64,000 nt of DNA from Haematococcus lacustris (lineage: Eukaryota; Chlorophyta; Chlorophyceae; Chlamydomonadales; Haematococcaceae), in the NCBI GenBank assembly GCA_030144725.1, contig JASKMD010000014.1, forward strand, positions 2,045,646 through 2,109,645, read 5' to 3'. Below, piece after piece: positions 1-64,000 of this stretch. The translations under genes were made by a program, and so were the position numbers. Position 1 is the first letter of the stretch. Every line of letters starts with the position of its first letter. Below the pieces are notes generated by a model, which saw only the letters and a program-made list of their open reading frames with translations, was not told the origin of the DNA and did no database searches.

Positions 1-55
1 GTAATGTGGGTGGTGTGGTGTGGGGTGGTGTGAGTGAGTGAGCGTGTGGCTGCAG

Positions 56-3340
<3,285 letters not shown>

Positions 3341-3564
3341 CAGCAGCCTTGTGGCCCCTGCTGCCACTCGAGCCGCAAGGTCTGGGAGCGGAGGGCTCTT
3401 CTCTTGCTGGGTGGTGGAAGCAGGCCGCGCCCCGCTGTTGGATTGTGTGGGAAAGCTTCCTGGGTGGGGTGGGCTTGGGGGTTGGGGTAGGGAAGGGTGA
3501 GCCCGGGCTGCCACACTGGAGGAGCAAGGAAGGTATGGAAGCTCCTCCCTTGGTGCACGCCTAG

Positions 3565-3640
3565 GATGAGAAGACCATCAACAGCCGGGTGATAAACAGG
3601 CTGCGGTAGCAGCACCCTTGTGGCTCTTGCTGCCACGGGC
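3565..3640 (+). pseudogene. Decayed duplicate of the CSN2 3' end
   Basis: The segment repeats the last codons, stop and early 3' UTR of CSN2 (compare 3300-3365): GAAGACCATCAACA, then a diverged GTGATAAACAGGCTGCGG, then TAG, then CAGCA.CCTTGTGGC. It is downstream in the same orientation, about 260 bp away. No upstream CSN2 exons are duplicated, so it looks like a small tandem duplication and not a second gene. 3641-4165 holds no gene that I can support. Confidence 0.8.
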
Positions 3641-4169
3641 TGCTACTGGAGGAGCGAGGCGTGGGAGCAGATAGGAGAGAGGAGACCTGGGGTGTTGTGT
3701 GCAGTGCTGCCGAGGGTGTCTCGGAGGTGGTTCTGTAATCGAGTTTCTGGGAGGGAGTGGGGGTTGGGGGAGGGGGAGAGGTGAGGGGTGAGCATAGGAG
3801 TGGCAGCGCCTGTGGTCAGAGTGCTGCAGGAAGCCTGCCTGGCTGTATGGATGTTGTTCCTTGTTGAATGAGTTTTGTTGGACTGGCTGTGTGAGAGGTT
3901 GTGTGCGCCAGATACTGAACCGGTGCAGAGGCATGACGGGTCTGCGCCAGACTTGCTGCCCAGCAATGCAACACGCCAAGCAATGTAACGTAGGACGCGA
4001 TGAATGGGAGATGCACTAACTGAACACGCTCGTGTGAATGTAGTGGACCGAAAGCTGCTTTTTGCAAGTACCACCATGCTTGGCGGCGGCTGCCTTGGAC
4101 GCGGTGGGTAGATGCGGCTATGTGGAAGTTAATGAGGATGGAAATGAGGGGAAGTGGAAGGAGGAAGGT

Positions 4170-4707
4170 CAATGTAAGAAGTCATACTGCGCCGCACTCG
4201 GCTTTTGAGATATGCGCGCCGTAACCTGGCGTTGGACCAGCGCCGCTTGGACAGCTCGGCCCACATGGCCGGCCAGGTCCGCAGCGTCGTGGCAACTTAC
4301 TCCCGGTACCGCTGCAGGCTCATGCTGAGGCTTGATGCCGGCCATCCAGACCTTGGACTCCTTGGCGTGCTCCGTGACGCCGCTCTGCCGATAGTACTGC
4401 CCTGCAGTCAGGCTGCGCTGCCACACGGACTTCACAGCGCCGGAGGGGTACCGCTCCTCGTGGGCCACTGTCGCCATGTTCGGGGGTCGCAGCCCAGCCA
4501 ATCGGCGTCCAGGTGCGCCAGCGGGTTGACAGCGCCCTCCTCCTTGCCCATGCAAGGCAGCTTGTCGGGCGGCTTTGCTGGCTTGGGGCGGATGAACATC
4601 ACGCTGATAGCGACTCCGTCAGTGTGCACCACCTGCGCGGATTTCTGCCCGACATTGGGCCGGACGGCTGCGAGGTTGGGCAGGAAGACGTTCCACCGGT
4701 TGGCCAC
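4170..4707 (-). pseudogene. Fanzor-like (eukaryotic TnpB/IS607-type) relic, central region
   Basis: The minus-strand frame starting near 4707 reads RWNVFLPNLAAVR, then KSAQVVHTDGVAISVMF, then LAHLDADWLGCDP. From about 4480 the similarity moves to another frame (NMATVAHEERYPSGAV, SLTAGQYYRQSG, AKESKVWMAGIKPQ), and near 4290 to a third (MWAELSKRRWSNARL after an in-frame stop). I recognise these pieces as the middle of a Fanzor-like protein family of chlamydomonadalean algae. Such proteins are RNA-guided nucleases with a split RuvC fold; the GCDP aspartate (4486-4488) would be the RuvC-I residue. The coding break falls just after it. It has no N-terminus or C-terminus and at least two frame changes, so it is non-functional. 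The family call rests on recalled similarity. Confidence 0.7.
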
Positions 4708-4853
4708 CTGCAGCCAACATCAGCCACCAAACCACAACACACTTGAAGTCATCCATAGATCACCTAGAGACAAGCAATCTGCCTTAAACAATCTGCCTCC
4801 AGCAACCTGCAACAATCAAAGCATTGGCTGACCATCCTATACCAAGCTCTACA

Positions 4854-6354
4854 GGTCACCCCCGCCATTGGCCCCGCAATTCACTTTTTGACACCGTCTT
4901 TGATCCGCTGCATGTAATTCTTTCACCGTTGGGCTCTACATCTCACAACGGTGTCGCTAGCAGGTTAGGCCCTCTTTTGTCGATTGTACTGCATTGTCTC
5001 GACGACTTGATTAGCTTCGCAATGTCATTCTCCAGCTGTTTATATGCGTGTCGCAACAGGAGAGCTGGATTGGTGGCGGGAGGCATTTCCGTGCCGAGTA
5101 GCCTTTGCTGCCGTTGGACTGGGCAAGTCGCGAATACATCTCAGGCAAGCACGGGGCGCTGTGTCTTAATGCGTGTAGCATACGATGCTAACACATGCTG
5201 CCAATTCTGCTGACCTCCACAGGTGCTTGGCTGTTTTGAGGATCAACACCAAACCCACACCAGCCCAAGGGTCTCCCAAGCAGCAGTGCACCAAGGCAAT
5301 CAGCCCTTGAAAACAGTGAGCTGGAGGTGGGTAAGGTTGTAATTTACCTCACTCAGTCCAGGTCAGTTTGATGTTCACGCGCACACTTGCGCAATGCATG
5401 ACAGGCATGAACTGGTGAGGATAGCACACATCTGTCGTGAGCCTTAAGATTTGAACAATTAGTACTAATTAATAACCATGTTTTGTGGTGTGTGCCACCT
5501 CACCCTCACCAGCCCACCCCAACCCTCCCTGCAGCAGCCCACCTCACCCCAGCCCACCCAACCCTCCCTGCAACAGCTCACCCCACCCTCCCTGCAGCAG
5601 CCCACCCCACCCTACCTACAGCAGCCCTGCAGCCTTGGAGCACTCCTGCAGGAGCTGCAGCCAATGTTGTTGCCTCTCACTAGCTCTCATTGTATCAGCT
5701 GGTTGCTTACTTAAAGCACAACGGTGGCATGGACATGCAGGAGTTGTTCATGTGGTCTGATGGTTGTGCTGGGCAGTTCATGAGCTGGATCAGGCATTGA
5801 CTTGTAGGCATTGACTTGTAGGCATTGACTTCATGTTAATTAAAGAATGAGTTGCGTGACATGTGCCTGCTGAAGTTGAGGGAGAAGGTTGAGGCACCAC
5901 GGCCCATGTAACACTGAAAGCCCGAGCCATCCCGAGCCATCCCGACAACATAGTGCCAAGTGATGATGTAGCGCTGTCATGATGCAGCTTGTATTTGCAC
6001 AGAGTCATGCCGCGACGTAAATGAGGTAAGGGGTGCCAGCTGGCTGACTTGTGCGCATAGTCACAAATTATATGCTCCATGCACTGACATGCAAGCAGGC
6101 GTACTGCACTTGTGCCGTTGGCTTACGGCGTCCGTAGAAGGATTGCCAGCATCGCCATATGGCGTGCGTGAGTCTTTTAGGAGCGGAAGGCACAGGTCAG
6201 GTTTGGGCGGGCGCCGATCTGAGCTAGTGTTTTGCGGACGGTGGGTGCCGCATACACCTGTTACACCCGACTGCGTCAAAACTTTGTCACGAGCTACACG
6301 GAGATTCGCGCCCCCGACCGTCTCACATTTGCGGGGCCAATGGCGGGGGTGACC
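4854..6354. mobile_element. 1.5-kb TIR transposon, probably non-autonomous, TSD TACA
   Basis: The ends are perfect 26-bp inverted repeats starting GGTCACCCCCGCCATTGG and continuing CCCCGCAA. TACA stands directly outside both ends (4850-4853 and 6355-6358), as a 4-bp target-site duplication. No transposase is recognisable; the interior holds a C-rich minisatellite (about 5500-5630) and otherwise nothing I can name. The first 18 bp of the TIR recur at 20651 and 33666. I cannot assign a superfamily from the ends alone. Confidence 0.82.
5500..5630. repeat. C-rich minisatellite inside the 1.5-kb transposon
   Basis: Imperfect units of roughly 32 bp built on CCCACCC, CCTCCCTGCAGCAG and close variants, about four copies. 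It creates overlapping short ORFs with no protein character. Confidence 0.75.
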
Positions 6355-6428
6355 TACAGCGACATATCAATGCTGTGTTACACGCCAGTGTATAGGGCGC
6401 GGCTCCCCCCGCCTAATACTAGGTATTA

Positions 6429-6868
6429 CCGTACTCTCCCTTTTGATTCGCGTCCGAACGAGTAAACAATTCGATTTTTGGCCGAATCGCGAAGTGGTCA
6501 AACAATTATTTGACCTGCGTGAATGGTGCTGCGATGGACCGCTTCGTGGTCCGTGGCATCAGTGCCGACGACGCAGCCGAAAATCTGCTACGCCAGGTTG
6601 ACCAACACATAGATGGCCCTTGCACAGTGGCTGTGACTTGGTGATCGGGTGGCTTGACTTGGTGACTTGTGCAGAAAGTGTCCACGGAGGATTGACCTGT
6701 CATGCAAGGAATGGCTGTCTTAAATATTTATAAGCACACCCACGTTGTCAAAGTTGTGTTTTGCTGCAACTTTTGCATCGGGAAAAAGTAAACAATGTTT
6801 TTTTTGGATCGGGAAAGAGTATTTAATTATAGTTTTCGAGGCCTCGCGAATCAAAAGGGAGAGTACGG
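6429..6868. mobile_element. 440-bp TA-flanked MITE (CCGTACTCTC ends)
   Basis: The termini are inverted repeats of about 24 bp (CCGTACTCTCCCTTTTGATT, then CGCG), with TA outside each end (6427-6428, 6869-6870), as for Tc1/mariner-like insertions. The left part contains a 36-codon ORF at 6534-6644 (MDRFVVRGISADDAAENL...) that could be the remnant of a transposase start. A second left end (22224) and right end (32268-32527) of this family occur in the window. The superfamily is inferred from the TA flanks only. Confidence 0.78.
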
Positions 6869-7386
6869 TATATTATATTATATTAGTCCCGGCCGGTATT
6901 AGATCTAATATGCGTATTAGATGGCAAAGTTTGATGCTGGGCGCTGTGAGTGCAGCCGTGCGACCCTAGCGCACTGGTCGCAATTGCAAGCGCGTCACAT
7001 TGTCACTTCCAGCCGGCAGGCAGGCCGGCAGCTGCATTGGCAGCCAAGCGGCGATGGCCGCAATCAGATAACAGAAGTACAATGGCAAGAAAGCCTGAAC
7101 TTCAGCTTTTAGTGCGACATCCGACGGACAAGGCGGGAACTGCTCTCGTCAACGAGGAGAAGACATAGGTCCAGCTGCCGAGTGCACTGGCCTTTGCTCC
7201 TCTCATGCCTCTTTGTTTGCCTTGGCTGCTAGCTGTGGTCTGTGGCTACAGCTAGGGCAGCTTGGTGGGGACATGTCCAGCCTGTGTCCAACATTTGGAG
7301 GTGGGAGCAGGCCGCGCCCCAGGCGGAAGCTCCTCCCTTAATGCACGCCGGTTTATACCGGAGTAGTCTTCTTCTTCTCTTCTTCT

Positions 7387-7637
7387 TCAATGGCAAGAAG
7401 ACTGACACGTCTGTGGTGATGTTGAAAGTCCAGGCTCGCAAGTTCACCGCAACTTGGGACCTTGAGTTCGTGGAGGGCATCGTCAAAGCATTCTGCAAGC
7501 GATGCCCGCGTGCAGTGAACAATGAGGGCGCCAGCGAAAAAAATATGACTCAAACTGAGAGGCAGCATCCGCGATGCACACTATACACGGCACTCGTTGG
7601 CAAGTGGCGCATTGATGAGGACAACTTTAACTACTAA
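7387..7637 (+). pseudogene. Possible coding fragment of unknown origin
   Basis: After a CTT-rich stretch an open frame reads GKKTDTSVVMLKVQARKF, then ATWDLEFVEGIVKAFCKRC, then TALVGKWRIDEDNFNY and a stop at 7635-7637. The composition is that of an ordinary protein, unlike the low-complexity ORFs around it. I do not recognise the family. It lies between AT-rich inverted motifs (6871-6935 and 7800-7883, TATTAGATCTAATA type), so it may be a gene piece carried by a transposon. No start or splice structure can be fixed. 7640-8312 otherwise shows only AT-rich repeat-like sequence and no gene. Confidence 0.3.
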
Positions 7638-8312
7638 CCACCCATCCATCGCCCAGCATGGCCTTCAGATGCACGTGCAATGTCAACAACCGTTGATTAT
7701 GGGTTGAGCAAGCCTCACAGGCGAAACACACCGCTTGGCGCAAATGAACAACCTACTAAGATCCCCGCGATTTGAACCCCGGTGGGAACCTGCTCTTGCC
7801 GTCTAATATTAGGTGCGTATTAGACCCGTATTATATTAGGTCGTCTAATATAGATCTAATATAGATTGACGCACCCTACCAGTGTACTTACGCCTGTCCT
7901 AAGCAATTAAGCACCAACCACCAATAAAAGCTAAACACGGCTAAACACTGCGGAGCAAAGCGTCTACGTGGGCGGTCTATTATGCTGCTGAACCGATGCA
8001 CGGAAAACCAGTGTGTCTGTCCTGGGGATGCAAACACTCTATCATGAAATGGCTAGTCACGTGGCAATAATTGCGTGTAATCCCGAACTAATGCTCACTA
8101 GGACATGGTGCGCAGCTTACTTTACAAAGCATATGCCGGCGGCTGTCAGGTGAAGCCATCCTTTGGCCGGAGCCATCCTTGAAGCCATCCTTGAAGCCAT
8201 CCGCTAAAAGTGGGCTAAAAGTTAGAAAGTGTGGGCCAGTTCCGTTTGCCCCAGCCCTCATACACAAACATAGATACAGTGGTGAACGAGTACTCCTAAG
8301 CAGTCCGAGGCG

Positions 8313-8795
8313 ATGTTCGCTGCACAAGCTCTTGTAGTCCCTTGGTGGGCCAGCACGATGCTCGCCAGCACCCATCTTACTCTTTGGGCCCGTAAAGCAG
8401 TCACCTTTGGCCTCACCCTCTCTTCCGCGGATCTCATCTCCTGGTGGCCTACCCTACAGAAAGCCTTCAAAACCTTTGCCCACACTCTCCTCCCCCTCAC
8501 TAAAGAGCACGATCACAGAGCTCTCGTTACCCTCAACTCCACCCACCACGACCTTACCCTTGCCCATTCCGCAGTGGCCACAGCTCTCCCTGACACCCTT
8601 CCTCATGCCTTAAACCTGGTGGCCCAAGCCTTCACCTCTTTCAGGCAAGCGCACTCAGCTTCTACCTCTCACCTTACCCGTGACGCGCACTCCAACTGGC
8701 TCCACCATAGAGAACAACCCTCCCCCCTTCTCACCTCCCTCATCCACCCACCGGATTTTTCTCCTGCGTGCTTACAGGTCTCCCCAAGCCACTAG
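8313..8795 (+). CDS. Hypothetical ORF upstream of the LINE
   Basis: A 160-codon ATG-started open frame (MFAAQALVVPWWASTML...) rich in Leu, Ala, Thr and His, ending at 8793-8795. The codons are C-rich like those of the retrotransposon that follows. No domain, signal or membrane pattern is recognised. It may be a 5' part of the same retroelement, whose left boundary I cannot see, or unrelated. A splice-acceptor-like GTGCTTACAG lies inside it near 8768-8777. Confidence 0.25.
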   Translation: MFAAQALVVPWWASTMLASTHLTLWARKAVTFGLTLSSADLISWWPTLQKAFKTFAHTLLPLTKEHDHRALVTLNSTHHDLTLAHSAVATALPDTLPHALNLVAQAFTSFRQAHSASTSHLTRDAHSNWLHHREQPSPLLTSLIHPPDFSPACLQVSPSH

Positions 8796-9621
8796 CTACA
8801 TCGTGCTCGGCGCAACGCGACGAGTCGAAAGAGCATAGTGAAGTTGGTCAACGTCCAAGGTCGGCGGTACAGGACGATGGTGAAGACGGCTACGGTGTTT
8901 GTGTTTGCTTGCCTGATTGTGCTTCTCCCGGGAAATGCTGCAACCTTTTGGGACCGACTCATAAACGTGGCCGACACGACAGTGGCAACAGGACAGGACC
9001 CCTTGGGGGCGGTGACCGGCCCTGCGTGGGTCGAGCGTGACATGATAGGATCATTCCCAACTGAGTTCGCACATTTACAAGTATGCAATCGGCCTCAAAT
9101 GACTCGAACGCCTCAAATGGCCTGGTTTCCCATTACGTATTCCCGCTCGAGCCTAAATGGACGAGACGCGGAAATGCCAATGTCTGTATGCTACCACCAG
9201 GTCGACAACAAAACCCAGGAGACGCAAGCTCTGCAGGACGCCATAAGACAACCAGACAGAAGGCACAGGAACGCTATTCCCCAGCTCGCCAAGAAAGGTA
9301 TCTGCTGCATCGACAGAGGTCCGTGCACCTGTGCCCAGTGCTACACTACAAGGAGCAGCAACTGGCTAGCTACCAGCACCAAGCACCCACACACCCACAG
9401 CAACCAACCAGAGGACGAACTGCCCAATGACCAGCCCAGGCCGCCGCGGGAGCCTACCTTGCATGCTTTACATGCTGACCTGCTGCCCCGCACCAGGCAC
9501 CCACACACCCACAGCAACCAAACAGAGGATGAACAGCCCCATGACCAGCCCAGGCCGCTGCGGGGGACACCCTTACATGCTTCCCATGCTGACCTGCTGC
9601 CCCTCACAGAGTTGCATGTCA

Positions 9622-12130
9622 CAGAGATGCCAACTGACCATGCTGACATGCAGGATGACAATAAACATGGCGCCCAGACCCGCCACCACCTGCCAGCCCT
9701 GACCGCTACAGCCTTGCATGACCAGCTGGCTGTCACAGAGATGCCAACTAACCATGCTGACATGCAGGCTGACGTTAGACATGGCACCCAACCCCACCAC
9801 CACTTGCCAGCCCTGACCGCTACAGACTTGCATGGCCAGCTGGCTGTCACAGAGATGCCACCTAACCATGCTGACATGCAGGCTGACAATAGACATGGCG
9901 CCCAGCCCCACCACCACCTGCCAGCCCTGACCGCTACAGCCTTGCAGGACCAGCTGGCTGTCACAGAGATGCCAACTGACCATGCTGACATGCAGGCTGA
10001 CAATAGACATGGCGCCCAGCCCCACCACCACCTGCCAGCCCTGACCGCTACAGACTTGCATGGCCAGCTGGCTGTCACAGAGATGCCAACTGACCATGCT
10101 GACATGCAGGCTGACAATAGACATGGCGCCCAGCCCCACCACCACCTGCCAGCCCTGACCGCTACAGCCTTGCATGACCAGCTGGCTGTCACAGAGATGC
10201 CAACTAACCATGCTGACATGCAGGCTAACAAAAGACATGACGCCCAACCCCACCACCACCTGCCAGCCCTGACCGCTACAGACTTGCATGGCCAGCTGGC
10301 TGTCACAGAGATGCCACCTAACCATGCTGACATGCAGGCTGACAATAGACATGGCGCCCAGCCCCAACACCACCTGCCAGCCCTGACCGCTACAACCTTG
10401 CATGACCAGCTGGCTGTCACAGAGATGCCACCTGACCATGCTGACATGCAGGCTGACAATAGACATGGCGCCCAGCCCCACCACCACCTGCCAGCCCTGA
10501 CCGCTACAGCCTTGCATGACCAGCTGGCTGTCACAGAGATGCCAACTGACCATGCTGACATGCAGGCTGACAATAGACATGGCGCCCAGCCCCACCACCA
10601 CCTGCCAGCCCTGACCGCTACAGACTTGCATGGCCAGCTGGCTGTCACAGAGATGCCACCTAACCATGCTGACATGCAGGCTGACAATAGACATGGCGCC
10701 CAGCCCCACCACCACCTGCCAGCCCTGACCGCTACAGCCTTGCATGGCCAGCTGGCTGTCACAGAGATGCCACCTAACCATGCTGACATGCAGGCTGACA
10801 ATAGACATGGCGCCCAGCCCCACCACCACCTGCCAGCCCTGACCGCTACAACCTTGCATGACCAGCTGGCTGTCACAGAGATGCCAACTAAACATGCTGA
10901 CATGCAGGCTGACATTAGACATGGCACCCAGCCCCACCACCACCTGCCAGCCCTGACCGCTACAGCCTTGCATGACCAGCTGGCTGTCACAGAGACGCCA
11001 CCTAACCATGCTGACATGCAGGCTGACAATAGACATGGCGCCCAGCCCCACCACCACCTGCCAGCCCTGACCGCTACAGCCTTGCATGACCAGCTGGCTG
11101 TCACAGAGATGCCAACTAACCATGCTGACATGCAGGCTGACATTAGACATGGCGCCCAGCCCCACCACCACCTGCCAGCCTTGACCGCTACAGCCTTGCA
11201 TGACCAGCTGGCTGTCACAGAGATGCCACCTGACCATGCTGACATGCAGGCTGACAATAGACATGGCGCCCAGCCCCACCACCACCTGCCAGCCCTGACC
11301 GCTACAGCCTTGCATGACCAGCTGGCTGTCACAGAGATGCCACCTAACCATGCTGACATGCAGGCTAACAATAGACATGACGCCCAACCCCACCACCACC
11401 TGCCAGCCCTGACCGCTACAGACTTGCTTGGCCAGCTGGCTGTCACAGAGATGCCACCTAACCATGCTGACATGCAGGCTGACAATAGACATGGCGCCCA
11501 GCCCCACCACCACCTGCCAGCCCTGACCGCTACAGCCTTGCATGACCAGCTGGCTGTCACAGAGATGCCAACTAACCATGCTGACATGCAGGCTAACAAT
11601 AGACATGACGCCCAACCCCACCACCACCTGCCAGCCCTGACCGCTACAGACTTGCTTGGCCAGCTGGCTGTCACAGAGATGCCACCTAACCATGCTGACA
11701 TGCAGGCTGACAATAGACATGGCGCCCAGCCCCACCACCACCTGCCAGCCCTGACCGCTACAGCCTTGCATGACCAGCTGGCTGTCACAGAGATGCCAAC
11801 TGACCATGCTGACATGCAGGCTGACAATAGACATGGCGCCCAGCCCCACCACCACCTGCCAGCCCTGACCGCTACAGACTTGCATGGCCAGCTGGCTGTC
11901 ACAGAGATGCCACCTAACCATGCTGACATGCAGGCTGACAATAGACATGGCGCCCAGCCCCACCACCACCTGCCAGCCCTGACCGCTACAGACTTGCATG
12001 GCCAGCTGGCTGTCACAGAGATGCCACCTAACCATGCTGACATGCAGGCTGACATTAGACATGGCGCCCAGCCCCACCACCACCTGCCAGCCCTGACCGC
12101 TACAACCTTGCATGACCAGCTGGCTGTCAC
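9622..12130. repeat. 22 tandem 114-bp units in the LINE 5' region
   Basis: Twenty-two units of 114 bp differ mainly by base substitutions and keep the length exactly. In frame 0 each would encode 38 residues (LAVTEMP..., NHADMQAD.RHGAQ, PHHHLPALTATA). Two related partial units with a different flank (HPHTHSNQ type) precede it (9380-9600) and one follows (about 12140-12235). The array is open in two minus-strand frames too, because 114 is a multiple of 3, so openness is not evidence of translation. Position ahead of ORF1 suggests promoter-like monomers, as in some mammalian L1 5' UTRs, or a repetitive protein domain. Confidence 0.92.
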
Positions 12131-12591
12131 AGAAATGCCAGGGACAACCTTGCATGTTCTCCATGCTGACCTGATGCCCTGCACCAGGTACTCACACACC
12201 TGTAGCAACCAACTAGAGGACAAGCCTAACACCACCCTGGCCTACACACGCCCACATCCTCCCACTAACAAACACAGATCAATGACGGTGACAAAAAGGG
12301 TGGGAATATCAACACCCCCCAACGCCACCACTCCTCTAACCCCGTTTGAAGTTTTCACACACTGGACCCACAGCATAGCTACCATCCCTAGGAAAGCGAT
12401 ACGCAACCAGAATGACACCATAGCATGGACGCGAAGGCCCAAATGGGTCTCACACCGAAACACGAATATGAACACTAATACAAGCACGAACGTATACATT
12501 AACAGGCAGATACTCTGCACTACACCGGACCCAACCTGTGACCCTACGCCCTGTGCTGAACGCATGCTCACGCCGCACGCTCCAGTTAACA

Positions 12592-15500
12592 ATGGCGGAG
12601 CGGAGAAAAGCACCCGCCGGATTCGGGAAGCTATCCTCACAGGAGGCACGCACGGACGCAGTAAGTCACGGCGCATCTGTCACCTGACCAGATCTACAGC
12701 TGACATCTCGATGCCTGTCCCGCTGCACACAGAAGCCTGGGAAGGGGGGGTCCTCTTGGCAGCCACGCCACGGCAGGGCATGATCCCGATAGAGCCGCCG
12801 CCGGTATACAGCACGGTCAGCGTCAACCTGGCAGCGACTCGCTGCATCAACTTGCCTGCAGCTGACCCTTCTCATCCCGAACCGGATGATATTGCCTCCA
12901 CTCTGCACAGCGTCAGCACCACGCTCTTCGGAGTGATCCCGAATTCACTGCTTACCACAGGGCTGGACAGCTCCATCGCCCCAGGGGCAACATTCGACAT
13001 CAGCATTGCAGGCCATTGCCTGCATGTGCTAGACTCAGCAGGCCGGTCAGCCCTTAGCCCCAACCTCCACCGGTGCACCACACCGGAGGCGTTAGTGCTA
13101 TCTCTTACCACGCTGGCAAAGGACGCAGCCCCAGCCCTAACCATCATCAACACTAGTCACTCTACCTCCCGCTACACACCATCCCGCAACCTCACAGCCA
13201 CCAGATGCGCAGTCACCTTCACATGCTCAGCACCAGCTGAGCAGTACCGGGAGGCCATGCAGCAGGCTCTCATGCTTGGCCGCAAGGTGCACAACTTCAC
13301 CCACCTTCTTAAGGGAGGCACAGTGCGCTACGGGGGGGCAGCAGCCTGCCAGGTGACAGGCAGGACCCTGGACAGCAGCAGCATAGTGTGCATAGCCGCG
13401 ATCGAGTATGGCCCGCTGTGGCAGTCACAGGGAATCCCAGACCTACGGCACGCCCCCCTTGCAGAGCAGGTGCAGACCCTGATGCAGCTGACAGGGACAA
13501 GCCTTACCAAGACTCATGCAGGCAACCTCACCACACCTGCGGAGACAGCAACCTTCCTGTCCCGCGCCAGCCTGGAAGCTGCCCGGCTGGACTGCCTAGC
13601 TGTGCGAGTGCGATCAGCTGGTGACAACAAGGTGCTGATCCAGAGCAACAGCCAGGCCATACAGCAGGCCAATGCCAGCCTGGTCAACAGCAATGGGGAG
13701 TTGAAGGGGCACACCCAGCTCCTCGTGCCCAACCTCTTCTGCATCACACTTCGCCCCGAGCGACAGCCAGGTCAGCAGTACAGCCTCAACGTGGACGGCA
13801 TTCCCCCCGAGCGGCGCTAGGATACTGCAGCCCTCAGCACTGTGCTCATTGCCATACACACCAACATAGGAGTGGGCATAGGCAAGCTTTTGAAGGCCCC
13901 AGCTCTTGCGTCAGTGGTATCACAGAACCCGGGCCTACGCAACAGCCTAGTAGACAGCATCAGGTTTCTGGCCTTCACCGGAGCAGAAGTGGGATTCCAC
14001 GCGGCCATCACCAACCCCACCCATGTCTTCACCACAGCCTCAGGGCAGGCTCTAGCTCATGCCACGACAGCGGAGCTGCGAGGCACTAGGCCACGCGAAA
14101 ACCAGCTGCTCATGGCTGACAATGCCTCCCTTGCCCTAGTATCTCTGTCCCTGGCCTGCACACCAGAGGTAGGCACCATCAAAGCCGAGGGAATGACCCT
14201 CAGCATCTCAGTGGGCTTCCGTCGGTCACCTCCACCTGACCGCTCTACGGCAGCCTCCATCCTAGCTACAGCAGCTGGCGCGGTGCAGTCCGGCATCACC
14301 CTGCCCCCCCCCGCAGGCTGTGAGGGCATACACACTAAGCCCCTCTCCCTAGTAAAGATCACTGAGCTACCCACCGCAACCCTCCTCCCCAACCTGGTGC
14401 ATATCTTCAAGCACACCATACCAACAGCCCTCAGCCTGCCAGGTGCCACCCAAACACGCCATGCTCTTGTGGTGGCCGAGCAGGACAGCACCTACGCTGA
14501 CCTCCTTGAGGGCCTCAGCACTCTGGATGACTCCACCATCGATGCAGCCGTGCAGCAGGCCCTGCCAAGCAGTGCGCCTGCAGCCAGCTCCGGCAGAGAC
14601 ATGGGCAGGGGACCAGGCAGGGGCGTCAGCAGCAAGGGCAGAGGAAGGGCATCAGACAGCGGCAATGCCCGCCAGCCCCAACAGCCGACTCAGGTCGCAT
14701 GGGCTAGGCATGAAGGGAACCCTGCAGGCCACGCGCCTGAGGACGAAGACCACCTTGGTACCATGGATGAGCTCTTGCGACAGGTAAGCGGGACAGAACC
14801 CGCAACTCACCCACACTCAGGACAGCCCCATCCGAGGACTATCCCATTAGGCCATTATGCCCACCACCATAACATCCTACTGTGCCATACCCACAATGAC
14901 CCCTCACCTGACCACAGGCATCCCGACCCCCACCTGCACCCATCCCTCAGCCAGAAGGGCTCAATGGAGGTGAGGCGTAATGAGAATGGCCGCTGCACAC
15001 CCACCCTATCCACCAGCACCCCATGCCATAAATATACAAATATCCTGTGCGCAGGACGGCCAGTAGCCGCAACCCCTGGCGCGATGGATGCGAACCCTAC
15101 AGCCCAGGCTACGAGCTACCAGCTAGGGGCAAGTATCATGGTATGTAGTAGAAGTGCGCCACTACCAAACACCCACCCTAGTAGAGCAGGCAAGGGTACA
15201 CCAGCCAGCCGCCCTAAGCACACCTTTGGATCCACCACTAGCAATGCTCAGCAACTCTCTGCCCCCCTACTCAACTACAATGATCCCAACCGCTGCCATC
15301 TGATGCACAGGACCCACCCCAAGCAGGCGGTACCACGGGCACCGCGCACCTGCCTGGGGAGGAGCTCTCGAACCTCCCAGGACGCACTATGCCTGGTGCG
15401 TACGGCTGCCCAAGCAGATATGCATGCATGGGTTAGGATGAGAACACACTATACACAAAACCACAACACTACCTCTTCGATACCCCTATGCTACACGCCA

Positions 15501-16263
15501 TGGGCTGCAGGTGCTAGCGAAGATAACCTGCCACAGACCATGGCTGGCGGCGCCATCAACCCGGTAAGGGACCAGGGTGTTAACACACAACCCCACCCCA
15601 ACCTCAACCCTCTAGTTACCATGCACAATCATACCAGAGCTGAGCATCTACCCAAAGCAGGCACCCAATGGGACAATGCCGCTGTTTGCCATCCCCCGCA
15701 CAGGTCTTCACCCCATTCACAACAAGGGACCAGGCTGGAACAGGGGAGGGGTACCCACCCCTTCCTAGCCACACACCTTCCCTGCCAGGTGGGCCGAGAC
15801 AAACCACTACACGACATTGCTATCAAACGCAACATGCCACGACGACACACGCAATGTGCCGCAGGCACTACTGGAGGCCTGGTGTGGGGTGCTCGGAGGG
15901 TGGCAGCAGATGCTCGAGACCCCCTGGCCGCACCACTCAGTGCCGAGAGAGCGGCACAGCGACCTCGCATGAGTACAGTGCACCTGGCCAGCAGCCGCAG
16001 CCTAGAGCAGCAGCTCACCGCGGCAGGAACACCCAGCCTGGAGACCGGACCCCTCCCAGCGTCAGAGGACGCTAAGATGGCGGACGGGGAGGTGAGCCAC
16101 GTCCTCCCTACACCCATGCACAGTTGCACATACAACCACACTAGACCACAGCAACCACGACACACCCCCATGGCAACAACCACCATGCGGAACACGACAC
16201 TGTACAGTGCCACCTGCCTGACCACAGGTTACCCAGGAGAATGGGGAGGCCGGCAGCAGCTAA
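12592..16263 (+). CDS. LINE ORF1 (gag-like), read as nine spliced exons
   Basis: Exons: 12592-12660, 12777-14783, 14918-14969, 15055-15140, 15311-15395, 15511-15563, 15704-15788, 15865-16091 and 16228-16263. Every border is GT/AG and the phases agree at all eight joins; stop TAA is at 16261-16263. It starts MAERRKAPAGFG. The main exon has a long folded-protein-like region, then a Gly/Arg-rich stretch (GRDMGRGPGRG...), a common RNA-binding feature of LINE ORF1 proteins. The small exons are Pro/Gly/Ala-rich (ASRPPPAPIPQPEGLNG, GRPVAATPGAMDANP, GTAHLPGEELSNLPG) and give more protein-like text than the unspliced frame. One in-frame TAG at 13818-13820 (after PPERR) interrupts exon 2 and may be a C-to-T lesion of a CAG codon. 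The first intron is the least certain. No zinc knuckle seen. Confidence 0.62.
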
Positions 16264-16715
16264 GGGGACAAGGCCACACAGACTATGGTTGCATTGACAC
16301 GGCATCGACCCATAGGGGCCATGGCCCGCAGGACTTGTTAAAGGCCCACTCGAGGGACCTCAGCTTGCACAGCAAGGCCAGCACCACAAGGGAGGACTGG
16401 TGCCCAAGCAGAACTGGAAACCACAGTGCGCATACTACCAGCCACAGTACCAGCCCACACCAACCACATGCACTAGCCCCGGCAGCCCCCACAATGCTTC
16501 AGAGCCGCACAGCCCGTAGACAACCAGAATGCTGTAGTGATAATCATGCACTGGCGGTAGTCTTCGCCAGACGTAGCAGACGACCCATGCACAGTGAACC
16601 TGTGAACTGTAAGGGGGCCCGCCACATTGTTGCCAATCTGCGACCCCCCATGGGGCATGCGGAGTGGGAACCCCTTCACAACACCCAGACATGCCCTGTG
16701 ATAGACATCGTCACC

Positions 16716-19700
16716 ATGGGCATCATCATGTGGATAATGATACGAACTGGGCGTCACCACCCCCAGCTACCCACCAAAATAGAGTCACACAAATGCATGA
16801 GAAAACAACGCAAGAAACTCACTAAACTACAAGCCACGACCCACACCACTGCCTACAACTGGCTACACAATATAGACGGTACCAGCAGCGGGTGGGTAAC
16901 CATAGGACACCTGGTCCACCAGACCCACACCTACCTAATGGGAAGGACTAACAACAAAACTTACACCATAAACCAGTACAACACAACCATCCAGGCATAC
17001 GTCACCTACAGTATTAACCCACACACGACCTACACCATCGACAACATTAAGAGGCTGACCATGGGAGCCATTAACTACCTCACACACATCGGCTGGCTGC
17101 TCTTGGCAGCAGGTGACATAGAACCAAACCCTGGCCCTGAGGGACCCTACTTTGAGAAACAAGTAGCCCACCATTGCCAAATCCATGCCCTGAACATGGT
17201 AGTAGGTCACCCATGGCTAAGTAACCAAGACCTGGCCAACTTCCACACCTCGGAACTCAACGCGCGACAAGGCGACCAGATGTGGGCGCTAGCTAGAGAC
17301 GAAGAAGGCGCGTGCAACGACACAGTCGTTAATCTCTACCTGACATCACACTACGGCCTCAGCACACACACAGTGGCGCACCTTAAAACTGGAAGGGACT
17401 GGTCGACCCGCCACCTCGACGCCCTGGCCGAAGCCCATGGCATCACCGCCTTCCTATGCAAAGCCCCTGCCCATAGCATGGCGATCAGGAAACACAACGA
17501 TACATGGTACCTCCTTGACTCCGAAGCGACGACCCCTACACCGCTGCAGGTTACCGGCAATCGCGCGTACCATGCAGCCTGCGAGATACAAACTATTACC
17601 ACTATCTCGCACCCCACAGCAGCTATGACAGCGGCACGCACCAGGGCCAGGCTTGGGCCTATCATCAGCACCACACGTCACACCTTCACAGCGGCAGCGG
17701 TATGCATCGGGGCAAGGCCAGGGCCCACCAACCCCCGGAAAACGCATATGCCCTACTGGGAAAGCCAACACAAGAAGTGTTGCTTGGTGCACGCCATTAA
17801 CATGGCCATGGGAGAACCAATGATTAACCCCGAAGACGTCATCACCCACTGCAAAACACTAGACACGCACATCCAAGACCTGGCCACCAAGGCAAGGCAA
17901 GAACATAGGCAAATCCCACTACACAACAATCTCCCACACATCTACCACGACCAAGGCAACTTTACCATATCCACCATCAACCACTACCTATACCACTACC
18001 ATAAAGACCTACACCTATGCCCAACAACACAGGAACTACCCTACGGCAGCATCACTCGAGAGCTCCTCACTGGGACCACCGGCAAGCCGGACAGCCACAC
18101 CAACACAGTAGCTGCCATCCTTTTCACCGACAACCACGCCACCACCATCCGCCACATGGACAACGCCTGGCACTGGCTGGACTCGGAACGGGGCCACCCA
18201 CAGCGGCTGGACACCCCGGCAGCCTGGAGTCAGCTGCATGGCAGGCTTGTCCAAATCAGAAAAGGGACCGCGCAAAACACCAACCTCATTGAGCCCTTAT
18301 GCTGGCTGGCTGACCCTACCACCCGCGCCACAACGGAGCAACTGGAACAACACCTACGCACCACCTATGTGGACCTCACGAACTTAGGCCGGGATACACC
18401 CGCACACAGCCCCCATGCAGATCGGCCAACACCCAGAACCGACACCTCACAACAAACGAGCACCAAGCGCAAAGACACGCCACAAGAGGATGCCCACCCA
18501 CCGGCTAAGCCCACCCAGCAGCCGCCAAACCGCCAAGCAGCACGCACGGTTACCCTTCCTACCACGCAACGCAACACTACACGGCCCGCATCATCACGTC
18601 CCACCAGTTGCAGCACCATACGGCGACCTAAACCCAGGGCTCTGCCTAGAGACACGCACACGCAGACTTCAATGTACCAATACCTCAATGTAGCCCCCAC
18701 CCTGCCCCCTACCGCCTACCAAACAGCTAACCCACCTGAAGACACAACAGCCCAAAGCCAACGCAATACCCTCCCAAGCCAGATGCCACAGCCCACACCT
18801 AGCCGGACAACCATCACCCTCACTACCTTCAACGTCAGAGGCCTCCACAGGTCCAGAAAAGATGTCCTACACTTAGTGCACACGCAGAGCCCGGACATTC
18901 TGATTCTCACTGAGACTATGACCCAACCAAAGAGCAATAACCCCAGCTGCGGATGGCTAAAACGAGTTATGCCCAACTATATTGTCCACCGCCACCGAGG
19001 TCACAGCGAGGTACTCATAGGCATCAAGCACGACCTTGCTATCCAGACGCACGCCACTATGCTACCGCCGTGCACAGACGCGGAAGTAAACACTCGATGC
19101 GTGATCCTGACCCTACGCCAGCACAAATGTGAAGAGCTTACCATCGTAGCCACGTACTGGCCCTCAGGAGACAACGACGACGCGATCCCGCTGCGAGAGA
19201 AAATGCAGGAACACATACGAACAACCACAGAACGCGCTCCCGGATCACTCATTCTGGCGGGAGACATCAACGCCACGATGAGAAAAGAAGATCGATATGG
19301 ACACACCGAGTATACACAAGACCGCATGATGAGGAAGTTCGCTGACAAGCTGCTCCTGTTTGAGGCCGACCCCGGCGACCGGGCCTGGACCTACCAACAA
19401 CCACACTGCAACAGCCGCATCGACGCCATCCTGACGCGCGATGCTCGACACGGATCAGAGCACCGCACCCACGTCGACACGCACGCGTACCTCAGTGACC
19501 ACAGACCACTCACCGCCACCCTAACCACAGCCAGACTGGGCATAAACCTAGCAGCCATACGCAAACCCCAGCAGCAATGCCATACCGTCCTCACCACCCC
19601 CATTACCTACAACGACAGGGAAGCCTACCGCCTAGCTGTGCAACAGCCCAGCTCAGGCGCCCCACAGCTACATGCACGACTGACAGCCTACCTGGCACCC

Positions 19701-19774
19701 ATGTACACAGAAGCCACCCACTTCCTGGCCACGCTAGACAAGGCAAACCCACACCAGCCACAACGTCTAGCACA
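16716..19774 (+). CDS. LINE ORF2: 2A-like motif, two Josephin-like proteases, AP endonuclease (3' end in gap)
   Basis: At least 1019 codons, open into the gap. The start at 16716 (MGIIMWIMIRTG) is the first ATG after the ORF1 stop that leads into protein-like sequence, but the frame is open further upstream. Residues about 120-141 form a 2A-like peptide ending DIEPNPGP. Residues 146-290 and 345-510 are two related domains with a Josephin-type layout: HHCQIHALNM with C154, then HSMAIRKHNDTWYLLDSE with H253 and D268; and CCLVHAINM with C356, then NHATTIRHMDNAWHWLDSE with H474 and D489. The 15-residue His-to-Asp spacing equals that in ataxin-3-type Josephin domains. A Pro/Thr-rich linker follows. 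Residues about 700-935 are an AP-type endonuclease: FNVRGL (N706), ILTET (E733), GDINA, SRIDAIL, SDHRPL (H929). The reverse transcriptase is not visible. Confidence 0.8.
17061..17138 (+). other. 2A-like ribosome-skipping motif
   Basis: The frame reads GAINYLTHIGWLLLAAG followed by DIEPNPGP, matching the D-(V/I)-E-x-N-P-G-P consensus after a hydrophobic Leu-rich helix. The bond normally skipped is between Gly (17133-17135) and Pro (17136-17138). 2A-like sequences are known near the N-termini of some non-LTR retrotransposon ORFs. Skipping here would release the protease/endonuclease protein from everything upstream. Confidence 0.8.
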
Positions 19775-20274
19775 NNNNNNNNNNNNNNNNNNNNNNNNNN
19801 NNNNNNNNNNNNNNNNNNNNNNNNNNNNNNNNNNNNNNNNNNNNNNNNNNNNNNNNNNNNNNNNNNNNNNNNNNNNNNNNNNNNNNNNNNNNNNNNNNNN
19901 NNNNNNNNNNNNNNNNNNNNNNNNNNNNNNNNNNNNNNNNNNNNNNNNNNNNNNNNNNNNNNNNNNNNNNNNNNNNNNNNNNNNNNNNNNNNNNNNNNNN
20001 NNNNNNNNNNNNNNNNNNNNNNNNNNNNNNNNNNNNNNNNNNNNNNNNNNNNNNNNNNNNNNNNNNNNNNNNNNNNNNNNNNNNNNNNNNNNNNNNNNNN
20101 NNNNNNNNNNNNNNNNNNNNNNNNNNNNNNNNNNNNNNNNNNNNNNNNNNNNNNNNNNNNNNNNNNNNNNNNNNNNNNNNNNNNNNNNNNNNNNNNNNNN
20201 NNNNNNNNNNNNNNNNNNNNNNNNNNNNNNNNNNNNNNNNNNNNNNNNNNNNNNNNNNNNNNNNNNNNNNNNNN
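19775..20274. other. Assembly gap (500 N)
   Basis: Exactly 500 N, the usual placeholder for a gap of unknown size. It removes the end of the LINE ORF2 and the element's 3' boundary. Confidence 1.
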
Positions 20275-20277
20275 TTA

Positions 20278-20632
20278 CACGCAGGGCAGATGTAACACAC
20301 TGCAGATCCTTCCCGTAGGAGCTATGAGCATACCCCAAAGCTAGGGCGCAGAAACCAGACGGATGCGTAGCAGCAACAAGCAGCAAATCGATCTCAAAAA
20401 CAGCATTATTGTATGCACGTGCACTACCGTCAGGGTGCAAGGAGTCACTGGTGCCAGGATACCGCGGAGGGGGGCAATGTTGACTTTAGCCCGTCCCTCG
20501 CAGGCCAAGCTGCGGAGCTGCACGCCGCAGCGGGGCGTCGCGGTTTGACCTCTTGGAGTTCAGTATACGCGACAAAAAGTGACGGTACATTTTCGAGAGC
20601 CATTTTACCTGACCTTGTGGGACCTGATCTTT
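20278..20632. repeat. Dispersed repeat, copy A (partner at 31786-32212)
   Basis: The stretch from CGCAGGGCAGATGTAACACA to TTTTACCTGACCTTGTGGGA is nearly identical to 31786-32212. Copy A lacks about 75 bp that copy B has between CTCAAAAACAGCA and CACGTGCACTACCG. Because copy A follows the LINE across the gap, it may be the LINE 3' UTR and copy B a 5'-truncated insertion; this is inference. Confidence 0.85.
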
Positions 20633-21080
20633 AGCGAACTGAGTATTTGTGGTCACCCCCGCCATTGGCTGAACCCCTGATAAAATCTTTCTAGTTTTTA
20701 CGAGTGTTACAGCGATTCTCGCGCAGGGCAATGCAGCTCGTTAAAGCGAAGCTATCGGGCTGCTCGGGCTGATGTGCACCTGTGCCGGGGCGGGCGGGGG
20801 TGCTGAGAGATTAGGTCGCGCTGTGTTGGGAATAGCCTACTTAGTGGGGCTGTGATCAGAGAACAGCTATCGCGTTCAGCGGCCCAGCTTTTCAAATGTT
20901 TGAATTTTCGCCCCCCCCCTGACATGTGTTCTATACTCTTCGGCCGGTTATCTATCCAACCAGGACGTCGAATGATGGACTGCAAGTTCTGTTCGGCTCC
21001 TTGTGTGGTATTGTATACGTTCCGCAATCCAGAAACGCGTTGCCTTCATATGTGTAAGGTTCCCAAATAGACATCTCTAT

Positions 21081-22199
21081 GGGCGCGTTTCCAATGGACG
21101 GAGAAAAGAGATAAGAGATCGCCCATGTGCATGAATTCAAACGCGTTTCCAATGGACGGAGAAAAGAGATAAGAGATGCATGGACGTCCACTTTCCAGCC
21201 GCCGCCTACGTCTTCATTGATCTACACACGAGCTGCCCAGCAACATGGATAGCAGTAGCAGCAGCGGTTACAGCGGAAGTAGCGGCAACAGTAGAGCATG
21301 ACCCGGTTTGTTAAACAAGTTTAACAAGTTAAGCAAAGGGAGAATGTTTAACAAATGTTTAACACGACCGCCAGGTCTCGCTCCGCAGTCGCGATGCAGG
21401 CCATGGCTGGTCGGCTGTAGCTTTGGGGGTTGGCTGTAGCTCTGGGGGCGATCATTTCATATGGTATGGGAACAAGGACGCAATTGTCCCATTAGCTGGG
21501 ATGGTGGCAGGTATGATGGCGTGAAGCATCGCAGGCGCAAGTGCACAAAGTGCGCCGTGCAAGTCAGTCGTGCAAGTCAGTGCAGTTGTGCAAGTCAGGC
21601 TGCGGGGCTTATCAGGCTAACTAGTCAAGCACTCTCCGCACTAGCGGGACTAGCTAAGTATGCTCCGGGGGGCTACAACTCTCTATGGCACTGCTCCGCG
21701 TTGAAATTGCGGTGCTCGTCAAACAGCTGATGCGCCCTCAGCTGATGCGCCCTCTGCAACAATACGGACGAGGACCATCTCCTGGGCATCTGTCCTCTTC
21801 ATCAGCTCCTGCGGCTTAGGTGGCGACGCAGAAGCGGCAACGGGACATTGGACATCACAGCGATGCCCTGGAGAAACATGCTGTCGCCCAGCCTAACCCA
21901 GCTCTCGCTGCGGCTCCGGTGCAAAAGGTCACATCTCTCGGTCACATCTCTTTTTCTCCTGGGGGGGTCGGCCGGGGGGACGCTAGCGGAGACAAAGAGA
22001 TCAAATGGAGCTCACTCTAGGAGAGTTATTCGTCTCTATCTCCCCGCATTGGAAACGGGAGAGAAGAGATCCGGACCGTTTGCGGCAGTTAGAGGGACAT
22101 GGGCTGGCGGCTGATCTCTTTCTCTCTTCTCTTTCTCTCTTTCTCTTCTCTTTCTCTCCGATCTCTTTTCTCTTTTCTCCGTGCATTGGAAACGCGCCC
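21081..22199. mobile_element. 1.1-kb TIR element (GGGCGCGTTTCCAATG ends), flanks TAT
   Basis: The left end GGGCGCGTTTCCAATG, then GACGGAGAAAAGAGATAAGA, and the right end, its inverse complement with one change (GCACGG), are separated by about 1.04 kb. TAT lies directly outside each end (21078-21080, 22200-22202). The left terminal sequence is repeated at about 21142-21177, and a right-like copy occurs near 22050-22072. The interior contains the CT-rich run 22110-22180 and no recognisable transposase. The 3-bp flank and GGG start recall PIF/Harbinger-like elements, but this is not enough for assignment. Confidence 0.78.
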
Positions 22200-22223
22200 T
22201 ATGTCCATATAGTAAATAGTATA

Positions 22224-22375
22224 CCGTACTCTCTCTTTTGATTCGCGTCCGCGAATCGTTTTTTTGGCCTCGCGAAATCGCGAACGAGTAAACAATGTGG
22301 TTTTTGACTGAATCGCGAAGTGGTCAAACAATTATTTGACCTGCTTAATTATCGATGCGATGGACCGCTTTGTGT
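22224..22375. mobile_element. Left end of the CCGTACTCTC TA-flanked family
   Basis: This segment matches 6429-6545 of the 440-bp MITE, from the terminal CCGTACTCTCTCTTTTGATT through GTGGTCAAACAATTATTTGA to GCGATGGACCGCTT. TA precedes it (22222-22223). After GATGGACCGCTTTGTG it diverges into a Val/Ala/Gly-coding tandem repeat. The corresponding right end lies 9.9 kb away at 32268-32527. Confidence 0.8.
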
Positions 22376-22404
22376 TAGTTTGTGTTAGGCTTGTAGTTAG
22401 CAAG

Positions 22405-22545
22405 TTAGCAGCCGGGGTGGCTGGCTGCAAGAAGTCAGTTGTAGGGGTGGTTGGCCAGTCTAGGGCAGCAGCCGGTGTGGCTGGCCGCACCAGGTCAGCA
22501 GCCGGGGTGGCTGGCCGCACCAAGTCAGCTGCTGGGGTCTTCGCG
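22405..22545. repeat. 30-bp tandem repeat continuing a short ORF
   Basis: About five units of 30 bp (AGCAGCCGGGGTGGCTGGC, then CGCACCAAGTC with variants). They continue in frame the ATG at 22360 (MDRFVLVCVRLVVSKLA) as an AAGVAGRTKS repeat to a stop at 22558-22560. The start is shared with the MITE at 6534 (MDRFVV), so a repetitive tail has replaced the original coding sequence. Function unknown. From 22560 to 25340 I find no gene. Confidence 0.6.
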
Positions 22546-24289
22546 CTGCGGCATGGGTGACTGCAAGGGCACGCAAGTTTGAGTGTTCAGAGGAGGATGC
22601 AGAGATATGCCGGCACTGCACAGGAGCACCATGACTTCAGGTCCCACAAGGTCTCTTTGGCGAAATGTACCGTGATCCATTTGATGCCGCGCTTACACAG
22701 CCGTGATCAGCGAGCCTTCCCGATATGCCTACTGCATCAAAGGGCCTGCACGGCCTGGGCGCCCACCAACCTCGACAAGTGTCCAGGTGGCAAGGTTACT
22801 GTAGATGGCTGCGGCGTTCATTCTAAAGCGGGTGCCAGTAGGTACGGTCTACAACAGCGCTAGCGCGAGGGCCGGCGGTTATGTTCGGTAACCGGGTGGC
22901 ATCTCGCATCGGGCTGTCGCATCTCGCTCGCAACATGCCTAAGCTCTGCTCCTCCAGCTGCTGTGGGGTGCTCTAGGCATCTGTGTCGACAACCGGCAAG
23001 GGATCAAGAACTTGGATGTGAACGGTGGTGCCCTGATGGCAGGCCATGCCATGGGCGTAGGGGGGTGGGGGGCTGTGGGGTGGTGTACAAAGGCAAACCG
23101 TCTCAGATAGACCGGACTGATATACTTGAACCGACTGATTACGTCTCTGCCACACCAGGTGGCTACCCCTCCCATTGAACCACCACGTAAGGGACATTTG
23201 ACTTTGCGGCGTGCCTGGTGAGAGTTGAGTTGTCATTTTTACGCGGAACGCCTTATCATTGCGTCGCGCTTGCGCCTGCGCGCCCGAGCTGCTGGCACCC
23301 ACGCTGACCGGCAGTCTGCCAGGCACGCGAACGGTTCTGCTGTGCGCGATGGGCCTTTCAAGTGCTGCTTTATAACACCCACAACGCAGGATGCAGAGTT
23401 CTCCGCTGCGGTACACTTTACGCATGGAGCCCAGTTTTCTCAACATCATCTTACACAGCCTCCCCCTCCACATGAATCTCCACCCAGCCAGTGCTTGCAG
23501 CTGGCGTAGACCTCACACAACACGCACAGCGGGCAGCCTGGCCCCCCTGCCGTTTGTAGGGGTGATGTTTGGATGCCGGCATGCTGCAGACATGTGCACA
23601 CGCCAGCTTCTAAAACCCCTCTTGGGAAATCTTGGGAAGAGTTGAGACTTTGGCAGGGGGTTCACAATGAGTTCCCTAGCCAGTGACGCAAGTCTGGAGA
23701 GTTCAATTGAGTTCAATGGTGGTCAGACTGGCATCAGCAGAGTGCGCAGCATGGAGGAGGGTTAGCCCACCTTATGGAGCTTAATTAGCAAGTGAATGAT
23801 GCAGTTGCCACTGCTATGCTCATGCCGTGGTCTCCTCCTAGTTTCAAAGCCCCTGAGCCTAGTTGCGTCGCCCCAGAGCCAACGCATGTGGGTTATTATG
23901 TTGGACATGAGGTCGGGCTCCTCGCACATCGCGCACTATCCATCGCGTTAAACAGGGACTCACAGGTACTGGGTCAACGTACATCAAGTCCGCAGGCCCG
24001 GTAGGGTCGGATACCCGGCAACATGACCGACCAGCTCAGCGTGTGGCTCAGCGCGGCCGCATTCCGACGCTTCAATCCGCGTGTAAATCCGTGCAGAAAT
24101 GAGTCCGGAAGAGCCGTTGTCCCTTATCGTTAGGGGGGTTGGTGGTTCAATGGGAGGGGTAGCCAGGTATTGTTACAATTTTTACACCAACATTACCATC
24201 AACTCTACTCAACCTCACATCCCAAACAGGTCAGGGTCCTGCCGGCCTGCGATGGTGATGCACCGCTGTCCTGCCCTGCTGGTGTAGGG

Positions 24290-25230
24290 TAAGGGGGGGG
24301 GGGGGGCAGCGGCGCCTGAGTAAGGGCCCGGTGCAACAGCAACGGGTGGGGCAGCCGGTGGCAGTGCATGGGCCGTGGGGGGGGGGGCAGCCACATGGGG
24401 GTGAGAGACGGTAGCTGCCAAGGGCATGAAGCCGCCCTGGGGTGGCCTGATGCTGCCATGCTACTGTGCGCTGCTGCTGCAGCTGACCTGCATGGGGGTG
24501 GGGCTGGGGGGGGGGCAGAGGGGGGGGGGGGGGGGGCGTGTGGGGCAGCTGCCCTGTTGAGGGTGCGCTGCCGCAGCTGCCCTGTGCTGCTCACCTGCTG
24601 GGGTGGGGGTGGGGGGGCAGTGGGTGCCTGACTATGGGCAACCATGAACTATGGGCCGTGGGTGCGGGGCAGCAACAACAACGATTGGGGCAGCCCTGCT
24701 CCTGCTGGGTGCGCTGCCACTGCGCGGGCGATGCTGCTGCTGCCCTGTGCGGCTAAACCTGCATGACATGGTGGGGGGGAGGGGTGGGGTAGGGGGTGTG
24801 GGTGTGGGGCAGCGGGTGTGGGGTAGCGGGTGTGGGTGTGGGGCAGCGGGCGGCAGGGTGTGAGGCAGCGGCAACCCCCACCCCCACTGCCCCACCCTCA
24901 CCACCACCCTCTGCTGTCCCACCCCCCCTTGCCCCACCCCCACTCAGTTAGGCCAGCATTACAGGGCAGCAGCAGCAGCGCAGCCCAGGGGGTGTGGGGG
25001 TGGGGCAGTGAGGGGTGGGGGGTGAGGGTGGGGCAGCGGGGGTGGGGCAACAGCTGCCAGGGGTATGGGGCAGCTGCCCTGTTGTCCTTCTGCTGTTGCC
25101 CTGCTGCGCTGCGCTGCGCTGCGGTGCGCTGCTGCTGCAGGTGCACTGTGCTGCTGCCCTGCCAGGGGGAGGCTGTGGGGCAGAGGCTGTGGGGCAGAGG
25201 GGGTACACACAGGCAAATTAGTGCGGATAT
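24290..25230. other. G-rich and CTG-rich low-complexity region, no gene
   Basis: Alternating poly-G runs (up to 15 G near 24520-24535), GGGGTGGGG motifs and GCTGC tracts give many overlapping spurious ORFs on both strands. No splice-consistent or domain-bearing frame was found. Base-call reliability in the G runs is doubtful. Confidence 0.8.
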
Positions 25231-25347
25231 TCGTCATCCTAGGGGGGTAGTTTTTTGATGCGGTTCGCCTCGGATTGTCCTTGCGACTCCAACGCCACTT
25301 GACGCTTGTTGAAATTCTGAGTATGTGAGCAGTTGGAGTGTAGGTAC

Positions 25348-25433
25348 CTACAGTACTGTAGATGTCTACAGTACTGTAGATGTCTACAGTACTGTAGACA
25401 CCTACAGTACTGTAGACATCTACAGTACTGTAG
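25348..25433. repeat. Palindrome array 1 (CTACAGTACTGTAG, 5 units)
   Basis: Five copies of the 14-bp perfect palindrome CTACAGTACTGTAG are spaced by ATGT, ATGT, ACAC or ACAT (18-bp period). The same unit forms arrays at 26163-26522 and 30593-31165. Confidence 0.95.
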
Positions 25434-26162
25434 GTCAGATTTGACAAGGTCTCTTGTAAATAGGGTACCATGCTGTTCTCCACATTAAAACCACCATTTG
25501 CTACCGCGACTGCACCGTCAGCTTCTGCGTGCTATAAATAGTGAGAGGCGTCGAAGCGTAGGCCCGCAAGCTCGATATGGATATTTGTGCCGAAAGTTGT
25601 GTCCACGCAATAAGGTCGCCATAGGGAGCTACATACATACGTGTAAGGTCTAAGGCCGGGGCCCGTCTCTATCGCAAGCTAGGTCCGTTCTGTCGGTTGT
25701 ACTGGGTACCTCGGCTTGCAAGCTCCCGCAAAGCTGTGCATGTTGATGATGCCCCGCAATCACAACAACCTCCTGCACCGCACCCTCCCGTGTAATATCG
25801 AGTGCGGCAGAGATTGCCGCAAAAGTTGTTTGCGGTTGGCCCTCAACCATCCATCATTACATCTAACCTCACATCATTACATCATGACTCTTAGCCTACA
25901 TCATTACATCACCACTTGTGGTCCTGCCAATCACTGCATGCATGGTATGGGCAAGGGATCTGACTCTTGCAAGGGCTGGTCTCAGGGTCGATACCTAACC
26001 CTAGAGGCTGAATAATGCTGGGCTCGGCAACATAGGCACGCTTTCTTGTCAGCGCATTTGCATAGCACTGTCGGGATAGCAAACGAGCTTGGGCTACATT
26101 GAGTTGTTCCTGCATGGGGGTGAAGGGGGCATGGGGGTAAAGGATGCATGTGGGGAAGGCAC

Positions 26163-26522
26163 CTACAGTACTGTAGACCCCTACAGTACTGTAGACCCCT
26201 ACAGTACTGTAGACCCCTACAGTACTGTAGACACCTACAGTACTGTAGACACCTACAGTACTGTAGACACCCTACAGTACTGTAGATACCTACAGTACTG
26301 TAGACCCCTACAGTACTGTAGACATCCTACAGTACTGTAGACACCTACAGTACAGTAGACACCTACAGTACTGTAGATACCTACAGTACTGTAGACACCT
26401 ACAGTACTGTAGACCCTTACAGTACTGTAGACATCCTACAGTACTGTAGATACCTACAGTACTGTAGACACCTACAGTACTGTAGACATCCTACAGTACT
26501 GTAGACCCCTACAGTACTGTAG
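26163..26522. repeat. Palindrome array 2 (about 20 units)
   Basis: About 20 copies of CTACAGTACTGTAG have 3-5 bp spacers (ACCC, ACAC, ATAC, ACATC). One unit near 26345 is mutated (CAGTACAGTAG). It abuts the CAG-rich tract. 25434-26162 contains no gene I can support. Confidence 0.95.
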
Positions 26523-26953
26523 GCAGCAGCAGCATGGGTGGCAGCAGCAGCAGGGGGGGGGGCAGCAGCAGCAGCAGTAGGGGGGCAGCAGCAGGGGGGC
26601 AGCAGCAGCAGCAGGGGCGCAGCAGCAGCAGCAGCAGCAGGGGGGCAGCAGCAGCAGCAGCAGCAGTAGGGGGGCAGCAGCAGCAGCAGCAGGGCAGCAG
26701 CAGCAGCAGCAGCAGGGGCGCAGCAGCAGCAGTAGGGGGGCAGCAGCAGCAGCAGCAGGGGGGCAGCAGCAGCAGCAGCAGGGGGGAAGCAGCAGCAGCA
26801 GGGGGGCAGCAGCAGCAGCAGCAGGGGGGGCAGCAGCAGCAGCAGCAGTAGGGGGGCAGCAGCAGCAGCAGCAGGGGGGCAGCAGCAGCAGCAGGGGGGG
26901 CGCAGCAGCAGCAGGGGCGCAGCAGCAGCAGCAGCAGTGGCAGCAGCAGCAGA
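26523..26953. repeat. (CAG)n / GGGGGGCAG low-complexity tract
   Basis: Runs of three to seven CAG triplets are separated by G6-G9 blocks. The tract is open in several frames on both strands and there is no evidence of coding. Confidence 0.95.
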
Positions 26954-27263
26954 TATAGTAGGGGCACTGTAGCACCTACCTACCTTTTGGCTGCTTGATG
27001 ACTGCTGCTAGGAAGGGGGGGGGGATTGGAAGAGTGAAGGCGGGGAGGGGGGTAGATGTGGAAGGCGGGAGGTGGGTGGCAGGGAGGCGGGAGACGGGGA
27101 GGCGGGAGGCAGGGAGGCGGGAGGTGGGGAGGCGGGAGGCTCAACTGGGTTGGGCTGGGCGGGGGTGGGTTGGGTTGGGGGCATGGGTTTGGGTGGGTAG
27201 GGGCATGGGTTGGGGGCATGGGTTGGGGTGGGTGGGGGCATGGGTGGGGGTGGGGGCAGGGGA

Positions 27264-27442
27264 GGGAGCGGGAGCGGGGGCGGGGGCGGGGGCGGGGGCG
27301 GGGGCGGGGGCGGGGGCGGGGGCGGGGGCGGGGGCGGGGGCGGGGGCGGGGGCGGGGGCGGGGGCGGGGGCGGGGGCGGGGGCGGGGGCGGGGGCGGGGG
27401 CGGGGGCGGGGGCGGGGGCGGGGGCGGGGGCGGGGGCGGGGG
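27264..27442. repeat. (GGGGGC)n hexamer array, about 30 units
   Basis: Uninterrupted GGGGGC repeats with strong G-quadruplex potential on the plus strand, followed by a GGATGAATTGGGAGGGG tail. Open in all three plus frames. 27450-28060 contains G-rich sequence and no gene. Confidence 0.97.
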
Positions 27443-28063
27443 AGGATGAATTGGGAGGGGGTGGTTGTGTAGGGGAAAGGGAAGTGGAAAGGAGGTGCCC
27501 ACTAGACCTGCAACCAAGGGGCGTGCACGTGCGGTAGGGTGACCAGGCTGGGCACTGTGTTAGCTATCACCGTGGCCTTACCTTTGTGGTCCTCCTGGCC
27601 TCCTACCTGCTCACACCAGGCAACATATCCCATGCGCCAGTGGGGTGGGACTGCGGTGGGGAGTGTAGGGTGTAGGGAAGGGAAGGTGGGGTGATGTGGG
27701 GGTTGCGATGCCACGTCAATCGAAGGGTGGGAGAGGGGAAGAGGAGGCTTGACAAGTATGGGAGGGGAGAGGGAGGTAGAGGGGGAAGGGAGGGGTGGGA
27801 AGAGGAAGGGGAGGTCCATGGGGAGGGCGAGAGAAGTGGGGAGGGCATTGATAGTCTCAGGTGTAGGCGCACAAGACCTGCGGCAATGGTGTGACGATTT
27901 GTGTAACGAAGCAAACATTGGACATGGGTACTGGATGCACTCACCATTAGAGTAGGGAGATGTAGAGCTGGCAGATGGAGGGGCAGGTGTAGCAGCCCTC
28001 CATTACAACCCACCTTCCTTTGTCCTCACCTCAGTAGGAAGTGCAGGGTGGGAGAGTAGGGTT

Positions 28064-28288
28064 GGGCTGGGCTGGGCTGGGCTGGGCTGGGCTGGGCTGG
28101 GCTGGGCTGGGCTGGGCTGGGCTGGGCTGGGCTGGGCTGGGCTGGGCTGGGCTGGGCTGGGCTGGGCTGGGCTGGGCTGGGCTGGGCTGGGCTGGGCTGG
28201 GCTGGGCTGGGCTGGGCTGGGCTGGGCTGGGCTGGGCTGGGCTGGGCTGGGCTGGGCTGGGCTGGGCTGGGCTGGGCTGGGCTGGGCT
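28064..28288. repeat. (GGGCT)n pentamer array, about 45 units
   Basis: Perfect 5-bp repeat over 225 bp. A (GGT)n tract follows at 28337-28377. Confidence 0.97.
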
Positions 28289-28617
28289 GCAACACAAGGG
28301 AGGCAATAGTGGGAACGTTGTGAGAGGTGATGAAATGGTGGTGGTGGTGGTGGTGGTGGTGGTGGTGGTGGTGGTGAGGGGGACTGGGAGGGGGTGGTAA
28401 TCAGGGGGGTACTAGGCGTGATTGTAAGACCTGCAGCAACCAGGTGTGGTAGCGGTTAGGCTGGATACTAAGGGCTATGCTGCGCAATGCTAGCTCCTTG
28501 TAGGCTCTTACCTTGGTCCTAAGCTCTTACCATAGTCCGTCTGGCTCTTCGCTGCTCACAACACGTTGCACCTGCCTTGCGTTGGTGCATCAATGCTTGC
28601 GATTCATTGCGGAGAAT

Positions 28618-28745
28618 CGTTGCGAGGAAACTGGCCGCGAGGCTAGCTGCGATGCTGGCTGCGAGGCTGGCTGCGAGGCTGGCTGCGAAAGTGGCTGCGA
28701 GGCTGGCTGCGAGGAAAATGGCTGCGAGGCTGGCTGCGAGGTGAG
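28618..28745. repeat. 12-bp minisatellite (GGCTGGCTGCGA) and following 100-bp tandem unit
   Basis: About nine imperfect 12-bp units. They are followed by a roughly 100-bp unit beginning CTGGACCAGCTGTGTGGCCG at 28786 and again at 28888; the second unit is split by the TR-GAG element and resumes after 30442. Confidence 0.85.
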
Positions 28746-28932
28746 ATCCTCGCACCGAGCTGCCTCACAGGTATGCTTCTGCGCTGCTGGACCAGCTGTG
28801 TGGCCGCGAGGTTGATTGCCGAGTATGTGGCTGCGAGTATGGGCTAGATGTGGCTGCGAGTATGGGTAACCTCGTGAGATGCCATCTGTGGACCAGCTGT
28901 GTGGCCGCGAGGTTGATTGCCGAGTATGTGGC

Positions 28933-29075
28933 TGAAAGGAATCACAGATCTTGCATTCCAGGAAGGGGCTAAGGAGCAAGTTTAAGAGCAAACTTCAACC
29001 TTCACACATGTCAGGTTTCTACCTGCACATACGAAGGTCTGAGGCTGGCTGCCTACAAACACTCATATTCTAACA
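28933..29075. repeat. LTR of TR-GAG element (3' LTR in element orientation)
   Basis: 143 bp, TGAAAGGAATC to TATTCTAACA, identical to 30295-30437. Outside it is GTGGC (28928-28932). Confidence 0.95.
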
Positions 29076-29199
29076 CTCCCACACAGACAGACTTCAGACT
29101 TGTACACCTTAGCCTGCCAGACTCATAAAAGTCAACACTTGAAACCAAGACCACAGTTAACACAGGTCTCCTGCAAAGCTCCTACTTAACTCCCACAGA

Positions 29200-29350
29200 G
29201 CTGCCACACAGCTTTCACTCAGCTGACACACTGCTCCCACAGAGCTACCACACTGTACCCACAGCCCTCACAGAGCTGTTTCAGGGTCAGCAACCTTCCA
29301 CAGCGCTACCACACTGTACCCACAGCCCTCACAGAGCTGTTTCAGGGGCA
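29200..29350. repeat. Short duplication downstream of gag
   Basis: The block GCTACCACACTGTACCCACA followed by GCCCTCACAGAGCTGTTTCA occurs twice, near 29243 and 29304, between the gag stop and the 3' LTR of the TR-GAG element. Confidence 0.8.
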
Positions 29351-29382
29351 ACACACTCCCACAGCCCTGCTGCACACTACAG

Positions 29383-30231
29383 CTACCAAAGGGCATTGGA
29401 GAATTTGGCAGACTCAATAGACTCCTGGCTGAATGACACCGCACCTCCCTCCCGGCCCTTGCGCTTGGGGCAGTCCTTTGCCAGGTGCCCTTCCTCCCCG
29501 CAAGTCCAGCAGACCTTGGCACGCCCAAAGCCACCACCTGCATTGCCACCTCCACTGCCAGCACCGCCACTAGTGACTCCCTTGCCACTGCGGCCTCCGT
29601 GCCCAGGGTGCATGGACATCACACTACCATTTAACCACCCTTGACCACCCCCCTTATCTATCTCCACCTCACAGGTGAGCAGATGAGGCATCACTTTCTG
29701 CAGAGTGGGCTCCTCCATGAACTTAATCTGCGTGACCACATGCCTGTACTCAGGTGACAGCCCCTTGAGCACGAAGGACAGCACATCTGGAAAAGGCTTC
29801 CCCGTCAGCTCAATCTTGCCGGCCAGGGCCTCCGCACGGCCCACGTACTGCAGCATCGACTCGGTTGGCTCCTTGCTGAGATCAGCCATCTCCATCACTA
29901 GCTGAATGCGACTTGCTGCTGCAGAGCGCTTGAACAGCTCAAGCAAGCGCTTCCACAGCTCCCCAGCAGTCCTGCTCTCCTTCGCGAGTTGCAGAAACTG
30001 CGTGGACAAAGCTAGCGAAATGATCGCCTTGGCTTTTGCGTCCTTTCTCGCCTTGGCTCTGGCGTCAGTATCGGTGCTGCTCCCTTCCTCGGAGACAGTC
30101 TCTACGCCGTCCTCAACGACGTCCCATAAATCATGAACCACTAAGTAAGCTTGTTGTCGCACGAACCACTCCTCTGAGTTGGCTTCTGTCAACAAGGGTA
30201 CTGTAACTGAGCGCTGACCCTCCGCGGCCAT
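29383..30231 (-). CDS. gag: Copia-type Gag protein (UBN2 region plus CCHC zinc knuckle)
   Basis: 282 residues, a single intact exon starting MAAEGQRSVTVPLL. The first 200 residues have the Ty1/copia Gag (UBN2) pattern: NSEEWFVRQQAYLVVHDLWD, KAKAIISLALSTQFLQL, AGELWKRLLELF, MEMADLSKEPTESMLQYVG and VLSFVLKGLSPEYRHVV. A Gly-rich stretch leads to a CCHC knuckle CWTCGEEGHLAKDCPKRKG (residues about 243-261) that binds RNA during particle assembly. No protease, integrase or reverse transcriptase follows; the frame stops and the 3' LTR begins about 300 bp on. The lack of frameshifts agrees with the young age shown by the LTRs. Confidence 0.93.
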   Translation of the reverse strand: MAAEGQRSVTVPLLTEANSEEWFVRQQAYLVVHDLWDVVEDGVETVSEEGSSTDTDARAKARKDAKAKAIISLALSTQFLQLAKESRTAGELWKRLLELFKRSAAASRIQLVMEMADLSKEPTESMLQYVGRAEALAGKIELTGKPFPDVLSFVLKGLSPEYRHVVTQIKFMEEPTLQKVMPHLLTCEVEIDKGGGQGWLNGSVMSMHPGHGGRSGKGVTSGGAGSGGGNAGGGFGRAKVCWTCGEEGHLAKDCPKRKGREGGAVSFSQESIESAKFSNALW

Positions 30232-30281
30232 GGCTCCGAATGCGCACTGGTCTATCCCTGCTCCCTAGCACAACAGCTAAG

Positions 30282-30294
30282 TGGGCCCATAACC
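30282..30294 (-). promoter_or_regulatory. Primer binding site, half-tRNA(iMet) type
   Basis: GGTTATGGGCCCA directly follows the 5' LTR terminus (CTTTCA) on the element's strand. It is complementary to the anticodon stem-loop of initiator tRNA-Met (GGGCCCAUAACC). That is the internal tRNA region used as a cleaved half-tRNA primer by copia and related elements, in contrast to the 3'-CCA end used by most plant copia elements. Confidence 0.8.
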
Positions 30295-30437
30295 TGAAAG
30301 GAATCACAGATCTTGCATTCCAGGAAGGGGCTAAGGAGCAAGTTTAAGAGCAAACTTCAACCTTCACACATGTCAGGTTTCTACCTGCACATACGAAGGT
30401 CTGAGGCTGGCTGCCTACAAACACTCATATTCTAACA
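30295..30437. repeat. LTR of TR-GAG element (5' LTR in element orientation)
   Basis: 143 bp, identical to 28933-29075. GTGGC lies outside at 30438-30442. Read on the minus strand it begins TGTTAG and ends CTTTCA. Confidence 0.95.
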
Positions 30438-30592
30438 GTGGCTGCGAGTATGGGCTAGATGCGGCTGCGAGTATGGGTAACCTCGTGCGATGCCATCGCT
30501 GCAATACCGGCTACACGATGCTGCGACTAAGTGTTGGACGGATGCCTTGAATGCAAGTGAGATGTTCAGAATTTTTCTAAGTGCTTAAAGGC

Positions 30593-31165
30593 TACAGTAC
30601 TGTAAGTGGTCTCTCGAGGTACCTCGAGGTACCTCGAGGTACTGTAGATGTCTACAGTACTGTAGATATCTACAGTACTGTAGACATCTACAGTACTGTA
30701 GGTGTCTACAGTACTGTAAGGGTCTACAGTACTGTAAATGGTCTCTCGAGGTACCTCGAGGTACCTACAGTACTGTAGATGTCTACAGTACTGTAGATGT
30801 CTACAGTACTGTAGGTGTCTACAGTACTGTAGATGTCTACAGTACTGTAGATGTCTACAGTACTGTAAATGGTCTCTCGAGGTACCTCGAGGTACCTCGA
30901 GGTACTGTAGATGTCTACAGTACTGTAGATGTCTACAGTACTGTAGGTGTCTACAGTACTGTAGATGTCTACAGTACTGTAGATGTCTACAGTACTGTAG
31001 ATGTCTACAGTACTGTAAATGGTCTCTCGAGGTACCTCGAGGTACCTCGAGGTACTGTAGATGTCTACAGTACTGTAGATGTCTACAGTACTGTAGATAC
31101 CTACAGTACTGTAAGTGGTCTCTCGAGGTACCCCGACAGTACTGTAGACACCTACAGTACTGTAG
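30593..31165. repeat. Palindrome array 3 with higher-order units
   Basis: CTACAGTACTGTAG copies (period mostly 18 bp) occur in blocks of three to six. Blocks are separated by a spacer AAATGGTCTCTCGAGGTACC, extended by repeated TCGAGGTACC units (themselves palindromic, about 45 bp in all). The spacer recurs five times, giving a higher-order repeat of about 105-150 bp. 31166-31785 holds no supported gene. Confidence 0.95.
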
Positions 31166-31785
31166 CATGGCCGTATCTCACCAACCGCGCAAAATCACGA
31201 ATTTTAGTTTCAACCCCCAATCTTACAATGCCTTCATTTGACTATGTACCAAGTCCGAGGCTCCGAATCTCAAAAATGCTGTTACTAATTTGCCTGAGTG
31301 TAGAGGGAGCAGGGAACAGATCAGGGAACAGCAAGGGCCGCAGAAGCCTTACCTTCAGCCGGTTTGCGATGAAGCCGGCCATGCGGGTCCACGGGGCAAG
31401 GCCAGCTGCAACCCGACCTGCCATAATCGCCGATCCTTTCTTACTACGCTGGCCGCGTCGGCCCATCGCTATTAATGGCCGCCAGTCTGCATCATTTGCG
31501 CCGCTGATGAACGCTGGTGGTAGCTTGGAGGAACCAGAACAATCGCATCTACTTTCGCAGCCTGGTGAGCGCGAGATGATGGGGTACTTTAGACATGAGC
31601 ATGCTAGGTATGTCTGGGCGTATGTATGGGTGATAATCTTAAGGATAACGCAATCAAAGTAGATGAAGTTCTTGGGGCAGACCGCTTGCATCTCCACATG
31701 AGGTCAGCACAGCGTTTGATGTAGTGCCTGCCCAGAAATGAGGTTTCAACTAAATGTAATTGCATGAGCCTCCCAACCTGCGCAG

Positions 31786-32212
31786 GGCAGATGTAACACA
31801 CTGCAGATCCTTCCCGTAGGAGCTATGAGCATACCCCAAAGCTAGGGCGCAGAAACCAGACGGATGCGTAGCAGCAACAAGCAGCAAATCGATCTCAAAA
31901 ACAGCACTGCAGATTTGCATGCCGGCACCCCATCACGGCACGCCGACCGACCGACTAGTGACCGCTCTACCTCGTTCGTCGTTGCGGCGTTGTTGTTTCA
32001 CGTGCACTACCGTCAGGGTGCAAGGAGTCCCTGGTGCCAGGATACCGCGGAGGGGGGCAACGTCGACTTTAGCCCGTCCCTCGCAGGCCAGGCTGCGGAG
32101 CACCACGCCGCAGCGGGGCGTCGCGGTTTGACCTCTTGGAGTGCAGTGTACGCGACAAAAAGTGACGGTACATTTTATCGAGCCATTTTACCTGACCTTG
32201 TGGGACCTGAGG
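31786..32212. repeat. Dispersed repeat, copy B
   Basis: Near-identical to 20278-20632 with an extra segment at about 31908-31998. It may be a 5'-truncated retrotransposon copy (see copy A). No coding potential seen. Confidence 0.85.
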
Positions 32213-32267
32213 TTCAGTGCCCTATCTAGTGCAAAGTCAAGATTGGGTGACTTGGTGCACGGTGACA

Positions 32268-32527
32268 CTACCCTTGCATACTGGCTTTGACTGGGTGACC
32301 GGGTAGCTTGACATGGTGACATGTGCAAGAAGTGCTAGAACCATGGAGGATTGACATGGTATGCAAGGTATGGCAGCCTAGAATATTTATAAGCACACCC
32401 ACATCCTCAGAACTGTGTTTTGCAGCATTGTTTGCATCGGGAAAAAATAAACAATCTTTTTTTTGGGTCGGGAAAGAGTATTTAATTTTATTTTTCGGGG
32501 CCTCGCGAATCAAAAGAGATAGTACGG
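32268..32527. mobile_element. Right end of the CCGTACTCTC TA-flanked family
   Basis: Similar to 6619-6868 of the MITE (ATATTTATAAGCACACCCAC, then TTTGCATCGGGAAAAA, then the terminal CGCGAATCAAAAGAGATAGT, ACGG). TA follows (32528-32529). It pairs with the left end at 22224. Confidence 0.8.
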
Positions 32528-32878
32528 TAGACTAGAGATAGTAAATAGTGTAGACTAGTCGACTATTTCGTCACCAAATCAGCTCGTTTCAGTCGCAACG
32601 GGGCGTACATTAGCTCGCCAGACACGTCGTGCTAGTCTTAAGAGCAGTCAGTATCAGTTGCAATTCTGTTGATCGGCCGGCCAAAGGATTGCCCACTTCC
32701 TTACCGACGAACTCCGATGGCTGCAGCTGCTGGCCCATCGGGCGGCAAGCAACCAAAGAAGAATTGCAGACAAAGCTTCGAGAGCAAGCGCTTCTCATTT
32801 CAGGTCTATGCGTTTTAAGGACAAAGCGTTTGCAAAGCCGATTGCGGCGATTGTGACCAGTCCTATAGCTGCGTGAAC

Positions 32879-33049
32879 ATGTCTACCACAAATGAACACA
32901 AGTGCAAGCCAAAGCGACAGCGTGCGGACACGACACCAGATGGACGAGCAGCATCAGCAGCCGCAGAGCTGCCTTTCCAGCGAATCACGAAGTGCTGGAA
33001 TGGTACGGCGACTCAACACTCGACTTTGACTCTATGTACTCGACTTTGA
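32879..33049 (+). CDS. Short ORF near the right end of the 13-kb structure
   Basis: 56 codons, MSTTNEHKCKPKRQRADTT, then DGRAASAAAELPFQRITKCW, ending in a small tandem repeat CGACTTTGACTCTATGTA. The composition is that of a real protein N-terminus. An upstream frame at 32706-32792 (MAAAAGPSGGKQPKKNCRQ...) ends at a possible donor, TTTCAG/GTCTAT. These could be remnants of transposon-encoded proteins. No family recognised. Confidence 0.25.
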   Translation: MSTTNEHKCKPKRQRADTTPDGRAASAAAELPFQRITKCWNGTATQHSTLTLCTRL

Positions 33050-34374
33050 CTCTATATACATGTGCATATCAACTGCAACAATGATGACAACGAGTCTTCC
33101 CGTTGAAACTGCTAATAGCTCTGCAGTCGCCTAGGACAAGGTTTTTTTTGCATGGAGCGACTAGACTATCTCTAGTACTATTTCGACTAGTACTATATCT
33201 AGTCTATTTATAGTCTATTTTACGAACCTTACATATGTGGGCCGTTTCAAGCCGTTTCCGTGTAAGCGGTAAACATAGTTATCAGCTCAATTGCTGCATC
33301 TTTTTGACTGGTTTTAGCTGCGTTTGGCTTCAAAAGAACCACAAACACCGATGTGGTAACCACCTTGACATTGCTGTCACAATTGGACTGAACCCGTGTT
33401 GAAGAATGCGGTTTAAAGCGCTGTTGCATGCTGGTTTAAAAATTAGTTTGGATGCGCCGTTCACGCCGCGCTGGGTCCAAGCTGCCTGCGTAGCGCCAGA
33501 ACACGTCACGTGTTGGGGGCCAGCCACCCGGCGAACCGCTGTGGCTGACCGCACTCTAGTCAGGCCATAAGCGGCTCATCGCACGAATCGGCGGCCTTGT
33601 CCGTGCAGAAATGAGAAAGTTTTTATCTCTTGAGCCACGGGGGTGCAGCCAATGGCGGGGGTGACCTTGTTCTTTTCTTGCACTGGATGCTTCTGTTGTT
33701 CTCTGTGCAAGGTGCTCCGAACCTAGGCGGATGCACCGAGCACAGAAGTTCACAGTTTACGTACACCTTTTCCCTTTACACGTGGATGACTAAGAATGTG
33801 AATGGTTTTGAGTACTTAAGGCTCTGTGAGGGCAGAGACAGGTACCTTGGCTCAGAACTCTATCTGACCCCGGGTCCTGTCTCGTTCTCCCGCCCTCACA
33901 GGCTCCCTAGTCTCAGCTCCGTTACACCCTCCCATCCCCTACCAACCCCCCCCCGGCCCCGCCACCCCCTCCCAACCCCTTCCCACCCCCTCCCAGCCCG
34001 TACCATCCCAACACTACCTTCCCACCCCTACCCACCCCCTCCCAGTCGATGGGTCGCAGCCTGTTGAGTGCTCATCTTCAAGCACTTGTAAAGTCACCAA
34101 GGGCTGCTTATCTGCACAGTCCTAATGGCTTAAAAGCCGAGAAAGGAGGTGCTGGTGCAAAGAGGTGCTGGTGCAGGTGTCGCCCCTGGGCTGCCCACCC
34201 CTCCTGCTGCCCCCCCTTGGCAGCAGCTGGGCAGCTGGTGCTGGTGCCACCCCTGACCTGCTGCCCCTCCCTGGCAGCGGCTAGCTGCTGGTGCTGGTGC
34301 ATCCCCTGAGCTGCTCACCCCTCCAGCTTAGCAGTAGGGGGCCAGAGCGGAGCTGGACACGAGCTCGACACGCA

Positions 34375-34721
34375 GACACTCCTACAATTTAGTCCCTGCG
34401 TTTGTCCCTGCGTTCTACCGACCTTGTCCGATCGGGCTGAAAATTTGATAGATGGCAGTTTTCAGCAAATAAAACATATTTTTCAAGAAAAATAATTGGA
34501 AAAATCTAAAAGCTGTTGCGCTGTGGCCCGCAACCTATCCCTGCACTTATCCCTGCACCAACTCCCCAGGGCCACAGCGCAGCCGCCTTTGATTTTTTCA
34601 AAATACTTTTTCTGAAAATTATGTTTTGTTTTCTGAAAACTACCATCTATCAAATTTCCAGCCCGATCGGACAAGGTCGGTAGAACGCAGGGACAAACGC
34701 AGGGACTAATTTGTAGGAGTG
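34375..34721. mobile_element. 347-bp MITE with long TIRs (CACTCCTACAA ends), copy 1
   Basis: The terminal CACTCCTACAATTTAGTCCC is inverted at the right end. Near-palindromic similarity extends about 80-110 bp inward (CCTTGTCCGATCGGGCTG, TGATAGATGG). GA lies outside both ends (34373-34374, 34722-34723), a possible 2-bp duplication. The interior is non-coding. Copy 2 is at 56517-56777. 33671-34374 and 34724-35654 contain no gene that I can support. Confidence 0.85.
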
Positions 34722-35654
34722 GACGGAGGGCGGGCGGGAGGGATCGGACCCAACATGTCGAGCAAGGTGACATAGCAATGGCCTACACACCTTGTGAGGC
34801 CTTGCAGAATGGCCAGGTAGTAGGTACTACTCACGAAGGAGTCAAGCAATGCAGCAGCCTTGTATATTTCCGAGCATGGGTGGAGGAGAGTACATTGGTT
34901 TGGCATGCCATGTGAATCGTTTTGACTGCGGCGAATGTCCCTCACTGTGTGCAGGTGCTCCTGGGCCACGTTGGTCGCGGCGGTCTCTCACGACGAGGCC
35001 CGCATGAGCAAAAATGCATGGATTTGAGTGTGGAGGTTTGAGCCGCAATAGCACTCAGCACAGTGCACAGTATACAATGATACAGGTTGCACCGCATAGC
35101 TGACGGAGTCCTCTATCCATTGATGTGCGACACATAAACATCAACAGCGTGGCTGAGACGCGGCGTCGTTATTTCACCAGGGGTAGGTTTTCCGTTAGTT
35201 TGGGACGCCTGACTCGGGGCCGAAGCCATACAGTCAGTCACACAACTCCACACCATGACCGAGTTTAAGCTCGCCCCCTCCAAGAGTTACACTCCCCTAC
35301 ACCCACTTCACCTCTACAGCCAACATTTCAGACAAACAAAACTCATTCAACATGGAACAACATGTTTGACTGTGGGAAATCTCACTCAGCTACTCAAATC
35401 AAATTGAAGCATCCTCGGTCGCACCCTTGATGACTGCCAACTCCACACCGATGGCACTTTCCCCCTAGACCACTGGGCACCTCATCAAAACTAACAGCTT
35501 GACGCTTATAAGGCACGGGACATAGGGTTGGAGTGTGGGTGTGCGGAGTGCGAGTAATGGGTGCGGCGTTTTTGTTCTAGCCAACTGGAGACCACTGTGC
35601 TTCCCATCAAAACCAACAGCTGTAAGGCTAACAGCCTGCTCAAACTACTAGGCC

Positions 35655-35898
35655 CTATGCATCGTTGCGGGCCCGACCATCAATGCCCCGCCGGTACTCA
35701 GCAGCCCGGTGCAACCTCTGCCTGACCTTGGGCAGCCGGTCATTGACCCGCTTGTAGCCCTGCTGGTACTCCTTGCCCATGGGGGGCAGGGCCTCAAAGC
35801 CCTCATAGCTGCACAGCTCCAGGGGGCGTTGCATGCTCTCCCCAATGCGCTGGAAGTTGAGGCAGGGGTTGGTGTCCCGGTCCAGCCACCTGCCCCAC
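35655..35898 (-). pseudogene. Fanzor-like C-terminal fragment (RuvC-III region)
   Basis: Minus strand, stop TAG at 35655-35657. The frame reads GRWLDRDTNPCLNFQRIGE, then RPLELCSYEGFEALPPMG, then KEYQQGYKRVNDRLPKVRQ and a tail ending GRARNDA. DRD.N followed by N..RIGE is the RuvC-III region of algal Fanzor-like proteins (TnpB motif DRDxNAAxNI), and RPLELC plus the basic tail is recalled from the same family. The usual NA pair is NP here. No upstream RuvC-I or RuvC-II parts are adjacent. It is probably the last exon of a dead copy. Confidence 0.65.
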
Positions 35899-36243
35899 GG
35901 GGGAGCCTGGGGTCGTGGGACTGGGCCAGGTGCAGCAGGGAGGGGCTGGTCCTGGGCAGGGGGAGGGTGGTCCTGGGCAAGGAGGGCCTCGGCCGTGGAA
36001 AGGGGGTCCCGGGCAGCTGGGTGCTGAGCTGGGGGAGGGGGGTTGGGTGGCAGCTCAGGCCTGGGTCATGGCGGCTGGCCTCGCATCTGCTTGCTCACCC
36101 GCTGGACTATTTTGACGCCCTAGCCTTGGAGTGCCTTGCGGAAAGTCCCGGAGCCATAGAGGGGGAGGGCGGCCAAGCAGCCTCACGGCTGCAGCGGGTG
36201 TCAGCCATCTTCTGCACTTCAGCGGCATACCGCCTTGAGGCCG

Positions 36244-36340
36244 CTAGCACAGCTCCAAGGGCCGCCACCTGCCCTCAACAATGCTCTGCAGGCATAGCGC
36301 TGCGGTGGCGTCCCTGTCAAACCTGTTGGCGTGCAGGGAA
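36244..36340 (-). pseudogene. Second Fanzor-like C-terminal fragment
   Basis: Minus strand: NRFDRDATAALCLQSIVEG, then RWRPLELC, then an in-frame TAG (36244-36246). The order DRD.(N/T)AAL..Q followed by RWRPLELC repeats the layout of the fragments at 35.7 and 40.0 kb but is diverged and lacks the RuvC-III Asn. It lies in the same orientation 350 bp upstream of the 35.7-kb fragment, so the two are separate relics. Confidence 0.5.
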
Positions 36341-36521
36341 GGCTGTTTGACTGGCTGTGGAAGCGGTCACAGAATTCGTGGCGCCGCAACCAGCCACCTT
36401 GTTTGACCCCACATTTGCTGGCCTCACTGCTTGATCTAGGCCAGGCAGGCACGCAATCCTACTTCACCGGTTTCTCTCAGGCCGTGCAACTCAAACGGCC
36501 ACACCTACAGCCGCAGTCCTG

Positions 36522-39500
36522 TTAATGCGCCAGCTCTGACAACTTGACCGCGCCCTCCCCTTTGCGCTCTGCCTGTGGCCATTCATCACCCCCTGTACAG
36601 CAGGCCCGAAGCGCTGCCCACATACAGCTTGCCGGGCTGCAAGCTGCCTGCCTGGGCGTGCCAATGCTGGCGGGGGTGGTCCGGGTGATCGCAGCAGATG
36701 ACATCGCGCGGCCGCAGGGGATGCTCAGTGAAGTCGGTGCCTGCAGCCAACATCCGGGCTCAGCAGCAGGAGGAAAGCAGCAGGAGGGGGGCAGCAGGAG
36801 GGGGGCAGCAGGAGGGGGGCAGCAGGGGCAGGGGTCCAGGGCTAGGCAGGACAGCAGGAGGGGCGCCAGGAGGGGGCGGCAGGGGCAGGGCCAGCAGGGA
36901 TGGTACGACGTATGAGCAGGGGCAGGAAGGGCGGCAGGGGCAGGGCCAGGAGGGGTGGTACGAGCATGGGCAGCAGGGGCGGCAGGGGCAGTGTAGAAGC
37001 CATGTTGAAAAGGGGGCTTCCATTGCGGGTGTGACGAGGCGCGGTGTGGTGTGGTCAGTAGGCGCATGGTCGCACCGTATGTGGTGCTGCCAGCGGTGTT
37101 TCTGGATGGCAGCAGGGGTTGCGAGCGCTTGAGGCGGTGCGGCAATGGCTTCCGCACGAAGTCGTCGGTGTAGGTGGTTGAGCCGTCGAATGGGCGGTGA
37201 GGCCACGGCGCAACCGGGGCGCTGCGGCGCATCAGAGCGGCACGCGACGGGTTAGGTGCAGAGCCAGCGCGGCAGCGGCAGCTGGGACACTGCCGGCAGG
37301 CGCAGTGGAGGTACGGCAGGCGCAGCAGTGGGCGCAGCTGCCGCGGTGCTCTGGCAGGCTCTGCCCAACAGGGCGGTGATTGAAGTCAAGGCGCTGTTAG
37401 ACCTGAGGAGGCGGACGAGGTGTAAGCCGGCAGCGCCCTTTGAGGTGCCCTTTGGAAGTGCTCTTTGGAGGCTTGCCCTTTGGAGGTGCGACAGTGAGTG
37501 ACATCGCCTCCTGGGTATAAGTAGGTATGCGCAGATATGAGAAGGTATGACCCAAGCTGCCACTGCCTGCCCGCCCGCCCGCCCGCCCGCCTGCCTGCCT
37601 GCCTGCCCAGCCGCCTAGCACTCACGAGAAGGGCCTTGCCCCTGGGCCCTTTGGCACGTAGTCGTCGCGCTGTGTGGTGCTGCCCACAAAGGGCACGTGG
37701 TAGTCCGGGATGCTGCGGTCCAAGGGGGTGGAGGGTGCGCCTTGCTGCAGGACAGGGGCAGGAGTGGGGCGGAGGGGTCAGGGGTCATAGCCCAACGCGC
37801 ATGGCATCATCCATACCCTGGCTGGGCCTGAACCAGGGAGCTTGGTTTGGCCTGGCCCACCCCACCCTGCCCTATCCTTGTCAGACCGCCCTGCTCTGCC
37901 CCACCCTGCCCTTGCCTTGCCTGATCTGCCCTGCCCTGCCCCACCCTGCCCTGCCCTGCCCCACCCTACCCTGCCCCACCCTACCCTGCCCCACCCTACC
38001 CTGCCCCACCCTACCCTGCCCCACCCTACCCTGCCCCACCCTACCCTGCCCCACCCTACCCTGCCCCACCCTACCCTGCCCCACCCTACCCTGCCCCACC
38101 CTACCCTGCCCCACCCTACCCTGCCCTGCCCTGACCCAGCCTGCCCTGACCCAGCCTGCCCTGACCTGGCCTAGCCTGGTTTAAGGAGCTGAGCCACCTT
38201 GCGGTCGTGGAAGTAGTCATAGGTGGTGCCAGCGATGAAGGGCAGGCGTGGCATTGGCCCCTCCGGCGCCCTCACACTGTCCTCAAGCCAGCAGCAGGCC
38301 GGCAGCAACCAGGGCAGGGCAGGGCGGGGTGGGGCGAGGTAGGGCAGAGCAGGGCGGGGCGGGGCTACACTGCATTCCCAACAGCCCGGGAAACTGTTAA
38401 ATGGCACACCCCAACGACTGCCTGCAGGCCTGCACAACCATAGATGCTCCTGCGCTCTATGCTTCATTGGCAAGGTATGGACGAAGACAGGCAGACTAGA
38501 GTAGCACTGTAACGATAGGGATGGTTGGCTGCCCCCCTGGCTGGCCCCCCTTGGCTGTACTCACAAGGGGCTGGCTGCCTTAGGGGTGTAGTCAGCCCGC
38601 TGGGTGGTGACGCCGCTGAAGGGCCGGGAGGGCAGCAGCTCCTGCTCTGCGGGCGCACAGTTGGGCAGCCTCATCGCTGCTGACACCACCCCTGACCACC
38701 CTGCCTGAGCGTGACCATGACGGCCAATGAACCCCACCATCACCCTGTGCTGTGGGGCTGTCAACCAGGGGGAGGGGGGTTGGGTTTAGGGGGCAGGGGT
38801 GTGTAGGGGTGGAGTAAGGGTCAGGGTTAGGCCATCAGACGAGTGGCGCAAGCAGGCTTAAGGAGGCCATGTGCAGATTCCTCGCAGTGCCGTGTGCAGA
38901 GAGAAGCTGTCCCTGCGTGACATGCTCTTCATCAACGTGTTCCACGGCTGGTGCTGTGACGCAGGGTCCAGCCTCCTCTTCAGCCTTCATCGTGATCTCC
39001 ACAGCCTGCACCGCGTCCTGGCTGCTGGGGGCTGCCTACAGGGCTGCCTGGGCCAGTCAGTTAGGGTGGGGGCGAGGGGTGACCCCAGCTGTTGGCTGCA
39101 AGGTCAAGCGCATGGGGCAGAGCAGCAGACCTGGGCCCAGTGCTGCTGGCTGGGCGCCCACACTTCTTTTTCGTAGTCACGCTGGTAGCTGGTCTGGCAG
39201 CAAGAGATGGTGGCGGACGAGGTGTAAGCCGGCAGCGGCTGTACGGAGCCCAGGACCGGGCGCTGGAGCAGTTCTTCAAGAAGGTGAGGATTGCTGGGTG
39301 GGTGGGTGGTAGGGAGGGTAAGGGACTGAGAGGTGGTGGGTGAAAGAGGTGTTGCCTGTGACATGCCTAACCATGTGCCACCATGTCAGCCACCATGTGT
39401 GTGCCTTGTGTGCATGGTTTCAGTTGGGAGGAGGACATGGCGGAGGTGTCCATGGAGCGCCATGGGCGTGCCAAGCAGCTGGTGGTGTTCTATGGCGCAG

Positions 39501-40842
39501 CTGGCATTGGCACAGCGGGAGGGTGGGGTGCTGATGCGGTGCTCCGTGCTTGCTGCAAGGTGGTGTGCAGGCCCAGGGGGACAGACCAGCGGCGGGGCAG
39601 GGTGGTGCTTGTGGATGAGCACTGCACCACCCGGGTCAGCTCAGCAGTGAATGGGAAGCAGCCCTGTGAGAGGCAGCTGAACAAACGCAGGGCCACCAGG
39701 CCTGTGGACTTGAAGCCCCCAGCAGGGCAGGTGCATCACCGCCTTGTGCGCCCAGCCTAGAGCCAGCAGCGTGACCAGCCAGTGAGGGGCCTGATGTGGT
39801 GCCCAGTAGTGGCCCCTCGCAAGCCCCCACAGGCCCCACGCAGCAGCCAGGCAGCCACACAGCCAGCAGCCTCAGAGCCTGGACCCAGCACTCCCCCGCC
39901 AGCCAAGCGCAGCAAGCGCTCCGAGGCTGAGCCGGCAGCTAAGCCCACCAAGGGTAAAGGCAAGGCCCAGGGCAAGGCTGCCAAAGCCAAGTCAGCACCA
40001 CAGCGAAGCAGGTGGCTGGACCAGGACTGCAATGCAGCTCTGAACATGCAGCGCATTGGGGAGAGCAGGTGGCGTCCACTGGAGCTGTGCTACTGGCCAG
40101 AGCAGGGAGCTCTGCCAGCCAAGGGCAAGGGGTACCCTGGCCTGGACTGCAAGCGGCTGCAAGACAAGCCACCCAAGGCCCAGGAGCAGCAGCAGCCTGC
40201 TGTGGCACCGTAGTGTGTGGCCCCCTTTGTTGAGCTGTCATCAGCTTACAATTAGCGCATGTCTTGTCATGCCAACTCTACACAGTAGCCCTCTGGGTCA
40301 AGCAATAGTGTAGGTTGTAGGCAACCATGACCATGTGTATGCCATGTATAAGCCATGCCATGTGATGGGAACTCCACACAGGAATAATATCGTTTTGCAG
40401 GGGTCCACGCTGAGTGTTCCACTGCAGTGAAGGCTCAAGGTTGAGGGCCAAGGTGCTGGCTGGGCGCTATCGAGTCGAAGGTGTCATGAAGGCAGGCTGA
40501 GCTGCCTAGTACAGGCGCCTTGCATGCCATGACTTTGGACAGCTGGGGGCAGGCCTTGTAACCCCCGGCAAAGACATTCAAGCCATGGAGTGCAGGCATA
40601 AGCTCCTGCTGCTATATAGAAAACTCTAACAAAAGTGAAGGTGGCCAGTGGGCTATGGTGGTTTGCTGCTATGTATAAGGTTGCTGTGGTGGCCAGTGGG
40701 CCAGGCCCTAGCGCTGAGAGAGGCTGGGCTGAGCAAGGAGTGTGGGTGCTGTAGCCCGTGGGGTGGGGGCTTGGGACTCACGCCTGGGTTCGCGCCTGAG
40801 GCCACGTTTCTTGTCGTAGTCACGCTGGTAGCTGGTTTTGAG
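36522..40842 (-). CDS. SAXO/FAM154-like axonemal microtubule protein (5' end not found)
   Basis: Exons on the minus strand with agreeing phases: 40782-40842, 38565-38676, 38198-38276, 37626-37744 and one starting at 37221 that stays open to a stop at 36522-36524. The product is a series of Mn-like modules of the form PF.G.TTY..DY....P: KTSYQRDYDKK, RPFSGVTTQRADYTPK, LPFIAGTTYDYFHDRK, VPFVGSTTQRDDYVPK and RPFDGSTTYTDDFVRK. Such repeats mark SAXO/STOP-type proteins that bind and stabilise axonemal microtubules inside cilia. The Cys-rich N-terminal motif typical of SAXO proteins was not located. The last exon's Pro/Ala-rich tail (36522-37000) may be read-through into an intron. A Fanzor relic sits antisense in the intron 38677-40781. 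Family call from motif pattern. Confidence 0.68.
37937..38131. repeat. 15-bp minisatellite (CCCCACCCTACCCTG)n in a SAXO-like gene intron
   Basis: About twelve units between exons 38198-38276 and 37626-37744. Open in several frames, intronic. Confidence 0.93.
39214..40213 (+). pseudogene. Fanzor-like nuclease relic with RuvC-II and RuvC-III regions
   Basis: The first block (39214-39286) reads RQRLYGAQDRALEQFFKK. After an intron-like interval the second block (about 39432 on) reads EEDMAEVSMERHGRAKQLVV, then GRVVLVDEHCTTRVSSAVNG with the likely RuvC-II Glu at 39617-39619. An in-frame TAG at 39758-39760 follows LVRPA. Beyond it the frame continues with VRGLMWCPVVAPRKPPQ, a Pro/Ala/Lys-rich linker, and RWLDQDCNAALNMQRIGES with the RuvC-III aspartates (40019-40027), RPLELCYWPEQ and the end at 40213. 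The join between blocks appears off by one base. The N-terminal half and RuvC-I are absent, so this copy is inactive unless truncated by assembly. Family from recalled algal Fanzor-like proteins. Confidence 0.72.
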
Positions 40843-42556
40843 CTGCAGCAGCAAGAGATGGCGGTGGACAAGGAGGGTGGAGATGTGGCGTTGCGTGCAA
40901 GCGTGTGCACCAGGTCAGGTCAATTCAGTTCAGTTCGGTTCAATGCAGGGCAGGGCGGTCAGGGCAAGGCGGGGCGGTTCAGGTCGAGTCAGCGAAAAGA
41001 TGCGCAGGTCAGGCCATGGCAGCCAATGGCAGGGAATGGCAGAGCAGGGCAACAAAGGGGCAGGGTCACGGTGGCTGTCAGCCACTTTGATTACCGCGTC
41101 AAGGAAGCGTGCAAGCTAGTATAGGAATGTCCATGCAGAAAGCAGGGGCCGTGATGAAGGACCAAAGCGCTGTCGGGGAAGGGCGCAACAGGGGCGCGGG
41201 CCGCGGCGTCAGGCAGTGCTACTCAATCCTGCCTTGTCCGGAGCTCCTACCGCGTCATCTGTCCATTGCGTGTCACGAACGGGTGCGCAAATAGGAGCGC
41301 GGCAGATTGGGCACCAATTCTTTTTGCACGCGCAATGCTCCTCTTGAACCCCGTGTGTATGGTCTGTTTCTCTCATCTGCAGTTCATTTGTAAGATGCTT
41401 GAGGGCTGCGGTGTGGGGCAGGAAGTGCAGCAACCTGTACCGTAGTTCGCGTCGAAGAGCGTGCCATCTACAGCCGCTGCACCTGTTTTGTCGAGCCTGC
41501 GTTTGCCTTGTGTTACTGCAAGGTGGGAGGTGCGAGGTTTCCAACGGGGTAGCGTTGCGGTACCAGCTAGCGACTACTTGATAAGAGCGGCAGCTGGATG
41601 CTGTACCGCGGCTGCAGTTGACATGTAGACATGGAGCAGAATAGTTACTTGCCACATGAAGGGGCCCGGGTAACGCGCGACTGTTGCTAGTAACATACTT
41701 AACGTTATGTGGCATAGACAGAATCTGAAAAAGTCTTTACATAACTGTAAAAATCGAACATTAAGACCTTAGGGCCTCAACACCCTAGAGCCTCATCACC
41801 CTAATGTTCTCAGCGTGATGGGGTGATGGGGTCTTGGCCAGGATTTAGGGTATGGTGCAGTGCGCACTGCAAAGCTCTGCCCGCATTGTGATAGCTGCAT
41901 TGTTGCCATGTTGTTTCATTGGTGATGATGGCACTAACGTCTTTGATGATAAGACACGCGAGAGATGTAATCAGCACATCAATCTGGCGCAGTGAGAACA
42001 ATGTTACAGCCGCCCTGATGCCAAGGTTGGCTCCTTGTCAGCGCCTGACAACCGAATGAGGTCCTCCTCTGCAGGTTAGTTAATTGTCTCTGACCGCCAA
42101 GCTGCGCGGCACATATTCACTGAGCACTACTCTCAATAGCCAACTAGCCTGTGACTGGTACTACTGACCAGTCACACCGGCATGGGGCATAATAACCTCT
42201 CTGCCAGCGTCCGGAGTGCCCATGTTTGCTCTGATCACCAACGGCACCAAGTTCTTACTCACACTTGCCTACGTGACTGGTGTCCCAAAATCTCATGCCG
42301 TGCCCTAAACCGCTCACTGCAGCCCCTTGGCATGCCGGATGCCAGTAGCGTGATATGTGTGACGGTAGCCCGGCCGTCAGTCCGGACGAGGCGGTACTGC
42401 GCAGCCAAAATGCGGCTCGGGGGTGTGACAGTCGCGTGTTTGGCGTCCTGCTGGCCATCATAGCCGCCAGTACTCCTGGAGAGCCTTGCGATGCTGGCGA
42501 TCCGTGTCAAGCCTGCCGATAAAACCCAATGTTGTATGCTATTGACGCGCCATACA
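40214..42556. other. No supported gene apart from the SAXO exon at 40782-40842
   Basis: Short ORFs on both strands lack splice-consistent partners or recognisable domains. The segment 40921-41060 is a GGTCAG/GGCAGGG-rich imperfect repeat. A TGTAA-type poly(A) motif for the helicase gene (TTACA on this strand) lies at about 42003. Confidence 0.6.
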
Positions 42557-45500
42557 TCAAATCAGCGTCTCCGCGATGGGCTTCCTGTCCATTCCCTTCA
42601 TAGCTTCCCGCGCAGCTTCGCGCAAGTGAGGCAGCAGCGCATTTTGATGCGTGATCTGCTTGAGCAGGTCCACGGTGCGGATCAGCAGGCGCGCGATGTC
42701 GCCGTCGTCCATCCCGCAATCAGCCATGATCTGCGGAGCATCGGCCACCCGCAGCGGCGCCAAGTAAGAGTGCCGGTGATATCCACCATAAGGTCGGGGT
42801 GCAACCTGCCTTGCAGCATATCACAGCCAGCTGATGCCTACTCAGTTGCCCAGTCTGCCCTGGTACGTTGCCCACCATTGACACTTGTGACTGCCCCGCT
42901 GCTTACCCCACTGCCCTGCCTGGCCCTGCTGCCCAACTGACCCTGCTGCCTGGATCGCTCTGCTGCCTGGCCTGGCCTGTTTCCAGTCCTGCCGCCTGGC
43001 CTGCCCCGCCGCCACGTGCCTGCTGCCAGGTAGCCCCTGCGGCCCAGGCTTCCACAATGCCTGCCAGGCGCAGGTCCAGCAGCAGGGCGTCGTTCCAGTA
43101 GCCCAGCCCCGCGTCTGCCTGCAGCTGACTCAGCAGCTGGCGCTGCTCCTCCAGCGCATCCACCGCCATCACCAGCTGCACACCCACACCAACACAACAC
43201 CAGACTGTTGTCAGCAGCAGCAGCAGCAGCCGCAGCAGCAGCGGAAGCAGAGGTTGAACAGCCACAGCATAGCAACTGCTGCCCGTGCTAGTGCTGCCGC
43301 CCCTGCTGCTGCTGCTGCTGCTGCTGCTGCCCCTGGCTGCTGCCCCTGCCGCCTGCACCACTGCCATTGCCCCTCATCACTGGGCAGGCCAGCCCCCTGC
43401 TGCTGCACCTCATCACTGGCGGAGTAGGCGGTGAAGATGGCGGTGGACTTGCGCAGCACTTCAGCCGACAGGATAGCCCCCAGCAGCCCCGCCAGCTGCG
43501 GCCCACTGAGCTGCATGATGACGGGGTGGGTCAGCACCAGCGCCAGCCACAGCTCGTTCTGGCCCTGCAGCCAGCAGCACAGCACATACCCACACACCCC
43601 GTATGCACGACCAGGCCAGTGCTGCAGCCGCTGCAACACCCAAGGCATTGGCAGTGGCAGGGGTGGGGCGGTGGCGGCATTACCAGTCACAGTGCCATTG
43701 CCACCACGGCCACACCATTACCACACCCGCCACCACCCCCACCACCACCTTGCTGGGAGCAGGATGGGTGCCTACCCGCTGCGCTGCTGACACCCCGCCC
43801 CTGACAACGAGAACCCTACCACCAGCTGCCCCTATCATCAGCTGACCCTGACGGGGTCACTGACAGGCGCATGGGAAGCATGCGGTCGAGCGATGAAGAG
43901 GGCTGGGGAGCATGCAGCCCCCACCAAGAGCAGCTCTGGCATGATATTGCCAGGTGGCACGAGCTGATGAAGACACTCCTCATCCCCCTACTTGGACCCA
44001 GCACCTAGCCACCGCACTGCCCCCCCTCACCCTTCATCACCACACCCAACCATGACATGACGCGCATTTGCCTGTTAATACTTAGCACGTGGGCAAGCAG
44101 GCAGGCAGGCGGGCAGGTGGGGGGCTGTGCTGGTGGGCGGGCGGGCGGGCGGGCGGGCGGGCGGGCGGGTGTGTGCGCCTCCTCTGACCTGGAGGCTGCG
44201 TGCCGCCAGGCCCAGGGGGAGTATGCTGAGGGTGCCTGCCTCCACTGCGTTCATGGCTGTCAAGATGTCCACCACCTCCTGGTCACACCAAACCACACCA
44301 TATCACACCACAGGACACCACTGAGTCAGGGCCAGGGTCAGCAGCGCATTGGAGGGGGCAGGGGCCATCGTCATTGTCTGCGAGTCCCTCAACTTGCCGC
44401 CCCCCAGCCCCCCCCGGCCTATGAAGCCGGCGAAGCTGAGTGACTGACCGTGAACTTGCGCCAGGTGTCCCTCCCCCACCACGCTGATCTCTGCCTTCAG
44501 CTTGGCGGCCTGGGACTGCAGGCGCTGCGCTTGAGCCAGCTGGGCCATGGCAATCCTGGCAGCCAGTAGCCAGTAGCACCAACAGCAAGGGCAGGGACAT
44601 GGCCCAGCATACCTGGCAGCATGAGCATGAGCATGAGCATGAGCACCCCCCTTCCCCCTCCCCCTCCCCCCTCCCCCTCACCCCTCCCCCTCCCCTCCCC
44701 CTCCCCCTCCCCCTCCCCCTCCCCCTCCCCCTCCCCCTCCCCCTCCCCCTCCCCCTCCCACCTCCCCCTCCCCCTCCCCCTCCCCCTCCCCCTCCCCCTC
44801 CCCCTCCCCCTCCCCCTCCCCCTCCCCCTCACCTGTCAGCGTGTGTGCTGGTGCTGAGGCCATTGTTGACAGCAAAGGACTTGCGCTGTGACTCCAAACT
44901 GCTCATGGAGCTCTTGTGCTCCTGCACCACGGCCACAGCAGGCAGGACACCAGGCTACACACCACCAAACACAAGACCCCGCAACACCGCCTGCACCGCC
45001 GCCACAGCACCCACTGCCCCCTACCAGCCCCCCTCCCCCTCACCCCACCATCCTTCTCCTGACCTCTCCTGTTGACCCCCTCCCCTTTAACCCCTGCTAC
45101 CTTCCCCGCCTTGCTTGCGTGCCCCCTCCGTCCCCTGGCCCGGCCCCCCGGCCTCTCCCTGGCCCCCTTGCCTGCCTCCCTGCCCCACCCCTAGCCCCAG
45201 CCGTCTGACCCCCAGGCTGCCCCGTGCCGTGCCCCTCACCGCCTTGGCCTTCATGATGGCTGCCTGCAGGCCCGGCTCCACAGCCAGCGCCTGCGCCTGG
45301 GTCTGCAGCTGCAGGGCAACCAGTGCGGTGCCGCTGCCGCCCACTGCAGCCAGGCCGGAGCTGTGGGCAGCTGCAGGGCACAAGGGGGGGGAGCGGGGGA
45401 GGCAGGAACACAAGCTTGAGCCAGAGGGGCCGGTGCAGCCGGACATACTCTGTGGTAGCCAGTAGCTGCTGTGATGACCCCACCCCCCGGCCCCCACCCC

Positions 45501-47041
45501 ACCGGTGGGGAGCTCCAGGTGGCAAGGTGTAGGGGAGCACATGCATGCTCTGATGCAGCCAGGGCTGAACCTGACAGGCCACTACTCATGCTCCCTCAGG
45601 TTGTCCCTGCCCCTGCTGCCCCTGCTGCCCCTGCTGCCCCCTGCTGCTGCTCCTGTTGCTGCCTTGACTGAAAGCTTGCCCCGCATCGCATTTGCCTGCC
45701 ATCAGTCCCCGCTCGCAGTCAAGGTAGCAACAGGAGCAGCAGGGGCAGGGGCAGGGGCAGGGGCAGGGGGCAGGGGCAGGGGCAGGGGCAGGGGCAGGGG
45801 CAGGGGCAGGGGCAGGGGCAGGGGCAGGGGCAGGTGGCAGGGGCAGGGGCAGGGGCAGGGGCAGGGGCAGGGGCAGCAGGGGCACAGTTCACTGCAACAC
45901 CATGGCGCTGCCCCCCCACCCCCCGGCCCCCACCCCCCGGCCTCCACCCACCACTGAGCCATGTCCAGCCCCCCCCTCCTGACGCTGCTTGCTGCTGCCT
46001 GGACCTTGGCCACGTCCTCAGGGGACAGGCTGCCGCTGGCAGCCCTCGTCCACGGCCACCTGGCCAAGGGGGGCAGCAGCAGCAGCAGCAGGGGCAGCAG
46101 CAGCAGCAGCCTGATGAAGCGGTGGGGATAGAGGGGGGCGAGAAGCAGGCCAGCAGGTAGGCAGGCAGGCGCGTCAGCCCAACACTGCATGGCCAAGCAA
46201 CGAGCGGCAGCAATGGGGCGAGGCGAGGGTCAGGTCAGGGTCAGGGTTCAGGTCAGCGGCGGGGGTCCTCAGCTGGCAGGGGGCGGTGTCTCACAGCAGC
46301 CAGCAGGCAGCAGGCAGCGGGGTAGGGCCAGGTGAGGGTCCGCTCACCACATGCAGCACGCTGATGCGCAGCAGCCTGTTGTCAGCGCCCAGCGCTAGGT
46401 AGAAGCTGCCGGGCGGCAGGCTCTTGCCGGGTTGACCTGATCAGGGGGGGGGAGGAGGGGGGGGGGGGCCCATGGGCGTCAAGGTCAGGCAGGGGTTGCA
46501 AAAGCATGGGAGGGGGTCAGGGGCTGTGGCCCGGTAGCCTATGGTAGCCGCAGCAGCAGCAGCCGCAGCAGGAGGAGCAGGAGCTGGAGAAGCGATGGCT
46601 GGATCACATCCGCCCCTAGTGGCCTTACCTCACAGCGCCTGCCCCCCCTCACCCCCACCCTTGCCTGACCCCTGCATGCTCCTCAGCTCAGCCTGGCGTC
46701 CCCCCCCCCCTGGCACCACCACTGCACCCCTGGCCATGGAGCCGCCAGCCACCCTCCCCCCCAGCCTCCAGCCCCCCCCCCACTGGCCCTACCTGCTTCT
46801 GCTGTCTGGGGCGCAGGGGCGTCCCCCCCTGGCTGCAGCTGCTCCACCTCCCCCACCACCACGGCTGGCAGCAGGTGCTTTTGCTGGCTGGGCTTCTCGA
46901 TGTCAGTGCGGCTGGACAGGTCAAGCAGGACCTGCACAACACCAGGAGCAGGCGGCAGCTGGGCCAAGGGGGGGGGGCGCAGGGGGAGGCGGGGGAGGCG
47001 GGGGAGGAGGGGGAGGAGGGTGGGGAGGAGAGGGAAAAGGA

Positions 47042-47072
<31 letters not shown>

Positions 47073-47388
47073 GAGGAGGAGGAGGAGAAGAAGGGAGGGG
47101 AAGGAGGGGAAGGAGGAGGTATATACCGGAATGCGCGCCTCCTGCGCGCCCCCCCCCCCCCCCTGGCCCAGCTGCAGCCTGCTCCTGGACCCTCTGACCG
47201 CCCGGTGCTCCCCCTCCTCGACACCTTCTCGCCCCCCTACCCCGCTCCTCCCCCTCCTCTCCCTCATCCCCTCCCCCAGGCTCCCCCTCAGGCTGCCCTT
47301 GAGCCCACCTTGCGTGGCAGCCCCTCTGCCTGGCAGCTTGCTGTGCGCCTGCTGCATGCGCGCTGCAATGGCTTGCATGCGCAACGCC
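42557..47388 (-). CDS. ISE2: ISE2-like chloroplast DExH-box RNA helicase, C-terminal part
   Basis: Well-fixed exons: 42557-42730 (stop TGA 42557-42559), 43020-43175, 43409-43564, 44189-44278, 44449-44555, 44833-44921 and 45240-45370. More lie at about 46000-46070, 46330-46430 and 46795-46935, and one near 47300-47388 enters the gap. The C-terminus aligns without gaps to plant ISE2 (as recalled): TWRKF, LSILPLGLAARS, QNELWLALVLTHPVI, GPQLAGLLGAIL, VDALEEQRQLL, LAGIVEAWAAGATW and MDDGDIARLLIRTVDLLKQI, ending MDRKPIAETLI. This is the rRNA-processing-arch/DSHCT half of Ski2-type helicases; the helicase motor lies across the gap. ISE2 acts in chloroplast RNA processing. Exon 43020-43175 ends at a GC donor, and exon 44449-44555 has one extra base. 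Introns carry C- and G-rich hexamer arrays. Confidence 0.85.
44644..44828. repeat. (CCCCCT)n array in ISE2-like gene intron
   Basis: About 30 hexamer units, with some variant units at the start and near 44760. Located between exons 44833-44921 and 44449-44555; intronic. Confidence 0.95.
45741..45876. repeat. (GGGGCA)n array in ISE2-like gene intron
   Basis: About 22 units of GGGGCA with one GGGGGCA and one GGTGGCA interruption. G-quadruplex-prone on the plus strand. A second purine tract (GAG)n lies at 47048-47090. Confidence 0.95.
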
Positions 47389-47888
47389 NNNNNNNNNNNN
47401 NNNNNNNNNNNNNNNNNNNNNNNNNNNNNNNNNNNNNNNNNNNNNNNNNNNNNNNNNNNNNNNNNNNNNNNNNNNNNNNNNNNNNNNNNNNNNNNNNNNN
47501 NNNNNNNNNNNNNNNNNNNNNNNNNNNNNNNNNNNNNNNNNNNNNNNNNNNNNNNNNNNNNNNNNNNNNNNNNNNNNNNNNNNNNNNNNNNNNNNNNNNN
47601 NNNNNNNNNNNNNNNNNNNNNNNNNNNNNNNNNNNNNNNNNNNNNNNNNNNNNNNNNNNNNNNNNNNNNNNNNNNNNNNNNNNNNNNNNNNNNNNNNNNN
47701 NNNNNNNNNNNNNNNNNNNNNNNNNNNNNNNNNNNNNNNNNNNNNNNNNNNNNNNNNNNNNNNNNNNNNNNNNNNNNNNNNNNNNNNNNNNNNNNNNNNN
47801 NNNNNNNNNNNNNNNNNNNNNNNNNNNNNNNNNNNNNNNNNNNNNNNNNNNNNNNNNNNNNNNNNNNNNNNNNNNNNNNNNNNNNNNN
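47389..47888. other. Assembly gap (500 N)
   Basis: Exactly 500 N, true length unknown. It removes the 5' part of the ISE2-like gene and probably the start of the next plus-strand gene. Confidence 1.
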
Positions 47889-48439
47889 CTGGGAGCGGGT
47901 TCTAGCCACCATGCCTGGCACTAACACACCAAGGTTGGTGGTAGCAGTCATTGCCACACTAAGGGGGAAAGGCTTGGGTGGGATATAGCCAAGGCGTGAG
48001 TGAGGCGTGAGGCAAAAGGGCAGCCACTGGAAGTGAGGTGCCAGCAGCTGCTGCAGCACATGCAGGTAATGACTTGCGTGCCACGTTCATGCAGCCACAT
48101 CCCACACGTGTTCCGACAAGTCAGAGTAGGATTAGCTCCACTGCCATGCAAGAAGCACCCTCAATGTTAATCTCAACCCATGCCTGTGGCCTGCCCAGCA
48201 AGTCACTGTACACTCCCAGCAGCGGCTTGCACAGCCCACCCCTGCGCGCAACTCTTTCTGTGCATGCTGCCATGAATTGGGTCACGAATCCTCGTGCTCG
48301 AGTTGCCGGTGGGCAAGGCCAAGCAGCCATACAAGGCTGGCGGCTGTGAAGTCGGTTGTAGAACAATCATCAGCTGCTCACATGCCTGCTGTGCGTCACC
48401 CTCCCGCCCCTAACACTGGCCTGCTGCCTGCCCCCTGCA

Positions 48440-48758
48440 GGTCAACATGTATCCCCAGCAGTGCGCACCTTGGCTCATGGCCGCGGAGAGCCTGGCCGCT
48501 GTCACTGCGGCGCTGCAGGGTGACGCCAGTGCTGGCAGCCCAGCGCCCGTGGCGCCCCAAGTGCAGCAGCACCTGCTGGAAGCGCTGCAGCTCGCCCTGG
48601 CGGTGCCAGGCACAGTGGTGACCCCTAGCAAGGACTTGAGCAAGCTGGGCGAGGCATTGCGCCAGCTGGTAGCGTCTGGCAGTGCGCAGCCAGCAAATGG
48701 GTCAATTGTACGCGGGCTCGCTGCGGATGTACTCAGAACGCTGGTACCATATCTCTAG
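48440..48758 (+). CDS. Unidentified terminal exon of a plus-strand gene
   Basis: After a good acceptor (CCCCCTGCAG) the frame reads VNMYPQQCAPWLMAAESLAA, then a helix-rich stretch (QVQQHLLEALQLALAVPG, SKDLSKLGEALRQLV, GLAADVLRTLVPYL) and stops TAG at 48756-48758. The composition and amphipathic helices suggest a real protein C-terminus. The family is not recognised and upstream exons were not found; they may lie in the gap. ORF 48897-49229 starts with a copy of the same first codons and is probably a duplication by-product. Confidence 0.4.
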
Positions 48759-48888
48759 CCCGAGGAGATGTGTAGGGTGGTGTGATATTATGCATGACGT
48801 TGCATGATATTATGAGGGTGTTGGGGGGGCTTCGCTGCCACCCCTTGATCTTGTACCAGGTTCCCAACGAGCAACATAGTCACACCAC

Positions 48889-48921
48889 AGGTCAACATGT
48901 ATCCCCAGCAGTGCGCACCTG
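48889..48921. repeat. 33-bp duplication of the exon start at 48439
   Basis: CAGGTCAACATGTATCCCCA followed by GCAGTGCGCACCT is identical at 48439-48471 and 48889-48921, 450 bp apart in the same orientation. The sequence around each copy is unrelated. Confidence 0.9.
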
Positions 48922-49323
48922 TGTGTCCTGATGTCAATGCAGTGGTGGGCACAGCGAGCGCAATAGAGCGAGTAGTGGTACGACAGTACGCACTGTGTCA
49001 CAGTACCGTTGACATGGAGTCGCATCTATTCTGCCTGCAGGGCAGGATGGGGGCTACTTGCCCAAACACAGCCGCTTCAAGATTGTTGTCCGCCCTGAAA
49101 CTGATAGATGCATATGCATACATCCACAGCGACAGCAAGGCCGCACAGCTGAGACAATTTGGGATTCGGATTGAACGATGCCTAACTTCTTTACCATGCG
49201 CGCGTCATCAAAACTTCATTATAAGATGAAGCCAATGAATACTGCGCTGTAACAGTCCGTGCCAGCCCCTCTTCCCCTTACTGGGAGCAGCCTGTTGAGG
49301 CGGAGTAGGGAGGCAAACCCGTG

Positions 49324-51561
49324 ATGTCGCTCTCCCGCACCTCCAAGCTCCTACACTATGTCAACTACCGTGGGTTGCGCCGCTTGTTGCAAATACTGCG
49401 GATGGCTTGAAGGGCGGGGTGTAACTCTGTGCAGGCATGCGGGTTACGCTGGTGGATGGGCGGCAAATCGTTGGCAGGTGTGCGGCCCCTCAGCACCATG
49501 CAGCTAAGATCATTTGCTGACTTGTGTACTGAGCGTGGTCTGAAGGTTCATGGCGTTTGATCGGCACATGAACCTGGTGTTGGGCGACTCGGAGGAGTTC
49601 CGCAAGCTGCCGCCGAAAAAAGGTCAAGAGGAGGTGGGTCGCCCCCATTTGGACCTTGTCTCTGGCACAGCTTGCGACCCAAGTATTTTTGTATGGCATG
49701 CAGAAGGAAGAGAGACGAGTGCTGGGCCTGCTGATCCTACGTGGTGAAGAAGTTGTGTCCGTCACAATTGAGGGCCCACCCCCAGCAGATCACTTGCGGG
49801 CCGAGGGCCCAGGTGGCCAGGTGCGAATGCAGCTGACAAGGACTTAGCTGATGCAGCCGACCCACGACATGTGGCTAGTTTGCGCTTGTGAACGCCCTCC
49901 GCAGGGAGGCCCTGGTCGTGGAGCACCGGCAGGGAGAGGCATGCCAGTTGCAGCCCCAGGGCAAGCTCCAGCGGTGAGGCTGCAAGTCGTAGCTCTAGCA
50001 GCATATAAATGGCATATCCTGGCTGAGTGGTCATATCCTACCTCACGCTACTGTTGTCAATGACTGGTTGCGGCCGCAGGGGCTGGCAGGCCCAGCCCGT
50101 GGGGTAGGGGGCCCTGCCCCAGGCATGATGATGCCTAGACCGCAGGTGAGTCACAGTCCCCACCACATGAGCAATAGCCCTACAATTTGCCCACCCTGCA
50201 TGCCCTGCCCTGTCACCTGCCCTGCCACCTCTCATGCCTGCGTGCTGTCATGCAGTTGCAAGCAGCGCCTCAGCTGCGCCCACCAGGAGGTCCCCCTGGG
50301 ATGCCCATGGGCAGTGAGTGTGCTAGTTCTGCAGCACCTGAGTAGTTGTGCAGCAAACTGTGTGTGCAGCCAGTGCTAGCGGGGCAACAGCCTCAGCAGC
50401 TTGCCTAGCAGTGGCACCAACCAGCAAGCTGGGTGCAATGACCCCTGTGCCACATGTGTTTTTGGCAAGTACCCAGCAGGCAACCGCAGTTTTGAATGAA
50501 GCACCAGGTTGTGCAGCAGCAGCTGATGGTGGAGGGGCAGCAGCAGCGAGCCACTGCACAGCCCCAGCAGTTCTGAGCAGGCTTGGCAGCTGGCAACCCC
50601 CCACAGTCCAGCTTGTGCCATAGACCAGCTTGGGCCCCCTGTTGCGCCATCTACTGTGTGCAGTGCCGCCTCCTGGAGGAATGCCCCCACCTGGCATGGG
50701 CATGCCACCCGGCATGATGCGCCCCCCAGGCAGTGAGTGCTGCAGCAGCGCTGCGCCAGGACCTTGACTCTGATCACACCATGCATTGCACCAGGACCTT
50801 GCACTAGATCACGGCATGCTTGCAGATCTCACTTATACATCACACTAGGCCACCCATTAGTACACTTCAGAAGACTGAGCTAAGAAAGACTTGCCTTTAG
50901 CAGGTGGGAACCAGGCGTGCCCTGGTTGTCCTGGTCAGGGCCCTGCTCAGTTTTTGTGGCATTTCCCATGGGGTGCAATGACAAAGGATTGAATGCTTGC
51001 AAAGCAGCCCTGGCTTGGCAGAACCTGGCACTGCTTGTGTAGTGCTTGGGTTTTGAAGCAGGGCAACACAACACGGAGCAGCTCAGCCAATGCCTGGCCT
51101 CATGGGAGGCCAGGCTCGCTGTTGCGCTCCCACATCCCACCCCACATGCCACAAACTGGCCAGCCACCAACGCTCCTTGCAAGACATGGCTCAGCTGCTC
51201 TGGCCTGGCTGTACCACACTCCATGCTTGCAGTGCCACCGCCAGGCATGGGTCCCCCGCCAGGCATGATGCGGCCGCCATTCCCAGGTAAGCGTGGCTGT
51301 CTTGGCACTGCACCTGTATCAGGCTGTTGACGTTATGTGTCTTGGAGGTGGCTGAAAGCTACCAACAGCGATTTTCGAGTTTAAAGAGCATGGCATGGTG
51401 CTCTGCCTGCAGGTGGCCCACCGCCTGGGATGATGATGCCACCTCCAGGGATGCGGCCTCCAGGCATGCCCCCACCGGGCATGGGGATGCCGCCGCCTGG
51501 ACAGGGGTTCCCGCCTCCCGGTTTTGCCCCTCGCCCTGGCATGCCGCCTCCGCGGCAATAG
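49324..51561 (+). CDS. SNRPB: Small nuclear ribonucleoprotein-associated protein B (SmB)
   Basis: Complete, ten exons: 49324-49369, 49435-49477, 49546-49633, 49704-49820, 49905-49973, 50080-50145, 50256-50313, 50664-50732, 51233-51286 and 51413-51561. All borders are GT/AG with agreeing phases. The product starts [19 protein letters not shown] and contains Sm motif 1 ([26 protein letters not shown]) and Sm motif 2 ([20 protein letters not shown]), then GPPPAD. SmB is one of seven proteins forming the Sm ring on U1, U2, U4 and U5 snRNAs. The rest is the SmB-typical tail, with [26 protein letters not shown] and a Pro/Gly/Met-rich end of PPPGM repeats, ending PPRQ. Length and domain order match SmB of plants and animals. 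Confidence 0.95.
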
Positions 51562-51672
51562 AGTTTCGTGTTAGGACGACAATGTGCCATGTGGTTATGG
51601 CTGCGCAACACTCTGAGCTTCGCTCATAAGAACACGCCTGATTTGGACAAACTTCATACAAGCTAAACACAG

Positions 51673-51677
51673 TGTAA
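51673..51677 (+). terminator. TGTAA polyadenylation signal of SNRPB
   Basis: TGTAA, the common chlorophyte poly(A) signal, lies 112 nt after the SNRPB stop and 189 nt before the next gene's ATG. Assigned from position and motif only. Confidence 0.5.
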
Positions 51678-51865
51678 TGACTCTGGTTTGGAAGAATAGC
51701 GCTTGTCCCCATGGGGCAGGTTCTGCATTCATGCAGCGTTTGGACATGGGATGTGCAGTGATACATCGTGACTGTGTTATGGCAGCCTTCCGTACTCCTG
51801 GCGCGCATAGTAAAGCTCTGCGCGTGACAATGGTTTTGTCGAAAAATGCAATTTGAAATGCGGTG

Positions 51866-54800
51866 ATGTCCCTGATGAAGCCTGGCAGCAAGGCGACGAT
51901 GAACAATGGCATGCGGCTCAAGGTAGACATAGGGCGAAGGTCGACATGTCCACATAGGTGTGGTCACCCTGCCTCCGCTCTGAACACCAGGTCCATCTCT
52001 CACCCTTTGGCTCTGGCTTGTCCGTCGATGAAACCATCAACCTGTATTGCGGGGATGGCGAGCAAATCCTGCACTGGCTTGGAGTCACCGCCTGTGCAAG
52101 GCTTGCATACACTCGAGGTAACAACCATTTACTGTTTCACGAGTGGTCTTGCTGCCTATCCCACTCGTTGGTTTTGAGGCTAGTGTCTTGCTTCCTCAAT
52201 GCACCCAGGAGATGTGTATGGGAGATATGTGCCCCAATCAGTGACTAACAAAGATGGACAGCCTCAGGACATCGACATTGTGGTGAACGAGATCTTTTCC
52301 AATGGAGATGAGGTGTTTGTGGAGTACTCCAACGGCCCAGTGGCGTTCAAAGTTCGGTAGGCATGATCCATGCGCACTGACTCATGCTGGCGCTGCAGCT
52401 GACTGACATCCCTCAGCTCCCTGGGCATGTGTCACAAAAGGGAGCAGCAACCTGGCCCTGCACTGGCAGGTGGGAAGGCCGGCCGCGTACGCCTCCCTTC
52501 AAGTGGGGCGAGCGTGGAGAGATCTTACCTCCCCACGACACCTGGCTGCGTGAGCTAGACCTGAAGCACGAGGGGTTGGGGGGCTTGGTGGAGGTGGAGC
52601 TGCTCCGAACTGATCCCACGCTGCTAGACAAGGACTTGGGCAAGACAAAGGAGCTCCTCATGCATCATGCTGGCGCACTGCAGGTCAGCATGTTGGCCAG
52701 CAGTGCAACATGCACCATGTGCACAGCGGTGATCACAGCCATGGGCGTCAGGTCACCAGCATGAGGTCTACCTGCAGCTGGGCATGGTCTTGCAAAACTC
52801 CAGCGGCTGGCTTGCATAGCCACGCTGTTTGAAGCGGGAGCAGAAGCTATGACAACCCACTGTAGCGGCGCTGTGGGTGACCGCCCTGCACTGCCACGGT
52901 GCTGGCCATGGTGCTCACAGATGATGTTCTACTACCAGAGTGCGGAAGGTGCCACGGCAGGGGACCAGCTGGGCGCAATCACGCTGCCTCAATTCCGCGG
53001 CCTGATGACCTCGGCCAAAGTGGTCACCTCGCGGTTCCCCCCCGAGAAGGTGGACGAGGTCTTCACCACGGTGGCCACTGGCGCGCAGACCCTCGCCCGC
53101 AAGGTCGACAACAAGAGCGGCGTGTCATCGTTTGACTTGCTGGACTTTATGATCGGTGTGATCCGGGTAGCGCATGCCCGCTTCGCGACAGAGAACCCAG
53201 GGCAGGTGTGAGGGCGGGTATGAGGACGGGAGTAAGGGCATGAGTGAGGGTGGGAGTGAGGGCAGGTGTGCCGGGAGGTGTGCGGGCATGCTGGGGGTTA
53301 CAGCTTGAGAGGGAGAGTGAAGCAAGGGGCGCAGTATAGCCACCCTGACAGAGTCATCCTGACCGATATGTCAGAGTACCTGGTTACTGGTGTGCGTGCA
53401 GTCATGCAGGGTGTGCCATGCAGGGTGGGCCATGCTGGGACATGCAGGGTGGGCCATGCTGACCAGCCATGAAACCCTCATGGCACTGCCACCATGACAT
53501 GACCATGGGTTAGCATCATTACATGCCAGGCACACTTATACAGTACCCATGTTGCTGGTGCCATGCAATGATGTAATGGTGTGATGTGGTGTGATGACAA
53601 TGACATTACACCACTGAGAGCTCACCCAGCTGTGCCCAGCCACCTCACTGCTGTCTGCACTGCCGAGTGTGCAGGCTTCCTACCAGCAGCTGTCCTTCAA
53701 GCTGATGTCCCTCATCAAGGACTGCTTTGCGATCTACACCTTCCCTGAGCTAACCAAGAAGCTTGCACGCTTTGAGTCAGCCACCAACAATGCAGCCGCA
53801 GCGCTGCTGCTCAAACGCGGCCGCAAGTGGGTGTGACTGCTACCCCCCTCTCACCCTCCCATTGTGGTGTGCTGCATTGGGCACCTCAGACTCCTGCATG
53901 CACTCACCCGCAGCCAGGCCTGCCCCCGGCAGAGCCCCAACTTCCCTCCAGCCCACCTGCCCAGTAAGAGCCCGCCCCAGTGGGTCCCTGTAGGTTGTGG
54001 CGAGACCCAGGCACCTGACCCCATCCTGGCCCCCACTCTGCAGGCTGCCAGGCGGCCTTACAGCATTGCCTTGCCTAGCTGCAGCTCCCAGTGTGATTCA
54101 ATGAGACGACCTAATGAGACGAGCCGACTAGTATTAGATTTAAATAGATCTGTATAATGGGAATAGGCGCACCCTAGTGATCTGCCTGGTCTGCCTGCCG
54201 CCTGCAGGCTGGTGGAGCAGACGCTGGACAGCTGCCAGCTGAAGCGGGTGCGCTCCTCAGTTGTCAAGGTGGACCTGCGCTGGCTGTGCACGCACCTGCA
54301 GCGCTGGAACCTGCTAGGCCGCGACTTCAACCTGCAGGAGCTGGCCATCATCGCCATCTATGCAAAGCAGGTGAGCAGGAATGGGTGGGAGTGGGTGGGT
54401 ATAACTATCATAGCATACGTATAAATTATATCAGAAGTCGCCTTGCGCTATGCAATGGCCGCTGTGCGAACTGAGCTGAGCTGTGCTGGCCTGCACACCT
54501 TCCCCACCGCCACCACACCCCATGGTCTGTGTCATCCACTGCCATCACCGCTCTGTCCGACTCAGAAGCTGTTCGGGACCTTGCTGGGGGTGGTCACACT
54601 GTGTCATGATCACTCTGACATGCATGCTGCCGGGGGTGGTCATAGCTCGGCATCAAGTTTGACATGGGGAACACAGATGTGTGGCAGCAGAACCCAAGGC
54701 TTTCCAGAGTTTCTGCTTCCATGCCTCCACTGCAGTTATTCTGTGACATAGGCAGTTGCGTCCTTGATGTTGTGTGTTGCGGCAATGCCGGCGATGGCTG

Positions 54801-57473
54801 ATCATGTTGCGCCGTTGTATGTGTTGCAACGTTGTATACAATAGCGTATGATTGTGATGATACAATCCTGCACCAGCAGGGCTCACAGGCCAGTAGTGCC
54901 ACACCTTGAGCACACCCTCTGCTAGCCTGCGTGGCACCCTGTCTGCTGGCCATGCCTGTCCCACTGCATGTTATGTCGTGTTGGCCGTGCCGTCATGCCG
55001 ACAGTGATGCCAGCCATGGGTGGCCGCGCGACTGCCAGTCTGTGCAGTGGCGGCTGGGCACTGTGCTGTTTACCTCCCCCCCATGCGTCACGCCACTGAA
55101 ATAGCTCCACAAAGTGAGGGGTGGCTGCCTGCCGCCCTAAGCACAGAACAACACGCCACCCCTTCACGCCGGGTCAACATGACCTGGTCACACCATGCGC
55201 ACACCATGCGCACGCCTCGATGATAACAGCGCCGGGTGCCACTCTGCAGCTACCTTAGCTGCATGTTGACGGCTGGGCACTGCTGGGCTGGGCTGAGCAC
55301 GCTTGTCCCGACCCATCTTTTCTGTACTGACCCGGCTGCATCATCATCGCTGGTGATGCCCTGCTCATTGACAGCCAGACATGTCCATGGCGTGCTGCAT
55401 GCAGGCCTCCAGTGAACCGGAGCGCTTCGTGCTCCACCCACACCCTTTGGAGTACAACTACTCGGAGTTTGAGCGCATGCTGCTAGGTATTGCACACCAC
55501 ATTTACGTCACCAAGAAGAAGACGGAGGCATTTGAGGAGGTGGGTGCAAGCAGCGTGTCGTGGAGGTGGCTGTAGAATGCAATGGAAAACATATATAATG
55601 CATGACATATATAAAGACGTTGTATGATATACTAGTACAGTAGGCCCGTCCCACATCGGACGGACAGAAAGACATGGCTGCAATGCGTGGCTGGGACGTC
55701 CGTTAAAGGCCCAAGGCAACATGTTCATAGCATCAACAGCAAAGCAGTAGTAAAACAAAGTTAATGTTGTGCCAACATGTCGTTATGCCAATATGTTGTC
55801 ATGCCATCATGCCAATATGTTGTTACGCCATCATGCCATGTTGGTTGTCGGTTGACTGCTGCCCCTGCTGCTGCTGCCCCTGCTACTGCTACTAATGCTG
55901 CTGCCCCTGCTGCTTCTGCCCCTGCTACTGCTACCCCTGCTGCTGCTGATGATGATGCCGCTGCTGCTGCCCCAACTGCTGCCGCCGCTGCTGCTGCCGC
56001 TGCTGCCCCTGCTGCTGCTGCCCCTGCTACTGCTGGTGAGGATGCCGCTGTTGCTGCCCCTACTGCTGCCGCCGCCGCCGTTGCTGCTGTTGCTGTCCCT
56101 GCCCCTGCTGCTGCTGCCCCTGCCCCTGCTGCCCTTTCTGCTGCTGCCCCTGCTGCTGCTGCCCCTGCTACTGCTGCCCCTGCTGCTGCTGGTGATGATG
56201 ATGCTGTTGCTGCCCCTGCTGCTGCCGCCGCCACCGCTGCCGCTGATGCCGCTGCCGCAGCTGCTGCTGCTGCCCCAGCTGCTGTTGCCCCTGCTGCTGC
56301 TGCCCCTGCTGCAGCTGCCCCTGCTGCTGCTGCCCCTGTTGCTGCTGCCCTTGCTGCTCCTGCCCCTGTTGTTGCCTGCTGCCTACTACTGCTGTTGCCG
56401 TTGCTGCTGCCCCTGCCCCTGCTGCCCCTGCAGCTGCTGCCCCTGCTGTTGCTGCCCCTGCTGCTCGCCTGGCTGCTTTTCGGGGCTAGACACCTGCCAT
56501 CAGGTGCATTGGGGACCACTCCTACAAATTAGTCCCTGCGTCCATCCCTGCGTGTTGACCGACCTTGTCCGATCGGGCTGAAATTTTGATAGATGGTAGT
56601 TTGCAGGGAAAAAAACATATTTTAGCCCTGTGGCTAGAGTGCAGGGATGAGTGCAGGGATAGGTTGCGGGCCACAACGCAACAGCTGTTGGTTTTCTACC
56701 ATCTATCAAAATTTCAGCCCGATTGGACAAGGTCGGTTTAACGCAGGGACAAACGCAGGGACTAAGTTGTAGGAGTGACGTGAGACTCCCTTGCGCTGAA
56801 GCAGAGGCTGAGCATGTTTTACCGCATAGGCAGTGCGCAAAGTGCACGCCACCCACGCCACGGCCAAGCGCCGCATCCGTACGGTGCAGCCCAGTCCCTG
56901 GACTGCGGCTGCCAGTTCAAATTGATGAACCAACCTGCGCTATGTTCATTTCATTCAAATTGATGGGCCAACCTGCGTGATGTTATATTTCATTCCGCGC
57001 ACTGGCGCCACTATGTGCCGAGCCATGATCGCAGCTGAAACGTAGTTATTCGTCTCAAAAAGTCGCCAATCGAAAGTGAATCTCACTGCCCAGTGCGGAG
57101 CTGGGGCTGTCATCTTGTATGATTGGTGGCTCTGATTAGAGGAGGCTGTGCGCGCGTTTTCAGGCCATTCCGAGCACATTTTTCATCTTGCCCCCTTATA
57201 TTTTTTATATGTAGATGTGAAGCATTTTGACCCTGTTAGGTGAGGTTCAAGCCTAGGCGTGCGTAAGCTGGAAGCAGACTACGGTATGATGTGGTGAGAA
57301 TGCCATTTGATCAAGAAGACAGCTGTCTCGACTATGTTCAAGACAAGTTTGCACAAGATCTCACAAGTCACCAGTGTTGTGCCTGCTGCTGCCTGTCTTT
57401 GCAGTTCCTGGGGGAGACCCTGGACTCGATCTTCAAGAAAGCTGGGGTGCTAATGGAGGTGGGGAAGGAGTGA
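51866..57473 (+). CDS. Unrecognised 449-residue protein, 9 exons
   Basis: Exons: 51866-51922, 51991-52117, 52209-52356, 52470-52683, 52921-53205, 53675-53826, 54208-54370, 55405-55539 and 57405-57473 total 1350 nt, with perfect phase agreement and stop TGA 57471-57473. Start MSLMKPGSKATMNNG. Residues 19-110 form a compact beta-rich segment (LKVHLSPFGSGLSVDETINL, GEQILHWLGVTACARLAY, DIDIVVNEIFSNGDEVFVEY) that could be a ubiquitin-like/doublecortin-like fold. Residues about 180-290 resemble a degenerate EF-hand pair (GDQLGAITLPQFRGLM; DNKSGVSSFDLLDFMIGVI). The rest is helical (FKLMSLIKDCFAIYTFPELT, FERMLLGIAHHIYVTKKK, FLGETLDSIFKKAGVLME). I cannot name the family; a cytoskeletal or flagellar role is only a guess. 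A stop codon right after exon 3's donor (52358-52360) mimics a gene end. The last intron holds a CTG tract and a MITE. Confidence 0.75.
54087..54178. mobile_element. Small TIR-like insertion in intron 6 of the 449-residue gene
   Basis: AT-rich segment ending in GGCGCACCCTAGTG, with CTAGTATTAGATTTAAATAG inside. Both resemble the terminus at 7800-7883 (TATTAGATCTAATA, GACGCACCCTACCAGTG). It begins near CCAGTG. Boundaries and family are tentative. Confidence 0.4.
55855..56470. repeat. CTG/CCCCTG triplet tract in the last intron of the 449-residue gene
   Basis: About 600 bp of CTGCTGCTGCCCCTGCTG-type sequence creates Ala-, Leu- and Pro-rich ORFs on both strands. It is bracketed by exons 55405-55539 and 57405-57473, so it is intronic. 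Confidence 0.92.
56517..56777. mobile_element. 261-bp MITE (CACTCCTACAA ends), copy 2
   Basis: Same termini as 34375-34721 (CACTCCTACAAATTAGTCCC inverted at the right end) and similar subterminal sequence (CCTTGTCCGATCGGGCTG, TGATAGATGG), with a shorter centre. AC lies outside both ends (56515-56516, 56778-56779). It is inserted in the last intron of the 449-residue gene. Confidence 0.85.
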
Positions 57474-59184
57474 AGACGCCTCCACCTCTGTGACCACACG
57501 CCACCCAGGAACAACTGCATGGCATGTGAGCATGGTACAGGTCCTATCTCACCCCACCATGCAGCCCACAGGCTCTCTGTGGTGCCAATGTGGGAAATCC
57601 TTGGGTTGAAGACGTGAGGGGGAAAGGCACATGCGCCATGCTCTGCTTGTGGGAGACCCAGGGGGTGCCCTTAAGTGCAGCACTCCCCCCTATCCAGGCA
57701 GACGCGAGCAGAGTGGGGTGCTTTGCCTGAGTGTGTCAAGTTTGTGCTATGCCTGGCTGGCTATGCCCAGTCGCTGACTACAGCTGCACCTGCCAGCCTG
57801 CTGTCCAGCACCACTTGAGCTGCTTGAGCCACTCAGGCTGAGAAACACCCCCAGCCAAACTCAGCGAAACTGGGGCATGGCGTTTTGTCTTGTCAGACTA
57901 TTGTTACCTTGACCAATGCCGTGCTCAGCTGTCATTGGTTGCTGATCGTAGTGCAAGGTTTGCAGGTAGGGGCCTCAGCAAGCCAAGCAGCCGAACGCTT
58001 GCCAGTTGGCGCCTGCACACCTCCACACCACAGGTTTATGCTGGTGGCCGGGTGGCCACTCCGGCCATTGGCATGTAATGTGGGACCGGTTTGGGGCGCC
58101 CCAGCCTGTACAGGTCCGTAAGGAGGTTCCTAGGCAGGGGGGGGCAACACATGCACGCAGCGTGCATCCCGCCGGATCGCTTCGATACAAGACAATTGGT
58201 TTAGGAAATTTTAACCTGCCCGGCTCGCCATTTTGCATCGAGCATTAAGTCGGACGGTGGAATGAGTGCGGATAAAAACGGGATGTACGAGGCCGGGTGC
58301 GGGGGTGGCCTGCAAGTGATGAAGAGTCTGTAGTCAACACGCACATGCAGGATGCAATCCACGTTCATTACAAACCCGTTCATGCACAAAAACCCTTTAA
58401 AAGCTCCCCTCTCCCACCCCCTCTCATTTCCATGGATGCGCATCAACCACCCGTGGTAGGGGGGCAGAAAGCACTCGTCCCCCTGTGCCTAGCTGTCGGC
58501 TGCTCCCTGCCTACCATGTCCCGCAGCATGCCGCCCTCATCCCAGAGCTGCATTGCTGGACACGCCCGCCCCCACCAACTGGCCCCCACCCCCTGCTGGC
58601 ACAGGGCAGCACAGCCAGGCCCCCACCACCTCCTACCGTGTTTCTTGCAACACGCCATGCTTGGCAGTGCTTTGATCAACCTCCAAACCAAAATGAGGGC
58701 AACGTCCTTAATGACCAGGGCCAAACCTGCCCGAAGCTCATGTGCGGCAGCCACCTGTTGCTATCAGTCCCCAGTCGCTGGCATGCCTGATGGCAACCCT
58801 GGCAGGCTCAAGAGCAGGGGCCTGTCCTGCAGGTTCAGGCCGCTGCACCTAATACTGAGGAGGCTTGGCTGCCTGAAGGCGTTGACTCTCCCAGAGGCCG
58901 AAGGCGTTGACTCTCCCAGAGGCAGGGCAGAGGCGGGCAGACAGCCTCGGCAATCAAGGGCCAGTACCTCCTGGCTCCCACTGGCATGCTATGCAACTTG
59001 ACGGCGGCCCCCTTACCCATTTCCCTCCTGCCTACCTGCCCTGAGGCAACCTGCCCTCGAGGCCGCTGCACCTCCTCCCATTGCAATGCCAATGGTGGGT
59101 GGGAGCAGGGCCTCAGGCTGATCGTCCCCCACTCCCCTCCCCTCCCTCCCCTGCTCTGGAGTTCTGAAGGCAGTCAGGCAGTCT
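57474..59184. other. Intergenic region between convergent genes, no gene supported
   Basis: It separates the plus-strand 449-residue gene from the minus-strand NOP58 3' end. ORFs at 58297-59001 and neighbours are Pro/Leu-rich with no domain or splice support. Confidence 0.6.
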
Positions 59185-62100
59185 AGGCCTCCACCTGGAT
59201 GGCAGCAGCAGGAGTAGCAGGGTCAGGGGCAGCAGGAGCAACAGCAGGTGGCACATGAAGAGACATGGCAAAGACCTGTCGTGCACCTCTACAACAACAC
59301 ATGGCAGCAGCTCTTCACAGTGGGCCTCAGAGCAACTAGAGCCACCAGGGCCGCAACAGAGGAAGAGTCAGCAGGAGGCGGAGGGACAGGGAGAAGGAGA
59401 GTCCCCAGGTGGAGGGTCACACGCACATGAGGGCATGGCACTGCATGCCGGAAGCCATGCAATCCTGGGAAGGATGCGGGAAGGAGAGGGGAGAAGAGGT
59501 GAGTGAAAGAGGGCCGGGAAAAGAAAAGGAGGCAGGAGATGAGAGAAAAGGAAGGGGCGCACCTTTTTCTTCTTCTTCTTCTTTTCTGGCTGCTCTTGTG
59601 CTGGTTGAGCTAACTGTGGTGGAGCCTGGACTGCAGCAGGAGCTGGGTCGGGCGCTGCTGCCTTGTCTTTCTTCTGCAATGCACAGGGTGAGCAAGATGA
59701 GCAGGACATGTAGATGCCAACATGCGGGGACTGCACTTGGCTCTGTGGCTCAAGGCAGAGAGGTTTAGCCCAGCGGCAGCTTGGGGTCAGGGCTGCAGGG
59801 AGGGGCAGGGCTAGGTCTAAGCAGGCTAGGGATGGCTAGGTCAGAGGGAGTGGGTCAAGGAGGGAGGAGTGGGGTTACACGCATACCAGTGGAATGTGAA
59901 GCCCTGGTCCTAATCAGAGCAGGGGGACAGGAGCACCCAAGCGTAGTGAGGGCAAGAGAACCAGCAGCAGCAGCCGCCACCCAGCAGCAGCAGCAGCAGC
60001 AGCAGCAGCCCCACGGCAGCAACAGCCTGTGTATGTCCCTTGAGAGCCTGACCCCTCCCCCCGCAGCATCCAGGCGCCCCACCTTCTTCTTCTTCTCAGG
60101 CTGTGCGGCCTCTGAAGGTGCATTGCTGGTGGTGGCCACTTCTGCCTCCCGCTTCTTACTGCTTGGCTTCACAACGCCTGCCTCAGGGGCTGCTGCTGCT
60201 GCTGCCGGGGCTGGGGCTGGGGCTGCTGCTGCTGCACCATCGCCTGCTGCCTTCTTAGCCTTCTTGGCTTTCTGCGGCCACGTAAGCAAATAGAAGCCCA
60301 AGGACAGTCACAGCACCATACAACAGCCATGGCACGATGAGCAGCACCACCTTCATGCACTGCATCACCCTCCAGAGCTCACACCACGAGAGCTCACACC
60401 ACGAACAACTAATTCACAACACGCTACCGCCCCACAGTTGATCAGTGGTGGCCAAGAAAGCTAAGATATAGCTCTGCAGCAGCAGGGTCATAGGGGGTCA
60501 AGCTGCTGCCGCACCTTCTCAGCAGCTGCTGGCGCAGCAGTGACCGCGACATCTGCATCCGGGTTGTATGCCCGCGGCACCGTGGCAATCGCGGCTGCTG
60601 GTGCTGGTGCGGCGGTTCCGTTGGTTGCTCCAGGGAGTCGAGACTTGTCGTACTTGGCTGGCTGCTCCTTGCCGCGAGGCTTAGCACCCTCGCTGGCTAG
60701 GAGGCGACCTTCCAGCTGACGCATGCGAGCCTCCACCTGTCAAAGCGAAGCCATGCGTGTTGACTTCAGCCATGAAAGGTCGAGCTATGAGATATGAGAT
60801 ATGAGGGTATGAACCCGGGCCATGCCAAATTGAGACATAAATCACGCAACTGGGCAATTCAAGGAGTGACACTGGTGGGTAGTTACTAGCACATCTAGCA
60901 CCACGTTACAAGCAGCCAGCGTTACTAGCACCACTAGCTACCTGTTCGTGAGCTAGTGAGGTGAGGTGGTGAGATCAGAGCAGGGTGGGATGTGGGAGGA
61001 GCTGCAGTGACGGGCGGGGCGGCAATGCAGCGTGCCGCCACCCCTGTGTGGCTAGTGCCCCGGTTTCTGCTGCAGTGGCTGCTCCTGTGTGTGTGTGGCA
61101 ATGCGATTGCGTGAGGAGGCGGGGTGGCTGGGGAGCTGTGGGTCACCTTGGCGCGTGCCTCGATGCCGATGGACGCGTCGGCGTTGTCGCCCAGAGCATC
61201 CACGCGGATGGCCAGGGAGCACTTTGCTGCCAGCACACGCGAAATCTTGCCCTTGAACTTCGGGGCGCTCTGGCCAATGAGGGATGCGTGGTAGATGAGG
61301 CCGTACTTGGGCGTCTCATGCTTTGTCTTCAACGCCCTTCAGCCACCACCACCACCACCACAGCAGCAATTGCAGGAGCAGGCAGCGGGATAAAAGCATC
61401 AGGAGCGCATCAGCAGCAAGCGATCAGCTTTACAGCGTACTGGCATCCTGCTGATTTGCTTTGCCACCACCATGCCAGCCCTCCAAGCTGCCTTGCCTAT
61501 CTCTCTGCCCGCCTGCCCACCTGCCCCCATCCTTCATACAGTACACTCCCCCTGCCTGTCACTCTTCCCTACCCTGCCTGCCTGCCGCCAGCTGCCTACC
61601 CACCTGAACAGAGCCTTCTCCGCCCCAAGGATCTGCACTGTGCTAGCGGGCTGCTTGGCCAGGTTGATCAGGGAGCCGGCATGGGCTATGAGCCGAGCCC
61701 CCACCAACTCGCCCACCAGCACCGTGAGGTTGGGGGCGATGGCAGCCATGCGGGAGCGAAGGTAGTCGAACAGCTGGGCACGGTACTCGCTGAGGTCAAT
61801 GACCTGGTCACACAAGTCACGGATGTTGGCCTGCGGGCAGAGAGGGAGAGCAGGGCAGGACGTCGCTGGTGCTGATCAGGAGATATATAAATGATATCCA
61901 AACCCCCCTGGTGACCTGATCTTGTTGCCCCTGCTGCCACTGCCGCCCCAGCTGCCCCTGCTGCCCCTGCTGCCCACCCACCAGGTCCTCTCCGCTGATT
62001 TCTGTGCCCATTGAGATGATGGCAGCGTCCCGTAGCTGCTGCTCCACATCCTCTTCCAAAATGCCTGTAACCACAGCCATGGCACAAATTCAAGAACAGG

Positions 62101-63682
62101 AGGGCGGCTGTGCACACATGAGCAGGGCCAGGTGCAGCCTGGCGCCCGCAGTGACAGCCTCCTCTCAGGGCAGCACAGCATGCAGCCTTGATGCAGGTCA
62201 GTCGACCAGTCTGGCAAGGAAAGGTGGGCTGGTGCAAACAAAGATCACTGGGTCCAGCCAAGGCAGGTGGCTGATGCTTTCCAGTGTCAAGGCTACCAGA
62301 CATGGAGCTGTGGCAGTGGATAATGTACAGCTGCAGCTGCAGCGCGTGCCAGGGGAAGGGATGGCCCAGAGACCACAGGCCACTGGACAGGAGCGGCCCC
62401 GACTGACCACAGTGAAGGTTTCGTTGGGGCAGAGGAGGGCGCAGAAGCACAGCAGCCTGGCAGGCAGCCTGGCATGAAGCTGGCATGAAGCTAGCATGGA
62501 GCTGAGCCAGGCAGGATCCAACAGGCTGGCATAGGGCGCAGGGAGCAACAACAGAGCAGGAGGCAGAGGGCAGCCCTGGCTGCAAGGAATCACACACAGG
62601 GTAGCAAACACCACCACCCCCGGCTCCGCACACACCTGCTGACCTGTCTCCTCACCGCTGGTCCCACCTGGCCTGAGCTGACAAACATGCTAGGCAAGGG
62701 AGCAGGGGAGGTCTAACGCCTGCTCATGGCCCCTGCTGACCTGCCCCCTCACAGCTGGGTCTAGCTGGTCTACAGAGTGAGGGGTGTGAGGGGAGCAGTG
62801 GCTGGCCTGTGTGCCGCCAGCACCCAATGCCAGGGCCAATGGTGGTGATGGTGGTGGCGGCAGTCAAGGGCGGTAGTAGCAGCAGGGCCAGATCAGAGGG
62901 GAGGGCGACTTTAGTGGCCTTACCCTCAGCCAGCATCTCCAAAGCGCAGCCCTCACCTGCAAAGCTAGTGGCGGCTGCAGCATCCCGTGTGCCCATCAGC
63001 TTGACAGCTTTGGCGTACTGGATGTTGTCGCTGACCACCTTTGTCATCTCGGGGAAGTGCCAGCCGTACCACTCCCGCACCCTCATGGCATATGTGTTCA
63101 GCTCCTTGTCCAGATCGTCCAACAGGCCTATGGCTTGCACGATCATGGTATCCACCTGACCATCAGGGAGGGAGAGGGAGGGGCAGGTGGGCGGGGTTGG
63201 CTAGTGGTATGCCATGGCAGGTAGGAAGGCAGCCAGCGGAAGTAGGACGGTAGCAGGAGTTACCCAGGTTCAGGGGGGTTGTCCATGGCAACAGGTGGGT
63301 GCAGTCGCTGACGCTGCCTTTGCTGCTATGACACCCACATCTGCCCTTTGTGGCCGCTATTGCTGCAGCTGCAGATTTTTGCCAGCCGCTGCTTCCACGG
63401 CTGCTGTTGCTGGCGCTCGTCACCATCCAGCAAGACCATGCCCTCTTGTACTTCAACAGCCTGGCAGGGCTGGTTGTCATGCAAATGTGTGGGGGCGGCA
63501 GGGCAAGGCGGTGCTGGGGTCAAGGCAGGTGAGCACCGCACCCCAGCACACACTTGCATGACAACCAGCCCTGCCAGCACCGCAGTTAGCCCACCTTATC
63601 TGGGCTGAACTTGAGCTTGTAGCGGGACAGGCTGTGGGACAAACCCAGGCTCATGGGCCGCAGGTCCACACCCTCCAGGCCA
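59185..63682 (-). CDS. NOP58: Nucleolar protein 58 (box C/D snoRNP core), missing N-terminal exons
   Basis: Minus-strand exons with agreeing phases: 63595-63682, 62957-63155, 61982-62064, 61604-61830, 61147-61336, 60515-60736, 60083-60271 and 59563-59673. The translation follows NOP58 closely: [72 protein letters not shown], then the Nop domain [67 protein letters not shown] and [23 protein letters not shown]58 and NOP56 hold the snoRNA with fibrillarin for rRNA 2'-O-methylation in the nucleolus. The tail has the usual Lys-rich blocks ([18 protein letters not shown]). The last exon ends at a GT after the Lys run; a tiny final exon VEA-stop near 59185-59196 is possible but speculative. About 160 N-terminal residues lie beyond the window. 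Confidence 0.94.
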
Positions 63683-63689
63683 CTGGAAG

Positions 63690-63785
63690 GGGGCAGGCAG
63701 GCAGGCAGGCAGGCGGTTGAGCATGCATGCAGGCAGGCAGGCGGTTCAGCAAGCAGGCAGGCAGGCAGGAATGTAGGCAGGTGTA
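63690..63785. repeat. (GCAG/GCAGGCAG)n tract in NOP58 intron
   Basis: GGCAGGCAGGCAGG-type tetranucleotide runs, interrupted twice by GCGGTT.AGCA, lie just upstream of the exon 63595-63682. The sequence 63786-64000 shows no recognisable NOP58 exon. Confidence 0.85.
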
Positions 63786-64000
63786 GGTGTGCAGTGTTGT
63801 CAAAAACCATACAGCTTTCTTGGCAGCAAGGCTGGCACACTGGGCTGCAGGCATGCTTGACTGGCAGGTCTAGCTGTCATCACGGTCGTCCTGCACCAGC
63901 CAGCACCCCAGCCTGGCAGCCGCCTTGTGAGCAGCGGGGGCGGGCTGGATCACAGGCTTGCAGCCTGCAGCCCAGGTGCAGTGTGGTCAGCTGGCTGGCA

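Follow-up and report, generated by a model that had tools for sequence, protein, structure and literature searches.

The window, by which we mean the whole stretch of 64,000 nucleotides analyzed here (positions 2,045,646 to 2,109,645 of contig JASKMD010000014.1 from Haematococcus lacustris), contained one incomplete copy of a large retroelement on the forward strand. The features of this copy are given below, with residues of the two Josephin domains, J1 and J2, counted from the ATG at 16716.

8877..19774, + strand: coding frame of the element in the window copy, ending at the assembly gap, with 1 stop in 3631 codons
8877..17096, + strand: ORF1-like part upstream of the 2A motif, with a hydrophobic signal-like N terminus
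9376..12140, + strand: 114-bp tandem repeats in two arrays, within the ORF1-like part
17097..17138, + strand: 2A/StopGo-like motif LLLAAGDIEPNPGP
17142..17576, + strand: Josephin domain 1 (J1), with Q149, C154, H253 and D268, and Ser after the His
17751..18239, + strand: Josephin domain 2 (J2), with Q351, C356, H474 and D489, and Ala after the His
18240..18824, + strand: linker between J2 and APE, usually under weaker constraint than the domains (dN/dS)
18825..19502, + strand: apurinic-like endonuclease (APE), PF03372 by Pfam profile, in the same frame as the Josephins
19775..20274, no strand: assembly gap, 500 N

The sole in-frame stop was a TAG at 13818-13820; from 13821 the frame was free of stops until the gap at 19775-20274, and it reached back to the ATG at 8877. 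Its 5' part matched P0033, a Haematococcus protein of the same element family, at 85% over 238 residues, and the ORF1-like part of the window copy therefore belongs to the element. The larger 114-bp array (9617-12140) contained 22 copies in frame, and repeats related to this unit were also present in several other proteins of the element. A hydrophobic stretch resembling a signal peptide opened the ORF1-like part in all 3 copies examined (8877-8933 in the window, L031 and L033), which is an odd start for the ORF1 of a LINE.

No RT, PHD-like, RNase H or restriction-like endonuclease (RLE) domain, all of which are present in intact copies, was found 3' of the gap within the window. The sequence directly behind the gap (20280-20627) recurred at 93% to 100% at 31781-32210, and no coding sequence of the element was found in either interval. 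Upstream of the window copy, positions 7300-7382 were 95% identical to the terminal stretch of the 3' part of L032, an intact copy, and are perhaps the tail of another insertion.

Intact copies and mobility of the element

Two intact copies, located elsewhere in the same H. lacustris genome, consisted of one continuous frame of some 4,500 codons in the order ORF1-like part, 2A motif, Josephin, Josephin, APE, RT, PHD-like, RNase H and RLE, and copies of 2 element families had no stop across the frame. The RT of the intact copies matched PF00078, the RNase H matched PF00075 (E = 5.8e-16 and 2e-16), and the RLE was present. A preliminary description of the window had placed the tandem pair within a LINE frame, and this was borne out by the window copy as well as by the intact copies. 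The joint presence of APE and RLE is the mark of the Dualen group (PMC4640811). With its APE, RNase H and RLE, the element is Dualen-like, as classed by domain content rather than by RT phylogeny. The C termini of the intact copies, RLRATRGGGG and RLRAIRKGGG, brought a ubiquitin-like tail to mind, an idea that was dropped since the ends of the relatives differ.

A profile search of the 308-Mb H. lacustris genome yielded at least 150 matches to PF02099, which are counted as domain matches rather than copies and represent a lower bound because 150 of 800 candidates were scored. Several of the Josephin-bearing genomic frames exceeded 4,000 codons. The 30 loci examined were the best-scoring of the matches and are therefore biased to one family. 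At least 4 near-identical copies of a 13.8-kb element were identified on 4 contigs, sharing a 3' end (99.5% to 99.8% over 410 to 414 bases) with a (CTT)n tail and no match beyond it, as well as a 5' region (99.2% to 100% over 216 to 261 bases). The RT together with the common 3' end and its simple-repeat tail identifies the element as a non-LTR retrotransposon. Two of the 4 copies were flanked by repeats (13 and 12 bases) compatible with target-site duplications, and no convincing ones were found in the other 2. Judging by the near-identical copies with shared ends on 4 contigs, the element moves. It was also noted that P0006 and P0020 derive from the Haematococcus element although they are labelled as the bacterium Bosea sp., and these records therefore probably contain algal DNA.

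The 2A-like motif and the two Josephin domains

The motif upstream of J1 matched the 2A/StopGo consensus D(V/I)ExNPGP, and the DIEPNPGP reported earlier was located at exactly 17115-17138. Within the best-scoring 30 genomic loci, 2 of which have an N gap at the position of the 2A, D(V/I)EANPGP preceded the Josephins in 27 of the remaining 28, with L012 as the sole one lacking it, and 26 of the 27 were free of stops over the 440 codons read. A 2A-like motif was present in 5 of 49 relatives not labelled Haematococcus, in each case upstream of the protease, and 2 of these 5 (P0107 and P0127) had it twice. Two such motifs before the protease were also seen in P0136, the first one reading NPGE.

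The assignment to the Josephin family, which the preliminary description had made from the letters alone, held for each domain separately, with J1 (E = 4.6e-9, 36.7 bits) and J2 (E = 2.7e-12, 47.2 bits) both scoring above the PF02099 cut-off of 26 bits. The two domains jointly gave E = 6.1e-20, and at the level of sequence the Josephin match is far beyond chance. A single-sequence phmmer search against PDB gave only weak matches (0.044 for PaJOS and 0.3 for JOSD2) and was superseded by the profiles. In a Foldseek comparison of the predicted model with PDB, all 18 listed matches with E<=0.001 were Josephin or Josephin-like, so that Josephins ranked highest among the structures listed for the model; the neighbors included PaJOS and BpJOS, which are clippases according to their PDB titles. 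A sequence check confirmed C154/H253/D268 and C356/H474/D489 with the same His-Asp spacing of 15. Missed in the earlier reading was a Gln located 5 residues upstream of each catalytic Cys (Q149 and Q351), and ataxin-3 and JOSD2, whose structures are solved, had a Gln at the corresponding position of the profile alignment. Both window domains contained the Cys-His-Asp triad with the preceding Gln.

Residues were counted in 119 near-complete, non-independent domains, 100 of which came from 60 Haematococcus sequences and 19 from 17 other sequences; partial domains were excluded and J1 and J2 were assigned by domain type, not by rank in the protein. The Cys, His and Asp were invariant in all 100 Haematococcus domains, and the Gln was missing from its alignment column in 24 of the 42 J1-type domains. 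In a tree inferred from 45 of the 119 domains, Haematococcus J1 clustered with the J1 domains of P0123 and P0098 with support values of 99/96, which suggests an old tandem duplication of the Josephin, in a tree that carries a long-branch warning and from which J1 of P0109 is absent.

Both Josephin domains showed signs of selection in the coding-sequence comparisons, for which the main set comprised 23 sequences and included neither L022 nor the window, the latter being compared separately, and in which dS was saturated in many of the wider pairs. For L002 and L005 versus L033_34, the dN/dS values were 0.10 and 0.07 for J1, 0.14 for J2, 0.11 for APE and 0.49 and 0.50 for the linker, and for the window versus L031_32 they were about 0.14 for J1, 0.20 for J2, 0.09 for APE and 0.30 for the linker. 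The very close pair L002/L005, with few changes, gave 0.47 for J1 and 1.22 for the linker, and in L031_32 versus L033_34 the linker value (0.24) was lower than that of J2 (0.30). The comparison of L031_32 with L023 revealed a J1 far more diverged than J2 and APE (dS 0.17 for APE and 2.9 for J1); since the 2 are near in APE and distant in J1, J1 and the part upstream of it seem to have been exchanged between families.

The protease slot and the residue after the catalytic histidine

The relatives were taken from an RT search, 120 of 198 proteins being listed, in which P0090 to P0139 include the 49 not labelled Haematococcus, which come from jgi, ena, lgn and ncbi apart from a single EukProt transcript. 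Of these 49, 27 were readable, meaning that at least 300 residues were present upstream of APE, and 23 of the 27 contained a ubiquitin/SUMO-type protease in the same slot, which was a Josephin in 18 and OTU and/or Ulp1 (C48) in 5. The matches in the slot were weak in P0110, P0124 and P0132, and no protease was found in the slot of P0096. The C48 domains in P0127 (two stretches) and P0134 and the OTU domain in P0135 scored above the Pfam cut-off, the OTU domains in P0134 and P0139 scored below it, and P0105 was assigned solely by its similarity to P0139; the scores of the custom OTU and C48 profiles add no proof, because these were built from the same segments. Among the 18 Josephin relatives, 5 were named by the precomputed Pfam annotation, P0109 and P0123 were above the cut-off when rescanned, and the remaining ones rest on a custom HMM, partly trained on them, and on the Gln-Cys-His-Asp pattern. 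The Josephin in P0121 is a partial domain, and a polyprotein query with the P0097 Josephin alone gave no match besides P0097.

Protease pairs, one of them partial, were observed in 6 relatives: two Josephins in P0098, P0109 and P0123, a partial and a full Josephin in P0107, two C48 domains in P0127, and C48 with OTU in P0134. As a separate observation, a PCIF1_WW domain (PF12237) was located between PHD or RT and RNase H in 8 relatives, above the Pfam cut-off in P0096, P0105, P0107, P0110, P0134 and P0139, whereas P0127 and P0135 scored below that threshold. PF12237 is a domain of the cap-adenine methyltransferase PCIF1, which has EANPPF at the position where 2 of the segments read EANPEY, and the motif N/D/S-PP-F/Y/W/L/I was not found in the 7 PCIF1_WW segments examined.

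The aromatic gatekeeper directly after the catalytic His is a mark of enzymes that cut after Gly-Gly, and the W126A mutation in JOSD2 abolished reactivity (PMC7391069). Among the Haematococcus domains, the 42 of J1 type had Ser at this position and the 58 of J2 type had Ala, so that none of the 100 was aromatic there. Among the 19 Josephins of the relatives, 3 had the gatekeeper, all in one clade (P0108, P0119 and P0128). By eye, all 7 OTU and C48 domains in the slot had an aromatic residue after the presumed His (Y and F in P0127, W and F in P0134, F in P0135, F in P0139 and Y in P0105). The designation "deubiquitinase-like" in the preliminary description is therefore weakened.

The Josephin version likely has an altered specificity, and because the gatekeeper is lost, this specificity is expected to differ from that of ataxin-3. 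Activity is conceivable nonetheless, since bacterial Josephins without the gatekeeper cut ubiquitin chains: SnJos1/2 are described as cutting them slowly and as giving no reaction with probes (PMC10643670). The UFM1- and ATG8-cutting families also lack the aromatic motif, as does RavZ, which cuts one residue early (PMC7391069; PMC12751079). Loss of the gatekeeper does not by itself imply clipping, since PaJOS has a Phe after the His in our alignment. The expected options would be slow cutting of chains as in SnJos1/2, a cut at another point of the tail, or a modifier without a terminal Gly-Gly.

Proposed function and relation to known elements

The interpretation to which we give slightly better than even chances is that of a Dualen-like LINE in which a 2A motif and two Josephins serve to cut ubiquitin or ubiquitin-like tags off its own or host proteins, likely protecting the retrotransposition machinery; skipping at the 2A, catalysis, a ubiquitin-type target and protection are all inferred. 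During translation of one transcript, skipping by many of the ribosomes at NPG/P would separate an ORF1-like protein from a protease-replicase chain about 2,900 residues long. The product proposed earlier, two Josephins and the AP endonuclease, named domains that are present but was too small, as the intact copies add RT, PHD-like, RNase H and RLE. The Josephins would strip tags from the protease-replicase chain or from the host proteins with which this chain comes into contact, and tag removal would likely shield the retrotransposition machinery. The main argument for a ubiquitin-type target is that Josephin, OTU and Ulp1 replace each other in the slot, all three being families known to act on the same kind of substrate, namely ubiquitin and proteins like it. 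We retain action on ubiquitin or a ubiquitin-like protein as most likely, but we do not retain the term "ataxin-3-like deubiquitinase".

Many enzymes are joined in one uninterrupted chain, and the Josephins could instead be proteases that divide this chain, about 2,900 residues long behind the 2A, into separate APE, RT, RNase H and RLE products, much as viral papain-fold proteases process polyproteins. We consider this unlikely, while keeping it in play because the PRO/DUB of turnip yellow mosaic virus does both, processing the polyprotein and stabilizing the polymerase. Without the gatekeeper, the S2 pocket could become accessible to other sequences (PMC7391069), but the OTU and Ulp1 enzymes in the slot retain the aromatic residue, and we know of no cleavage product. 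A GG motif was present in the APE-RT linker in all 7 Haematococcus rows listed, but the motif (GG, any residue, H/R, aromatic/His) was found in only 6 of the 18 Josephin-bearing relatives, and a conserved Gly-Gly processing site was rejected for this lack of conservation. Somewhat more doubtful is that the domains act on a modifier not ending in Gly-Gly, such as an ATG8- or UFM1-like protein, or clip ubiquitin irreversibly upstream of its Gly-Gly. The missing aromatic motif of RavZ and of the UFM1- and ATG8-cutting families and the clippases among the structural neighbors would fit this, but the Phe of PaJOS means that Josephin clippases are not distinguished by a missing gatekeeper, and SnJos1/2 cut ordinary chains without one.

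It is improbable that one or both domains are inactive binders that recruit or mask ubiquitin-type tags, as might be argued from the loss of the gatekeeper and, in more than half of the J1-type domains, of the Gln, for a binder would not need the triad that all Haematococcus domains have kept. That a host Josephin fragment was fused by chance in a single copy, or by an assembly artifact, could be suspected from the gap and the stop in the window copy, but this is extremely improbable given the abundance of genomic matches and long frames, the relatives elsewhere and the signs of selection, and it is refuted by the intact copies, with 2 families free of stops.

As for known systems, Dualen/RandI non-LTR elements, reportedly described by Kojima and Fujiwara in 2005, likewise unite APE, RT, RNase H and RLE, and Dualen contains a cysteine protease. 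The Haematococcus element has a tandem Josephin behind a 2A, an uninterrupted frame spanning about 4,500 codons and a PHD-like finger. A 2A-like motif inside the reading frame is said to occur in L1Tc and other LINEs (Heras 2006, Odon 2013), we know of no Josephin in these, and the Haematococcus 2A separates the ORF1-like part from the protease-replicase part. The NeSL and Utopia elements are similar in being LINEs with an N-terminal cysteine protease of a family that cuts ubiquitin-like proteins, but this is Ulp1-like and not Josephin, they have RLE only, and no tandem pair is described in the part of the source available (PMC4640811). The Haematococcus domains share the Gln, Cys, His, Asp/Asn pattern and the predicted fold with ataxin-3 and JOSD2, but are arranged in tandem within a retroelement, lack the aromatic residue after the His and have Asp where ataxin-3 has Asn. 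Their predicted fold is that of PaJOS, BpJOS and PcJOS, and the gatekeeper is lacking also in SnJos1 and SnJos2 (PMC10643670), but all of these are bacterial proteins. Cysteine proteases and 2A motifs are each already known from LINEs; in the open-licence literature searched, a scope outside which the original Dualen paper fell, we found no report of a Josephin domain in a retrotransposon, nor of the tandem Josephin, the single giant frame or a slot common to three ubiquitin-type protease families. One paper listed there concerns, by its title, primate retrocopies of the ataxin-3 gene.

More tentatively, and with rather less than even confidence, we propose that LINEs of the Dualen type possess, behind a translational switch, an exchangeable cassette for erasing tags, made up of Josephin, OTU or Ulp1 and frequently present in duplicate, which would have been maintained by selection as a counter-defence against ubiquitin/SUMO control, and that the Josephin branch would have shed the gatekeeper and gained a new cutting specificity. 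Three families of the ubiquitin world interchange in one slot, also as Ulp1-Ulp1 and Ulp1-OTU pairs, and this swapping makes the purpose of the cysteine proteases in LINEs testable: do LINEs fight host ubiquitin/SUMO control? The elements also offer a naturally occurring collection of Josephins without the gatekeeper, from which the choice of cut site in this family could be studied.
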